From IMG/VR virus record IMGVR_UViG_3300028388_001230, positions 1 to 34,865 of that record: DNA of 34,865 nt; one strand, written 5' to 3'. Made by a program: the position numbers and the translations under genes. Within the stretch, counting starts at the first letter, position 1; each line of letters begins with the position of its first letter. This DNA comes from a virus. Shown here piece by piece: positions 1 to 34,865 of the stretch. The notes below the pieces were generated by a model. It was not told where the DNA came from, did no database searches, and was given only the letters and a program-made list of their open reading frames with translations.

Positions 1-99
1 AGTAAAGGCCTTGCCTCTCCAGTTGCAAAGATCCTTGTACAGGTTTGTTTTGACTCCCAGAAAATTGCTGTACTCAGTGGAAATGCTCATAGGCTCCTC
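1..99. repeat. Terminal direct repeat, copy 1 (contig closure overlap)
   Basis: Bases 1-99 are identical to 34767-34865. A 99-base exact overlap at both ends is the usual signature of a circular assembly closed by a k-mer overlap. The unique genome is then 34,766 bp. The repeat lies inside a coding gene that reads through the join without interruption, which argues against a true short terminal repeat. It does not distinguish a circular map from a circularly permuted, headful-packaged virion DNA. Confidence 0.95.
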
Positions 100-282
100 C
101 CCATTCTCCTCTTTAAACACCCGGAGCTCATTGGGTAGTTCAAAGGTAAAGCGCACCGTATCCCGGAGCTCGTTGAAATTGTTTAAAATAGTTCCCAGGT
201 GCATAAACTTAAAGCACCTGGCTACATGGGTCCCCTCAGGGATTAGTTCCCGTTCCTTAGCTGTTTTTGTTACTGTAGGCAT
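1..282 (-). CDS. Single-stranded-DNA-binding-like replication protein, N-terminal part (continues at 34766)
   Basis: This is the first 94 codons of a 216-aa protein whose remainder lies at 34398-34766. The ATG at 280-282 follows an AT-rich leader. The start MPTVTKTAKERELIPEGTHV, then a cysteine/phenylalanine-rich strand and a predicted beta-rich body, resembles a family common in phage replication modules. That family has an OB-fold/SSB-like character and often sits beside initiators and recombination genes. I recognise the family by its pattern rather than by a catalytic motif, so the DNA-binding role is inferred from family resemblance and position. It lies between a small basic protein (309-533) and the gene ending at 33863, in the replication half of the early operon. 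Confidence 0.8.
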   Translation of the reverse strand, partial: MPTVTKTAKERELIPEGTHVARCFKFMHLGTILNNFNELRDTVRFTFELPNELRVFKEENGEEPMSISTEYSNFLGVKTNLYKDLCNWRGKAFT

Positions 283-308
283 GATGTTGATAAATTAAAT
301 AAATAATA

Positions 309-533
309 TTACTCATCCAGGTCTCTCTCCTGGGTCTCTAAGTGTTGGATCCCATCATAGATGGCCTCCAGGATCTTATCCTTGATAAAGATATCATTCC
401 TGTTGGATCTACTTCGGTCTCTGTTTACCAGCTCAGATAGCCTCATATGGAGGCTCCTGGGCAGTTCTATCTGGCGCTTGACCCCTGGGGTCTGCTCCAG
501 ATCGTTTTTCATTTCTCTGATTACTTGTTTCAT
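309..533 (-). CDS. Small basic protein, possible ribbon-helix-helix DNA-binding protein
   Basis: A 74-aa charged protein. After about 20 residues a strand-like segment (RQIELPRSLHMRLSEL) is followed by two predicted helices, an order compatible with the Arc/MetJ ribbon-helix-helix fold. No enzyme motif is present. The ATG at 533 lies about 19 nt after a TATATTTG promoter element (552-559), which makes it the first gene of a promoter-proximal pair with the SSB-like gene that follows after 26 nt. A first-gene RHH protein would be a natural autoregulator of this promoter, but that is inference. It could also be a structural accessory of replication. Confidence 0.65.
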   Translation of the reverse strand: MKQVIREMKNDLEQTPGVKRQIELPRSLHMRLSELVNRDRSRSNRNDIFIKDKILEAIYDGIQHLETQERDLDE

Positions 534-551
534 AGGTTGCTTGTGTTGTTA

Positions 552-583
552 CAAATATACTACTTTTTTGGTTCCATATTAAA
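552..583 (-). promoter_or_regulatory. Candidate Bacteroidota-type promoter before gene 309-533
   Basis: On the minus strand TATATTTG (552-559) matches the Bacteroidota -7 consensus TAnnTTTG at every defined base. A TTTA box at 580-583, 20 nt upstream, matches the -33 TTTG in three of four positions. The element overlaps the end of the preceding gene (stop at 560-562). It would give a short leader before the ATG at 533 and would boost the SSB-like and replication genes downstream. Confidence 0.55.
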
Positions 584-1537
584 TAGCTTGTAGATCTCCG
601 GATCCTTTACCCTGGTCCACTTGGGATCCTTAGCTATAAACTGACCCTGCTCATCTGTGTGCCAGGTATAGGTGATCATATCCAGGAGATCCCAGCGCTC
701 CGGGTAGTTCTCATAAAACAGAGCCACCCCAGGCCTAAGGTTTTCAGCATTGGCCTGCATCAGTCCACTGGCCAGCTGCTCTGTGGCATTGGTTACACTG
801 GTCCCGGACTTATTGATAAACAAGATATGATAGATCTCTCCCACTTTCTTGATAACTACCTCACACTCTGAGGGCCACAGGCCAAAGCCTTTATATTGGA
901 TCTTCCCCTGGTAGCTCTCATGCTTAGCATGGGATCCCTTGCCTGCACATACCGGCCCCATGCCGGCCCGGATGCTCTCCGGGTCCGACAAAGGCCGGCC
1001 ACACACAGAACAATTTATAGGGACCAGCTTGTCCTCCCTGGGCTGCTCCCCTGTAGGATCCAGGGCATCTCCCAGGGCCCCGAAGATATCCAGCTGTGCT
1101 GGGGCTGTTTTAGGCCCTCTAGTGGCCTTTGATGTTTTCTGGATAGATCCTGCCAGTGGCATAGGGATAGGCTCCTGGTGGCTCTCTGGTGGCCCCTGGG
1201 CTATATCCTCCATGATTCCCAGGGTCTCTCTGTATTTCTCATTGAGGATCCAGCTGTAGGAATTATGACCATACTCTCCTACCTGCTTTTTGTGATCAGT
1301 CTTGGTAAGGATATGGGCCTTAGTCAGGTTGCTGATAGCCCTCCTGATTGAGGTAATAGGAGGCCTGCCTGGCATTGGGAAGGCCAGGGCTCGGACCTCC
1401 CAGGGTGTGTATAACTCCCCAGGGTTGGCCTCAAAAAAGCAGGCTATTACATTCTCTTGGGTTAGGGCTTTTTTCTGGAGATCTTCCAGATCTTTGCCGC
1501 TCTCGTTGGTTGTGTTGTAGAATCCTTGTGTTTTCAT
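560..1537 (-). CDS. Winged-helix/zinc-finger protein of the early operon, function unknown
   Basis: A 325-aa protein if the ATG at 1537 is used. This start has the CA-rich leader and the MKTQ opening shared by the phage's other early genes, so I prefer it to the ATG 12 codons upstream. The first ~110 residues look like a winged helix-turn-helix (TPWEVRALAF followed by TSIRRAISNLTKAHIL), as used in DNA-binding modules. A Pro/Gln-rich linker follows. A zinc-binding knuckle (CSVCGRPLSDPESIRAGMGP then VC) has the C-x2-C...C spacing seen in small phage and UvrA-like zinc modules. The C-terminal ~110 residues are unassigned. It may be a DNA-binding accessory of replication or transcription; no catalytic site is visible. 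Confidence 0.75.
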   Translation of the reverse strand: MKTQGFYNTTNESGKDLEDLQKKALTQENVIACFFEANPGELYTPWEVRALAFPMPGRPPITSIRRAISNLTKAHILTKTDHKKQVGEYGHNSYSWILNEKYRETLGIMEDIAQGPPESHQEPIPMPLAGSIQKTSKATRGPKTAPAQLDIFGALGDALDPTGEQPREDKLVPINCSVCGRPLSDPESIRAGMGPVCAGKGSHAKHESYQGKIQYKGFGLWPSECEVVIKKVGEIYHILFINKSGTSVTNATEQLASGLMQANAENLRPGVALFYENYPERWDLLDMITYTWHTDEQGQFIAKDPKWTRVKDPEIYKLFNMEPKK

Positions 1538-1553
1538 TGTGTATGTATTTAGG

Positions 1554-2306
1554 TTATACTTCAAGTTCATCATATGTCAGGGCCATATTGGCCTGATAAA
1601 AGGCTTTAGCAAAGCCTAAAGGTGTCATACTCCGGAGCTCCTTGGTGCGCTCTGAAGATCCTCCCAGCTTCTGGGTCCAGGATCCCTGGGGCGCACAGCG
1701 TACCGGTTCAATGGGATCCTTTTCTGGCATCTCAAAATTTCCCCATAGGCCGGTTTTTTTGGTGTATGCGTTCAGCTTCATTACCATCTCTATCTCCTCC
1801 CAGGTTACTCCCTTGCCATCTTTGCGCCTGATCCTATCCAGCTCATTGTGCTCTGAGTTGGTCAGCCCCAGGTAACCGGCATAATCACATGGATCAAAGT
1901 ATCTAGGAGACCCCAGCCATGGCCTAAGTTTACTGATACGGCCCACCGGGTTCTCAATGCAGTAAAAAAATGTATCTCCCATCTCTTCCAGGTAGTCCGG
2001 GCAGGTAGGCTCAAAAGCATCCACCAGGCAGGCTACCTGGTCCACCAGCTGCAGGGACAGGTTGGTCCTGCCATCCTGGTCCTTGGTTTTCCAGTATTGG
2101 GCTCCACTGACAGCAAAGTCAGTACAGGGAGGAGCTGCCAGGATCCCATCCACATCCTCCAGGAGCTCCAGGGTGGTCTCCATATCTTTGAAGATATTAA
2201 TATCATGGCCTGCTTTTACATCCCAGGTCCAGACCTGCCAGCCTGCATCCATGTAGGGGCTGGCCCAGGTTCCTGAATAGTCGAATAATGATAATAGCGT
2301 TTTCAT
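1554..2306 (-). CDS. C5-cytosine-specific DNA methyltransferase (Dcm-like, solitary)
   Basis: A 250-aa protein that would transfer a methyl group from SAM to carbon 5 of cytosine in DNA. Motif I is the opening LLSLFDYSGTWASPYMDAGW. The catalytic motif IV is APPCTDFAVSG with Cys61. Motif VI appears as ENP at residues 118-120, where ENV is usual. The protein is shorter than the ~330-470 aa of typical Dcm/HhaI-type enzymes, so the target-recognition domain is small and the specificity cannot be read. No restriction endonuclease is adjacent, so this is probably a solitary protective enzyme. Its ATG overlaps the stop of the 50-aa gene upstream by one base (TAATG). Confidence 0.85.
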   Translation of the reverse strand: MKTLLSLFDYSGTWASPYMDAGWQVWTWDVKAGHDINIFKDMETTLELLEDVDGILAAPPCTDFAVSGAQYWKTKDQDGRTNLSLQLVDQVACLVDAFEPTCPDYLEEMGDTFFYCIENPVGRISKLRPWLGSPRYFDPCDYAGYLGLTNSEHNELDRIRRKDGKGVTWEEIEMVMKLNAYTKKTGLWGNFEMPEKDPIEPVRCAPQGSWTQKLGGSSERTKELRSMTPLGFAKAFYQANMALTYDELEV

Positions 2307-2458
2307 TACTGATAGACTTTAGTTATTTTCTGTACTTGATCAATAGCCTCAAAGCAGCGGAAATAATCCTCCTCTGCCAGATCTCCGTCCTCTTCCAGCA
2401 TCTCCAGGATCTCCTGGGCTTTTCTGAGGGTCTCTTTTAGTTCGTTTTTTAGTGTCAT
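2306..2458 (-). CDS. Small acidic helical protein (50 aa) coupled to the methyltransferase
   Basis: A short open frame starting at ATG 2456-2458 and ending TAA at 2306-2308, with its stop overlapping the methyltransferase ATG by one base. The product begins MTLKNELKETLRKAQEILEM and continues very acidic with a single Cys. It is predicted to be entirely helical. The tight overlap, the A-rich leader shared with neighbouring early genes and phage-like codon use support a real gene. Function unknown; an accessory of the methyltransferase is possible but unsupported. Confidence 0.7.
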   Translation of the reverse strand: MTLKNELKETLRKAQEILEMLEEDGDLAEEDYFRCFEAIDQVQKITKVYQ

Positions 2459-2478
2459 TGTGTTGTATGTTATAGTGA

Positions 2479-2961
2479 TTAAATAGGTCCATTACTTTCT
2501 CCAAAGGCTCCAGCTGGCACCTCCCAGGTGTCCTGGATCATAGGCTCATCAAATACCATGGCCTTGGCTTTCTCTACCAGGTCCTGGTTGCTGCAGTTAT
2601 CATAAGGCATACCCAGAGCTGCCTGCTGGTTTACAGTGTTCTGCCTGTGGATGGTCTTACCAAAGTCCTGCTCATAGTCTGCTATCTTATCAAAGCCAGC
2701 CCGGTCTATCTTCTTAATACTGGCCCACTGGTGGATAGATCCAAAAATACACTTCATACAGGACAGCCTTCCCCATCCCAGCCTATAAGCAGGGTGTGGG
2801 TTTATCTTATGTTTGCGGATCACTGTCCAGACCTGGTGCTCTTCCCAGTCGTGCACTGGTCTCCATTGGATGGTGGTCCTGGTCTTAGTGGTGGTCTTAT
2901 GTACTTGGATGGTCTTATACTTAGCCCTGGCTGGGCTCTCCTCTGCCCTCTCTCCGGACAC
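2479..2961 (-). pseudogene. C-terminal half of the frameshifted PAPS-reductase-family protein
   Basis: This reading frame continues the family domain begun at 3479 but in the -1 frame. It carries the rest of the Rossmann-like core (RILVVSGERAEESPARAKYK, whose first residues lie upstream of any start), the HDWEEHQVWTVIRKHKI helix and a CMKC cysteine pair before FGS. The only in-frame initiator is a GTG at 2959-2961, which would begin inside a conserved beta strand, so independent translation to a folded protein looks unlikely. It is more likely the downstream fragment of one broken gene, about 333 aa when joined. Confidence 0.75.
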
Positions 2962-2981
2962 TACCAGGATCCTCTTACCTC

Positions 2982-3479
2982 TCAGGCGCTCCTGTTAGAT
3001 ATGACAGACACGCAGGCCTCAATTTTCAGGTAGCTGCTGCACCATCTTGTCCGGAGATCTGCAGAGACCTGTGGAAACATTTGCCTGGTATTCTTGGGAC
3101 CATTGCCTCCGGAGATCCCACACTCTATCAGGTTGTCCTCTCCATTGACTGGGTATTCAAAGCGCACCGGAGCGGTGGCCTGGTTATTTCTTAACATCTC
3201 CCTCTCAAATCCTCCCTCTCTCCAGGAGTAGTAAATAGGTAGATTAAAATGCTCAGCCACTTTCCTGCAGTAGTCCTCAGTGATGGGCCAGTCCATCAGG
3301 GTGGATCCCTCTCTGCCATCTACCAGGTGGTGCCATAGCTCCAGCTTCTCCCTGGGGCAGCCATCATCCAGCATGAAGAGCAGGCAGGCCAGGCTATCCT
3401 TACCTCCAGAAAAGGCTAATACTATTCTATCATAGTCGCTGTAATTGATTCGCTCCGGTGTGTGTGCCTCTGTTTTCAT
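2982..3479 (-). pseudogene. N-terminal half of PAPS reductase / adenylyl-PPi-loop family protein (frameshifted)
   Basis: The 165-aa fragment carries the PP-loop SGGKDS at residues 24-29, which grips the pyrophosphate of an ATP or PAPS-like substrate in phosphoadenylylsulfate reductases and related sulfur or nucleotide-activating enzymes. It also has the RTRWCSSYLKI segment typical of this superfamily. The frame stops at TGA 2982-2984 in ...SNRSA. One extra base just upstream (AACCAGGAG in place of AACAGGAG) would restore SNQERLRGKRILVVSGERAE and join it to 2479-2961. The ATG at 3479 has the CA-rich leader used by neighbours. Phage members of this family are often of uncertain substrate, so actual PAPS reduction is not assured. 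Confidence 0.8.
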
Positions 3480-3506
3480 TGTGTGTGTTTGTAGATTTAA
3501 GCGGAA

Positions 3507-3540
3507 GGGATCCGAAGATCCCCGGCTGGCATGCTCAGCC
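3507..3540 (-). other. Two stable hairpins in the leader of the PAPS-reductase-like gene
   Basis: In the 76-base gap between the gene ending at 3556 and the ATG at 3479 the minus-strand RNA can form two adjacent hairpins. The first is GGCTG/CAGCC with a 7-nt loop (3524-3540). The second is GGGATC/GATCCC closed by a UUCG tetraloop with the stabilising C-G closing pair (3507-3522). No U-run follows, so this is not an ordinary intrinsic terminator. It could protect or segment the polycistronic mRNA. Confidence 0.5.
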
Positions 3541-3555
3541 CTTTGTCCCTGGCAC

Positions 3556-3930
3556 CTACTTACTGCTCCCTAAAACTATTACCAGGACCCTATGCTCCTG
3601 ATCTGCATTGAGGGCATTTTCCAGATGACTCTCCAGCATATCAGCATAGGCAGGGTTGTCTGTACATCCATGTACCATCATTACAAATTGATCCTCTCTA
3701 GTGCTGACACCTATATAACCGTGCCAGGAGCTATACAGGCTATCTTTTGTAAGTGCATTAAAAATTATCCTCTCCTCTTTTTTGTTTACTGCAAATACCA
3801 GCCTTAGTCCAAAGTCCCTGGTAGCCCAGCGGATCTCTTTTTTAAGGTTAGCCTGTTCCATAAGTAGAGTTTCAAATGTTACTTTCTCTGTGTAACTCTC
3901 TGATTCTGTGTGTGTTGCTTGTGTTTTCAT
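3556..3930 (-). CDS. Hypothetical protein, first gene of the early operon
   Basis: A 124-aa soluble protein starting at ATG 3928-3930 with an AT-rich leader directly downstream of the candidate early promoter at 3965-3996. It has a helical N-terminal half (ETLLMEQANLKKEIRWATRD) and a beta-rich second half (LRLVFAVNKKEERIIFNAL, ...HGYIGVSTRED...). No catalytic motif or membrane segment is visible. As the first gene after the main early promoter it is a good candidate for a host-takeover or anti-defence protein, but nothing in the sequence shows that. Not recognised. Confidence 0.7.
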   Translation of the reverse strand: MKTQATHTESESYTEKVTFETLLMEQANLKKEIRWATRDFGLRLVFAVNKKEERIIFNALTKDSLYSSWHGYIGVSTREDQFVMMVHGCTDNPAYADMLESHLENALNADQEHRVLVIVLGSSK

Positions 3931-3964
3931 GATGTTTTTATGTGTTTGATTATATTTGTTGATA

Positions 3965-3996
3965 CAAACATAACCTTTATATCAATACAAAGCAAG
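3965..3996 (-). promoter_or_regulatory. Candidate Bacteroidota-type early promoter
   Basis: On the minus strand TATGTTTG (3965-3972) fits the TAnnTTTG -7 element exactly. CTTG at 3993-3996, 20 nt upstream, is a three-of-four match to the -33 TTTG. A full TTTG also occurs at a tighter spacing (3988-3991). The surroundings are markedly AT-rich. It sits alone between the late terminator and the first early gene, exactly where an early promoter is expected. Confidence 0.6.
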
Positions 3997-4068
3997 TATT
4001 TGGCTATATGTTTTATAACATGCTCATAACTATCTGTGTATCAGTCAAAAGCATTATCTCCCTATGGT

Positions 4069-4084
4069 TGGTATGAACATACCA
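4069..4084. promoter_or_regulatory. 16-bp palindrome, candidate operator
   Basis: TGGTATG-AA-CATACCA is a perfect 7-bp inverted repeat around AA. It lies in the only long gene-free stretch (3931-4238), about 75 bp upstream of the early promoter's -33 box and 84 bp from the late terminator. No gene or terminator explains it. A dimeric regulator, for example the phage HTH protein at 28121-28828, could bind here; this is inference. The remaining bases of the stretch show no ORF I can support. Confidence 0.4.
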
Positions 4085-4150
4085 GGAAGGGGGCAAAGTC
4101 TCTTATTCGGGCTCTTTGGGGCCTTAGATTCAATATGCAACATTTGTTAC

Positions 4151-4185
4151 AAAAAAAAGGGCCAGACTAATTAAAGCCTGACCCT
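4151..4185 (-). terminator. Rho-independent terminator of the late operon
   Basis: The minus-strand RNA forms a 10-bp stem (AGGGTCAGGC pairing with GTCTGGCCCT, two G-U pairs) with an 8-nt loop, followed by eight U. It lies about 55 bases after the last late gene (4239-4457) and before the early promoter, closing the structural-lysis transcript. Its descending arm and U-run nearly repeat those of the terminator at 28039-28073. Confidence 0.9.
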
Positions 4186-4238
4186 GGGCGTTAGTTCTAT
4201 CAGTTCACCACGGGCAGCAAGCGAAAGGATAGAGTTTA

Positions 4239-4457
4239 TTAGCCCTTACTTTTCCGGGATCCAAAGATCCTCCTCTTTTGTTTTTCTGGTTTCATGTTGA
4301 CCGTATGCTTTAAAATATCTGTATCCATCCTGTTACCCCTTCCACGGATTTTCATCTTGCCTATCCGGATCTCGTCACCTATTCCCACCCGTTCCCAGAT
4401 CAGGGCACCTACAAACATTCCTATAGTAAAGGCCACTATAAACCAGTGCCAGCTCAC
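4239..4457 (-). CDS. Small membrane protein with basic tail, last late gene
   Basis: A 72-aa protein starting with GTG at 4455-4457, whose first base overlaps the previous stop (TAGTG). One hydrophobic segment (residues ~4-20, WHWFIVAFTIGMFVGALIW) is followed by a strongly basic tail rich in Lys/Arg. The shape, one N-terminal membrane span and a cationic cytoplasmic tail, is seen in small lysis-cassette proteins. It could be a holin partner, antiholin or spanin-like component. No lipobox is present. It is the last gene before the terminator. Confidence 0.65.
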   Translation of the reverse strand: MSWHWFIVAFTIGMFVGALIWERVGIGDEIRIGKMKIRGRGNRMDTDILKHTVNMKPEKQKRRIFGSRKSKG

Positions 4458-4795
4458 TACCTGGAGGCTTTAACGGTTTGCACCAGGTTATCCAGGGCCA
4501 GCAGGAGATCTATGGCAGCCTCGGCCACAGCCTCCACCTTATCATTCTCCAGGTCCAGCTCATCAGCTATATAATCAGCCAGCTCCTGCTTCTCATCTGC
4601 TGTCAGATCCTGAAACTCTGCCTTTATCTCTGCTGCATTTATAGCGGCCTCAAACACATCCGGAGCAGTGGACACAGCCAGGCTGATCCCTTCAGTCCAG
4701 GACAGCCTGCCATCGGCCAGCTTGTCCTCTAGCTTGTCAGCAAAGGCTATTGCGTCCTTTGTGACTTCCTTAATTTTCTCAATTCCTAAACTCAT
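4457..4795 (-). CDS. Acidic helical protein of the lysis region, hypothetical
   Basis: A 112-aa protein if it starts at MSLGIEKIKEVTKD (ATG 4793-4795). The ATG 12 codons further upstream lies inside a structured, GC-rich intergenic element and is less likely. The sequence is almost all alpha-helical and strongly acidic, with runs such as EIKAEFQDLTADEKQELADY and alternating Ala/Leu/Asp. It has no membrane span or catalytic motif. Similar small acidic helical proteins sit next to holins in several Bacteroidota phages. It lies 91 nt downstream of the holin gene with a possible terminator in between. Confidence 0.7.
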   Translation of the reverse strand: MSLGIEKIKEVTKDAIAFADKLEDKLADGRLSWTEGISLAVSTAPDVFEAAINAAEIKAEFQDLTADEKQELADYIADELDLENDKVEAVAEAAIDLLLALDNLVQTVKASR

Positions 4796-4819
4796 AATGT
4801 TGCTATTTAAGTGAATACT

Positions 4820-4853
4820 AAAAAAGGGCACCGGGCCCCAGGGGATCCCTGCC
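4820..4853 (-). terminator. Possible intrinsic terminator or attenuator after the holin gene
   Basis: Minus-strand RNA from 4853 down can fold GGCA with TGCC and the adjoining GGG with CCC (a GG bulge between them), enclosing a CCCC/GGGG inner pair, and is followed by C and six U. The fold is imperfect, so it may only attenuate. It would lower expression of the two small genes downstream of the holin. Confidence 0.4.
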
Positions 4854-4886
4854 AGGAGGATGGGCCAAACAGGGGCCCCTGAATCC

Positions 4887-5285
4887 TCAGTGCTTTATCT
4901 TTGATATTAATCTATCTCTCTGTTTTTTCATTGGTCCCTTTTCCTTGCCGGTCTTTAAGATGGTGCCTATCAGTGCATCAATCCCCAGGCCAGAGGTAAA
5001 GGCTAATTTTCCGTTAAGCTCCACCCCATAAAGGTCCTGATAGAATACCACACTGGCTCCTATAAAGATGGCCACAGCCAGGCCCCGGATCACATTATCC
5101 CGGATCATAAACCAAAAGTTAAACCTGGTAGGAGTATCACTGTTGCTCTTGGTGGAGTGTCTTACATCCAGGGCAAAAAATACCAGGGCCCCTCCAGCCA
5201 TCAGTAGAAAGTATGCTACGAACTGACTCAGCGTCATACCGTTGAGCAGGATCCCTGTAACCTCTTCCCAGTGTATCTCTTCCAT
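4887..5285 (-). CDS. Holin
   Basis: A 132-aa integral membrane protein next to the endolysin. Hydrophobic segments lie at about residues 18-40 (LSQFVAYFLLMAGGALVFFA), 66-88 (GLAVAIFIGASVVFYQDLY) and, more weakly, 95-112. The C-terminus is very basic (KEKGPMKKQRDRLISKIKH), as in most holins. It would permeabilise the inner membrane to release the muramidase. The ATG at 5285 is 3 nt after the endolysin stop. No residue motif defines the family, so the call rests on topology, size and position. Confidence 0.8.
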   Translation of the reverse strand: MEEIHWEEVTGILLNGMTLSQFVAYFLLMAGGALVFFALDVRHSTKSNSDTPTRFNFWFMIRDNVIRGLAVAIFIGASVVFYQDLYGVELNGKLAFTSGLGIDALIGTILKTGKEKGPMKKQRDRLISKIKH

Positions 5286-5288
5286 TGT

Positions 5289-5762
5289 TTAGATCTTTGT
5301 AGTGATCACTCTCATGATCCAGCCTACCAGGAATACCTGCAGCTGGGGCTTTCTCTTGACCAGGCCCACATAATACTCCACCCGTTTCCGGACAAAGCGC
5401 TCCTCAAAGTCCTGGGATCTATTAATAGCTGCAGCTGTAACCGGCCCCAGGATCCCATCCCGTTGGACCCGGACCACAGCCTGGGCCATCTTAATAGACC
5501 TCTTGGTCCCTGCATTGACTCCCATATCAAATACCTGGAGGGCACGCTGAGGCCTGAGGATCCTATCCAGGCCTGCCTTTTTCCAGTAGTCTCTATAGTA
5601 GATCTTCTCGGCCTCGGCCCTGGTCAGCTTCTTAATATCCAGATCCGGATAGAAGCGCTTAGCTATTCCAAAATTAGTCTCTCCACCTGGATCATCCGGG
5701 TGGTTTACATACCCACCCTCATGCTTCAGGACTACCTCTACACATTTAGCAAAGTTGTTCAT
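5289..5762 (-). CDS. Endolysin, GH108-type N-acetylmuramidase
   Basis: A 157-aa peptidoglycan hydrolase that would cut the MurNAc-GlcNAc bond. The GH108 signature is clear: KHEGGYVNHPDDPGGETNFG at residues 13-32, with the catalytic Glu15 in EGGY. The C-terminal part (RVQRDGILGPVTAAAINR) matches the peptidoglycan-binding segment that usually follows in this family. Length is near the family norm. There is no signal peptide, so it needs the holin. It lies 3 nt from the genes on either side, between a membrane-anchored coiled-coil protein and the holin. Confidence 0.95.
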   Translation of the reverse strand: MNNFAKCVEVVLKHEGGYVNHPDDPGGETNFGIAKRFYPDLDIKKLTRAEAEKIYYRDYWKKAGLDRILRPQRALQVFDMGVNAGTKRSIKMAQAVVRVQRDGILGPVTAAAINRSQDFEERFVRKRVEYYVGLVKRKPQLQVFLVGWIMRVITTKI

Positions 5763-5764
5763 GG

Positions 5765-6133
5765 TTACTCTGTTTTATTTGCCTCCAGCAGGGCCTTTGC
5801 TCCCCTGGATCCGGAGGTATAAACTTGTTGTATAAACTCATCCAGGCGGCTATTGTGATCTCTGAGCTCTCGCCTTACCTCCACTATGTCGCTGTCGTTC
5901 TCTGTTATAGCCTGATGCAGCAGATCACTCTGGACCCGGAGCTCATTCAAATATAACAGTAGAATATCCTGGCTTACATAATCATCCTCAATAGCCTCAA
6001 TATGCTGCCTGAGGTTTTGTAGCTTAAAGTGATCATTGACAGCATTGCCAGCGGTTCCCAATAAGAAAGGGGTCAGGATGGCTATCAGGGTAATCTTTAA
6101 CTGCCTTATAAATTTACTTTCCTCTTGGCTCAT
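5765..6133 (-). CDS. Membrane-anchored coiled-coil protein of the lysis cassette (inner-membrane spanin candidate)
   Basis: A 122-aa protein with one N-terminal hydrophobic span (residues ~10-30, LKITLIAILTPFLLGTAG) and then a long charged helical region with coiled-coil character to the C-terminus. One N-terminal span plus periplasmic coiled coil is the layout of inner-membrane spanins, and the gene is directly upstream of the endolysin. No matching outer-membrane lipoprotein is visible nearby, so the spanin call is tentative. It could instead be a small structural or tail-tip membrane protein. Its ATG overlaps the stop of the tailspike gene (ATGA). Confidence 0.65.
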   Translation of the reverse strand: MSQEESKFIRQLKITLIAILTPFLLGTAGNAVNDHFKLQNLRQHIEAIEDDYVSQDILLLYLNELRVQSDLLHQAITENDSDIVEVRRELRDHNSRLDEFIQQVYTSGSRGAKALLEANKTE

Positions 6134-8241
6134 AATTGATATTCAGTATTGGCCAGGGCCTGGGTAGGGGTTACTATATCCACTCCCTCGCTCTGGCAGT
6201 AATCTATAATCTCATTTAGTGCTGCGCCTTTGGCCGCTGTATAATCATGCAGCATCAGGATGGCCCACCTGTTTTGGGCCTTACAGATATCTATCTGGGC
6301 CTTTATGTTTGCTATCTGTGTGGTGTTAGGGACAGACTCCAGGTTGTAGGTGCCATCAGGGACCTGAAGATCCCCGGCCATAGCGGTCAGTCTGTATTTA
6401 TCAATAGCCTGAGGGCATGCCTCATGAAATAGGCCACCGGTGCCGGCCCATGCAAATCCTGCCTTCCATCCTATTTTATGCACCAGGTAAGGGATAGTTA
6501 AGTTTGAATAGCTGTACTTATTTCCTATGTAATATTCACAAGCTATCCCATAGGCCTCCTGCTCTGTCTTGCTCTGCCTTAGCAGATCCTCCAGATCATT
6601 GGCGAACTCTAAATAATTATAGTCATCATCCTCCCTATTGTGGCTGGCTATTTCCCATCCTGCAGCATCCAGGATCTGGAGCTCTTCCAGGGTGGCAAAA
6701 GTTACAGAGCCTACGGTCTGACCCAGCTGGGCAATATGGCAGCCAGTGAAGGCCAGCTCTCCCTGGGCCTGGAAGATGGGCAGGTAGTTTGTATCTGTAG
6801 TATTCCTGGTATCATCAAAGCGCACAGTAAACATGCCCTTTGTGGTCTTGAGGTAGCCCAGCTGTACCTGGTTGTTGGCATCATAAAGCGGAGACCCTCC
6901 AGAATAAACCACAGCAAAGTCATCCCCGGTGTACTCCAGGATCTCCAGGTGGTCTGCCCCTGTTTTATTTGTATCATACAGGATCACCTCCTCCAGTATT
7001 TTCCTATCAAACTCCTCTATTGAATTATCGCTATACTTTACAAAGGCCCTGCCTTTGTATCCATCATTGGCCCAGGCCTGGATGGTGCGCTGGTTTAGCT
7101 CTAATATGTGCCAGTCCCTGGGGTTGCTTGCATCATAATATCCACCCCTGGCATCCGCTCCCCATATCGTAGTATTAGACCGGTCAAAGTAGGTATTTGT
7201 AAATCGGATCTTACAGTCCGGATGGTTGACCCCTGTAGTGCTCCTGGCTCTCTCTGATACCTTTTGATAACCAGCAAAAGGATAATCATTGGGTGGGGTG
7301 CTGGCTGACTTATCAACATACAAAGCAGCTAAATTGCTGTTATATACCTGGTACATATCCATAGCAGATCCAGCCTGCTCTTTGTACCAGTCCAGGCCAT
7401 AATCCAGAGGCAGGCTGCTCATCTTCCTGTAGACCTTATGATCATCTGTTATACCAGACTCTCTATAAAAGTGATTCCCCTGGCCGCTGATATCAGCGCA
7501 CTGCATCAGGGTGGGCAGGTGGATTTCCAGGTCAGTGCTGTAGGAGTGATCCAGGCAGTTGAGCAGGGTCTTTACCTCTCCAAACTTTTTGAAATTCGTT
7601 ACAGTGGTATGGCCATAGTTGCCACCGAACTGTAGTTGATACTGGTTTGTTCCAGCATCAAAAACGAAAGTGCTGATATCTTCTACATGGGAGTGCACCA
7701 GGTTGCCATCAGGATCATATATGTAGCTAGTGGCCTCCTTGGCTGTGCCGTCAATAGTAAGTATAAAATCATACCACTCCAGGGGATTTATCTGGGTGGC
7801 CCTGTCACTGGATGCATAGAACTGTATCAGGGTGCCATTGGTGTCCTCCATGGCCACTCGGATATAGTTGTAATAGTTATAAATATCTAAACCTCTGCCG
7901 GTGGTCCTTGAAAACAGCATCCTCCTGGTGCTGGTTATATCCTCCTCTTGTTTAGCTCTAAAATATAGGGTATGGTTGCCACCATCCCAAAGGTTTTCCA
8001 CCTGGTTGGTGCTGTCTCCTAGTATGTTTAATTGAGCCAGAGCGCTGTCATTTAAAAACTCCGGGAGAAAGATCTCAGCATTATTGGATCCTGTAGCATC
8101 AAATAGATCCAGCTCGGTCCTGGTTTTTAAATGCATGCCCAGATCTGAAGGAAAAGGCACAGAGGCCACTGCCAGGGTCTCTGGGACCTGGGTAGTCTGG
8201 TATCTGTTTACTACCTGGGTGGTGGTGTATTTAGTCCCCAT
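6130..8241 (-). CDS. Tailspike/tail fibre with LamG-like and NodB polysaccharide-deacetylase domains
   Basis: A 703-aa adhesion protein. The N-terminal half has a concanavalin/LamG-like beta sandwich (around residues 85-215, with LEWYDFILTIDGTAKEATSY). The C-terminal ~235 residues are a NodB carbohydrate esterase (CE4): FTVRFDDTR at 471-479 supplies the catalytic and metal Asp pair, IASHNREDD at 532-540 the metal His, and LMLHDY at 662-667 the closing His. NodB enzymes remove N- or O-acetyl groups from surface polysaccharides. One oddity is that the second metal His of HxxxH is Asp (H534, D538). It is preceded by a BppU-like protein and an acetylesterase gene. It would bind and strip capsule or LPS during adsorption. 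Confidence 0.85.
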   Translation of the reverse strand: MGTKYTTTQVVNRYQTTQVPETLAVASVPFPSDLGMHLKTRTELDLFDATGSNNAEIFLPEFLNDSALAQLNILGDSTNQVENLWDGGNHTLYFRAKQEEDITSTRRMLFSRTTGRGLDIYNYYNYIRVAMEDTNGTLIQFYASSDRATQINPLEWYDFILTIDGTAKEATSYIYDPDGNLVHSHVEDISTFVFDAGTNQYQLQFGGNYGHTTVTNFKKFGEVKTLLNCLDHSYSTDLEIHLPTLMQCADISGQGNHFYRESGITDDHKVYRKMSSLPLDYGLDWYKEQAGSAMDMYQVYNSNLAALYVDKSASTPPNDYPFAGYQKVSERARSTTGVNHPDCKIRFTNTYFDRSNTTIWGADARGGYYDASNPRDWHILELNQRTIQAWANDGYKGRAFVKYSDNSIEEFDRKILEEVILYDTNKTGADHLEILEYTGDDFAVVYSGGSPLYDANNQVQLGYLKTTKGMFTVRFDDTRNTTDTNYLPIFQAQGELAFTGCHIAQLGQTVGSVTFATLEELQILDAAGWEIASHNREDDDYNYLEFANDLEDLLRQSKTEQEAYGIACEYYIGNKYSYSNLTIPYLVHKIGWKAGFAWAGTGGLFHEACPQAIDKYRLTAMAGDLQVPDGTYNLESVPNTTQIANIKAQIDICKAQNRWAILMLHDYTAAKGAALNEIIDYCQSEGVDIVTPTQALANTEYQL

Positions 8242-8584
8242 ACGCTCCGTATCCTGCTACATGAAATCCATCTAATATCATCTTATCATCTGTGGTGTTT
8301 TCCAGATCATGGTAGTAGGATCTTTCTTCCATACCGGTCAGGGTCAGCGTGATGGTTACCCTGTTATTATTAACTCCACTGACCACTACCTCTCCTCCAG
8401 TTGTAGATCCGGACAGTAGGGCTGTGCTGTTTTCCTGTTCCCGGATAGAATAAACCAGTTCCTTACCGGACAGATCCACAGCGTCCCCATCCTGATCAGT
8501 CACATCAAAGATCCAGATAAACTGCTCCCGTAGGTTGCTTTTTACATCTTTCCTGTTTGCTCTTCTTACATCATCTATGGCCAT
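8231..8584 (-). CDS. Baseplate/tail-tip adaptor (BppU N-terminal-like)
   Basis: A 117-aa beta-rich protein. The N-terminal half (FIWIFDVTDQDGDAVDLSGK, then ELVYSIREQENS) resembles the immunoglobulin-like domain that opens BppU-type baseplate proteins, which attach receptor-binding proteins to the tail tip. It lies between two enzymatic adhesins and overlaps both (ATG at 8584 on the esterase stop, and its own stop within the tailspike start). An adaptor for these adhesins fits; the assignment is by fold pattern, not by a signature motif. Confidence 0.65.
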   Translation of the reverse strand: MAIDDVRRANRKDVKSNLREQFIWIFDVTDQDGDAVDLSGKELVYSIREQENSTALLSGSTTGGEVVVSGVNNNRVTITLTLTGMEERSYYHDLENTTDDKMILDGFHVAGYGAYGD

Positions 8585-9390
8585 TATGATCTATTTAAAA
8601 GGTTGTTATTCAGCATAAAATTATACCAGGCCTGTCCCATGGTCACCAGGCCGCTGGCTGTGTAGTGGATGCTCCACATGGTAGCCCCTTCGTCCTTGGG
8701 ATATATGATATAAACCTGATCTGTATCTGCAGCTATATTCTCATAAGCTGTCCGGATGGCTGGGTAGTTTTCCCTATCCAGATCTGCATGAAGATTAGCT
8801 ATGATAAAAGGGACTGCAGTGTCATCCACCAGGATCCTGATATTGGCTATCAAAGTCCGGAGCCTGGCCTCATAAAGGGCATCGATCCCCTCCGTTGCAT
8901 CACTCTCCCCTTGCATCCACAGGATCCCATCTATGATATATGGCTGATCCGGAAGCAGTCCTATACTCCTGGTCCAAAAATCCTCCAGCTGGGTCCAAAG
9001 ATAGCCAGGGGTGTCCTTGTCCCAGGCAGTTATATTTTCCCCTCCGTATGCATTTTTTATAATATAAACATCATCATTATAGTAGGCTGTAAGCAGCTGG
9101 CCGGCCTTAGCTTCAGCACTCCATCCCCATTGGGGATCCCCTCCTGCATAATTGGGCCAGCAGGTATTCCTGTTAGCCCAGCTGTAGGCCTCCCACTCTC
9201 CGCTTTCTCCGCTCCATCCATTAAAGATCTTGACAGTGCTCTGCTCCTGGAGCTCTGCAGGGATCTCATTGTCTAGCTGTGTATATCCCACAGCGTTGCT
9301 CTGCCCTGCTATGATCAGGATATGGGTCACCTTTTCGGTCTCTGTGACCTGGTGCCTGGTGCCTGGTATGTTTGTAGTCAGATATGGCAT
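8584..9390 (-). CDS. SGNH-type carbohydrate O-acetylesterase (sialate esterase, SASA/CE6-like) tail protein
   Basis: A 268-aa protein with all blocks of the SASA esterase fold. GQSN at residues 29-32 gives nucleophile Ser31, LWMQGESDA is block III, and WSIHYTASG near residue 240 gives the catalytic His242. The usual Asp three residues before the His is not evident; Ser stands in that stretch. These enzymes remove O-acetyl groups from sialic acids, xylans or bacterial glycans. There is no signal peptide, and the gene is embedded between tail-tip genes, so it is best read as a virion enzyme that de-acetylates host surface sugars. Only about 20 N-terminal residues precede the domain, so attachment to the tail must use a partner. 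Confidence 0.85.
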   Translation of the reverse strand: MPYLTTNIPGTRHQVTETEKVTHILIIAGQSNAVGYTQLDNEIPAELQEQSTVKIFNGWSGESGEWEAYSWANRNTCWPNYAGGDPQWGWSAEAKAGQLLTAYYNDDVYIIKNAYGGENITAWDKDTPGYLWTQLEDFWTRSIGLLPDQPYIIDGILWMQGESDATEGIDALYEARLRTLIANIRILVDDTAVPFIIANLHADLDRENYPAIRTAYENIAADTDQVYIIYPKDEGATMWSIHYTASGLVTMGQAWYNFMLNNNLLNRS

Positions 9391-10520
9391 TAAGGCGCTA
9401 TTATAGGCTTAATGGTTACATTATCTATAGACCCATCAAAGCTGGACCCATTTCTAAAATAGAAATGCTCATCAGCTCCTGAATAATTACGGACCGGAAT
9501 ATCATAGTGTCCTGAGCTGCTTATTAGGTGTTCTGTTTCGTTCCAGTATATCAATCCTCCACCCGTATAGCACTCAAAAGCCCCAGAGTTGACCACTACA
9601 TCAAAGCTCAGTAAATAGGTTTTTTGGCTTGCAAGTATATTATCTGCAGCCCCGTCATCATCATCATCATAGGTGGCTACCTGGACGGTAGCACTGCCAT
9701 TGCAATTTAATGTTCCTCCTGATATAGTCCAGCCCGTTCCCAGGATCCAGTGGGTGTCTGCGTCAAAGGTTCCGTTGGTTATTATATTGTTGTTTTGGTT
9801 TCCCAGCCAGTAAACCAGCCCCTTTTGAAGGCCATAGCGCTGGGCTGCATCCAGGGAGGCTCCTGCTCCAAAGGCCATGATTCTGGCCGGGTTGATGGTG
9901 CTGGGGCTTCCCAGATTGTTGAACGTACCTAAAAACATTGGATAGGTTCCTACCCTTCCATTGGATGCATCTGTGTCTGAGTCTCTCGCCACCATCTCCC
10001 TGTAAAAGGCTGTAGCATTTGAAGCAGTCCTATTGAATATCCAAAGCCCGGCCCCATTGGTCTCTGCCCAGTCTCCTGATCCAGCGGAGTTAATATAAAC
10101 CCTGCCGGCTCCTGTTGCGCTTCTTACCCTTCCATAGTTTCTGACTGTGCCATCAAAAGCCCCGAACTGCTGTGCAGTGTTTCCGGTAGCAGTATCAGTC
10201 ATAAAAATAATACATGCATCATCCTGCTGGTATTTGGTCAGCTGGTCACATATAAGATTACTATTTAAGTAATTGCCAGTAGATGAGATCCAGCCTATTT
10301 TTTCAGTAAAGGCAGGGGATCCTACCAGGGTGGTGTCGTTGGTTCCAGGGCTTATCAAATTTACCAGGCCATCTGTCTCACCCATGGCATAAAGATAAAG
10401 GGCATCCAGCCTGTCCCAGGCTCCTGCTGCCTGGATAAAAGCCTTAGCTGTACTCCATACAGGGTCCCCTGCTGCTCTTCCAGGTGTCCCAAACACTGCG
10501 GCAAAAGTATTCAAATCCAT
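9390..10520 (-). CDS. Receptor-binding tail protein with lectin-like and carbohydrate-binding modules
   Basis: A 376-aa protein. Residues ~40-235 look like a concanavalin-type beta sandwich (repeated short strands, YLNSNLICDQLTKY, RVYINSAGSGDW). The C-terminal ~125 residues (IITNGTFDADTHWILGTGW to DNVTIKPI) have the start and end pattern of CBM4/9-type jelly-roll carbohydrate-binding modules. A DDDDDG stretch encoded by a small triplet repeat may bind calcium. No catalytic residues are seen. The N-terminus (MDLNTFAAVFGTPGRAAGDP) probably docks to the tail tip. It is the first of four consecutive adhesion genes. Confidence 0.75.
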   Translation of the reverse strand: MDLNTFAAVFGTPGRAAGDPVWSTAKAFIQAAGAWDRLDALYLYAMGETDGLVNLISPGTNDTTLVGSPAFTEKIGWISSTGNYLNSNLICDQLTKYQQDDACIIFMTDTATGNTAQQFGAFDGTVRNYGRVRSATGAGRVYINSAGSGDWAETNGAGLWIFNRTASNATAFYREMVARDSDTDASNGRVGTYPMFLGTFNNLGSPSTINPARIMAFGAGASLDAAQRYGLQKGLVYWLGNQNNNIITNGTFDADTHWILGTGWTISGGTLNCNGSATVQVATYDDDDDGAADNILASQKTYLLSFDVVVNSGAFECYTGGGLIYWNETEHLISSSGHYDIPVRNYSGADEHFYFRNGSSFDGSIDNVTIKPIIAP

Positions 10521-10523
10521 ATC

Positions 10524-10862
10524 TTAGGCATTATTGTTTACAAAGGTTTCCAGCTGGAGATATCCATCCTCATATTGTGCCGGCAAGAGTCCAGCTTCCC
10601 GGACCGGCTTTAAGATATTCAGCAGGGCTTGGGACCGTATTACCAGGGGCCCCTTCAGCTCTGACCTTATGGCCCGGATCTCTGTGTTATATACATCCAG
10701 GGTCTCCTGGTCCGGTGTGGTTTTGGTTGTAGGCATGTCCAGGTAGTCCTGTTTAATCCCATTAAACTCCTCTACCAGGGCGGCCAGATCCACAGGTATA
10801 GTCTCCCCTATTACCTGGACCAGCTGCCCATCTTGTTCCCTGTATTCTATTATTTTTCCCAT
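10524..10862 (-). CDS. Tail-associated hypothetical protein
   Basis: A 112-aa soluble, mainly helical protein with no visible motif. It starts MGKIIEYREQDGQLVQVIGE, a short beta hairpin, then a helical Glu/Leu-rich body. It sits 2-3 nt from both neighbours, between the large tip protein and the lectin-like protein. The position suggests a small tail-tip linker or a chaperone for the fibre genes. Similar small helical proteins often sit at this place in Bacteroidota siphophages; the function is not recognised. Confidence 0.7.
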   Translation of the reverse strand: MGKIIEYREQDGQLVQVIGETIPVDLAALVEEFNGIKQDYLDMPTTKTTPDQETLDVYNTEIRAIRSELKGPLVIRSQALLNILKPVREAGLLPAQYEDGYLQLETFVNNNA

Positions 10863-10864
10863 AA

Positions 10865-13174
10865 TTAAAACCCGTATATCCTTGTTACTGTTATTAGTAT
10901 ATTGCTATGACTTACAGCCCCGGCCTGGTTGTCCTGCAGTGATACAGCATTGTTGCCAGCTGTGGTCCTGGGTGTTATAATCTCATCAGTGCCATCCACC
11001 AGGTCCACTGTGGAGGATCCTATAGTCAGCCTGGGAGATCCACCGGTAAAGGTCCCGGAGGCCCGGACCCTAAAGCTCTCATATGGGATCAGGGACTCTA
11101 TCACATCAGCCACGGCCTCAGCATTGGTGCCGGCCCCTTCAGCCAGGGCATCTATCAGAGGATCTGCTGTAATTGTAAAGGTGTCCCAGGTGGCCAGGTA
11201 GTTGGACCAGTTGGCTATCAGGTTGGTCTCAAATATTTCCTCTTCTATAGGAGGCAGCTCCAGCACCTGGCATCTCAGTAAATTACTTCTAAAGTTCTGA
11301 GACCAGGATAGAAAGAAATAATACCTGCCATCCTCCTCATATATACTGGTAGGTAGCAGTCTGCTGTCTAGGTTCATGGTTCCCCGGATCCTCCTGGTAG
11401 TTATCCCCTTTTGGATCACATAATTATCCCGGAGATATTTCAAGAGAGTCTGTTGTGGGCCGTAGGCAGCCATAGATCCAGCGTTATAATAGTAGGACCT
11501 CCATGTAGTGGTGGTATTAGTTCCACTCACATTCCTGCTGATAGATCCCTTAAAAAAGCGGTTCTCATTTCCGCTAAGCTCCACATCTCCAGCCGTGACC
11601 ACTATTTCCTCCATGGATTCTAAATTATCATCAGATACATCCAGGGCCTCACTGGTCAGCTTTGTGGGTGCCTCAAAGTCATAGAGCCCCAGCAGCTTTA
11701 CATTTCTCCACCGGCATCCGGTCACTCCTACATCTGAGCTATATGGATTATACAAATAGATGGAGAGATCCCCTGCATATGGGATATCATCCAGCTCCAC
11801 AGATATGGTCACCCATTGCCCTGCTTTGGCGCTTATAGTAAACGAGATATATCCATCCGAATTATTCCAGGCTCCGGTATTTCTGCCCCATCTATCATTG
11901 CTTGACCCACTGGCTGCATCCAGGTAGGCCTTCATATACACTATTGCCCCGGTCACATTCTCGTCACCCTCCAGCATTACCTCAGCTGATAGTACCAGGT
12001 TTTGATCTGTGCCTGTATCAATGTCCTCAATAGTTTGATATAGGTAGCTTACAGAGGGACTGCCATAGTATTGGTTGACCCTGCAGTAAGCCACTGTTTT
12101 ATCATCCTCATCAGGGCTCTGTATAAATCCGCTATAACCTCCACCAGAGGCTCCAGCACTCCAAAAGCTCCAACTGGTTGGCCCATAGCCCCTATAAACA
12201 GGCTCGTTCATAGACCCTCCCATTAAGATATTTTTATAGAGGTGGTCAAAGGTTACCAATATCTTTTTTACAGCTCTCTCAAATCTCATCACAGCCCCTG
12301 TAATCCACCATGTATCTACATCCCTGCCTAATACATTTATCCCGGTGTGGTTTATGATTCTACTTGACTCTGAGAGATATCCATAGGCCTCATAGGTTCC
12401 TGCATATGAGTATCTGGTCCACCTCAAATCCTTGCCATCTGCATAATAGGCAAAGTCCCGGATCCGGATAATATACCAGCCATTACTCCCCATCACTATC
12501 CTGGCTCCAAAGGTTTTAAGGATATCTATCAGTACATCCAAACAGTTCCAAACACTGCCATCATCATTTATATATTTATCCCTGTTTATGTAGGCCTGAG
12601 CCAGGGTTGAGCTGCTCACTGCGGTGGATCCTCCTGTGGGGATCAAAGAGATTGAAACATACATATCAGGAGCCAGGGAGGTGTCTGGTATGATATTACT
12701 CATCAGGTTGGCCAGTATAGTTATAGCAGTCTGCCTGCCTCTCCAGTAGCTCCCTGAGTTTAGAAAGTCATAGCTGGCCAACAAGCCCAGGCCACAGGTG
12801 AAACGCAAAGTAACATCATGAGGGCCCTGTGTATGTGGCTGCTCATACTCTTCAGGAAGGTTCCACCCTTGCCACTCATTGGCCCCTGCAGTGCTGTTGT
12901 AAAGTATGCAGTAGTATTTTTTCTGGACAGCCAGACCAAAGTCCTCCAGAGCCTCAGCACTATCCACCCGGACAGTGACCACAAGCTCTGACCCCAGGAT
13001 GGGGTCAAAGGGAGTCCCATCTCCTTTGGGGATTACATCCAGGGTAATAGGCTCCTCTCCTCCCTTTAGATCCTCAACTGATCCAGTATAGCCTTCCTCG
13101 TATATTTTAGCCACCCGGTTACCTGCGCCCTGGGAATTTATTGCATATACATTGTATCTCTCTCCTAGTGCCAT
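10865..13174 (-). CDS. Large tail-tip protein (distal tail/tail-associated hub)
   Basis: A 769-aa protein directly downstream of the tape measure, the usual place of the distal tail and hub proteins. The first ~330 residues have the beta-rich, Tyr/Trp-rich composition of gp27/Dit-like hub domains found in Bacteroidota siphophages (for example LLASYDFLNSGSYWRGRQTA). Residues ~340-500 contain a jelly-roll that looks like a carbohydrate-binding module, and the C-terminus ends in repeated short strands. I see no peptidase or lysozyme motif. It probably forms the tail hub that connects the tube to the adhesins encoded next. Family assignment rests on position and overall composition. Confidence 0.75.
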   Translation of the reverse strand: MALGERYNVYAINSQGAGNRVAKIYEEGYTGSVEDLKGGEEPITLDVIPKGDGTPFDPILGSELVVTVRVDSAEALEDFGLAVQKKYYCILYNSTAGANEWQGWNLPEEYEQPHTQGPHDVTLRFTCGLGLLASYDFLNSGSYWRGRQTAITILANLMSNIIPDTSLAPDMYVSISLIPTGGSTAVSSSTLAQAYINRDKYINDDGSVWNCLDVLIDILKTFGARIVMGSNGWYIIRIRDFAYYADGKDLRWTRYSYAGTYEAYGYLSESSRIINHTGINVLGRDVDTWWITGAVMRFERAVKKILVTFDHLYKNILMGGSMNEPVYRGYGPTSWSFWSAGASGGGYSGFIQSPDEDDKTVAYCRVNQYYGSPSVSYLYQTIEDIDTGTDQNLVLSAEVMLEGDENVTGAIVYMKAYLDAASGSSNDRWGRNTGAWNNSDGYISFTISAKAGQWVTISVELDDIPYAGDLSIYLYNPYSSDVGVTGCRWRNVKLLGLYDFEAPTKLTSEALDVSDDNLESMEEIVVTAGDVELSGNENRFFKGSISRNVSGTNTTTTWRSYYYNAGSMAAYGPQQTLLKYLRDNYVIQKGITTRRIRGTMNLDSRLLPTSIYEEDGRYYFFLSWSQNFRSNLLRCQVLELPPIEEEIFETNLIANWSNYLATWDTFTITADPLIDALAEGAGTNAEAVADVIESLIPYESFRVRASGTFTGGSPRLTIGSSTVDLVDGTDEIITPRTTAGNNAVSLQDNQAGAVSHSNILITVTRIYGF

Positions 13175-13179
13175 TTATC

Positions 13180-15180
13180 CTATCCTCCTGCTCTTGTTAC
13201 GGTTCTGTTGTACCTCTCCATTACCAGGTAAAGGTCTGAGCCTTTTATCTTGACCTCTGCAGGGCTTGATCCTCCCACCATATCCTGGAGCTTATTCCAT
13301 GGAATAATAGCCTCCTTACCTCCTGGATTATCTCCTACCATGGCCAGGGTGGGGCCGGTTACCATTCCACCCTCCGCAAAGGATGGGACTAACTGGTCAA
13401 ACAACAAAGAGGCCGCTCCTGCAGCTACTCCTGCAGCTGCTATATTGAAAGGAAATGGAATAGTGGCCAGTGCATCTGCCACCGTTGAGGCCACCCCTTT
13501 AGCTATTTCTGCCTTAACGATAGTCCTGGCTGAGTTGAGAGCAGCTTTAGCGGAGTGCTTCCACATGTTTCTCATGTTTTCCTCTGCCTGGTCCACCTCT
13601 TTCTGGGAGTATCCTGCTGCCAGGGTTATAGCCTCATAGTCTGCCTTTATCTGTTCACTGGTATAATCAAAGGCTGAGACCATGCTGTCCAGGGTGCTAT
13701 TCATTAAACCACTCTGCTGTACATTCCTGTTGAGGGTTGTAGTCCAGGCCTCCGTTTGTTCTGAGGCTCCTATAATCCCAGGGGCCACTCCATAATCTAT
13801 TGTATCAGCTAGCTTCTGGTGTGCTGTGCTGGCCTCTGATAGCTTTTCATTCCCGGCCTGTAGTGTGGCCTGGTAGTTTCTTTGGGTCCTTTCCAGGGCT
13901 ATCATCTTATACTCCTCAGCTGTGGATCCCTGAAGCAGCAGCGCTGTGCTGGTGCCCTGGATCTTTAGCTTTTCCTCCCAGAATTTCCTGGTAGCTTCCA
14001 GGCGCTTATCCTGGATTATTTTCTCCTGGGCTGCTATTTTCTGCTGGGCCTCTGCTTCCTTTTCTGCTGCCTTGGTTGCCAGGGCCTCAGTTTCTACATA
14101 GTAGTTTTTTACTGCCTCAACCTCATCCTTTAACATCTGCAGTTGCTTCTGCTCGAACTCCAGCGCCTTTTTATCCTTACGCTTGAGCTTACCGGTGAAG
14201 CTGGCCACCTCTTCCTCCTGGGCCTTTATCCGCTGGGCCATGCTCTGAAGATAGAGCTCCTTTGCCCTTTGTGTAGCCTGGGCCTGCTCCATCCCACCCT
14301 TTACCATGGAGGCTGCCATAGTCTCAATTTCTTGCCTGGCTCCTGCTGTATCTTTAGCCATGGCATCCCATACCTCAGCCTTTAAAGCCTTGGCACCCTT
14401 GACTATCCGCTCCATGCCTTCGGCCATCTTTATCAGTCCATTGATCACTGATATCATCACCCCGGAGGACTTTGCTCCCATGGTATTCATCAGCCTATCC
14501 CAGGCATCTCCCAGGTTGCTGACCCTTCCCCCTAGGGTAGCTGAGATCTCGGCCATGGATCCGCTGATCCCTTCAGTCTCTCCCAGGCTTAATATGTAGT
14601 CCCGGATAGCTGAGGCTGTGAACTCTGTTTGTGTTTGTTGCTCTTTAAAGCTAAATGTAACCTGATCCCCTGCTTTGCTGGCCCGGATCCCGAACTCTTT
14701 TAAGCGCTCGAACTCCCCCGTTTGGGCATCTATAATAGCCTCAGTCAGCATATCGAAATCTTTACCCATGGCAGCGGCCAGATCTCCCATGCTTTTCATC
14801 TCCTTCATCCCAGGCTTAAAGCCCTGGTTGACCAGCTTCACATAAGATCCGGTTAGCTGATTAAGCTGGAAGGGTGTCTCTGCTGCGAACTGCTGCAGCT
14901 GCTTCATGGACTCAGTGGCAGCATCCTGGGATCCCAGGGCTACCTTTAGCATGGCCTCATACTTCTCGAACTCCATCCGGACCTGGGCCATATTCTTGAC
15001 CAGCTTGATGGCAGCGGCTACAGCCATGGTGCCCATGGCAGCCTTTACCATCTTACCTACACCCTGGGACTTCTTGCCGGTCTTGTCCATTTCCTTGCCG
15101 GCATCCTTCATCTTTTTGTTAAAGTCCCGGTTGTCAGCCGTGATCAGCGCCTTTATCCTTGCTATTACATTTTTAAACAT
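13180..15180 (-). CDS. Tail tape measure protein
   Basis: A 666-aa protein that would set tail length and help DNA cross the envelope. The TP901-type core is plain: FAAETPFQLNQLTGSYVKLV followed by GFKPGMKEMKSMGDLAAAMG at residues ~95-140. A hydrophobic segment precedes it (VKAAMGTMAVAAAIKLV) and another lies near 580-615 (VASTVADALATIPFPFNIAA). Long helical, coiled-coil stretches rich in Lys/Glu/Gln lie between ~280 and 420. The C-terminal GGMVTGPTLAMVGDNPGGKE is a motif often found at the end of tape measures. At this length a tail of roughly 100 nm is expected. The ATG overlaps the stop of the chaperone fusion frame by 8 nt. Confidence 0.95.
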   Translation of the reverse strand: MFKNVIARIKALITADNRDFNKKMKDAGKEMDKTGKKSQGVGKMVKAAMGTMAVAAAIKLVKNMAQVRMEFEKYEAMLKVALGSQDAATESMKQLQQFAAETPFQLNQLTGSYVKLVNQGFKPGMKEMKSMGDLAAAMGKDFDMLTEAIIDAQTGEFERLKEFGIRASKAGDQVTFSFKEQQTQTEFTASAIRDYILSLGETEGISGSMAEISATLGGRVSNLGDAWDRLMNTMGAKSSGVMISVINGLIKMAEGMERIVKGAKALKAEVWDAMAKDTAGARQEIETMAASMVKGGMEQAQATQRAKELYLQSMAQRIKAQEEEVASFTGKLKRKDKKALEFEQKQLQMLKDEVEAVKNYYVETEALATKAAEKEAEAQQKIAAQEKIIQDKRLEATRKFWEEKLKIQGTSTALLLQGSTAEEYKMIALERTQRNYQATLQAGNEKLSEASTAHQKLADTIDYGVAPGIIGASEQTEAWTTTLNRNVQQSGLMNSTLDSMVSAFDYTSEQIKADYEAITLAAGYSQKEVDQAEENMRNMWKHSAKAALNSARTIVKAEIAKGVASTVADALATIPFPFNIAAAGVAAGAASLLFDQLVPSFAEGGMVTGPTLAMVGDNPGGKEAIIPWNKLQDMVGGSSPAEVKIKGSDLYLVMERYNRTVTRAGG

Positions 15181-15966
15181 CTGCTTTGTTTTCCGGTTCT
15201 TTTAATCCCCAGGCCTCTCTGGCCCTCTCGAACTCTTGATATTTATCTTTAGTCCATTCCCGGCCTTTTCTTCCCAGCCGGTCTATTGTAAGTGGGTAGA
15301 GCTGCGAGGGTTTCCTGTATGGCCGCTTGCCTCTGTTCTGGTTGTATATGATCGCTACCAGGTGCCTGGTCCTGTCCCAGGCATGGTCCTCCCTGATCAT
15401 ATGGCCCACTGCATGCCTCCAATAATCTGCCCAACTCATCCGCTCCAGGATGGATCTCTCCAGGCCCAGCTCTCCCAGGCCATAATCTAGGAGCTCATTG
15501 GGGCCCCATTTCCGGCCTTTTTTTTTGGATGGTCCTCTCCATCCACTTGCTCCTGGTTATCCTCTTCAGGGCCCTGCATGGCCTCCTGGTAGCTTTTTAC
15601 AGTCTCCCCTACAGTTCTGCTCCTTACAATTAAATCAAAGATCCTTTGCTGATCAGTCCATAATAGACCAGGGACCAGCTTCTGGGTATCATCAATGGTC
15701 AGCCTTTTGCGCTTGCGCTTAGCTGCATAATAGCTGTCACTTGCAGCCAGCATCAGCCAGGTCATATACTCGGTGGGATCCATCTGGTCTACCTCTGTAA
15801 AGTCAAGGCCTGACATTGTGGTCAGGTTCAACCAGCAGTACACATCTATCAGTAGTGGGATCTTTACCTCCCTGGTCTTACCCAGGATCCTGGCTGCACC
15901 TTTTCTGGGCAGGTGCGCCCTTACCTCCAGATATAAATCTGGATTAAATCTATCCTCCTGTTTCAT
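15173..15966 (-). CDS. Tail assembly chaperone G-T fusion made by programmed -1 frameshift
   Basis: The downstream frame (to 15173) has no good start of its own near the overlap, but it joins perfectly to the upstream chaperone at a run of nine A (15518-15526). Ribosomes that slip at A-AAA-AAG read on as GRKWGPNELLDYGLG and then MSWADYWRHAVGH to the stop at 15173-15175. This gives 150 codons from the G frame plus 114 residues, 264 aa in all. This is the lambda G/GT arrangement, in which a minor fusion chaperone escorts the tape measure while the tail tube polymerises. The T part is basic and Trp-rich. It sits directly before the tape measure gene, where this pair always lies. Confidence 0.88.
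15487..15966 (-). CDS. Tail assembly chaperone (G-type, unshifted product)
   Basis: A 159-aa protein made when no frameshift occurs; it ends TAG at 15487-15489, nine codons after the slippery A-run. It is mostly helical (IPLLIDVYCWLNLTTMSG, TEYMTWLMLAASDSYYAAKR) with a charged, disordered end (GPEEDNQEQVDGEDHPKKK) that contains the slip site, as in other G proteins. It would coat the tape measure before tube assembly. It is located between the major tail protein and the tape measure gene. The sequence itself is not a textbook family member; the call rests on position and the frameshift. Confidence 0.8.
   Translation of the reverse strand: MKQEDRFNPDLYLEVRAHLPRKGAARILGKTREVKIPLLIDVYCWLNLTTMSGLDFTEVDQMDPTEYMTWLMLAASDSYYAAKRKRKRLTIDDTQKLVPGLLWTDQQRIFDLIVRSRTVGETVKSYQEAMQGPEEDNQEQVDGEDHPKKKAGNGAPMSS
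15517..15523 (-). promoter_or_regulatory. Slippery heptamer A-AAA-AAG for -1 frameshifting
   Basis: In the zero frame the codons are CCA AAA AAA AAG, so the heptamer A AAA AAG lies correctly phased at the end of a nine-A run (15518-15526). This is the same slip sequence used in E. coli dnaX and many tail chaperones. The -1 frame is open for 114 codons beyond it. Confidence 0.88.
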
Positions 15967-15978
15967 GGCTTAGATCTT

Positions 15979-16380
15979 CTATGTGGCTGTGCCTTCCACA
16001 ATTATTCCAGATCCCTGGACCTCTGCAGAGTAGCTGCTAAACTCATTCTTTGGACCTCCCAGATCCACTGAAGAGATAAAGCCAGCGCCCTGGTAAAAGG
16101 TTCCACCGGATGCAGAGGATCCCCAGTAAAGGTCCAGCTCTGTGCCAGCCTTTAGATATCCCAGCGCCTCGCTAAAGCCTTCAGTAGCTGCAGGATCATA
16201 AAAGGCCTCCAGGCTCATTCCCCAGCCATACTCTCCGCTGGCGTACTCCTTAGCGCCTCCGCTGTCCTTACTTGTTCCCTCCAGCATATCAGCAGCAGCA
16301 TTAAAGCTGTTACTCAGGAGCGCTCCTACCTGGGTGCCTCCTATCTGGATTACTAAAACGTCACCATTTGTTAGTGCCAT
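15979..16380 (-). CDS. Major tail (tube) protein
   Basis: A 133-aa beta-rich protein. The opening MALTNGDVLVIQIGGTQVGA and the strands leading to STDS-like ...LEGTSKDSGGAKEYASGEYG are characteristic of the TP901-1-type major tail protein family, in which the modified-residue motif TSKDS corresponds to the conserved Thr-Ser-Lys-Asp turn. It would form the hexameric rings of the tail tube. It is followed by the tail chaperones and preceded by a 65-aa protein. Short for the family but consistent with it. Confidence 0.9.
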   Translation of the reverse strand: MALTNGDVLVIQIGGTQVGALLSNSFNAAADMLEGTSKDSGGAKEYASGEYGWGMSLEAFYDPAATEGFSEALGYLKAGTELDLYWGSSASGGTFYQGAGFISSVDLGGPKNEFSSYSAEVQGSGIIVEGTAT

Positions 16381-16414
16381 AATCTTCTCTTTTTTTGATA
16401 ATTAAACTCAGTTC

Positions 16415-16612
16415 TTACCGGTGGGCCGGCTTTTTGTCTCCAGCAGTGTAGGGCTTAATATATCCCTTTGCTACCATTCTACCCTTAGCCTGGCGCTCAG
16501 GGACCTCAATAATATCCCCTTTTTTGTGCTCCCCCTTCATTCCCACAAAGGGCTTTAATACCTGCACAATCACATGGCCAGGGCTGGCTGTGTGCTTTAC
16601 TTTTTTTGTCAT
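16415..16612 (-). CDS. Small basic protein with SH3-like pattern, tail region
   Basis: A 65-aa basic protein: after an 8-residue lead, VIVQVLKPFVGMKGEHKKGD and DIIEVPERQAKGRMVAKGYI have the strand-turn-strand rhythm of small SH3-like beta barrels, ending in a Lys-rich tail. Its ATG overlaps the stop of the 143-aa gene upstream by 4 nt, and it precedes the major tail gene by 34 nt. It could be a minor virion protein or a connector accessory. No known function is recognised. Confidence 0.7.
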   Translation of the reverse strand: MTKKVKHTASPGHVIVQVLKPFVGMKGEHKKGDIIEVPERQAKGRMVAKGYIKPYTAGDKKPAHR

Positions 16613-17040
16613 AGTTCCTCAATTAAAAATGAATATGTAATTAACTTTCTGAATACTGTCCCTTGATCATCCAGCTCATACTCAAAGCTATCCATATTGG
16701 ATACCCGGCCCACTACTACCTCAAAGCTGGTCAGGTCCAGGGGCACATCCAGCAGCTGGCCCACCTGGCTGCTGATATTGTTCATAGGCACCTGGGACCC
16801 TTCGCCCCGGCCTGTAAAAAATGTATCTACATAGATCTCCACCTGGCCCCTGGAGGCATAGCCATCCTTCGGCCCGTCCTCATCCAGGCTGACCTGGCCT
16901 ATCTGTATGTAATGCTCAGCGGTCAGATCTTCATACTCCACTACCCTGGTATATACCGGGATGGTCTCGCTGTTGTAGGTCACATTGCCATTCAATAGCC
17001 CGTACAGTCCTGTCAGTAGCTCTCCGCTGGGGTCTTTCAT
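16609..17040 (-). CDS. Tail terminator / tail completion protein (DUF3168-like)
   Basis: A 143-aa protein in the fixed slot between the HK97 gp10-like protein and the major tail protein, where the tail terminator (lambda gpU-like or DUF3168) is normally encoded. It has an initial helix (GELLTGLYGLLNGNVTYNSE) and then a beta sheet (TAEHYIQIGQVSLDED, GQVEIYVDTFFTG), the order seen in this fold. It would cap the tail tube and join it to the head. Overlaps of 4 nt with both neighbours fit co-assembly genes. Confidence 0.75.
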   Translation of the reverse strand: MKDPSGELLTGLYGLLNGNVTYNSETIPVYTRVVEYEDLTAEHYIQIGQVSLDEDGPKDGYASRGQVEIYVDTFFTGRGEGSQVPMNNISSQVGQLLDVPLDLTSFEVVVGRVSNMDSFEYELDDQGTVFRKLITYSFLIEEL

Positions 17041-17528
17041 CCTTTATATTTTTTGGGATCCTCTATTGCTCTCTTGATGGCTAGTACCAGGGTAGGCTCT
17101 TCTGCCTCCAGGGCAGGGACCAGGAAGGGCTGGGCCTTGGTTCCTGGGTGGCGTACTCTCTTAACCACTACCCGGCCAGACTCATCCCAGAATTTAAAGC
17201 CAGCCCCAGGCTTAAAGGCCAGGGCTTTCTTTCTCTTGGGTGTTATATCGTGCGGCTTAGTGCCGAACTCCACAGCGGATCCATAGGCTTTATTGACTGT
17301 TACTATCCTACTCAGGTTACTCCTGCGCTCTACCTGGATAGATCTACGGAGCTCTCCAAAGTTACTGGGTGCATTTCTCATAGCCCTGCCCCTGGTGCGC
17401 TGTGCGGATCTCTCCACTATTCGCTCCAGTGCAGCCTCAAAGTCCAGGCCATGCTTGCTAAATGCAGCCTTTGCCTGCTTTATCTCGCTGGGTGGTATGC
17501 TTATGCTCCAGTCGTTTCTTGTGCTCAT
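17037..17528 (-). CDS. HK97 gp10-like head-tail/tail-completion protein
   Basis: A 163-aa basic protein. The family pattern is clear: a helical start with ERIVERSAQRTRGRAMRNAP, the strand RRSIQVERRSNLSRIVTVNK, the AYGSAVEFGTKPHDI motif, a proline/lysine-rich insertion, and an ending with HPGTKAQPFLVPALEAEEP. The EFGTKPH...PGTKAQPFLVPAL pair is the hallmark of HK97 gp10 proteins, which lie in the neck region. It lies between the connector proteins and the tail terminator, overlapping each by 4 nt. Confidence 0.92.
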   Translation of the reverse strand: MSTRNDWSISIPPSEIKQAKAAFSKHGLDFEAALERIVERSAQRTRGRAMRNAPSNFGELRRSIQVERRSNLSRIVTVNKAYGSAVEFGTKPHDITPKRKKALAFKPGAGFKFWDESGRVVVKRVRHPGTKAQPFLVPALEAEEPTLVLAIKRAIEDPKKYKG

Positions 17529-17890
17529 CTCTTCTCGGTTGCCAGGATCTCCATCTGTCTGTATCTCATATCAGTGTTGATCACTGAATGTATGTATAGC
17601 TTTTGCCCGGAGGCCACCAGCTCCAGCCAGCAGTCCTCATCCAGGGTATAGGCATCCTCCTCATATTGCACCATTACCTGGTAGGGTCTATTGTTTAAGG
17701 TCATCCCATAGGCCAGGGATCTGGAGGCATTTAAGGGCTCTAGCTTAGCCCATATGGTGGCTATGGTGGACTCGGTTCCTATCCTCCCTCCCTGGCCGTC
17801 TGTGGTTTGGCTCATGCGCTTGATCCGGACCTGGTGGTCCAGATCTCCGGATCTCAAGCGCCTTGTGTCTCCTCTTCTCTTTAGAGCCAT
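17525..17890 (-). CDS. Head-tail joining (head closure/stopper) protein
   Basis: A 121-aa beta-rich protein. DLDHQVRIKRMSQTTDGQGG then a Trp-containing strand (IWAKLEPLNASRSLAYGM) is the conserved opening of the phage head-tail joining family (SPP1 gp16-like stoppers), which close the connector after DNA packaging. It follows the gp6-like connector and overlaps its stop by 10 nt. It starts MALKRRGDTRRLRSG, with an Arg-rich arm typical of these proteins. A second start upstream is not needed. Confidence 0.9.
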   Translation of the reverse strand: MALKRRGDTRRLRSGDLDHQVRIKRMSQTTDGQGGRIGTESTIATIWAKLEPLNASRSLAYGMTLNNRPYQVMVQYEEDAYTLDEDCWLELVASGQKLYIHSVINTDMRYRQMEILATEKR

Positions 17891-18468
17891 AGGTTATCAA
17901 TCTTGTAAGTTTGTAGGGCTTCCTTAGTCCAGTCATACAGCACCGGCTGGTAGATCTCCAGGTCATCCCTTTGCTGAAAGTCTGTATCTATGTGCCTCAG
18001 CATGGCCTGCCTGATAGGCTCAGGCAGTGCCACCTGGCCAGATCCGGATCCATGGCCGGCTGTGTACTCCACCCTGAGGCCGGTCACTATCTGGCCGGCT
18101 GACTGCCAGCGCTTATACAGGGCTATGGTTTTAAAGTCCATGCCCCGGATATAGTAGTCTGTGCCACTTACCAGGGTATCGCTCAGGGTGCCATCCTCGT
18201 AGACCCTTTTTATGCTGGTAATACTCCGGATAGGACCATAGGGCAGAGGGATAAAGAGATCATCCAGCCGGTCCCAGTGCGCTGTGATGGTTTTCTCAAT
18301 GAAGGATCTGCCAGTCCATTGCTCCTGTAGCTGCCTGACTGATTTGATTATCCGCTCTATCAGGGCATCCTCAGCGGTGCCTGGGATCTTCCCCCAGCTC
18401 CTGACCTCAGCCACACTCAGGGCCTCGGTTCCTTCGGAGTCTATGCGTATCTCTCTGTCTAGTATCAT
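17881..18468 (-). CDS. Head-tail connector protein (gp6-like)
   Basis: A 195-aa protein that would form the adaptor ring below the portal. The HK97 gp6-like pattern is visible: LIERIIKSVRQLQEQWTGRS early, a beta-sandwich with FIPLPYGPIRSITSIKRVYE, then VEYTAGHGSGSGQVALPEPI and IRQAMLRHIDTDFQQRDD, the family's typical end with TAG...LPxxIRQAxL. Length matches the family. Its start is fixed by an ATGA overlap with the 51-aa gene upstream. Confidence 0.92.
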   Translation of the reverse strand: MILDREIRIDSEGTEALSVAEVRSWGKIPGTAEDALIERIIKSVRQLQEQWTGRSFIEKTITAHWDRLDDLFIPLPYGPIRSITSIKRVYEDGTLSDTLVSGTDYYIRGMDFKTIALYKRWQSAGQIVTGLRVEYTAGHGSGSGQVALPEPIRQAMLRHIDTDFQQRDDLEIYQPVLYDWTKEALQTYKIDNLWL

Positions 18469-18620
18469 TTAGTTATCCGGTTTTCAGGTGTTTCCAGGAT
18501 CTTAATCTTTCCCTTTTTCTGCAGATCCTCAGCCTCAAAGTCTCTCAGGTGCATGGTCTGAGGTGGGACCAGGTAGCACCCGGAGTATGTAAAGGGCTCC
18601 ACTACCCTGCAGCGCTTCAT
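18465..18620 (-). CDS. Small protein (51 aa) between glycosyltransferase and connector
   Basis: A short gene with ATG at 18618-18620 overlapping the glycosyltransferase stop by one base (TGATG). Its TGA at 18465-18467 overlaps the connector ATG (ATGA). The product starts MKRCRVVEPFTYSGCYLVPP and ends basic and charged. Two Cys lie 12 residues apart. The beta-like N-terminus resembles the short proteins often seen next to head-tail connectors and tail adaptors. Both junctions are translationally coupled, which strongly supports a real gene. Function unknown. Confidence 0.75.
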   Translation of the reverse strand: MKRCRVVEPFTYSGCYLVPPQTMHLRDFEAEDLQKKGKIKILETPENRITK

Positions 18621-19603
18621 CACTTGGTCCTCCCCTTTATTGCTTTAATCATCAGGTCCTGGAGCACTTCCATTTGAGGATCAAATAGCTCCTCTAGCTC
18701 TGCAGCTCTTTTCCTGGCTGCATCGCTCCGCTCCTTATAGTAATCCTTATCCTCCAGGAGCTTTTTAATTTCATCCTCCCAGGCCTGCTGGTTGTCCAGT
18801 GGGTGGAAGATCCCGGCCTCTCCCAGGCTCTCCAGGAGCCCATCAGTGGGGTTGGCTATGGTAGGGATCCCTGAGGCTGCCGCTTCTATTGCAGTGCGCC
18901 CAAAGCTCTCATATTCGCTCGGCATCAGCAGGATCTTGGTCCTCTCGTAGGCCTTTTGGATCTTCGGAGTATTTTCTTTGTAGGTCACATTGGCCATCTT
19001 CTGCTTTTCCTGGTGGTAATAGCCACCCTTTACTGCCATGAATTTCACATCAGGCAGGGCCTTGGCCAGGTTGAAAAACATCTCAGATCCTTTGAGCTCA
19101 CAGTGGTTGATCAGGGTCACATGGCTGGCCCCTCCCCGGTTGGTCTTATAGTAATCCACCGGACAGGGTGGCTGCACTATACAGCTCTCCTTGTGGCCGT
19201 AAAAGGCCAGGCCTACCTGCTTGGTGTATTCAGAATTGTAGCACAATATAGACCTGTGGGCTATCTTCTGGATAGCGCTGTAGCGGTGTGTGTTGTGCTT
19301 GATAAACAAGGCCGGCATACCATCCACCTGGGGCCTCCGGATATTGTTTATAACCTTGCCCACCCGGTTTAAGTGACTGACTACGATATCAGCCCAGACA
19401 TAGTGGTTAATTACATGGATCTTGCCATACTCCGGGATTACCGGGATCCCTTCAAAGGTGTGCTCTTTTGCATCTCCTGCAGCTACCAGGATCTCATGGC
19501 CTTTAGCCTGGAGCCATTTCATCATATGGTGGACCATCCACTCAGCACCAGCATTGTGGTGGGGTGGGTATCCATGTACGTGCAGTAATATTTTCATTTT
19601 CAT
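18620..19603 (-). CDS. GT4-family (GT-B fold) glycosyltransferase
   Basis: A 327-aa retaining glycosyltransferase. The N-terminal domain opens with KILLHVHGYPPHHNAGAEW, the GT4 glycine-rich acceptor loop. The C-terminal domain carries the donor motif EYESFGRTAIEAAASGIPTI, whose Glu-x7-Glu pattern contacts the nucleotide sugar. It ends with the usual long helix (EDKDYYKERSDAARKRAAEL). No membrane span is evident. It lies with a SAM methyltransferase between the capsid and connector genes, a common cargo slot. It may glycosylate capsid or tail proteins, or host envelope glycans; the sequence does not say which. The start overlaps the methyltransferase stop (ATGA), and a second ATG two codons later has AGGAGG six bases upstream. 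Confidence 0.9.
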   Translation of the reverse strand: MKMKILLHVHGYPPHHNAGAEWMVHHMMKWLQAKGHEILVAAGDAKEHTFEGIPVIPEYGKIHVINHYVWADIVVSHLNRVGKVINNIRRPQVDGMPALFIKHNTHRYSAIQKIAHRSILCYNSEYTKQVGLAFYGHKESCIVQPPCPVDYYKTNRGGASHVTLINHCELKGSEMFFNLAKALPDVKFMAVKGGYYHQEKQKMANVTYKENTPKIQKAYERTKILLMPSEYESFGRTAIEAAASGIPTIANPTDGLLESLGEAGIFHPLDNQQAWEDEIKKLLEDKDYYKERSDAARKRAAELEELFDPQMEVLQDLMIKAIKGRTK

Positions 19604-20148
19604 CCTCCTGTTTTTAAATACTTATATACCAGCATTATCTCTCCCAGGACAGTGTGGTCTGCCGGCTTAACCAATTCCAGGCCGGCCTTTTCAGCCTGGC
19701 CATTGTTCCATAGGGATTTATGAACCTCGTATTTATTGCCCTTATAGGGTCCTTGCTTGATAAAGATCCCAGGGGTTGAGACCAGCAGGATCCCTGAGGG
19801 GCTTAGCCAGGTTTTGATCTTAGCTATCAGGGCCTGGCCTACAGCCTCATCCATGTGCTCAATCACATCAGCCATGATAATAACATCAAAGGTTCCAGGG
19901 GCGAACTCCACCAGGTTGACATCTTTGATAATTACCTCATGGTATAGCTCCCACATTGGATTCCTGTACTCTGGCCATGCTTCTATCCCTTTTATGACCG
20001 GGATCCATGGCATTAAGGTGGTAGCATAGTTATAGATCAGGGCCCCATACATGCCATTGCCTATACCTATATCCAGGACGCTCTGAGGCTTGCGCTTCAG
20101 GGTCTCCTCCAGGATAAAAGGGATCACTGCATGGCTGCTAATCGGCAT
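19600..20148 (-). CDS. Class I SAM-dependent methyltransferase
   Basis: A 182-aa Rossmann-fold methyltransferase. Motif I is VLDIGIGNGMYGALIYNY (SAM glycine loop DIGIGNG). A GIEAWPEYR segment sits at the acidic ribose-binding strand, and FDVIIMADVIEHMDE is motif IV with the IEHMDE block typical of small-molecule and sugar methyltransferases; SPSGILLVSTPG follows. It is coupled by ATGA to the glycosyltransferase, so the pair likely builds or decorates one glycan. It does not have the DPPY or PC motifs of DNA methyltransferases. A perfect hairpin terminator separates it from the capsid gene, so its expression should be lower than that of capsid. Confidence 0.88.
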   Translation of the reverse strand: MPISSHAVIPFILEETLKRKPQSVLDIGIGNGMYGALIYNYATTLMPWIPVIKGIEAWPEYRNPMWELYHEVIIKDVNLVEFAPGTFDVIIMADVIEHMDEAVGQALIAKIKTWLSPSGILLVSTPGIFIKQGPYKGNKYEVHKSLWNNGQAEKAGLELVKPADHTVLGEIMLVYKYLKTGG

Positions 20149-20167
20149 AATTTTTCTGCTTTAAAAT

Positions 20168-20200
20168 AAAGGGGCCGGCCTGCATAAAACCGGCCCCTTT
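20168..20200 (-). terminator. Hairpin terminator/attenuator after the major capsid gene
   Basis: A perfect 11-bp inverted repeat (AAAGGGGCCGG/CCGGCCCCTTT) around an 11-nt loop lies 63 bases after the capsid stop, and the minus-strand transcript continues with ATTTTAA. The eight central pairs are all G-C. It should stop part of the late transcription right after the capsid gene, so that the downstream glycan genes and connectors are made in smaller amounts. Because the arms begin and end with AAA and TTT, it may also act in the other direction. Confidence 0.85.
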
Positions 20201-20262
20201 GTCACTAACCCAAACACATCAATCACTAACTAAAACTAATCTACCAACATCATGAAGAAACT

Positions 20263-21522
20263 CTATGCAGTACCTTGTGCGAGAGCTACAGCAAAGTCTC
20301 CGGTAAGGATAGCGGTGGGCTTATAGACAGCCAGGGCCAGTCTCTTCTGGGCCCTTACGGTTACCATACCCTTAACAAAGTTATCCTCATTGTTTTTGCT
20401 GAACTCTATCAGGAGCTCTTTTTTGAAAAACACCTGTGCAGCCTCCCTGGAGTGGATCAAAAAGTCCCCTTCAGTCAAGGCTGTAGTAGTTACAATAGGC
20501 ACACCGGCCAGCTGTGGTGAAGCTACACCCAGGATCCATGGCAGGATATACTGGCCATTGCTATCCTTGGTAAGTGCAATTTTATAGAAATCTGCAGGGT
20601 GCAGCACTATAAAACTGGGCTGATATTCATCATCCACTACCTGACGCACACCATCCACCAGCACATCAATCCGCTGTACATTGGAGTCTGAAAGTGCATC
20701 ACTGTAAGCGGTTGCATTGGTTACCAGTCCGGACAGGTTTTGACCAGTTCCAGCTCCCTCCAGGATCTGCTCATCCTCAACCTTGTTGATCTTCCCTGGG
20801 AGCTTAGCCATAATGTAGGAGGTCATCCCTGCTACATCTTCCAGCATCTCCTCGGCCAGCATGATATACGCTGTAATCTTGCGCACGTTTGCAGTGCTGG
20901 CTGTCAGGTCAAAGTCATTCTGTGCGAACTCAGCCCCAGGCGCTGTCATAGTGGTGTTATCAGTTTCAGCGGTTTCCTTCACATACTCCACAGCGGTCAT
21001 ATTGGTGGTTCCCTGGAGGATCAGATCCCTGGCCCTGGCTTTACGCTCAGGATCAAAGTGGATCTCTGGCAGGTGCTCATACCCTGGTACATTGTTCGTA
21101 AATGTATTGGTAGGAGTCATATCGTCCTGCTTACGCTCCAGCTGCATGCCTTCCAGGTCCTTATCGGTCAGCTTAAAGCTAACAGATCCAGACTTTCTGT
21201 AGGTCTCTGCCACGTTGGCCTCGCTCAGCTTCTCATGGAATAGCCCTGCAAAGTTTTTCCTCTGCATCACCTTGTCAAAGCGGCCAGCCTTGGCCTCAAT
21301 CACATCCATCCGCTTGGTGTACTCCTCAAATTTCTCATTGTGGTCCTTCAGTAGGGTCTCCAGCTCGGTCTTCATCTTGCTGGTCATTTCTTTGGCCTCC
21401 TTGTGGCCCTCTTCCTGGATCTCCTTGTTGATCTTGTCAATCCTGGCATCTATCTGCTCACTCAGCCCGGCTATCTCTTGCTCCAGCTTTTTGGTCAGCA
21501 GCTCATTAACATCATTGCTCAT
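20263..21522 (-). CDS. Major capsid protein (HK97 fold)
   Basis: A 419-aa protein. The first ~100 residues are coiled-coil and charged (LLTKKLEQEIAGLSEQIDAR...), the delta-domain scaffold removed by the prohead protease. The mature part follows with GTTNMTAVEYVKETA, the E-loop/spine region, ITAYIMLAEEMLEDVAGMTS and the P-domain pattern EDEQILEGAGTGQNLSGLVT, then RIDVLVDGVRQVVDD...FIVLHPADFYKIALTKDSNG, all classic HK97 gp5-like blocks. The gene follows the protease by 5 nt. A strong hairpin follows it. Confidence 0.96.
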   Translation of the reverse strand: MSNDVNELLTKKLEQEIAGLSEQIDARIDKINKEIQEEGHKEAKEMTSKMKTELETLLKDHNEKFEEYTKRMDVIEAKAGRFDKVMQRKNFAGLFHEKLSEANVAETYRKSGSVSFKLTDKDLEGMQLERKQDDMTPTNTFTNNVPGYEHLPEIHFDPERKARARDLILQGTTNMTAVEYVKETAETDNTTMTAPGAEFAQNDFDLTASTANVRKITAYIMLAEEMLEDVAGMTSYIMAKLPGKINKVEDEQILEGAGTGQNLSGLVTNATAYSDALSDSNVQRIDVLVDGVRQVVDDEYQPSFIVLHPADFYKIALTKDSNGQYILPWILGVASPQLAGVPIVTTTALTEGDFLIHSREAAQVFFKKELLIEFSKNNEDNFVKGMVTVRAQKRLALAVYKPTAILTGDFAVALAQGTA

Positions 21523-21527
21523 GGTCT

Positions 21528-22259
21528 CTACTTATTTAAGTTATTAAAAATATTTCCCAGGTCAGGGATCTGTAGATCGGCTGGCTGGTCCTGGTCTCCA
21601 GTGGAGCCTCCCGGCTGGAGTGCCTTGATCAGGGCCTTATATTGTGCCTCAACCTGTTTTAATTGCAGCTCTAATAATACAAAAGTCTCATCTGAATATC
21701 CACCATTCCGGATGGATTTGGTCAGATTGTCTATTCTTTTTGCGAACTTTTCGCCCATATCATTGGCCTCCAGATCCTTGACGGAAACCGTAGGAGTCCA
21801 CTCATTTGCTCCCCAGGTTACAGTGGATCCCTCCCAGAGCAGGACCTCCTTTATCAGGCGGTGGTTTTGGTTGTTATCCCGTTCCTCCTTGACTACCTGG
21901 ATCCCTATACTGTGCTCATTGATTACTCCATCCTCATACAGCAGCAGGGTGTCTCTCCCGTAGGTGGTTTTGCTTACCTTACTCATGAAATAAAGCCCCT
22001 TGTTGTCCTCCCGGATGGTCCCCTCTTCGGTAAACCTGGACAGTGGCATAGTGGAATTGTGCTGCAGCAGGTGGTAGATCCTGGGGTTACTGGATCCAGG
22101 TCCCCTCTCCTGCAGTGTTTTCTTGAACGCTCCAGGGACTAGCTCATCATTGTCTGAGTCTACCACTCCCCAGGTGTTGAAATAGCCCTCAACTATTCCC
22201 CTCTTAGTGTCTACATCTTTGACTACAGCGTCAAAGGTTGCGGTTTTGTAATTTTCCAT
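21528..22259 (-). CDS. Prohead maturation protease (HK97-type, S78)
   Basis: A 243-aa serine protease that would cleave the capsid delta domain inside the prohead. The family opening is present (IVEGYFNTWGVVDSDNDELV, then PGAFKKTL). The catalytic His is H67 in HLLQHN and the nucleophile S117 in NEHSIGI. The C-terminal ~60 residues are charged and probably serve as a targeting tail, ending in DLQIPDLGNIFNNL. It lies directly upstream of the major capsid gene, as in HK97. Confidence 0.95.
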   Translation of the reverse strand: MENYKTATFDAVVKDVDTKRGIVEGYFNTWGVVDSDNDELVPGAFKKTLQERGPGSSNPRIYHLLQHNSTMPLSRFTEEGTIREDNKGLYFMSKVSKTTYGRDTLLLYEDGVINEHSIGIQVVKEERDNNQNHRLIKEVLLWEGSTVTWGANEWTPTVSVKDLEANDMGEKFAKRIDNLTKSIRNGGYSDETFVLLELQLKQVEAQYKALIKALQPGGSTGDQDQPADLQIPDLGNIFNNLNK

Positions 22260-22270
22260 ATATCTATATT

Positions 22271-22867
22271 TTAGCTTTTACTATACTCATCATAGGATCC
22301 TCCAGGGGTATCTACCTGGAAATGGATATCAATCTCCATCATCCTGGCATCCACTCCATAGGTATCTGAGGCATCTCCCCCTATTCTAGAGATCTTCCAC
22401 ACAAATAAACTGGACAGACCCATCCCGGTGCCATCTATCTCTGTAAAGGCTGCTATCTGGTGCTTTCCGCTGGTCCCATCCGCTGCATCTGTGATATCCT
22501 CCTGGGTCCAGGATCCCGGCCTGGTGCCATTCACATTATACCACTTATACTCCATTCTCCATACCACATTCCCACTATTAGCATCAGTTGGCTCCCAGTG
22601 TACGTGTGGCCTGATATTGCTACCCTCTTTATAGGTGTGGGGAAACTGCATGATCACAAATAAAACCTCTGTGCTTGCAGCATCAAATAGCCATCCCCCC
22701 TCTATTGCATCCCAGTCCGGATCTGAAGCCTGGCCTGGTGGGTTTATGGCTGTAGCTGGTGCCCGTAGGTCATCCCATACCGTGTCCAGCAGCTTAACAG
22801 GTAGTAGCTGCTCTATCTGGTTGTCATCTTTCGCTCTGAATAGCTTGTTAAATCGTATTCCTGCCAT
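22271..22867 (-). CDS. Capsid-associated protein, probable decoration or head fibre protein
   Basis: A 198-aa beta-rich protein of a type often found beside capsid genes in metagenomic siphophages. The central RPHVHWEPTDANSGNVVWRM and WKISRIGGDA...TYGVDARMMEIDIHFQVD have the alternating strand pattern of a jelly-roll fold, with a His-rich PHVHW loop. No enzyme motif is visible. The position, between the MuF protein's small partner and the protease, suggests a virion head component. The function remains unproven. Confidence 0.75.
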   Translation of the reverse strand: MAGIRFNKLFRAKDDNQIEQLLPVKLLDTVWDDLRAPATAINPPGQASDPDWDAIEGGWLFDAASTEVLFVIMQFPHTYKEGSNIRPHVHWEPTDANSGNVVWRMEYKWYNVNGTRPGSWTQEDITDAADGTSGKHQIAAFTEIDGTGMGLSSLFVWKISRIGGDASDTYGVDARMMEIDIHFQVDTPGGSYDEYSKS

Positions 22868-22869
22868 AT

Positions 22870-23082
22870 CTAATATATTTCATCACTTTCCACTGCATCA
22901 AATCCCTCTATCAGGCCCTCATCTTTCAGCTTCTGGGCTGCCACGTATGCTCTGGACCTGTCCTGTGGGACCAGGCTCATCATAATCTCCAGGTGGGCCC
23001 TATCCAGCTCATTCTGGCAGGTCACTCCCTCTGTATCATCCAGGATGCACTCCTGGCCCATAAATTTAAAAATCACTCTCAT
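22870..23082 (-). CDS. Small acidic protein coupled to the MuF-metallopeptidase gene
   Basis: A 70-aa acidic protein whose ATG overlaps the stop of the 604-aa MuF gene by one base (TAATG). Residues 1-25 are beta-like with two Cys (KFMGQECILDDTEGVTCQNE); the rest is helical with an acidic end (DAVESDEIY). No domain is recognised. A small acidic gene directly and tightly behind a MuF protein with a C-terminal enzyme domain is where an inhibitor or immunity protein would be encoded. It could equally be a small head protein. Confidence 0.7.
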   Translation of the reverse strand: MRVIFKFMGQECILDDTEGVTCQNELDRAHLEIMMSLVPQDRSRAYVAAQKLKDEGLIEGFDAVESDEIY

Positions 23083-24896
23083 TATTCCAGGTTTTGTAAC
23101 TTAAATATAGTCTCCAGGCCCCAGTTGAAATAGTCCGGATCTGTTTGGATAAAGTAGCCAGGGTTTTCAATAAAGTGGGTCCACCACATGCTGAACACTT
23201 CAGTAGATCCCTGGCGTATGCTGGCCCCTTCAAACATCTGGTTTATACTGGTGCCTCCCCAGCCTGACTGGTAGTATCTGCCTGTATATGGATTGATAAA
23301 CTTATCCTCCCAGCAGCCCTCCCCGTGATAGCTTACTGTGCGCTCTCCCCACTTTATTCTCCGCTTTAAAAAGTCCTTTGTGGACTGGTGCAGCACTGCA
23401 CTGTTGTGCTCCACTGCATGGCCTGCCTCATGGCATACGGTGGCCGGGCCGCTGTCTCCAAACAGTTTAATATGGTTACCTCCACAGCTGGCCCTGCCTC
23501 TTTTTTTGTAGACCGTTGCTGAGATATTCACCTGGCCGGCATCACTAACCTGGCCCACTATCCGCTCAAATAGCTGGGTAGATCTTTTTCTTACAGCTCC
23601 CAGGTTTTTACTGCCCACTGAATAATCCACATTTGATCCCTTACCCAGATCCATGATATCAGCGAACTCCTCCAGGATATCATTCTGTGCATCCCAGGTA
23701 TCATATTGGGCCCTTTTATAGGCCTTATTTGTTTCCTCCCACTGGCTGATCAGGGCCCTCCTGGTCTGGGCCAGGCCCTCATCATATCCCTGCCCGGATC
23801 TTATTCTCCTATTGTGCCTCCTGGTTACCTCATTGGCTTCATCAGCCAGTTTATTCATCTTATCCACCAGCTCTCCCTCTTTGATCTGGGACTCCCTCAT
23901 CTTTTTAAAGGCCTTGCTCTTCTCTATCTCTCTGGCCTTTTTCTGGGCAGCCTTTATCCTTGCGGCCCTGGATCCCGGCCTGGTCCTTCCAGGTGGTGGA
24001 GGTGGTGGCTCTGGTGGTTGCTCTGGCCTGGGTGTAGGTGTATCAGGGGCCTCATCCACTACCTTGGGCTCGTAGTAAACGCTACACCTGCAGTGTATAA
24101 CATTGGCCCCATCTCCGCTGTAGTCACATGGATAATCCAGGGGCTCCCCGGTTTTTTGGAATTTCTCTTCCATCTCTACCTTTTCCCCATCCGGACCATT
24201 GGGGAAGGTGCCATAGTGGTCATAGGTTCCCCGGCCTCTCCTTCGCCTGGTCCTGGAGTCCCTGGTAGATAGCCAGACTTTCATCATGGGCTCCTTGGTC
24301 TCCCTGGCTCCGGTAATACTCCCCAGGTTGCTGGCCGCTGCAACCTCGGTCCTGGCTATCCTGGCAGCCCTGTATGTGCTTATATCTCCCCAGTCATCCC
24401 TCAGCCGGTCCCGGAGCAGCTGGGCTGTCTCGCTGGCCCCAGGTGGCCTGGTCTCCATGTTGATCTGGGCCAGGGTGCCCTGGATCACTCCCACAGCCTG
24501 GCGCTTGCTCTCTCCGGTTATAGCGGTGATCCGCTCCCCTGCCTTGGCATACAGCTGAGTCCAGACACGCTCCTGGAATTGTGCATTTGTAGGTATCTCA
24601 TTCTTGCGGATCCAGTCATCCCCTTTAACCTTGGCCATCATCTTGTAGATCTCCTGGGCAAAGTATGCACCCACTACCTTGACAGTGCGCTCATAGATCC
24701 CCTCCAGGGCATCCTCCCTGATCAGGCGCTCTACCCGGTCCTCTATACTGTTAACAGTTGAGGCATCAATCTCTTTAAGCACAGGCTGGATCTGCTCCAC
24801 CAGGGCGCTCTTCCATTCCCTGGTAAAGGCCCTTGTAAACCTGTCCCTCTTGGCCTGTGTTTTCTTCCACAGCCTTTGCCTTTGCCTCTCTGTCAT
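23082..24896 (-). CDS. MuF-type head morphogenesis protein fused to a zincin metallopeptidase domain
   Basis: A 604-aa two-part protein. The MuF minor head domain occupies about residues 95-275: ARTEVAAASNLGSITGARET, an Arg-rich WLSTRDSRTRRRRGRG, DYPCDYSGDGANVIHCRCSV with the NVIHCRC signature. A proline-rich hinge (283-308, including eight Pro in ten residues) and a basic helical spacer follow. The C-terminal ~175 residues carry CHEAGHAVEH at 488-497, the zinc site HExxH with catalytic Glu490, and a likely third ligand Glu566 in QGSTEVFSM. MuF proteins enter the prohead and some are ejected with DNA. An attached enzyme domain is the layout of MuF polymorphic toxins. Usual MuF proteins are about 250-350 aa, so this one has a clear extra enzyme. 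Confidence 0.93.
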   Translation of the reverse strand: MTERQRQRLWKKTQAKRDRFTRAFTREWKSALVEQIQPVLKEIDASTVNSIEDRVERLIREDALEGIYERTVKVVGAYFAQEIYKMMAKVKGDDWIRKNEIPTNAQFQERVWTQLYAKAGERITAITGESKRQAVGVIQGTLAQINMETRPPGASETAQLLRDRLRDDWGDISTYRAARIARTEVAAASNLGSITGARETKEPMMKVWLSTRDSRTRRRRGRGTYDHYGTFPNGPDGEKVEMEEKFQKTGEPLDYPCDYSGDGANVIHCRCSVYYEPKVVDEAPDTPTPRPEQPPEPPPPPPGRTRPGSRAARIKAAQKKAREIEKSKAFKKMRESQIKEGELVDKMNKLADEANEVTRRHNRRIRSGQGYDEGLAQTRRALISQWEETNKAYKRAQYDTWDAQNDILEEFADIMDLGKGSNVDYSVGSKNLGAVRKRSTQLFERIVGQVSDAGQVNISATVYKKRGRASCGGNHIKLFGDSGPATVCHEAGHAVEHNSAVLHQSTKDFLKRRIKWGERTVSYHGEGCWEDKFINPYTGRYYQSGWGGTSINQMFEGASIRQGSTEVFSMWWTHFIENPGYFIQTDPDYFNWGLETIFKLQNLE

Positions 24897-25046
24897 TTAG
24901 TTCATATTCAACCTGATCCGCTGCTCTGGGGCCCTGGTCAGGATCCCTCCCTGGAGATCCAGCGCTCCAGTGGGGTTGTAGATCCTTGCCATCCAGCGCT
25001 CCCTGGTCAGCTTTTCCTTTTTAATCTTTGTCTCTGCCCGTTTCAT
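24897..25046 (-). CDS. Small basic protein (49 aa) between portal and MuF genes
   Basis: An ATG at 25044-25046 opens a frame ending TAA at 24897-24899, immediately followed by the MuF ATG (no spacer). The product begins MKRAETKIKKEKLTRERWMA and is strongly basic. Its N-terminus is helical, followed by a short Pro/Gly segment. It starts 5 nt after the portal stop. The tight packing on both sides supports a real gene. Short basic proteins at this place can be minor head or portal-associated components; no family is recognised. Confidence 0.7.
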   Translation of the reverse strand: MKRAETKIKKEKLTRERWMARIYNPTGALDLQGGILTRAPEQRIRLNMN

Positions 25047-25051
25047 TTTCG

Positions 25052-26455
25052 TTATTTATTGGTTAGGTGGTCCAGGTATTTATCCACTGCCTCCACATCC
25101 TGCAGGGCCTGGTCCATTGTTATCTTGTTTCCATCCACCCAGAGCTGGTCAGTACCAGGGGCCTCTAGGGGCTCATAGTCTAATACCTTCCTTTTCTCAT
25201 CCGGTGTCAGCATATCGGCATCCCTCAGCCAGTCCATCAGCTGCTTTATATCGGTCTGCAGCTCCGGGATGGCCTGGAGATCCATATCCAGCCAGTACTT
25301 TCTATTATCCCTCTTCTCAAAGCCAGGGATCCACCAGCGGTTTACCTCATCCCTCAGGCTCCTCATCTCCGGGATTACAGCCTGGGTGTAGGCTCCTGCC
25401 TTGGCCTCCTTGTAGGTGTTGTAAGTCTTGCTATCCGGATCATTAAAGAGCTGGGAGGCCAGTCCATAGATAGCGCACATCCTCCTGAGATCTACATTTT
25501 CCTGCTCTATGATCTTCAGATCTACAGGGCTCATGGCCATCTGCTGCCACTTGACAGCTGCACCGGTTACCATAATCTTGCCCCTGTTGTTAGCTCCTCC
25601 AAACTTCTGGTAATACTTGTGCTCTATCTGCTTGGCCTGGTCTGGAGTCAGGCTGCTGCCATCTTGTGCATCTCCCACATACCTGGACAGCATGCCCACA
25701 GCTCCCATGTTTTGTAGGCTCTTCACGCTGGCAGTTATACTATCGTTGCTCCTCTGTATCAGCCTGGATCCTGCCTGTAGTGGGCTCAGGCCATAGAGGC
25801 CTCCCATGCTGTAGGGTAGCGGATTCCAGCGCTTGCTATGCATCACATATTCCTTGGGGATCTTCTTGGTAGGATCTCCCAGCCAGTAATAGTGCGCCAG
25901 GGGCTCCATAGGGCTGCCATATTTAGCTCCAATGAACTGGGCAGGCAAGACATCCAGCTGGACAAACAGGCCGTTATTTGGCCCCGTTTCAGGTGCCAGG
26001 CCATGGATAAAGGTGTTGCCTGTAATCAGCTTGTATCCCAGGACCTGCTCTATAAACTCGCTTTGTGCCTGGAGCTCATTGGGTCTCTTCCAGATATCTA
26101 CCACATCATGCTGCTGGATAGGCTCCACTGCCTTGGTCTCCAGGATAGGGTAGCGGATCCTGTCTGTAGGATCCAGGTTTTTCCACCGGTTGAGGCTCTT
26201 GTCATCCTTCACCTCGTAAAAGGTCCAGGGGATCTGGGCAGCCAGCCTGGTCATATATCCCACTATCATATACACCAGGGGATTCCCCATGTATCCCTCG
26301 GTTACCAGCTCCTCCTTTTTCGTACTCATGAAGCTGGGAGCTCCTGCTCCATACATGGTGTCAGTAGTGCCATCATTGAAGGGTAGCCAGCTCTTTACTA
26401 TTGCATCCTGCACCCCTGGAGGTAGCAGCTTAGTCCATATGGATCTCTTTGTCAT
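25052..26455 (-). CDS. Portal protein (HK97-type)
   Basis: A 467-aa protein forming the dodecameric portal through which DNA enters and leaves. The recognisable pattern includes EGYMGNPLVYMIVGYMTRLA near residue 55, IYGLSPLQAGSR-like GLYGLSPLQAGSRLIQRSND, the GAVGMLSRYVGDAQDGSSLT block and QEN/VDLRRMCAIYGLASQLFN, all typical of HK97 gp3-like portals. Long charged helices end the protein. It overlaps terL by an ATGA junction, and the terL-portal-head order is standard. Confidence 0.95.
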   Translation of the reverse strand: MTKRSIWTKLLPPGVQDAIVKSWLPFNDGTTDTMYGAGAPSFMSTKKEELVTEGYMGNPLVYMIVGYMTRLAAQIPWTFYEVKDDKSLNRWKNLDPTDRIRYPILETKAVEPIQQHDVVDIWKRPNELQAQSEFIEQVLGYKLITGNTFIHGLAPETGPNNGLFVQLDVLPAQFIGAKYGSPMEPLAHYYWLGDPTKKIPKEYVMHSKRWNPLPYSMGGLYGLSPLQAGSRLIQRSNDSITASVKSLQNMGAVGMLSRYVGDAQDGSSLTPDQAKQIEHKYYQKFGGANNRGKIMVTGAAVKWQQMAMSPVDLKIIEQENVDLRRMCAIYGLASQLFNDPDSKTYNTYKEAKAGAYTQAVIPEMRSLRDEVNRWWIPGFEKRDNRKYWLDMDLQAIPELQTDIKQLMDWLRDADMLTPDEKRKVLDYEPLEAPGTDQLWVDGNKITMDQALQDVEAVDKYLDHLTNK

Positions 26456-27717
26456 ACCACAAAAAATGTATCTCGTTTAAGCATTAAATCTGTAACGGCC
26501 CAGACCATTGCATCTACCCGGTCCGGGCTTTTTTCTCCCTCGCTTGCTGCCCATGTTACCATCTGTGTCTCTAGCCTGGGCAAAGCACCTACATGCTTTA
26601 CCTTGTGCTGCTCATAGAGCGCCAGGATAGGCTCTGCCCTGGTTACCTTTCCCCTGGAGGCATGTACTTTGGTATAGCTTACTGATGGGTCTATGGTCCT
26701 GATCACTTGCTCAATCAGGTCCCCTCCATTGTTCACCTCTCCCAGGATCCTGTCGGCCTTGTTTACCTGGTAGGCCCCTATAGCTCTCCTGGCCCACTCA
26801 GTAGGTGTATAGATCCCACTCAGATCCTCCAGGATATAGCAGCGGCCATCCTCTCCCTTGCCGGCTACCACTATCCCAGTCTCATCACTGTCCTGGTTGC
26901 TGGTTACAGCTGGATCTATAGCTACCACTACCCGGACCAGGTTAGGGGCTTTATCCACCCTGGCCTCATCTATGTGCTTTTGCTTCCAGAGGGCTCCCTC
27001 CAGGTCCTCCAGGATCTCTGCATGGAGCTCCTGCCTCCCTATCCTGGTTCCTTCGTACTTGCTTATGATGGTATTCAGAAATGCATCAGCCAGGTTGGCC
27101 TTATTATCATAGGTGGATCCCCTGGTCACCACACTACTGTCAGCCTTTACCAGCTCCTTGATCAGCTTGATGGGCCTGGGTGTAGTTGTCACCAGGACCT
27201 GGGGATCCTGTCCCAGCCTGAGCCCCATCATGGCATTATCCCAGGCCTCATCAGCGTATTTCCAACTGGCAAGCTCATCCACCCACATCTTGTAACACTG
27301 TGGGCCCCTGAGTGCATCTGGCTCATCCGCTGAAAAGAGCACACCCTTGGCACCATTGGGCCAGGTTAGCCTCTTCTTGCTGGGCTCGTATTTTGGTCTA
27401 TTGTGATCAGGGTGGACTGCGAGGATCCCGGCTGGGCCCTCTATCATGGTATCCCTCATATCGGCAGCGGTCCTGCCTATCAGGTGTATAATCGGATGGC
27501 TGTCGCTCCAGATCCTTACGGTCTCAGCTCCGGTCCTGGTCTTGCCAAAGCCCCGGCCAGCTATTACCAGCCAGGTGGTCCAGTCTCCAGGTGGGAGCTT
27601 CTGGGCATCCCTGGCCTGTAGTGTCCACCGGTAGCTTACCTCAGTCAGCAGAGCCTCCAGCTCCTGCCTGTCCGGTGCGCTTAACGACTGCAACAATTCT
27701 GCTGATAAGTTCATCAT
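26452..27717 (-). CDS. terL: Terminase large subunit
   Basis: A 421-aa packaging motor and nuclease. The ATPase domain has Walker A AGRGFGKTR at 53-61, Walker B MWVDE at 144-148 and the coupling motif LVTTTPRP near 175-182. The nuclease domain has Asp268 in VVAIDPAV, an acidic LGEVNNGGD around 325-333 and Asp402 in RVDAMVWAVTDL. The order and spacing fit HK97-type terminases. The ORF begins 77 nt inside terS; ATG at 27717 or the adjacent codon are both possible, with the shared reading of two frames in that stretch. No large insertion or intein is seen. Confidence 0.96.
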   Translation of the reverse strand: MMNLSAELLQSLSAPDRQELEALLTEVSYRWTLQARDAQKLPPGDWTTWLVIAGRGFGKTRTGAETVRIWSDSHPIIHLIGRTAADMRDTMIEGPAGILAVHPDHNRPKYEPSKKRLTWPNGAKGVLFSADEPDALRGPQCYKMWVDELASWKYADEAWDNAMMGLRLGQDPQVLVTTTPRPIKLIKELVKADSSVVTRGSTYDNKANLADAFLNTIISKYEGTRIGRQELHAEILEDLEGALWKQKHIDEARVDKAPNLVRVVVAIDPAVTSNQDSDETGIVVAGKGEDGRCYILEDLSGIYTPTEWARRAIGAYQVNKADRILGEVNNGGDLIEQVIRTIDPSVSYTKVHASRGKVTRAEPILALYEQHKVKHVGALPRLETQMVTWAASEGEKSPDRVDAMVWAVTDLMLKRDTFFVV

Positions 27718-28009
27718 CTGAATAGTTATTCAGGACCCCATCTGCCTCCAGGTTGAGGCTTTCCTTAGGCTTACCCAGGATCCTATCCAGGTAGACCTCA
27801 GCTGCTGCCAGGCTGCCATTCTCTTGCACTGCTTTCTGGTAGATCATCTCCAGGACTATCATCACCCTCTCCGCTTTGATCCTCCTGCCCTGGGCCCATC
27901 CTGCCTCCAGGATCTCGTCCTGAGTGACCCCATGCTCTCCTATCTGCTTCAGCACCTCCTTGTAGCGCTTTTTGTCTCCTGTCCTGATATGTGCCTGCCC
28001 TCCAGCCAT
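27641..28009 (-). CDS. terS: Terminase small subunit
   Basis: A 122-aa protein that would bind the packaging start site and recruit TerL. It has an N-terminal basic helix-turn-helix region (EVLKQIGEHGVTQDEILEAG followed by WAQGRRIKAERVMIVLE) and a helical central oligomerisation segment, with an acidic end. It is directly upstream of terL, overlapping by 77 nt. Its ATG lies 29 nt after a terminator hairpin, so it is the first gene of the late block. The family is divergent; the call rests on position, size and the HTH-like start. Confidence 0.8.
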   Translation of the reverse strand: MAGGQAHIRTGDKKRYKEVLKQIGEHGVTQDEILEAGWAQGRRIKAERVMIVLEMIYQKAVQENGSLAAAEVYLDRILGKPKESLNLEADGVLNNYSDDELISRIVAVVKRTGQAGAGGSAD

Positions 28010-28038
28010 GCTGTGACTTGTTTAATTGCTAACAATAC

Positions 28039-28073
28039 AAAAAAAAGGCCAGACTCTATACATGCCCGGCCCT
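28039..28073 (-). terminator. Rho-independent terminator at the end of the early/middle operon
   Basis: The minus-strand RNA forms a 10-bp stem (AGGGCCGGGC with GTCTGGCCTT, three G-U pairs) and a 9-nt loop, followed by eight U. It lies 48 nt after the stop of the HTH gene and 29 nt before the terS ATG. It marks the boundary of the early and late blocks. Its 3' arm and U-run share GTCTGGCC and the T-run with the terminator at 4151-4185. Confidence 0.9.
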
Positions 28074-28120
28074 TTAATTTATCAGTTTTGTTGGTTATAT
28101 CTGACTCTCTGTATATTGCG

Positions 28121-28828
28121 CTACATTCTTTTGTGAATCTGTTTGCCATTTATGTGTATAGCTGTGATCATCTCAGCGCCTGCATCATATTCCAGGGTTA
28201 TACCCAGGGCCAGAGGTATCTGAATAAATCCCACCACAGATCCAGGGGCCAGCGGTTTAATACGGTAGACAAGATCCAGCAAATAAAGTAGATTGTTTCC
28301 TGTAGCCAGCCAGGCCATTATGCCACCCTCAGGGTCCTGTTTTGTTTTTGCCGGCTGACCCTTCCTTTCCTTAAAACAATTCACCAGGGCCTCTGTATTG
28401 AGCTCAATCTGAGCCAGCAGGTCCTCCACCCGGACCTGGTGCTCCGTGTCATCTACGGGCCTCTCTGGTGTTTCTGTGGCCGCTTTATGGTCTCCATCCA
28501 TCTCCCGGACCAGCTTCTCTGCTTCCATCATGGCCTCATCCATCTCCCTGGCCAGCGTTTTCTTTTTCTGCTTCTGTGGCTTTGCCGGCTTTACATCCTT
28601 CCTGGTATCGGTAAAATAGGCCACCGGTGCCATGCCACTCTTTTCCCACTCATCCAGCAGGAGCCAGACCTTATCCGTTACCCGGTGCCTGTGTTTGTCA
28701 CTACGGGCCCAGGTTAAATAATTGGGGTGTATGCCCATCAGATCAGCCAGCTGTCCATTGGTTGCGCCTGACTGGTGCAGCTCCTTGGTCAGCTTTTTAA
28801 TGATATTGTCCTGTCTTAATTTTTCCAT
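28121..28828 (-). CDS. HTH DNA-binding regulator, last gene of the early block
   Basis: A 235-aa protein. Residues ~15-65 form a helix-turn-helix (ATNGQLADLMGIHPNYLTWA with RSDKHRHRVTDKVWLL). A Lys/Glu-rich linker and coiled coil (80-150) follow. The C-terminal ~70 residues contain a hydrophobic segment (NNLLYLLDLVYRIKPLAPGS) and a beta-rich ending. As the last early gene, just before the terminator at the late-block boundary, it is a candidate late-gene activator or antiterminator, or an operator-binding repressor. None of these is shown. The start at 28828 is preceded directly by AGGAGG, with no proper SD spacing. Confidence 0.75.
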   Translation of the reverse strand: MEKLRQDNIIKKLTKELHQSGATNGQLADLMGIHPNYLTWARSDKHRHRVTDKVWLLLDEWEKSGMAPVAYFTDTRKDVKPAKPQKQKKKTLAREMDEAMMEAEKLVREMDGDHKAATETPERPVDDTEHQVRVEDLLAQIELNTEALVNCFKERKGQPAKTKQDPEGGIMAWLATGNNLLYLLDLVYRIKPLAPGSVVGFIQIPLALGITLEYDAGAEMITAIHINGKQIHKRM

Positions 28829-28842
28829 CCTCCTGGTTTTTA

Positions 28843-29469
28843 TTAATTGTCAAACTGTAAATTGATAACGGTCCCAGCTGCCAGCTCCTGGTAGTAGGTA
28901 GTGCTGTCACAGCTGCAGAGATATTGCCCTGGAGTATACCAGGTAGACAGGTAGGTCCCATCCCCTGCCCTGGGATAAAATGTGACTTGTGCATAATCCT
29001 CCCAGATGGTGTCCCAGGAGGCCAGCTGTGGGTATTTCACCAGGGCTGAGTCAGGCCTCCGGTCCACTGCCTGCTGGATGGAGTGCGCTGTGTAGTAGTG
29101 GGCTGCCTCCATAAGATCTCCCACTATATCCACACTGTAGCTCATCAGTGACTCATCCAGAGTGATCACAGGAGGGATGGTATCCAGGGCTATGACCCTA
29201 AACTCTACCCGGTCCTGGTTTCCGCTGATATCTGTGGCAGTGATCACCACATCCATAAAGGGATTACCAGCGTCCAATATGCTGCCCGGATCCGGTTCCT
29301 GGAGCAGGACCACTCCCTCACAGTTATCCTGGACAGTTACAGCGTCCCGATAATCAGGGAGCTCTGCCTGGCAGGTGCTGTCTAAATAGATCATTTGGTC
29401 TGGTATTTGACCTATACAGGTACAGCCTACCAAAAGGGCTGCGGTTAAAAATAATACTGCTTTTTTCAT
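28843..29469 (-). CDS. Lipoprotein with HYR-like domain (possible superinfection-exclusion factor)
   Basis: A 208-aa protein starting at MKKAVLFLTAALLVGCTCIG: a short basic N-terminus, hydrophobic core and lipobox LLVGC with Cys16, so the mature protein is lipid-anchored in the envelope. The ATG ten codons upstream would add an unneeded extension. Mature residues ~30-100 include PDPGSILDAGNPFMDVVITA then DISGNQDRVEFRVIALDTIP, matching the HYR (hyalin repeat) immunoglobulin-like domain. The C-terminal half (DSALVKYPQLASWDTIWEDY, ...) is beta-rich and Cys-containing (CSC). Phage lipoproteins of this kind often block receptors to exclude other phages. It lies right behind the sulfotransferase gene. 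Confidence 0.8.
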   Translation of the reverse strand: MKKAVLFLTAALLVGCTCIGQIPDQMIYLDSTCQAELPDYRDAVTVQDNCEGVVLLQEPDPGSILDAGNPFMDVVITATDISGNQDRVEFRVIALDTIPPVITLDESLMSYSVDIVGDLMEAAHYYTAHSIQQAVDRRPDSALVKYPQLASWDTIWEDYAQVTFYPRAGDGTYLSTWYTPGQYLCSCDSTTYYQELAAGTVINLQFDN

Positions 29470-29471
29470 AG

Positions 29472-29485
29472 TTGTAAATTTACAA
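29472..29485. promoter_or_regulatory. 14-bp palindrome at the lipoprotein start
   Basis: TTGTAAATTTACAA is a perfect palindrome two bases upstream of the lipoprotein ATG, overlapping the sulfotransferase stop. Its minus strand also contains TAAATTTA, a seven-of-eight match to the Bacteroidota -7 element, without a good -33 box. It could be an operator for separate control of the lipoprotein. Confidence 0.35.
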
Positions 29486-30103
29486 TTTTTCACGTTCATA
29501 TCCTATCTGTTTAATTATCTCATAATGCTCCAGGTCCCTGGCCACCCATCCATCACAGGCCAGGGATGAGCCTCCTGTCATATCCTGCAACGGTTGCTTG
29601 TTTTGCCAGGTCCTAAACTCCATATGCTTTGCCCTGGGTGGTGGATCCTCCCAGTCAGGTGCCTGGAGAACTTTATCCAGGCTGGGTCTGGAGATCCCGG
29701 CCCATTTCATGCAGTCTATAAGATCCTGGCGGCTACTCATCAGGCGCTCATATTTGACCGGCAATATATCCAGCCGGCTGTGGGCCTCCTTCCAAGCTGT
29801 GGCATACTGCAGATAATCCTTGACCTGGTGGTGGTGGATATCCTTCCACTTTTCCCCAAAGCGTAAACGAATAGATCCAAAGATATCCCAGGGGTTTTTT
29901 ATGATCATGATCCGCTTACAGCCTGGGTATTCATGGATAGGTAGGCCTGTAAATTTCCAGACCAGGTGCTGGTAGCTGCCATCTACTATCCCAGGCGCAT
30001 AGGTTTCCCGAAGGATCTCCAGCACACCCTCCTGGGATCCTATAACCCTGCGGAGTATGCTGGTGCCACTGTGTGGAAATCCATTAATAACAATTTTATT
30101 CAT
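29480..30103 (-). CDS. Sulfotransferase (PAPS-dependent, P-loop fold)
   Basis: A 207-aa enzyme expected to move sulfate from PAPS to a sugar, peptide or other acceptor. The 5'-phosphosulfate loop is GFPHSGTSILRRVIG at residues 8-22 (the family's P-x-SGT-[ST] motif). The 3'-phosphate site is KNPWDIFGSIRLRF at 69-82, with the expected Arg/Lys-x-P-x-D...S...R spacing. The length is near the short prokaryotic members. No signal peptide is present. A PAPS-reductase-family gene sits in the same operon. Target unknown: host surface glycan or virion decoration are both possible. The gene is preceded by the same 16-base leader that precedes the 66-aa gene upstream. Confidence 0.9.
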   Translation of the reverse strand: MNKIVINGFPHSGTSILRRVIGSQEGVLEILRETYAPGIVDGSYQHLVWKFTGLPIHEYPGCKRIMIIKNPWDIFGSIRLRFGEKWKDIHHHQVKDYLQYATAWKEAHSRLDILPVKYERLMSSRQDLIDCMKWAGISRPSLDKVLQAPDWEDPPPRAKHMEFRTWQNKQPLQDMTGGSSLACDGWVARDLEHYEIIKQIGYEREKL

Positions 30104-30296
30104 CTCTATTTGTTTTTAAATTGGTCAATTCTTTGAATTGGTTCATTATTCGTTTAAACAAATCTTTGTCTTCATCATAGACAGTGATTGTTGCATACCC
30201 ATTTCCATATCTTTCTATTTCATTATCAAGTCTCATAAGCCAATCATCAATCGCTTTAATGTCTTGAGCATTTATCTGTTCATGTTTTGTTTTCAT
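30096..30296 (-). CDS. AT-rich small protein (66 aa), probably recently acquired
   Basis: A 66-aa charged helical protein (MKTKHEQINAQDIKAIDDWL, then DEDKDLFKRIMNQFKELTNL). Over 30121-30240 I count 31% G+C, against about 50-60% in neighbouring genes, and the codon use lacks the Leu-CTG/Ile-ATC bias seen elsewhere. A 16-base leader is duplicated on both sides of the gene. These signs point to an insertion from another genome. It overlaps the sulfotransferase start by 8 nt. Function unknown. Confidence 0.75.
   Translation of the reverse strand: MKTKHEQINAQDIKAIDDWLMRLDNEIERYGNGYATITVYDEDKDLFKRIMNQFKELTNLKTNRDE
30100..30115. repeat. 16-bp direct repeat, copy 1 (leader of the sulfotransferase)
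   Basis: TCATCTCTATTTGTTT, identical to 30293-30308. Read on the minus strand, each copy is AAACAAATAGAG-ATG-A, the leader and start codon of one of two consecutive genes. Confidence 0.85.
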
Positions 30297-30308
30297 CTCT
30301 ATTTGTTT
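30293..30308. repeat. 16-bp direct repeat, copy 2 (leader of the 66-aa gene)
   Basis: The same 16 bases as at 30100-30115, 193 bases away, so that the pair exactly brackets the AT-rich 66-aa gene. This is the pattern left when a gene is inserted with its leader by recombination. Confidence 0.85.
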
Positions 30309-30322
30309 AGGTGTTAATTGGT

Positions 30323-30610
30323 TCAGTTTTTAGATGGTTTACATATTGCCTGGATCTCATCCTGCAGCCTCATAATAGACTCGGTTTGAGATTTGTCTAT
30401 ATCCAGGGTATCATTGATAATATCCAGGGCCTTATCCAGGGCCTCCTGGTTGCTGCTCAGCTGCCTGGTCACCAGCTCAATCTTATTGGCTTGTAAGGCT
30501 GTCAGCTCCTGGATGGCTTTTGTAAGGCGCTCCAGGTTATCTATCCTTTTCATCTGGGCATATACCAGCACACCAAAAAGGATAAAGGCTATCAAAAAAA
30601 GTATTTCCAT
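30323..30610 (-). CDS. Small membrane protein with coiled coil
   Basis: A 95-aa protein with an N-terminal membrane segment (residues 1-20, MEILFLIAFILFGVLVYAQM) and then a helical, coiled-coil region (NLERLTKAIQELTALQANKI and on). It resembles the small one-span, coiled-coil proteins common in early phage operons; the span places it in the inner membrane with the coiled coil either in the periplasm or the cytoplasm. A structured 90-base gap precedes it. Function unknown. Confidence 0.7.
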   Translation of the reverse strand: MEILFLIAFILFGVLVYAQMKRIDNLERLTKAIQELTALQANKIELVTRQLSSNQEALDKALDIINDTLDIDKSQTESIMRLQDEIQAICKPSKN

Positions 30611-30625
30611 GGTGTTTGGTTTTAT

Positions 30626-30689
30626 GGAGGGCCCTGGGTTGATTTGATGCAGTTAAACCGTTAATATTAATTTGCTCCCTGGGCCCTCC
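30626..30689 (-). repeat. 13-bp inverted repeat around a 38-nt AT-rich loop
   Basis: GGAGGGCCCTGGG (30626-30638) and CCCTGGGCCCTCC (30677-30689) are complementary except at one position, in the 89-base gap between the 79-aa and 95-aa genes. The loop is AT-rich (GTTAAACCGTTAATATTAAT within it). No U-run follows on either strand, so it is not a plain terminator; it may be an RNA structure or protein site. Confidence 0.6.
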
Positions 30690-30699
30690 TGGTTAATTA

Positions 30700-30939
30700 C
30701 TATTCTTTAAGATCTTCAGGGGTTACTCCCTGGGCCTTAAATAAGGCCTCCCAGTCCTCTGGCCTGAGCAGTGGGATACTTACCTTTTTACCTTTTCTGA
30801 CTGTAGCCTCCGGGACCTTACAGGCCTTTTGGTTGAGTTTTTGGGCCTTGCCTAGGCCTACCCACTGGATCCTAAAAAAGGACCACAGGTACTCTGAAAG
30901 TTTCAGCTTTTCTGCTTTGATCTCCTGCTTTGTTCTCAT
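30700..30939 (-). CDS. Small basic protein, hypothetical
   Basis: A 79-aa basic protein (MRTKQEIKAEKLKLSEYLWS, then VRKGKKVSIPLLRPEDWEAL) with a helical N-terminus and a short Pro-Glu-Asp-Trp motif near the C-terminus. No membrane segment or enzyme motif. Its ATG overlaps the upstream stop by ATGA, so it is translated together with the membrane protein before it. Not recognised. Confidence 0.65.
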   Translation of the reverse strand: MRTKQEIKAEKLKLSEYLWSFFRIQWVGLGKAQKLNQKACKVPEATVRKGKKVSIPLLRPEDWEALFKAQGVTPEDLKE

Positions 30940-31307
30940 GTTTCTGTTGGTTTAATTTCTATTCCATGCTTGATGGTAAAGTCTACCAGATCCTCCAGGG
31001 TGTCAAACTTATCCAGCCAGGTCTTTTCCCCCTCCTGGATCATAGCCTCATAATAGCCCTCCTGGTTTTTCCACAGGCTTATAGAATAGATAGCATGCAT
31101 GCCCACACTCCCATCCTTATGGTGTGCCATCTTAAAGCCATACCCTTCAAGGATCTCCGGGCTGAGGCTGGTCCTGGCTGTGGTTACTCCCAGGATCTCC
31201 TTCATGCGATCATGCTCCTGGAGTAGTTTGATATACTGGACCCTCATTAAGATATAGAGCACTGCAGCGGTTATAAGGGCCGCTATCCCTATAATCAGCA
31301 TAATCAT
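30936..31307 (-). CDS. Membrane-anchored small protein, hypothetical
   Basis: A 123-aa protein with one N-terminal membrane span (residues 1-20, MIMLIIGIAALITAAVLYIL) and a soluble domain of mixed alpha/beta content (EGYYEAMIQEGEKTWLDKFD, then TLEDLVDFTIKHGIEIK). Its start overlaps the upstream stop by ATGA. Single-span early proteins of this type can act on the host membrane or exclude other phages; no direct evidence. Not recognised. Confidence 0.7.
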   Translation of the reverse strand: MIMLIIGIAALITAAVLYILMRVQYIKLLQEHDRMKEILGVTTARTSLSPEILEGYGFKMAHHKDGSVGMHAIYSISLWKNQEGYYEAMIQEGEKTWLDKFDTLEDLVDFTIKHGIEIKPTET

Positions 31308-31585
31308 GGCTTTTTGTTTTTCTCGGTTTCTACTAATCTGTCTACCCTCCTGCGGTGTGTTTCCAGGATCTCCTCCATAGCCCTGGGATCCTTCAGGATC
31401 TTCCAGGGGATATCAGCGTTACTATAAGCGCTCCCACCTTTTCGGATCATCCCAGGGATCCGCTTGATCAGGGTCATCCTACAGGCATCGTGTGCCTTTG
31501 GATGGTGTAGGCCGGTCTCGGTCTTAAAGGCATAGAAATGGATATCATAGCCAGCCTTTAGGTATTGGATTACTTGGTCAGTCAT
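31304..31585 (-). CDS. Hypothetical protein of the early block
   Basis: A 93-aa basic protein if it starts at MTDQVIQYLKAGYDIHFYAF (ATG 31583-31585, 8-nt overlap with the previous stop). An alternative ATG seven codons upstream (31606) would overlap by 29 nt. The sequence has a strand-rich centre with clustered His residues (GLHHPKAHDACRM) and an Arg-rich C-terminus (ETHRRRVDRL). No metal motif is complete. Not recognised. Confidence 0.65.
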   Translation of the reverse strand: MTDQVIQYLKAGYDIHFYAFKTETGLHHPKAHDACRMTLIKRIPGMIRKGGSAYSNADIPWKILKDPRAMEEILETHRRRVDRLVETEKNKKP

Positions 31586-31940
31586 TCTCTTGATTTTTAT
31601 GGTCATTCTTAATCTTGTTCTCTATACACTTAACCACTGCAGCAGGACCATCTACTCCCTCATATACGTAGGTCTGATTGTCCAGGATCACAGTGGCCCG
31701 GATGTTAATATATTTTCTTACACTGTTACGGATCCGCTCAATCTTTAAGCTCCCCATCTCTCTGAAGAGGATAATATCTACCAGGTCCATAAACTGGTCA
31801 GGCTTTAGCCTGGGGTTGTATTCCTTCACGTGGCATACAAAGTGGAGCTCATGGCTCTGCCCTTTGCGCTTAAAGTAAGCCATCTTGCCGGTGTAATACA
31901 TGGCCTCCACATAGCCACTCCATGCTGCCAATATATTCAT
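31578..31940 (-). CDS. Hypothetical protein of the early block
   Basis: A 120-aa protein starting at MNILAAWSGYVEAMYYTGKM. The ATG at 31938-31940 overlaps the upstream stop by ATGA, which fixes it; the ATG six codons upstream is unlikely. A beta-rich core (ELHFVCHVKEYN, then RATVILDNQTYVYEG) and a helical C-terminus rich in Lys/Asn are visible. Its compact two-strand, two-helix shape has no recognised family. It sits between a NinB-like gene and small hypothetical genes. Confidence 0.65.
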   Translation of the reverse strand: MNILAAWSGYVEAMYYTGKMAYFKRKGQSHELHFVCHVKEYNPRLKPDQFMDLVDIILFREMGSLKIERIRNSVRKYINIRATVILDNQTYVYEGVDGPAAVVKCIENKIKNDHKNQEND

Positions 31941-32449
31941 GATGCAAAGGCCTCCCACTCCCTCTCTTTTAGATAATCCTCCGGGCTCTGGATATAGATC
32001 CCATACTCTGTTGCCAGCCTGAGGATCCTGTCAATAATCTGGCTGGTCTCTTCCATGGTGGCGCTGGCAAAGCTCCGGATCCTCTGAATGGGATCCCGGC
32101 CCGTTGGTGTTAGGATATTATCTGCCACCTCAACAAAGCCCACGGCATGTTTAACAATATCCCGGATCCTTTGCTTTGTCTCTTCATCTTCCACGGGATC
32201 CCCTTGCTCTTCCCAATACTTATAAAAGGCCGGCCAGATAGCAACATGCATATAGGCCAGCTGGCTCCTGGATTTCTCTACCTGGGGCCGGTTAAAGGTT
32301 GCATCCAGCAGGATCATCTGGCCATCATAGCTGGCTGTTACAAACTTATCCACTGCCTCGGACTTGACTGCAATAGGATCCAGCAGGACCAGGGCCCATC
32401 CTCTGCGGGGATCCTGGATTAATTTAGCTTTAGCTTTTACTTTCTTCAT
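31937..32449 (-). CDS. NinB-like recombination protein (tentative)
   Basis: A 170-aa protein. A beta-rich first third, then KSRSQLAYMHVAIWPAFYKY, then a helical end (SATMEETSQIIDRILRLATE, YGIYIQSPEDYL) follow the layout of NinB/Orf-type recombination mediators, which bind single-stranded DNA and help host RecA. The Arg-Ser-x-Gln patch and the ending with Glu-rich helix, Tyr-Gly and P-E-D match that pattern. Sequence similarity is weak by eye, so treat this as a hypothesis. It is coupled to both neighbours by ATGA overlaps, in the replication/recombination part of the early block. Confidence 0.5.
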   Translation of the reverse strand: MKKVKAKAKLIQDPRRGWALVLLDPIAVKSEAVDKFVTASYDGQMILLDATFNRPQVEKSRSQLAYMHVAIWPAFYKYWEEQGDPVEDEETKQRIRDIVKHAVGFVEVADNILTPTGRDPIQRIRSFASATMEETSQIIDRILRLATEYGIYIQSPEDYLKEREWEAFAS

Positions 32450-32838
32450 AATTGTGTTTTAAAGATTTGTAGATGTTTAAGTATCTCGGTCTCAAATTTA
32501 TTCAGACCAATAAAGTGATGGTATAATGAATAGATAAAGGGCTCGGCCTTTACATGCACCATGATAGGGCTTTTCATGCATAGCCTCCCTATCTCCTGCT
32601 CACTGCTTACCTCCCTGGCCTTGTAGATCTTATCCTCTGTATCTGTGTCCTTCATCCGGATCCATGGCAGATCCTCCAGGGTGCCATGCTCATAGATATA
32701 TTCAAATACATACCGGGGAAGAGCTGCCACCCCATAGGGCTGATTGTAGGGCATAGACAAAATAAAACAGGCAGCAGCTGCCCTGTCTCCCAGGGTCATC
32801 ATCCGCTTGGATAGTTTACTTTCCCAGATCCTATCCAT
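32446..32838 (-). CDS. Hypothetical protein downstream of the replication initiator
   Basis: A 130-aa protein if it starts at MDRIWESKLSKRMMTLGDRA (ATG 32836-32838, which overlaps the DUF1376 stop by 8 nt). An ATG 29 codons upstream (32925) is also open and would overlap the initiator by 95 nt. The core is helical with Trp/Tyr/Met clusters (AACFILSMPYNQPYGVAALP, and FIYSLYHHFIGLNKFE). No known motif. Its tight coupling to the initiator suggests a helper of replication, such as a helicase loader, but it lacks a P-loop. Confidence 0.65.
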   Translation of the reverse strand: MDRIWESKLSKRMMTLGDRAAAACFILSMPYNQPYGVAALPRYVFEYIYEHGTLEDLPWIRMKDTDTEDKIYKAREVSSEQEIGRLCMKSPIMVHVKAEPFIYSLYHHFIGLNKFETEILKHLQIFKTQL

Positions 32839-33859
32839 TGCCCAAAAGATTAGATAAGCGCTGAGGCCCTTTTCCGGACCGTTTAGAGCCTTTACCTTCC
32901 GGTGGTATGTTCGGACCACTGCCACCCTTTGGCGTTAAATTTGCCCCGTTTCCTGCCTCCTGGGAGCCTGTTTGTTCCTTTTTGGCTTTCTGCCTCAGGT
33001 ATTCCTCCCTGGATATGGCCGTAGGGGATGGCTTACCAAAGCCCTCCGGTGGTGGGTTGTTTACCTTGGAGGATCCGCTGGCCTCTGGCCCCTTGCTTAC
33101 CTGGTTGGCTGCCTGGTGGGCCTGCATCTCTTTTGGGTCCAGCTCAAAGATCCCTTTCCAGCCCATCTCAATAGATCTTAAAAGGATCCGCTCTGCTATC
33201 TTGGGGTTGTTCCTGGAGTGCTTTACCAGGTTGCCAGCTGTTTGCTTAGCTGCCAGCTCTGTATAAGGAGATCCCCAGGCCCGGATCCTGTAGCTGATAA
33301 ACTGCAGCAGGGCATCCCTTACCTGAGCACTTTCAACCAGTGGGCTCTTTTTCTTTTCCAGGGAGTCCAGTGCAATTTTATGCAGCTTCAGATCCTTGGG
33401 CTCTCCCCTCACACTCCCCTCTTTATTTTTATCTTTATTTATATCTATATTTTCATTTTCCATATGCTTACCACTAGCTTTGCTAGTGCTTAACATATGC
33501 TTAGCACTAGCTTTTTTAGTTAATTTATTGTTATTCAATTCATTAAGGGTACCATCGGAGTGCTTCAGGATCCGGGGCCCTTGTGCATTTTTGCGCCTGG
33601 ACTCAGAAAAGCTCCTCCTCTTCTGGATCTCATCTAGCATCCGCTTATTATAGATTTTCCCATCCTCCTGGATAAACTTTTCCAGGATTATAGGATTGTT
33701 GTCACAGATCCTCTTGACTGTTTCCGCTTCCAGGTAGCCACCTCTTTGATGCTGAAGGCAGAGCAGTTTAATATACTGCCCTGCCTCTGCATCTGTCATA
33801 TGAGCCGACCCGGTTAGAAAGTCAGAGGTATAAAATAGTATGGCTGGATCTTTACCCAT
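32831..33859 (-). CDS. DUF1376-type replication initiation protein (lambda O-like)
   Basis: A 342-aa protein. The N-terminal DUF1376 domain (residues ~3-90, PAILFYTSDFLTGSAHMTDA, GQYIKLLCLQHQRGGYL) is typical of phage initiators such as YdaU and lambda O relatives. A low-complexity linker with repeats of the type SKASGKHMENEN follows at ~110-145. A further helical domain and a Pro/Gly/Ser-rich tail make up the rest. It would bind the origin and recruit host replication proteins; no polymerase, primase or helicase gene is present in the genome, so host enzymes must copy it. The linker-coding DNA contains the putative origin described at 33461-33526. Confidence 0.85.
   Translation of the reverse strand: MGKDPAILFYTSDFLTGSAHMTDAEAGQYIKLLCLQHQRGGYLEAETVKRICDNNPIILEKFIQEDGKIYNKRMLDEIQKRRSFSESRRKNAQGPRILKHSDGTLNELNNNKLTKKASAKHMLSTSKASGKHMENENIDINKDKNKEGSVRGEPKDLKLHKIALDSLEKKKSPLVESAQVRDALLQFISYRIRAWGSPYTELAAKQTAGNLVKHSRNNPKIAERILLRSIEMGWKGIFELDPKEMQAHQAANQVSKGPEASGSSKVNNPPPEGFGKPSPTAISREEYLRQKAKKEQTGSQEAGNGANLTPKGGSGPNIPPEGKGSKRSGKGPQRLSNLLGNG
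33461..33526. other. Candidate replication origin: iteron-like repeats plus AT-rich stretch inside the initiator gene
   Basis: Two 33-bp units beginning CATATGCTTA lie in tandem (33461-33493 and 33494-33526); 20 of their first 21 bases agree. Within them the half-site TTAnCACTAGC occurs three times in alternating orientation (33468-33478, inverted 33482-33493, 33501-33511). The first two form a perfect palindrome CACTAGC-TTT-GCTAGTG at 33472-33488. An AT-rich run (33420-33460) flanks them. Lambda also has its origin iterons and an AT-rich element inside gene O, at the same inter-domain place. Confidence 0.6.
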
Positions 33860-33862
33860 AGC

Positions 33863-34318
33863 TTACAGGAGCTTTATAGATATACTCCTGGTAGATTCCC
33901 TGGGCAGAGCATTAAACTCCTCCCCGGTTACCGTGTCCACACCTCCATCCTTCATACTCTGGAGCTGTTTTTCCCTGGCTTTTCGGAAATCGGCAGCAGA
34001 CCCCTCTGTGTCCTTGTAGGATTTCCAGGTCTCGTCCTGGGTGTAGTCGTATTTGGTCCGGTTTACCTGGGAGATTACAGCCCCATACTTCTCTATGGTC
34101 TTGGTATCATATTTGTCCAGCTCCTGAAGGCTGTACTCCTTCACCTCAGGATCCTGCCTGAGGCCTTTAATGATATCCTCCATGGCCCGGAGCTTCACCT
34201 CTGCCTCTAGTGGGTCCATGTTACCGCTCAGGATCTCCTCCTTTAAAGTCCTGGTGTACTCAGCCACTGCAGCCTTGCTGCCTGGCATGTTTTTGATTGT
34301 CTCTAGTGTTTTATTCAT
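33863..34318 (-). CDS. Hypothetical protein before the replication initiator
   Basis: A 151-aa charged, mainly helical protein (MNKTLETIKNMPGSKAAVAE, RTLKEEILSGNMDPLEAEVK, AMEDIIKGL). Its pattern of EAEVKLRAMEDII and a Lys/Asp-rich C-terminus is similar to small proteins that sit next to SSB-like genes in other phage replication modules, but no motif is recognised. It starts 79 nt after the SSB-like stop and ends 3 nt before the initiator gene. A replication accessory role is inferred only from position. Confidence 0.7.
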   Translation of the reverse strand: MNKTLETIKNMPGSKAAVAEYTRTLKEEILSGNMDPLEAEVKLRAMEDIIKGLRQDPEVKEYSLQELDKYDTKTIEKYGAVISQVNRTKYDYTQDETWKSYKDTEGSAADFRKAREKQLQSMKDGGVDTVTGEEFNALPRESTRSISIKLL

Positions 34319-34333
34319 TGTGTTTGGTGTAAA

Positions 34334-34390
34334 GGATCCAGTGCAGGTAATTGATCGGCCTGTAGCCTCTGCAATATTAGCACCGGATCC
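34334..34390 (-). repeat. 11-bp inverted repeat around a 35-nt loop
   Basis: In the 79-base gap after the SSB-like gene the minus-strand RNA can pair GGATCCGGTGC (34390-34380) with GCACTGGATCC (34344-34334); ten pairs are Watson-Crick and one is G-U, around a 35-nt loop. The other strand would have an A-C mismatch, so a role in the minus-strand mRNA is more likely. No U-run follows. Confidence 0.5.
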
Positions 34391-34397
34391 AGGTTAT

Positions 34398-34865
34398 TTA
34401 AAAAGGTAAATCGTCTGGCATATTCTCTGGGGAATAGGGATGGTCATCCGCTGGAGGTGGCCCATCATTCTCCGGGATCACTGTATCATCCTCCAGGCCC
34501 ATGCAGGCCTTATACTCCTGGCTGGATTTGATTTTCTCCTGCCAGTATTCGTGCATATTCTCCAGGACCTTTAAATCGAACTTACTATTATAGTTCCAGA
34601 TAAAGGTAGGGTTTATCTGGGGTGGGCATGTAGTCCCTTTTGGCAGGCTGGTGATAGCCGAAATAGTTTCATACTTATTGCCCTGTTTACTGACCTTGTG
34701 GGTGATGGTAAGCATGCAGGCAGCTCCCACTACATTCTCCAGGTCAAAGCCCAGGAGCTCATCCGGAGTAAAGGCCTTGCCTCTCCAGTTGCAAAGATCC
34801 TTGTACAGGTTTGTTTTGACTCCCAGAAAATTGCTGTACTCAGTGGAAATGCTCATAGGCTCCTC
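34398..34865 (-). CDS. Single-stranded-DNA-binding-like replication protein, C-terminal part (starts at 282)
   Basis: The 3' part of the gene that begins at 282; bases 34767-34865 repeat bases 1-99. The join keeps the frame (ATG in the overlap at 34856 equals internal Met65 at 90). The continued protein reads MSISTEYSNFLGVKTNLYKD, then CMLTITHKVSKQGNKYETIS with SLPKGTTCPPQINP and an acidic, Pro/Asp-rich tail ending DDLPF. An acidic C-terminal tip ending in a hydrophobic Phe is the feature by which SSB proteins contact partner proteins. That tip supports the ssDNA-binding reading, although no defining motif is seen. Confidence 0.8.
   Translation of the reverse strand, partial: EEPMSISTEYSNFLGVKTNLYKDLCNWRGKAFTPDELLGFDLENVVGAACMLTITHKVSKQGNKYETISAITSLPKGTTCPPQINPTFIWNYNSKFDLKVLENMHEYWQEKIKSSQEYKACMGLEDDTVIPENDGPPPADDHPYSPENMPDDLPF
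34767..34865. repeat. Terminal direct repeat, copy 2 (contig closure overlap)
   Basis: Identical to bases 1-99; see that entry. It marks the end of the unique sequence at 34766. Confidence 0.95.

What the first reader, a model, noticed from the sequence alone, without database searches (positions are those of the whole stretch)
23082..24896. MuF head protein fused to a zincin metallopeptidase: candidate phage-delivered effector
The MuF domain (residues ~95-275) is joined by a proline-rich hinge to a C-terminal domain with HExxH (489-493) and a probable third zinc ligand (Glu566). MuF proteins are packaged in the prohead, and family members with extra C-terminal enzyme domains are known as MuF polymorphic toxins. 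This architecture implies a peptidase carried in the virion, either ejected into the host or used inside the capsid. The domain itself does not look like any M-family I can name.
Basis: partly seen in the sequence, partly recalled or inferred. Interest (0 to 1): 0.8.

Follow-up and report, generated by a model that had tools for sequence, protein, structure and literature searches.

The report
Phage head-protein protease with small partner
This phage gene encodes a head protein carrying a zinc-protease domain related to one packaged by phage P1, and the protease gene is almost always followed by a tiny acidic gene whose protein ends in the same few residues, which makes that tiny protein a strong candidate for the protease's built-in inhibitor.

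Summary
The gene lies on the minus strand (24896→23082, 604 aa): MuF head domain, proline-rich hinge, helical linker, C-terminal gluzincin with HExxH (489-493) and Glu566. Relatives keep HExxH and this Glu. AlphaFold2 gives zincin topology. The domain has no Pfam or NCBIfam model, but leave-one-out profiles group it with the C-terminal domain of phage P1 DdrB, so it belongs to the 'polyvalent protein' metallopeptidases published in 2017. MuF-metallopeptidase fusions were also reported in 2017. That part is not new.

New here: 158 of 179 zincin genes (88%) are directly followed by a 45-130 aa, mostly acidic ORF (control genes 25%). Two thirds of these end in Tyr or Phe (controls 6%), consensus G/D-x-V/I-Y. 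In the window this is 22870-23082 (70 aa, pI 4.3, ends DEIY). Five MuF relatives without the zincin lack the ORF; most zincins without MuF keep it (P1 ddrB-hxr included); three loci have it inverted but abutting. I propose that it is the cognate inhibitor, possibly with its C-terminus in the active site; this is inferred. Delivery into the host is plausible (DdrB is in P1 virions) but unshown for this phage.

The parts
23082..24896 (-). MuF-gluzincin head protein, 604 aa
24069..24845 (-). MuF head-morphogenesis region, residues 18-276 (Pfam MuF core residues 158-273)
   Evidence: phrog_2468 E 9e-30; PF04233 E 4e-4
23979..24050 (-). proline-rich hinge, about residues 283-306
   Evidence: sequence
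23655..23978 (-). charged, probably helical linker, about residues 307-414
   Evidence: sequence; phrog_33618 match 310-592
23085..23654 (-). gluzincin domain, residues 415-604
   Evidence: AF2 model; family alignment; leave-one-out HMM E 5e-32
23418..23432 (-). HExxH motif, residues 489-493
23199..23201 (-). Glu566, predicted third zinc ligand
   Evidence: invariant in 70 of 70
23493..23495 (-). Arg468, near-invariant residue before the HExxH helix
   Evidence: 97% of 70 homologues
22870..23082 (-). downstream partner gene, 70 aa, net charge -8, pI 4.34; its ATG overlaps the zincin stop (TAATG); candidate cognate inhibitor
22873..22881 (-). C-terminal Glu-Ile-Tyr of the partner, matching the family tail signature
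25052..26455 (-). portal protein (context)
   Evidence: PF04860 E 3.5e-44
26452..27717 (-). terminase large subunit (context)
   Evidence: PF03237 E 1e-23
21528..22259 (-). prohead serine protease S78 (context: a separate, conventional maturation protease)
   Evidence: PF04586 E 1e-24
20263..21522 (-). major capsid protein (context)
   Evidence: PF05065 E 5e-36

Best explanation
A two-gene cargo module. Gene 1 is a minor head protein whose MuF part anchors it at the portal or prohead. Its C-terminal gluzincin travels in the capsid and acts on protein after DNA ejection, or on its own chain or internal head proteins in the particle. Gene 2, translationally coupled by a TAATG overlap, makes a small acidic cognate partner that binds the zincin and keeps it silent in the producing cell. 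Its conserved C-terminal tail (G/D-x-V/I-Y/F-COOH) probably docks in or near the active-site cleft. Shown: both genes, zincin motifs and predicted fold, family-wide conservation, specific linkage of partner to zincin, tail signature. Inferred: packaging, ejection, inhibition, tail docking.
For: HExxH and Glu566 conserved in the relatives examined, so the enzyme is under selection; zincin topology in the AF2 model. MuF domain in 125 of 179 by a local HMM and in 42 of 64 by Pfam. Partner ORF after 158 of 179 zincin genes against 166 of 665 control genes (Fisher p 2e-55); Y/F tail in 106 of 158 against 10 of 166 (p 3e-33). It tracks the zincin and not MuF: five MuF relatives without zincin lack it while BpsS-36 and GBK1, same MuF family plus zincin, have it; 29 of 42 MuF-less zincins have it, including P1 ddrB-hxr and Vibrio K469. 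About half of the exceptions are tandem zincins with a partner elsewhere in the array, and a few have an extended next gene that begins like a partner. In three loci the partner is on the opposite strand, convergent, 3' ends overlapping. [quoted passage not shown] the name Hxr occurs nowhere in the main text or tables of that virion proteome paper, as expected of a producer-cell inhibitor.
Against: No binding, inhibition, proteolysis or toxicity was tested. The AF2 model of a natural read-through zincin-partner chain (L052) folds both parts well (pLDDT 92.4) but pTM is 0.73 and no coordinates could be inspected, so the docking is unproven. The window's own partner is linked to the family by position, size, charge and tail, only marginally by sequence (hhalign E 9e-4, probability 9-20%). 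P1 Hxr and the streptococcal partners are not linked by profile at all. Six or seven zincin genes have no partner I could find. The closest isolated relative, pippi8-1, is a lytic phage (PMC7077304), so immunity of a lysogen cannot be the general reason.
Confidence: 0.5

Rival explanations
1. Self-processing protease: the zincin cuts its own chain (at the hinge) or internal head proteins during maturation, as proposed for P1 DdrB, and the partner times that cut.
For: P1 DdrB is reported as processed before packaging and autoproteolysis by this domain was proposed (PMC5512222); proline-rich hinge between MuF and zincin.
Against: The phage already has an S78 prohead protease; the zincin occurs on many unrelated N-termini and as short near-stand-alone genes, which does not fit a single internal substrate; nothing was tested.
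Confidence: 0.25
2. The partner is a co-packaged cofactor or loading chaperone that escorts or activates the zincin, not an inhibitor.
For: Tight coupling and one-to-one neighbourhood fit a chaperone as well as an inhibitor.
Against: Inverted partner genes in three loci imply separate expression; Hxr is not mentioned in the P1 virion proteome paper, though a 102-aa protein can be missed; partners diverge fast, like immunity proteins.
Confidence: 0.2
3. Classical toxin-immunity: the zincin kills or arrests rival or newly infected cells and the partner protects lysogens.
For: MuF polymorphic toxin precedent with small downstream ORFs in 89% (PMC5576092); inverted partners could be expressed from a prophage.
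Against: Found in lytic isolates such as pippi8-1; no toxicity data; no lysogeny gene noticed in the window.
Confidence: 0.2
4. The downstream ORF is just a conserved late head gene with no tie to the zincin.
For: It sits in the late operon in most loci.
Against: Absent from five zincin-less relatives with the same MuF and present next to zincins without MuF; C-terminal signature rare in control ORFs.
Confidence: 0.05

Closest known systems
Phage P1 DdrB C-terminal metallopeptidase domain, and hxr behind ddrB
   Same: Same zincin family (leave-one-out HMM E 2e-17); same order, zincin gene followed by a small acidic gene ending in IVY; DdrB is in the virion (PMC9024508).
   Different: DdrB has a ParB-like N-terminus, no MuF; Hxr is not sequence-linked to the other partners and is annotated as a possible repressor.
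Polyvalent-protein zincin MPTases (PMC5512222)
   Same: HExxH plus Glu on a later helix, virion-linked, in proteins that combine with many other domains; MuF is a hub of the same domain network.
   Different: That paper proposes autoprocessing or effector action; I found no mention of a partner gene in the passages read.
MuF polymorphic toxins (PMC5576092)
   Same: MuF plus variable C-terminal enzyme plus small downstream ORF; metallopeptidases are 20% of that set.
   Different: Whether their metallopeptidases are this family could not be checked (supplement closed); here the partner has a family-wide C-terminal signature and also follows MuF-less zincins.
Apk2-IapK-Aph1 of a pneumococcal prophage (PMC12226406)
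   Same: MuF toxin with a downstream protein that blocks the active site.
   Different: Nucleotide pyrophosphokinase, not a peptidase; partner unrelated.
Flavobacterium phage pippi8-1 gp28-gp29
   Same: MuF + zincin (32% identity over the domain, E 9e-13) followed by a 70-aa ORF ending KEIY.
   Different: Myovirus with a different neighbourhood; gp29 is not alignable with confidence to the window's partner.

Membership tests
Zincin / gluzincin superfamily | HExxH on a helix | tested here: met
Zincin / gluzincin superfamily | Glu zinc ligand on a later helix | tested here: met
   Glu566 invariant and at the start of predicted helix 152-163 of the model
Zincin / gluzincin superfamily | Fold matches solved zincins | tested here: inconclusive
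   Foldseek against PDB: many of the best hits are gluzincins (M1, lethal-factor type, PprI, M61) but best E is 0.23; against viral models E 7e-8 to unnamed phage proteins
Zincin / gluzincin superfamily | Zinc binding and proteolysis | not testable with these tools
   needs purified protein
DdrB-type polyvalent MPTase | Sequence homology to the DdrB C-terminal domain | tested here: met
   leave-one-out HMM finds P1 DdrB at E 2e-17
DdrB-type polyvalent MPTase | Packaged in the virion | not testable with these tools
   true for P1 DdrB (PMC9024508); not known for this phage
MuF polymorphic toxin | N-terminal MuF domain | tested here: met
MuF polymorphic toxin | Small ORF directly downstream | tested here: met
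   22870-23082, TAATG overlap
MuF polymorphic toxin | Temperate phage | tested here: inconclusive
   34.9-kb virus record, no integrase noticed among the ORFs read; closest isolate is lytic
MuF polymorphic toxin | Toxic C-terminus neutralised by the partner | not testable with these tools
   needs a co-expression assay
Zincin-partner family (this report) | Acidic ORF under 130 aa directly behind a zincin gene, C-terminal V/I-Y/F | tested here: met
   window partner: 70 aa, pI 4.34, ends DEIY
Zincin-partner family (this report) | Sequence homology to the other partners | tested here: inconclusive
   hhalign to core profile E 9e-4 full length but probability 9-20%

The most novel reading that the evidence does not exclude
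The zincin cargo of many phages, P1 included, is controlled by one widespread, fast-changing class of small proteins whose most fixed feature is a C-terminal V/I-Y/F carboxylate that plugs the zincin active site in the producing cell and is left behind at packaging, so that the protease wakes only after ejection.
Probability: 0.3. Interest if true: 0.75.

Novelty: new variant of a known kind. Interest (0 to 1): 0.55.

Why it matters
The protease half was already described in kind, but I found no account of what keeps it quiet. A partner recognisable by its last few residues would give a simple handle on hundreds of phage cargo proteases, and P1 ddrB-hxr in E. coli makes the idea testable in a standard laboratory phage.

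Tried and rejected
Search with the whole protein found no locus; the first wide alignment gave no usable pattern. The genome search does not draw relatives for a virus record. Aligning partner-only rows with fused rows misplaced them, so the fused AF2 alignment used natural in-frame read-through rows, zincin-only rows and a few partner rows that aligned well. The HMM hit of the zincin profile to aristolochene synthase is a chance HELGH match. Polyubiquitin hits of the partner profile (E 7e-4 summed over repeats, no single stretch passing) were not taken as homology. Foldseek of the fused model gave nothing convincing for the partner. The window partner has no match in 50,697 phage records. Association of tail type with zincin columns put Arg468 first, but with few exceptions and shared ancestry this is only a hint. 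'Ordinary late gene' was considered for the partner and rejected on the controls.

Full report
WHAT IS THERE. The finding's ORF is real, 604 aa, on the minus strand (24896 to 23082), in a head operon: terminase, portal, this gene, a 70-aa ORF, a 198-aa ORF, S78 prohead protease, major capsid protein. The window is a 34,865-base IMG/VR virus record. Residues 18-276 match a head-morphogenesis PHROG (E 9e-30), and the Pfam MuF model matches 158-273 below its cut-off. Then come a proline-rich hinge, a charged linker and the C-terminal domain with HEAGH (489-493) and Glu566.

IT IS A ZINCIN. In 70 non-redundant homologues His489, Glu490, His493, Tyr537, Tyr542 and Glu566 are invariant and Arg468, Glu496, Glu526, Gly539 and Asp586 nearly so. 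In the larger set all 179 contain HExxH; eight failed a simple regular expression for the Glu motif, seven of which show the Glu on inspection, and one (L085) carries a further C-terminal extension beyond the stretch printed. HExxH conservation is partly built in by the search patterns; Glu566 is not. The best solved-structure matches include many gluzincins but none is significant; viral models match at E 7e-8. No Pfam or NCBIfam model fits; PHROGs families cover it, mostly without a function.

WHAT FAMILY. Leave-one-out profiles recover P1 DdrB (E 2e-17), Vibrio K469 (8e-29), the lactococcal and streptococcal phage proteins and the window itself (5e-32). So this is the DdrB-type metallopeptidase of the polyvalent-protein paper (PMC5512222), and MuF-metallopeptidase proteins were already counted in PMC5576092.

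THE PARTNER. Looking beyond the coordinates, the gene right behind the zincin proved the most informative part. Over 336 loci (plus phage records) I took 179 non-redundant zincin genes with at least 420 nt downstream: 158 are followed within -20..+30 nt by an ORF of 45-130 aa, most often with an ATGA-type overlap (64 at -4). Control genes in the same loci: 166 of 665. The ORF ends in Y or F in 106 of 158 against 10 of 166 controls. Consensus of the end: P/E - P/E/K - G/D - V/A/R - V/I - Y/F; median net charge -6. The control set consists of long ORFs chosen mechanically, so it contains some spurious genes. In the window the partner starts on the last base of the zincin stop codon (TAATG).

SPECIFICITY. 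Five phages with the same MuF family but no zincin (Jayan, MVC_VPHSA2, 019DV002, Blastoid, Andromeda) have no such ORF, while BpsS-36 and GBK1, with zincin, do. A MuF-ART gene (phiFL4A) is followed by a different protein without the tail. MuF-less zincins have the partner in 29 of 42 cases, MuF zincins in 118 of 125. Among the 21 without a direct partner, about ten lie in tandem zincin arrays that hold a partner elsewhere, a few have an extended next gene that begins like a partner, one partner starts just outside my search range, and six or seven remain unexplained. In L037, L042 and L122 the partner is on the opposite strand, convergent, with its 3' end overlapping the zincin stop.

IS THE PARTNER ONE FAMILY? 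Most groups are linked by profile comparison (core-pippi clade E 4e-7; FFD-GPVG 2e-6; GPVG-gamma 2e-8; core-FFD 4e-5; core-GPVG 9e-5; pairwise E-values). The streptococcal type and P1 Hxr are not, and the window's own partner only weakly (E 9e-4, probability 9-20%). For these, membership rests on position, size, charge and tail. No Pfam, NCBIfam or convincing PDB relative was found; PHROGs has a few unnamed families.

HOW IT MIGHT WORK. A dedicated small protein made beside a protease, tied to it through many changes of the rest of the protein, is best read as its inhibitor. A fixed C-terminal end on an otherwise fast-changing body suggests that the end itself is what the zincin recognises; Arg468, nearly invariant, could bind the carboxylate (inference; one search is only a hint). 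AF2 of a natural in-frame read-through (L052) folds both parts with high confidence and gives the tail pLDDT about 80, but pTM 0.73 and lack of coordinates leave the docking open. [quoted passage not shown] the name Hxr does not occur in the main text or tables of PMC9024508. Both ddrB and hxr are non-essential (PMC10695390).

LIMITS. Nothing was measured. Virion presence, ejection, target, inhibition and toxicity are all inferred for the window's phage. The supplement of the MuF toxin paper could not be opened, so I cannot say whether its metallopeptidases are this family, and my literature check for a named partner was limited to the held library.

Noticed in passing
window 2479-3479 (-): A PAPS-reductase-like gene appears split into two adjacent ORFs; possible frameshift, sequencing error or decayed gene.
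   Followed up: partly
window 18620-20148 (-): A group-1 glycosyltransferase and a SAM methyltransferase sit between the capsid gene and the head-tail genes, unusual for a head module.
   Followed up: partly
window 29480-30103 (-): Sulfotransferase-like protein upstream of the packaging genes, weak Pfam match.
   Followed up: partly
L037, L042, L122: Partner gene inverted, convergent with the zincin gene, 3' ends overlapping by a few bases.
   Followed up: yes
L004, L024, L026, L033: PaV-LD-like cyanophage records carry tandem zincins with a shared N-terminal leader (TSYNCG..CINV), seen in similar form on PaV-LD ORF085; candidate virion-targeting tag.
   Followed up: partly
L019, L048, L104, L307: MuF-less zincins share an N-terminal leader of the form GN(F/Y/W)xHxGxxGxxGGSxP.
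   Followed up: no
L049:915-5330: A 1472-aa zincin protein; one member of the set matches a portal model and one matches intein/homing-endonuclease models, and L049's length suggests it may be a portal-zincin fusion, perhaps with an intein.
   Followed up: no
L099 (Streptococcus phage IPP26): Its MuF protein ends in a different HExxH domain (HEVIH) followed by a 63-aa ORF without the tail signature.
   Followed up: no

Follow-up and report, generated by a model that had tools for sequence, protein, structure and literature searches.

Our analysis indicates that positions 33422-33510 of the viral DNA stretch studied here (34,865 nucleotides; the whole stretch is referred to below as the window) are a putative phage replication origin, placed in the linker-coding part of the gene for its own DUF1376 initiator where it would provide sites for iteron binding, array melting and helicase loading. 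Judging from sequence comparisons, we give this reading a probability of about 87%. The element has a two-part anatomy, is conserved at the level of DNA, is linked almost exclusively to DUF1376 genes and is able to sit outside the gene. No description of such an element was found in literature searches on DUF1376 and replication origins, on replication of YdaU and the Rac prophage, and on replication of Lin1244 phages, and it is best read as an in-gene origin of a kind without description in the literature searched. The source record (34,865 bases) carries a direct repeat of 99 bp at both ends, so the window is probably a whole, circularly assembled genome. Its likely genes lie on the minus strand.

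On the coding (minus) strand the element consists of two abutting parts, namely five 11-bp iterons (33456-33510) and an AT-rich array of NNANNT hexamers (33422-33460). The first four iterons are followed by the CATATG of the fifth and then, without a gap, by the hexamers (Table 1).

Table 1. Coordinates of the initiator gene and of the parts of the putative origin
Feature	Position	Strand	Remarks
DUF1376-type replication initiator gene	32831..33859	-	342 aa; PF07120, PHROG 9327 and structure-model matches
N-terminal domain, predicted DNA-binding winged helix, likely iteron reader	33575..33832	-	residues ~10-95; AlphaFold2 pLDDT ~90
Possible degenerate outermost 11-mer, AACTAAAAAAG	33511..33521	-	by eye, weak
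Iteron 1, CTAGTGCTAAG	33500..33510	-	TRF period 11
Iteron 2, CATATGTTAAG	33489..33499	-	CATATG = family core
Iteron 3, CACTAGCAAAG	33478..33488	-	CACTAGC iteron before array in 35/228 DUF1376 genes
Iteron 4, CTAGTGGTAAG	33467..33477	-	
Iteron 5, CATATGGAAAA	33456..33466	-	its CATATG adjoins the hexamer array; junction CATATG|GAAAAT also in relatives
Hexamer array (NNANNT)n, 13 codons, proposed unwinding element	33422..33460	-	GAAAAT GAAAAT ATAGAT ATAAAT AAAGAT AAAAAT AAA
C-terminal part	32831..33397	-	helical domain ~155-235, AlphaFold2 pLDDT ~80

The first-pass annotation had proposed tandem 33-bp units in this region, and the repeat is indeed present as two units (33461-33487 and 33494-33520) that lie 33 bp apart and are 89% identical over 27 bp. 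Repetition at a lag of 33 exceeds chance (26/33 matches, p = 5e-5 in 20,000 synonymous shuffles that preserved protein sequence and codon usage). Taken by itself, lag 11 does not reach significance in the window (27/55, p = 0.14, 20,000 synonymous shuffles); nevertheless, we read the unit as 11 bp, and the 33-bp period as three iterons, because lag 11 is strong in the relatives (z = 11.8, see below). Tandem Repeats Finder (TRF) reported a period of 11 for 33466-33513 (4.4 copies). The perfect palindrome CACTAGC-TTT-GCTAGTG, also part of the first-pass annotation, lies at 33472-33488, and three of the four CACTAGC words of the window fall within 40 bp. The three proposed TTAnCACTAGC half-sites were confirmed only in part: two are exact, and the third (TAAGCACTAGC at 33482-33492 on the opposite strand) has one mismatch.

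The adjoining AT-rich run of the same annotation is real (36/40 A/T), and it is more than a run, since it forms an ordered hexamer array. The interval 33420-33459 is the sole 40-nt segment of the 34,865 bp with 36 A/T, and thus the most AT-rich one, and TRF assigned a period of 6/12 to 33420-33453. The third bases of the 13 codons alternate between A and T, a run which 20,000 synonymous shuffles rarely reproduced (p = 2.5e-4) and which is the longest among the 50 window genes tested (the next longest being 8). The match to DnaA boxes was at chance level in the window (TTATNCACA with at most one mismatch: 33 found, 27.6 expected) and no such box, with up to one mismatch, occurs inside the element. 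GC skew and third-position skew showed no turn anywhere in the window; every gene counted is on the same strand, which leaves this test without power and makes skew uninformative about the origin.

The product of the gene matches PF07120 at E = 1.2e-5 and 26 bits, i.e. below the gathering cut-off of 30.1 (YdaU of E. coli scores 92 bits with this model), and PHROG 9327, 'primosomal protein', at E = 5e-9. When the structure model of the initiator was used to search BFVD, the matches with E <= 0.001 included DUF1376 proteins, and among the best ones were several designated DUF1376 together with Lin1244/Lin1753-like. A comparable search of the PDB for the fold gave no clear match, and no sequence relatives of alignment A3 or of lambda O were found among PDB entries. 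In VIA the matches to the initiator model covered mostly the helical C-terminal domain; those of the N-terminal domain to the ORC winged helix (Z 4.5) and the DnaD N-terminal domain (Z 3.6) were weak and within the stated noise range of the tool. The linker joining the two domains is predicted by AlphaFold2 to be disordered (pLDDT mostly <50). By analogy with YdaU, the C-terminal part is likely to bind a partner, either a helicase or its loader. None was recognised among the window proteins searched with Pfam and PHROG, and a search with the product of the downstream gene (32446-32925) found no relatives.

Relatives of the initiator came from three scans, two covering viral contigs and the third genome contigs (L005-L228), to which L001-L003 were added. 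A match to the domain model was obtained for 228 of 229 sequences (L210 gave none). Removal of L004 (a duplicate of the window), of sequences with <45 codons after the domain and of partial domains left 215, from which 65 representatives were taken, one per 75% identity of the N-terminal domain. In 58 of these 65 the linker contains an array in which the third bases alternate over seven or more codons. Over whole genes, alternating runs of at least 8 were found in 56/65, and the alternation was significant (p <= 0.01 against synonymous shuffles) in 43/65. Runs of at least nine codons occurred in 48 of 60 DUF1376 representatives (the 64 other than the window, less four not picked by the ORF caller) vs 1 of 263 flanking ORFs. 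One representative (L209) has a short array with only two clean hexamers, and in another (L207) no element was found. The finding that had been named beforehand as speaking against an origin here, namely relatives that keep the initiator but have non-repetitive DNA in the linker, thus did not emerge; moreover, three DUF1376 genes that lack an in-linker element have the element elsewhere in the genome.

Within the 75 bp upstream of the array, the relatives show repetition at lags of 11 (z = 11.8), 22 (z = 7.4) and 33 (z = 5.7) relative to synonymous shuffles. Where CATATG occurs in frame (39 representatives), core repeats follow one another mostly at 11-bp and sometimes at 12-bp steps, and the last copy adjoins the array. 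The iteron group nearest to that of the window is formed by relatives with CACTAGC before CATATG. DUF1376 genes of Pseudomonadota, inspected by eye and standing outside all counts, also have linkers with repeats resembling iterons and with period-6 tandems that differ in sequence, e.g. (GACAGT)n, (AACCAG)n and (CATAGC)n; several of these genes have none. In a side observation, the DUF1376 gene of L002 (2998-3561 and onward) stops early and the next frame seems to continue the C-terminus of the replication protein, which makes a frameshift likely.

It could be argued that a flexible, charged dipeptide linker (ENENEN, KHM words) was selected as protein, and that the DNA repeats merely mirror its residues. 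The predicted disorder of the linker fits this explanation, as do other dipeptide repeats (HS, NQ, DS, EG) in the linkers of GC-rich relatives. The conservation of the codons points the other way. Over the opening ten codons of the array, the most frequent base reaches 0.774, 0.715 and 0.949 at positions 1, 2 and 3, respectively (counting was anchored on the last CATATG, did not require alternation and left out the 26 of 65 representatives without an in-frame CATATG), whereas the N-terminal domain of the same genes gives 0.686, 0.775 and 0.523. The wobble base is hence the most conserved codon position of the array, which is the reverse of normal coding. Codon choice also tracks the phase of the array. 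Residues able to end in A or T follow it (67 and 4 against 8 and 58; p = 1.7e-24, with p = 0.012 for the N-terminal domain as a control), and although these p-values are too small, because the sequences share descent, the effect of array phase is nonetheless large. Isoleucine illustrates this well, being encoded by ATA 28 times at even places and by ATT 31 times at odd places, with 2 exceptions. Furthermore, 31 of the 39 genes have CATATG in two or more frames, which means that the same DNA word encodes different residues. Non-coding copies retain both iterons and array (see below), which contradicts this explanation, and a protein-level origin of the repeats appears highly improbable. The relatives show instead that selection acts on the DNA of the element. 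The repeated linker words to which the first-pass annotation drew attention are present, as ASAKHM and ASGKHM, and its view that the linker is shaped by the DNA repeats is upheld by the wobble conservation, the phase-following codons and the several frames of CATATG.

The element can be located from DNA alone. A pattern which makes no reference to protein (CATATG-N5-CATATG followed by four NNANNT) matched at least 120 stretches in viral contigs. Among the 80 loci listed, 75 lay inside DUF1376 ORFs, 3 at contig ends, where we read them as the rest of cut-off DUF1376-type genes, and 2 in non-coding DNA. A looser pattern (also at least 120 stretches) placed 66 of the 80 viral loci listed inside DUF1376 ORFs, 3 at contig ends and one, L379, in non-coding DNA; the other 10 were judged to be chance matches because no second CATATG lies upstream. 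Within L001-L228, 270 of 278 strand-wise matches to arrays of at least six hexamers fell inside the DUF1376 frame, and those outside belonged to the duplicate of the window, L181, L187 and L199. In L199 the DUF1376 frame is shortened and the array follows the stop. The linkers of L181 and L187 lack the element, which is found just upstream of the gene with CATATG words 11 or 12 bp apart. In the phage record G555 (36,040 bp) the DUF1376 gene at 3595-3873 has no element, and a single non-coding copy is located at 33128, about 6.5 kb from the gene if the record is circular. When named phages were searched for the repeat at the DNA level, the matches listed had E ~6, which is chance level.

The non-coding copies show that the element is separable from the protein. 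Six non-coding copies keep the hexamer pattern over 47 hexamers; the counting method itself fixes position 3 as A and position 6 as T, and the free positions are also restricted, with A/G at position 1 (47/47), A at position 4 (0.94) and A/T at position 5 (0.98). Non-coding copies in phage-like contigs were seen at 11527 of L379, 3687 of L445 and 2716 of L481, those of L379 and L445 lying near terminase-like genes. A full copy with four CATATG words 11 bp apart and ten hexamers was observed on the minus strand near 3763 of L479 (G551:C7:54500-61500; L355 was noted alongside), flanked by a gene that resembles one for alanyl-tRNA synthetase and by another for a large repeat protein; a small HTH gene is close by. 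No DUF1376 gene was found in this 7-kb stretch. The copies of L479 and L481 are orphans without a nearby DUF1376 gene. Is the L479 copy a relic, or does it belong to a satellite that borrows a phage initiator?

Two other functions were weighed. The element might be an operator, used for autoregulation of the initiator or for early transcription: iteron-like repeats can be operators, and the location just upstream of the gene in L181 and L187 would suit such a role. We consider this very unlikely, since in 75 of the 80 loci listed the element is inside the gene rather than at a promoter, the copy of G555 lies kilobases away from the initiator gene, and an operator leaves the ordered AT-rich array abutting the iterons unexplained. 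We give very little credence to a packaging (pac) or recombination site that happens to reside in the replication gene of most phages. The terminase-like neighbours of the L379 and L445 copies are what one might expect of it, but with 75 of the 80 listed loci in DUF1376 genes the element tracks the initiator and not the terminase, and pac sites are not known to resemble an AT-rich array next to iterons.

A replication origin accounts best for these features. We infer that the N-terminal domain binds the iterons, that the array melts, that a helicase is loaded and that replication starts at the element. According to the proposed mechanism, the winged-helix N-terminal domain would bind the five iterons, each 11 bp, i.e. 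one helical turn, apart, a spacing that would place all bound domains on the same side of the helix. The bound complex would adjoin and open the hexamer array, acting on it as an ordered unwinding element, and the C-terminal domain would bring in the helicase or its loader. Matches to DnaB were detected at most 2.5 kb downstream in 62 of 195 loci, which correspond to only 8 representatives, and helicase or DnaC-like genes follow the DUF1376 genes of Pseudomonas phage UFJF_PfDIW6, Acinetobacter phage IME285 and Leptolyngbya phage Lbo-JY16.

Iteron cores other than CATATG are repeated at the same place in some relatives (GGTAWTACC, GGCAWTGCC, AACCAWTGGTT, GCTATGCTT and AACCCA). On a poorly resolved tree of the N-terminal domain, core types (labelled by our own regular expressions, with 8 'other' rows left out) change 12 times vs a shuffled mean of 17.8 (0 of 200 shuffles were as low), a clustering that is expected from descent alone. 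It fits an N-terminal domain that reads the iteron, without proving it.

AT-richness does not account for the alternation of A and T every three bases. By analogy with DnaA-trios or the DnaD element, our preferred guess is that the array is recognised stepwise as single strand. We would go further only tentatively, at somewhat less than even odds: the array may represent a new origin code, comparable to the DnaA-trio except for its period, in which A and T take turns at three-base intervals and which the initiator or the helicase loader would read, 3 or 6 nt at a time, once the DNA has melted. Such a code would be portable, passing from gene to non-coding DNA or the reverse without loss of register to the 11-bp iterons, and the sequence of the iterons would change with the DNA-binding domain of the initiator.

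The closest functional parallel is the origin of lambda. In lambdoid and Stx phages, as outlined in the relevant passages of PMC7466680, the origin lies within gene O and consists of iterons followed by an AT-rich tract. The window resembles it in that the repeats lie in the middle of the initiator gene, covering the linker between the domains at residues 10-95 and 155-235, and in that the AT-rich tract (36/40 A/T) is located directly 3' of the iterons in gene direction, adjoining iteron 5. The two differ in several respects. Lambda has four 18-bp iterons whose starts are 20, 24 and 23 bp apart, in contrast to the five 11-bp iterons of the window, spaced by one turn, and its AT-rich tract contains no ordered hexamer array. 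Moreover, the O proteins of lambda and Gifsy-1 carry PF04492, to which the window initiator gave no match at E up to 1. The idea of a lambda-O-like, in-linker origin therefore stands as the best explanation as far as placement and the order of iterons and AT-rich DNA are concerned, with the correction that the protein is DUF1376-type and without PF04492. The element would work like the lambda origin, yet is not a member of that group, as the initiator family, iteron length and array are all different.

YdaU of the E. coli Rac prophage shares with the window a DUF1376 N-terminal domain, TGTTCAAACA-type repeats in the linker and a short run (AAA GAT ACA GAT AAA GAT), although its iteron sequence is different and its array shorter and less regular. 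No origin was found to be described for YdaU in the literature searched on this protein and on the Rac prophage and replication. With YdaU as the query, its residues 155-267 align with the C-terminal part of phage O proteins, e.g. those of SPN3UB and Gifsy-1, and in Gifsy-1 O this part is preceded by the O DNA-binding domain PF04492. YdaU thus pairs a DUF1376 N-terminal domain with an O-type C-terminus, which means that DUF1376 occupies the place of the origin-binding domain of lambda O. The 80 loci of the YdaU scan (L275-L354) were useless for assessing diversity because they are near-identical and E. coli-type. These loci share the N-terminal domain and the linker repeats, and a different C-terminal sequence sets in immediately behind the array, giving the impression that the origin is a boundary for recombination.

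Other systems offer partial parallels. The lactococcal phage TP901-1 has its replication origin inside the rep gene. Its product is annotated as an experimentally shown replication protein, and the gene contains repeats and an AT-rich stretch; the protein carries HTH_36 and DnaB_2 instead of DUF1376, and there is no strict hexamer array. A search with PF09681 for other initiators matched 8 of 249 genomes, of which those inspected were not phage-initiator-like except L259, and the comparison gave no result because the relevant stretch of L259 is masked with N.

In the B. subtilis oriC, the excerpted account in PMC10797057 describes DnaA-trios as short-period elements in the unwinding region, next to double-strand sites and read as single strand. 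The DnaD recognition element comprises at least two TnnT motifs that share a strand of the unwinding region, according to the corresponding section of PMC10201434. As far as these sections describe them, both resemble the window in having elements of short period within the unwinding region, beside or across from double-strand sites, and differ from it in being composed of period-3 units (DnaA-trio) or TnnT pairs (DnaD); the array of the window has a period of 6, A and T taking turns at 3-nt intervals. An unwinding element of the DnaA-trio type was considered and rejected, as the period is 6 and not 3 and the element contains no DnaA boxes. In iteron plasmids and ori2 of V. cholerae, as presented in the pertinent part of PMC10797057, the iterons adjoin an AT-rich region, and the initiator binds the repeats of this region in single-stranded form. 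They differ in their initiators and repeats, and the same part of that paper does not describe the origin as lying within the initiator gene.

The two-part element is spread across a large, little-studied phage family, usually within the DUF1376 gene and sometimes outside it. DUF1376 is listed in Pfam as a 'protein of unknown function', although its genes are common in phages and prophages, and the element gives this family a candidate role as an origin-binding initiator. It may also serve as a marker for locating phage origins from DNA alone, and ydaU of the E. coli Rac prophage is a possible laboratory model. The element is moreover a clear case of DNA function overriding coding, in which wobble bases beat amino-acid-setting bases in conservation. 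Finally, the ordered array makes it testable whether unwinding depends on AT-richness alone or on stepwise reading of a single strand.

Several other genes of the window, all on the minus strand, deserve mention. Two ORFs within 2479-3479 (2982-3479 and 2479-2961, the latter matching PHROG 424) look like halves of one PAPS reductase-like gene. As judged by eye from the translations, glycosyltransferase-like and methyltransferase-like genes lie inside the head gene cluster (18620-20148), and a sulfotransferase-like protein, also recognised by eye, is encoded at 29480-30103.
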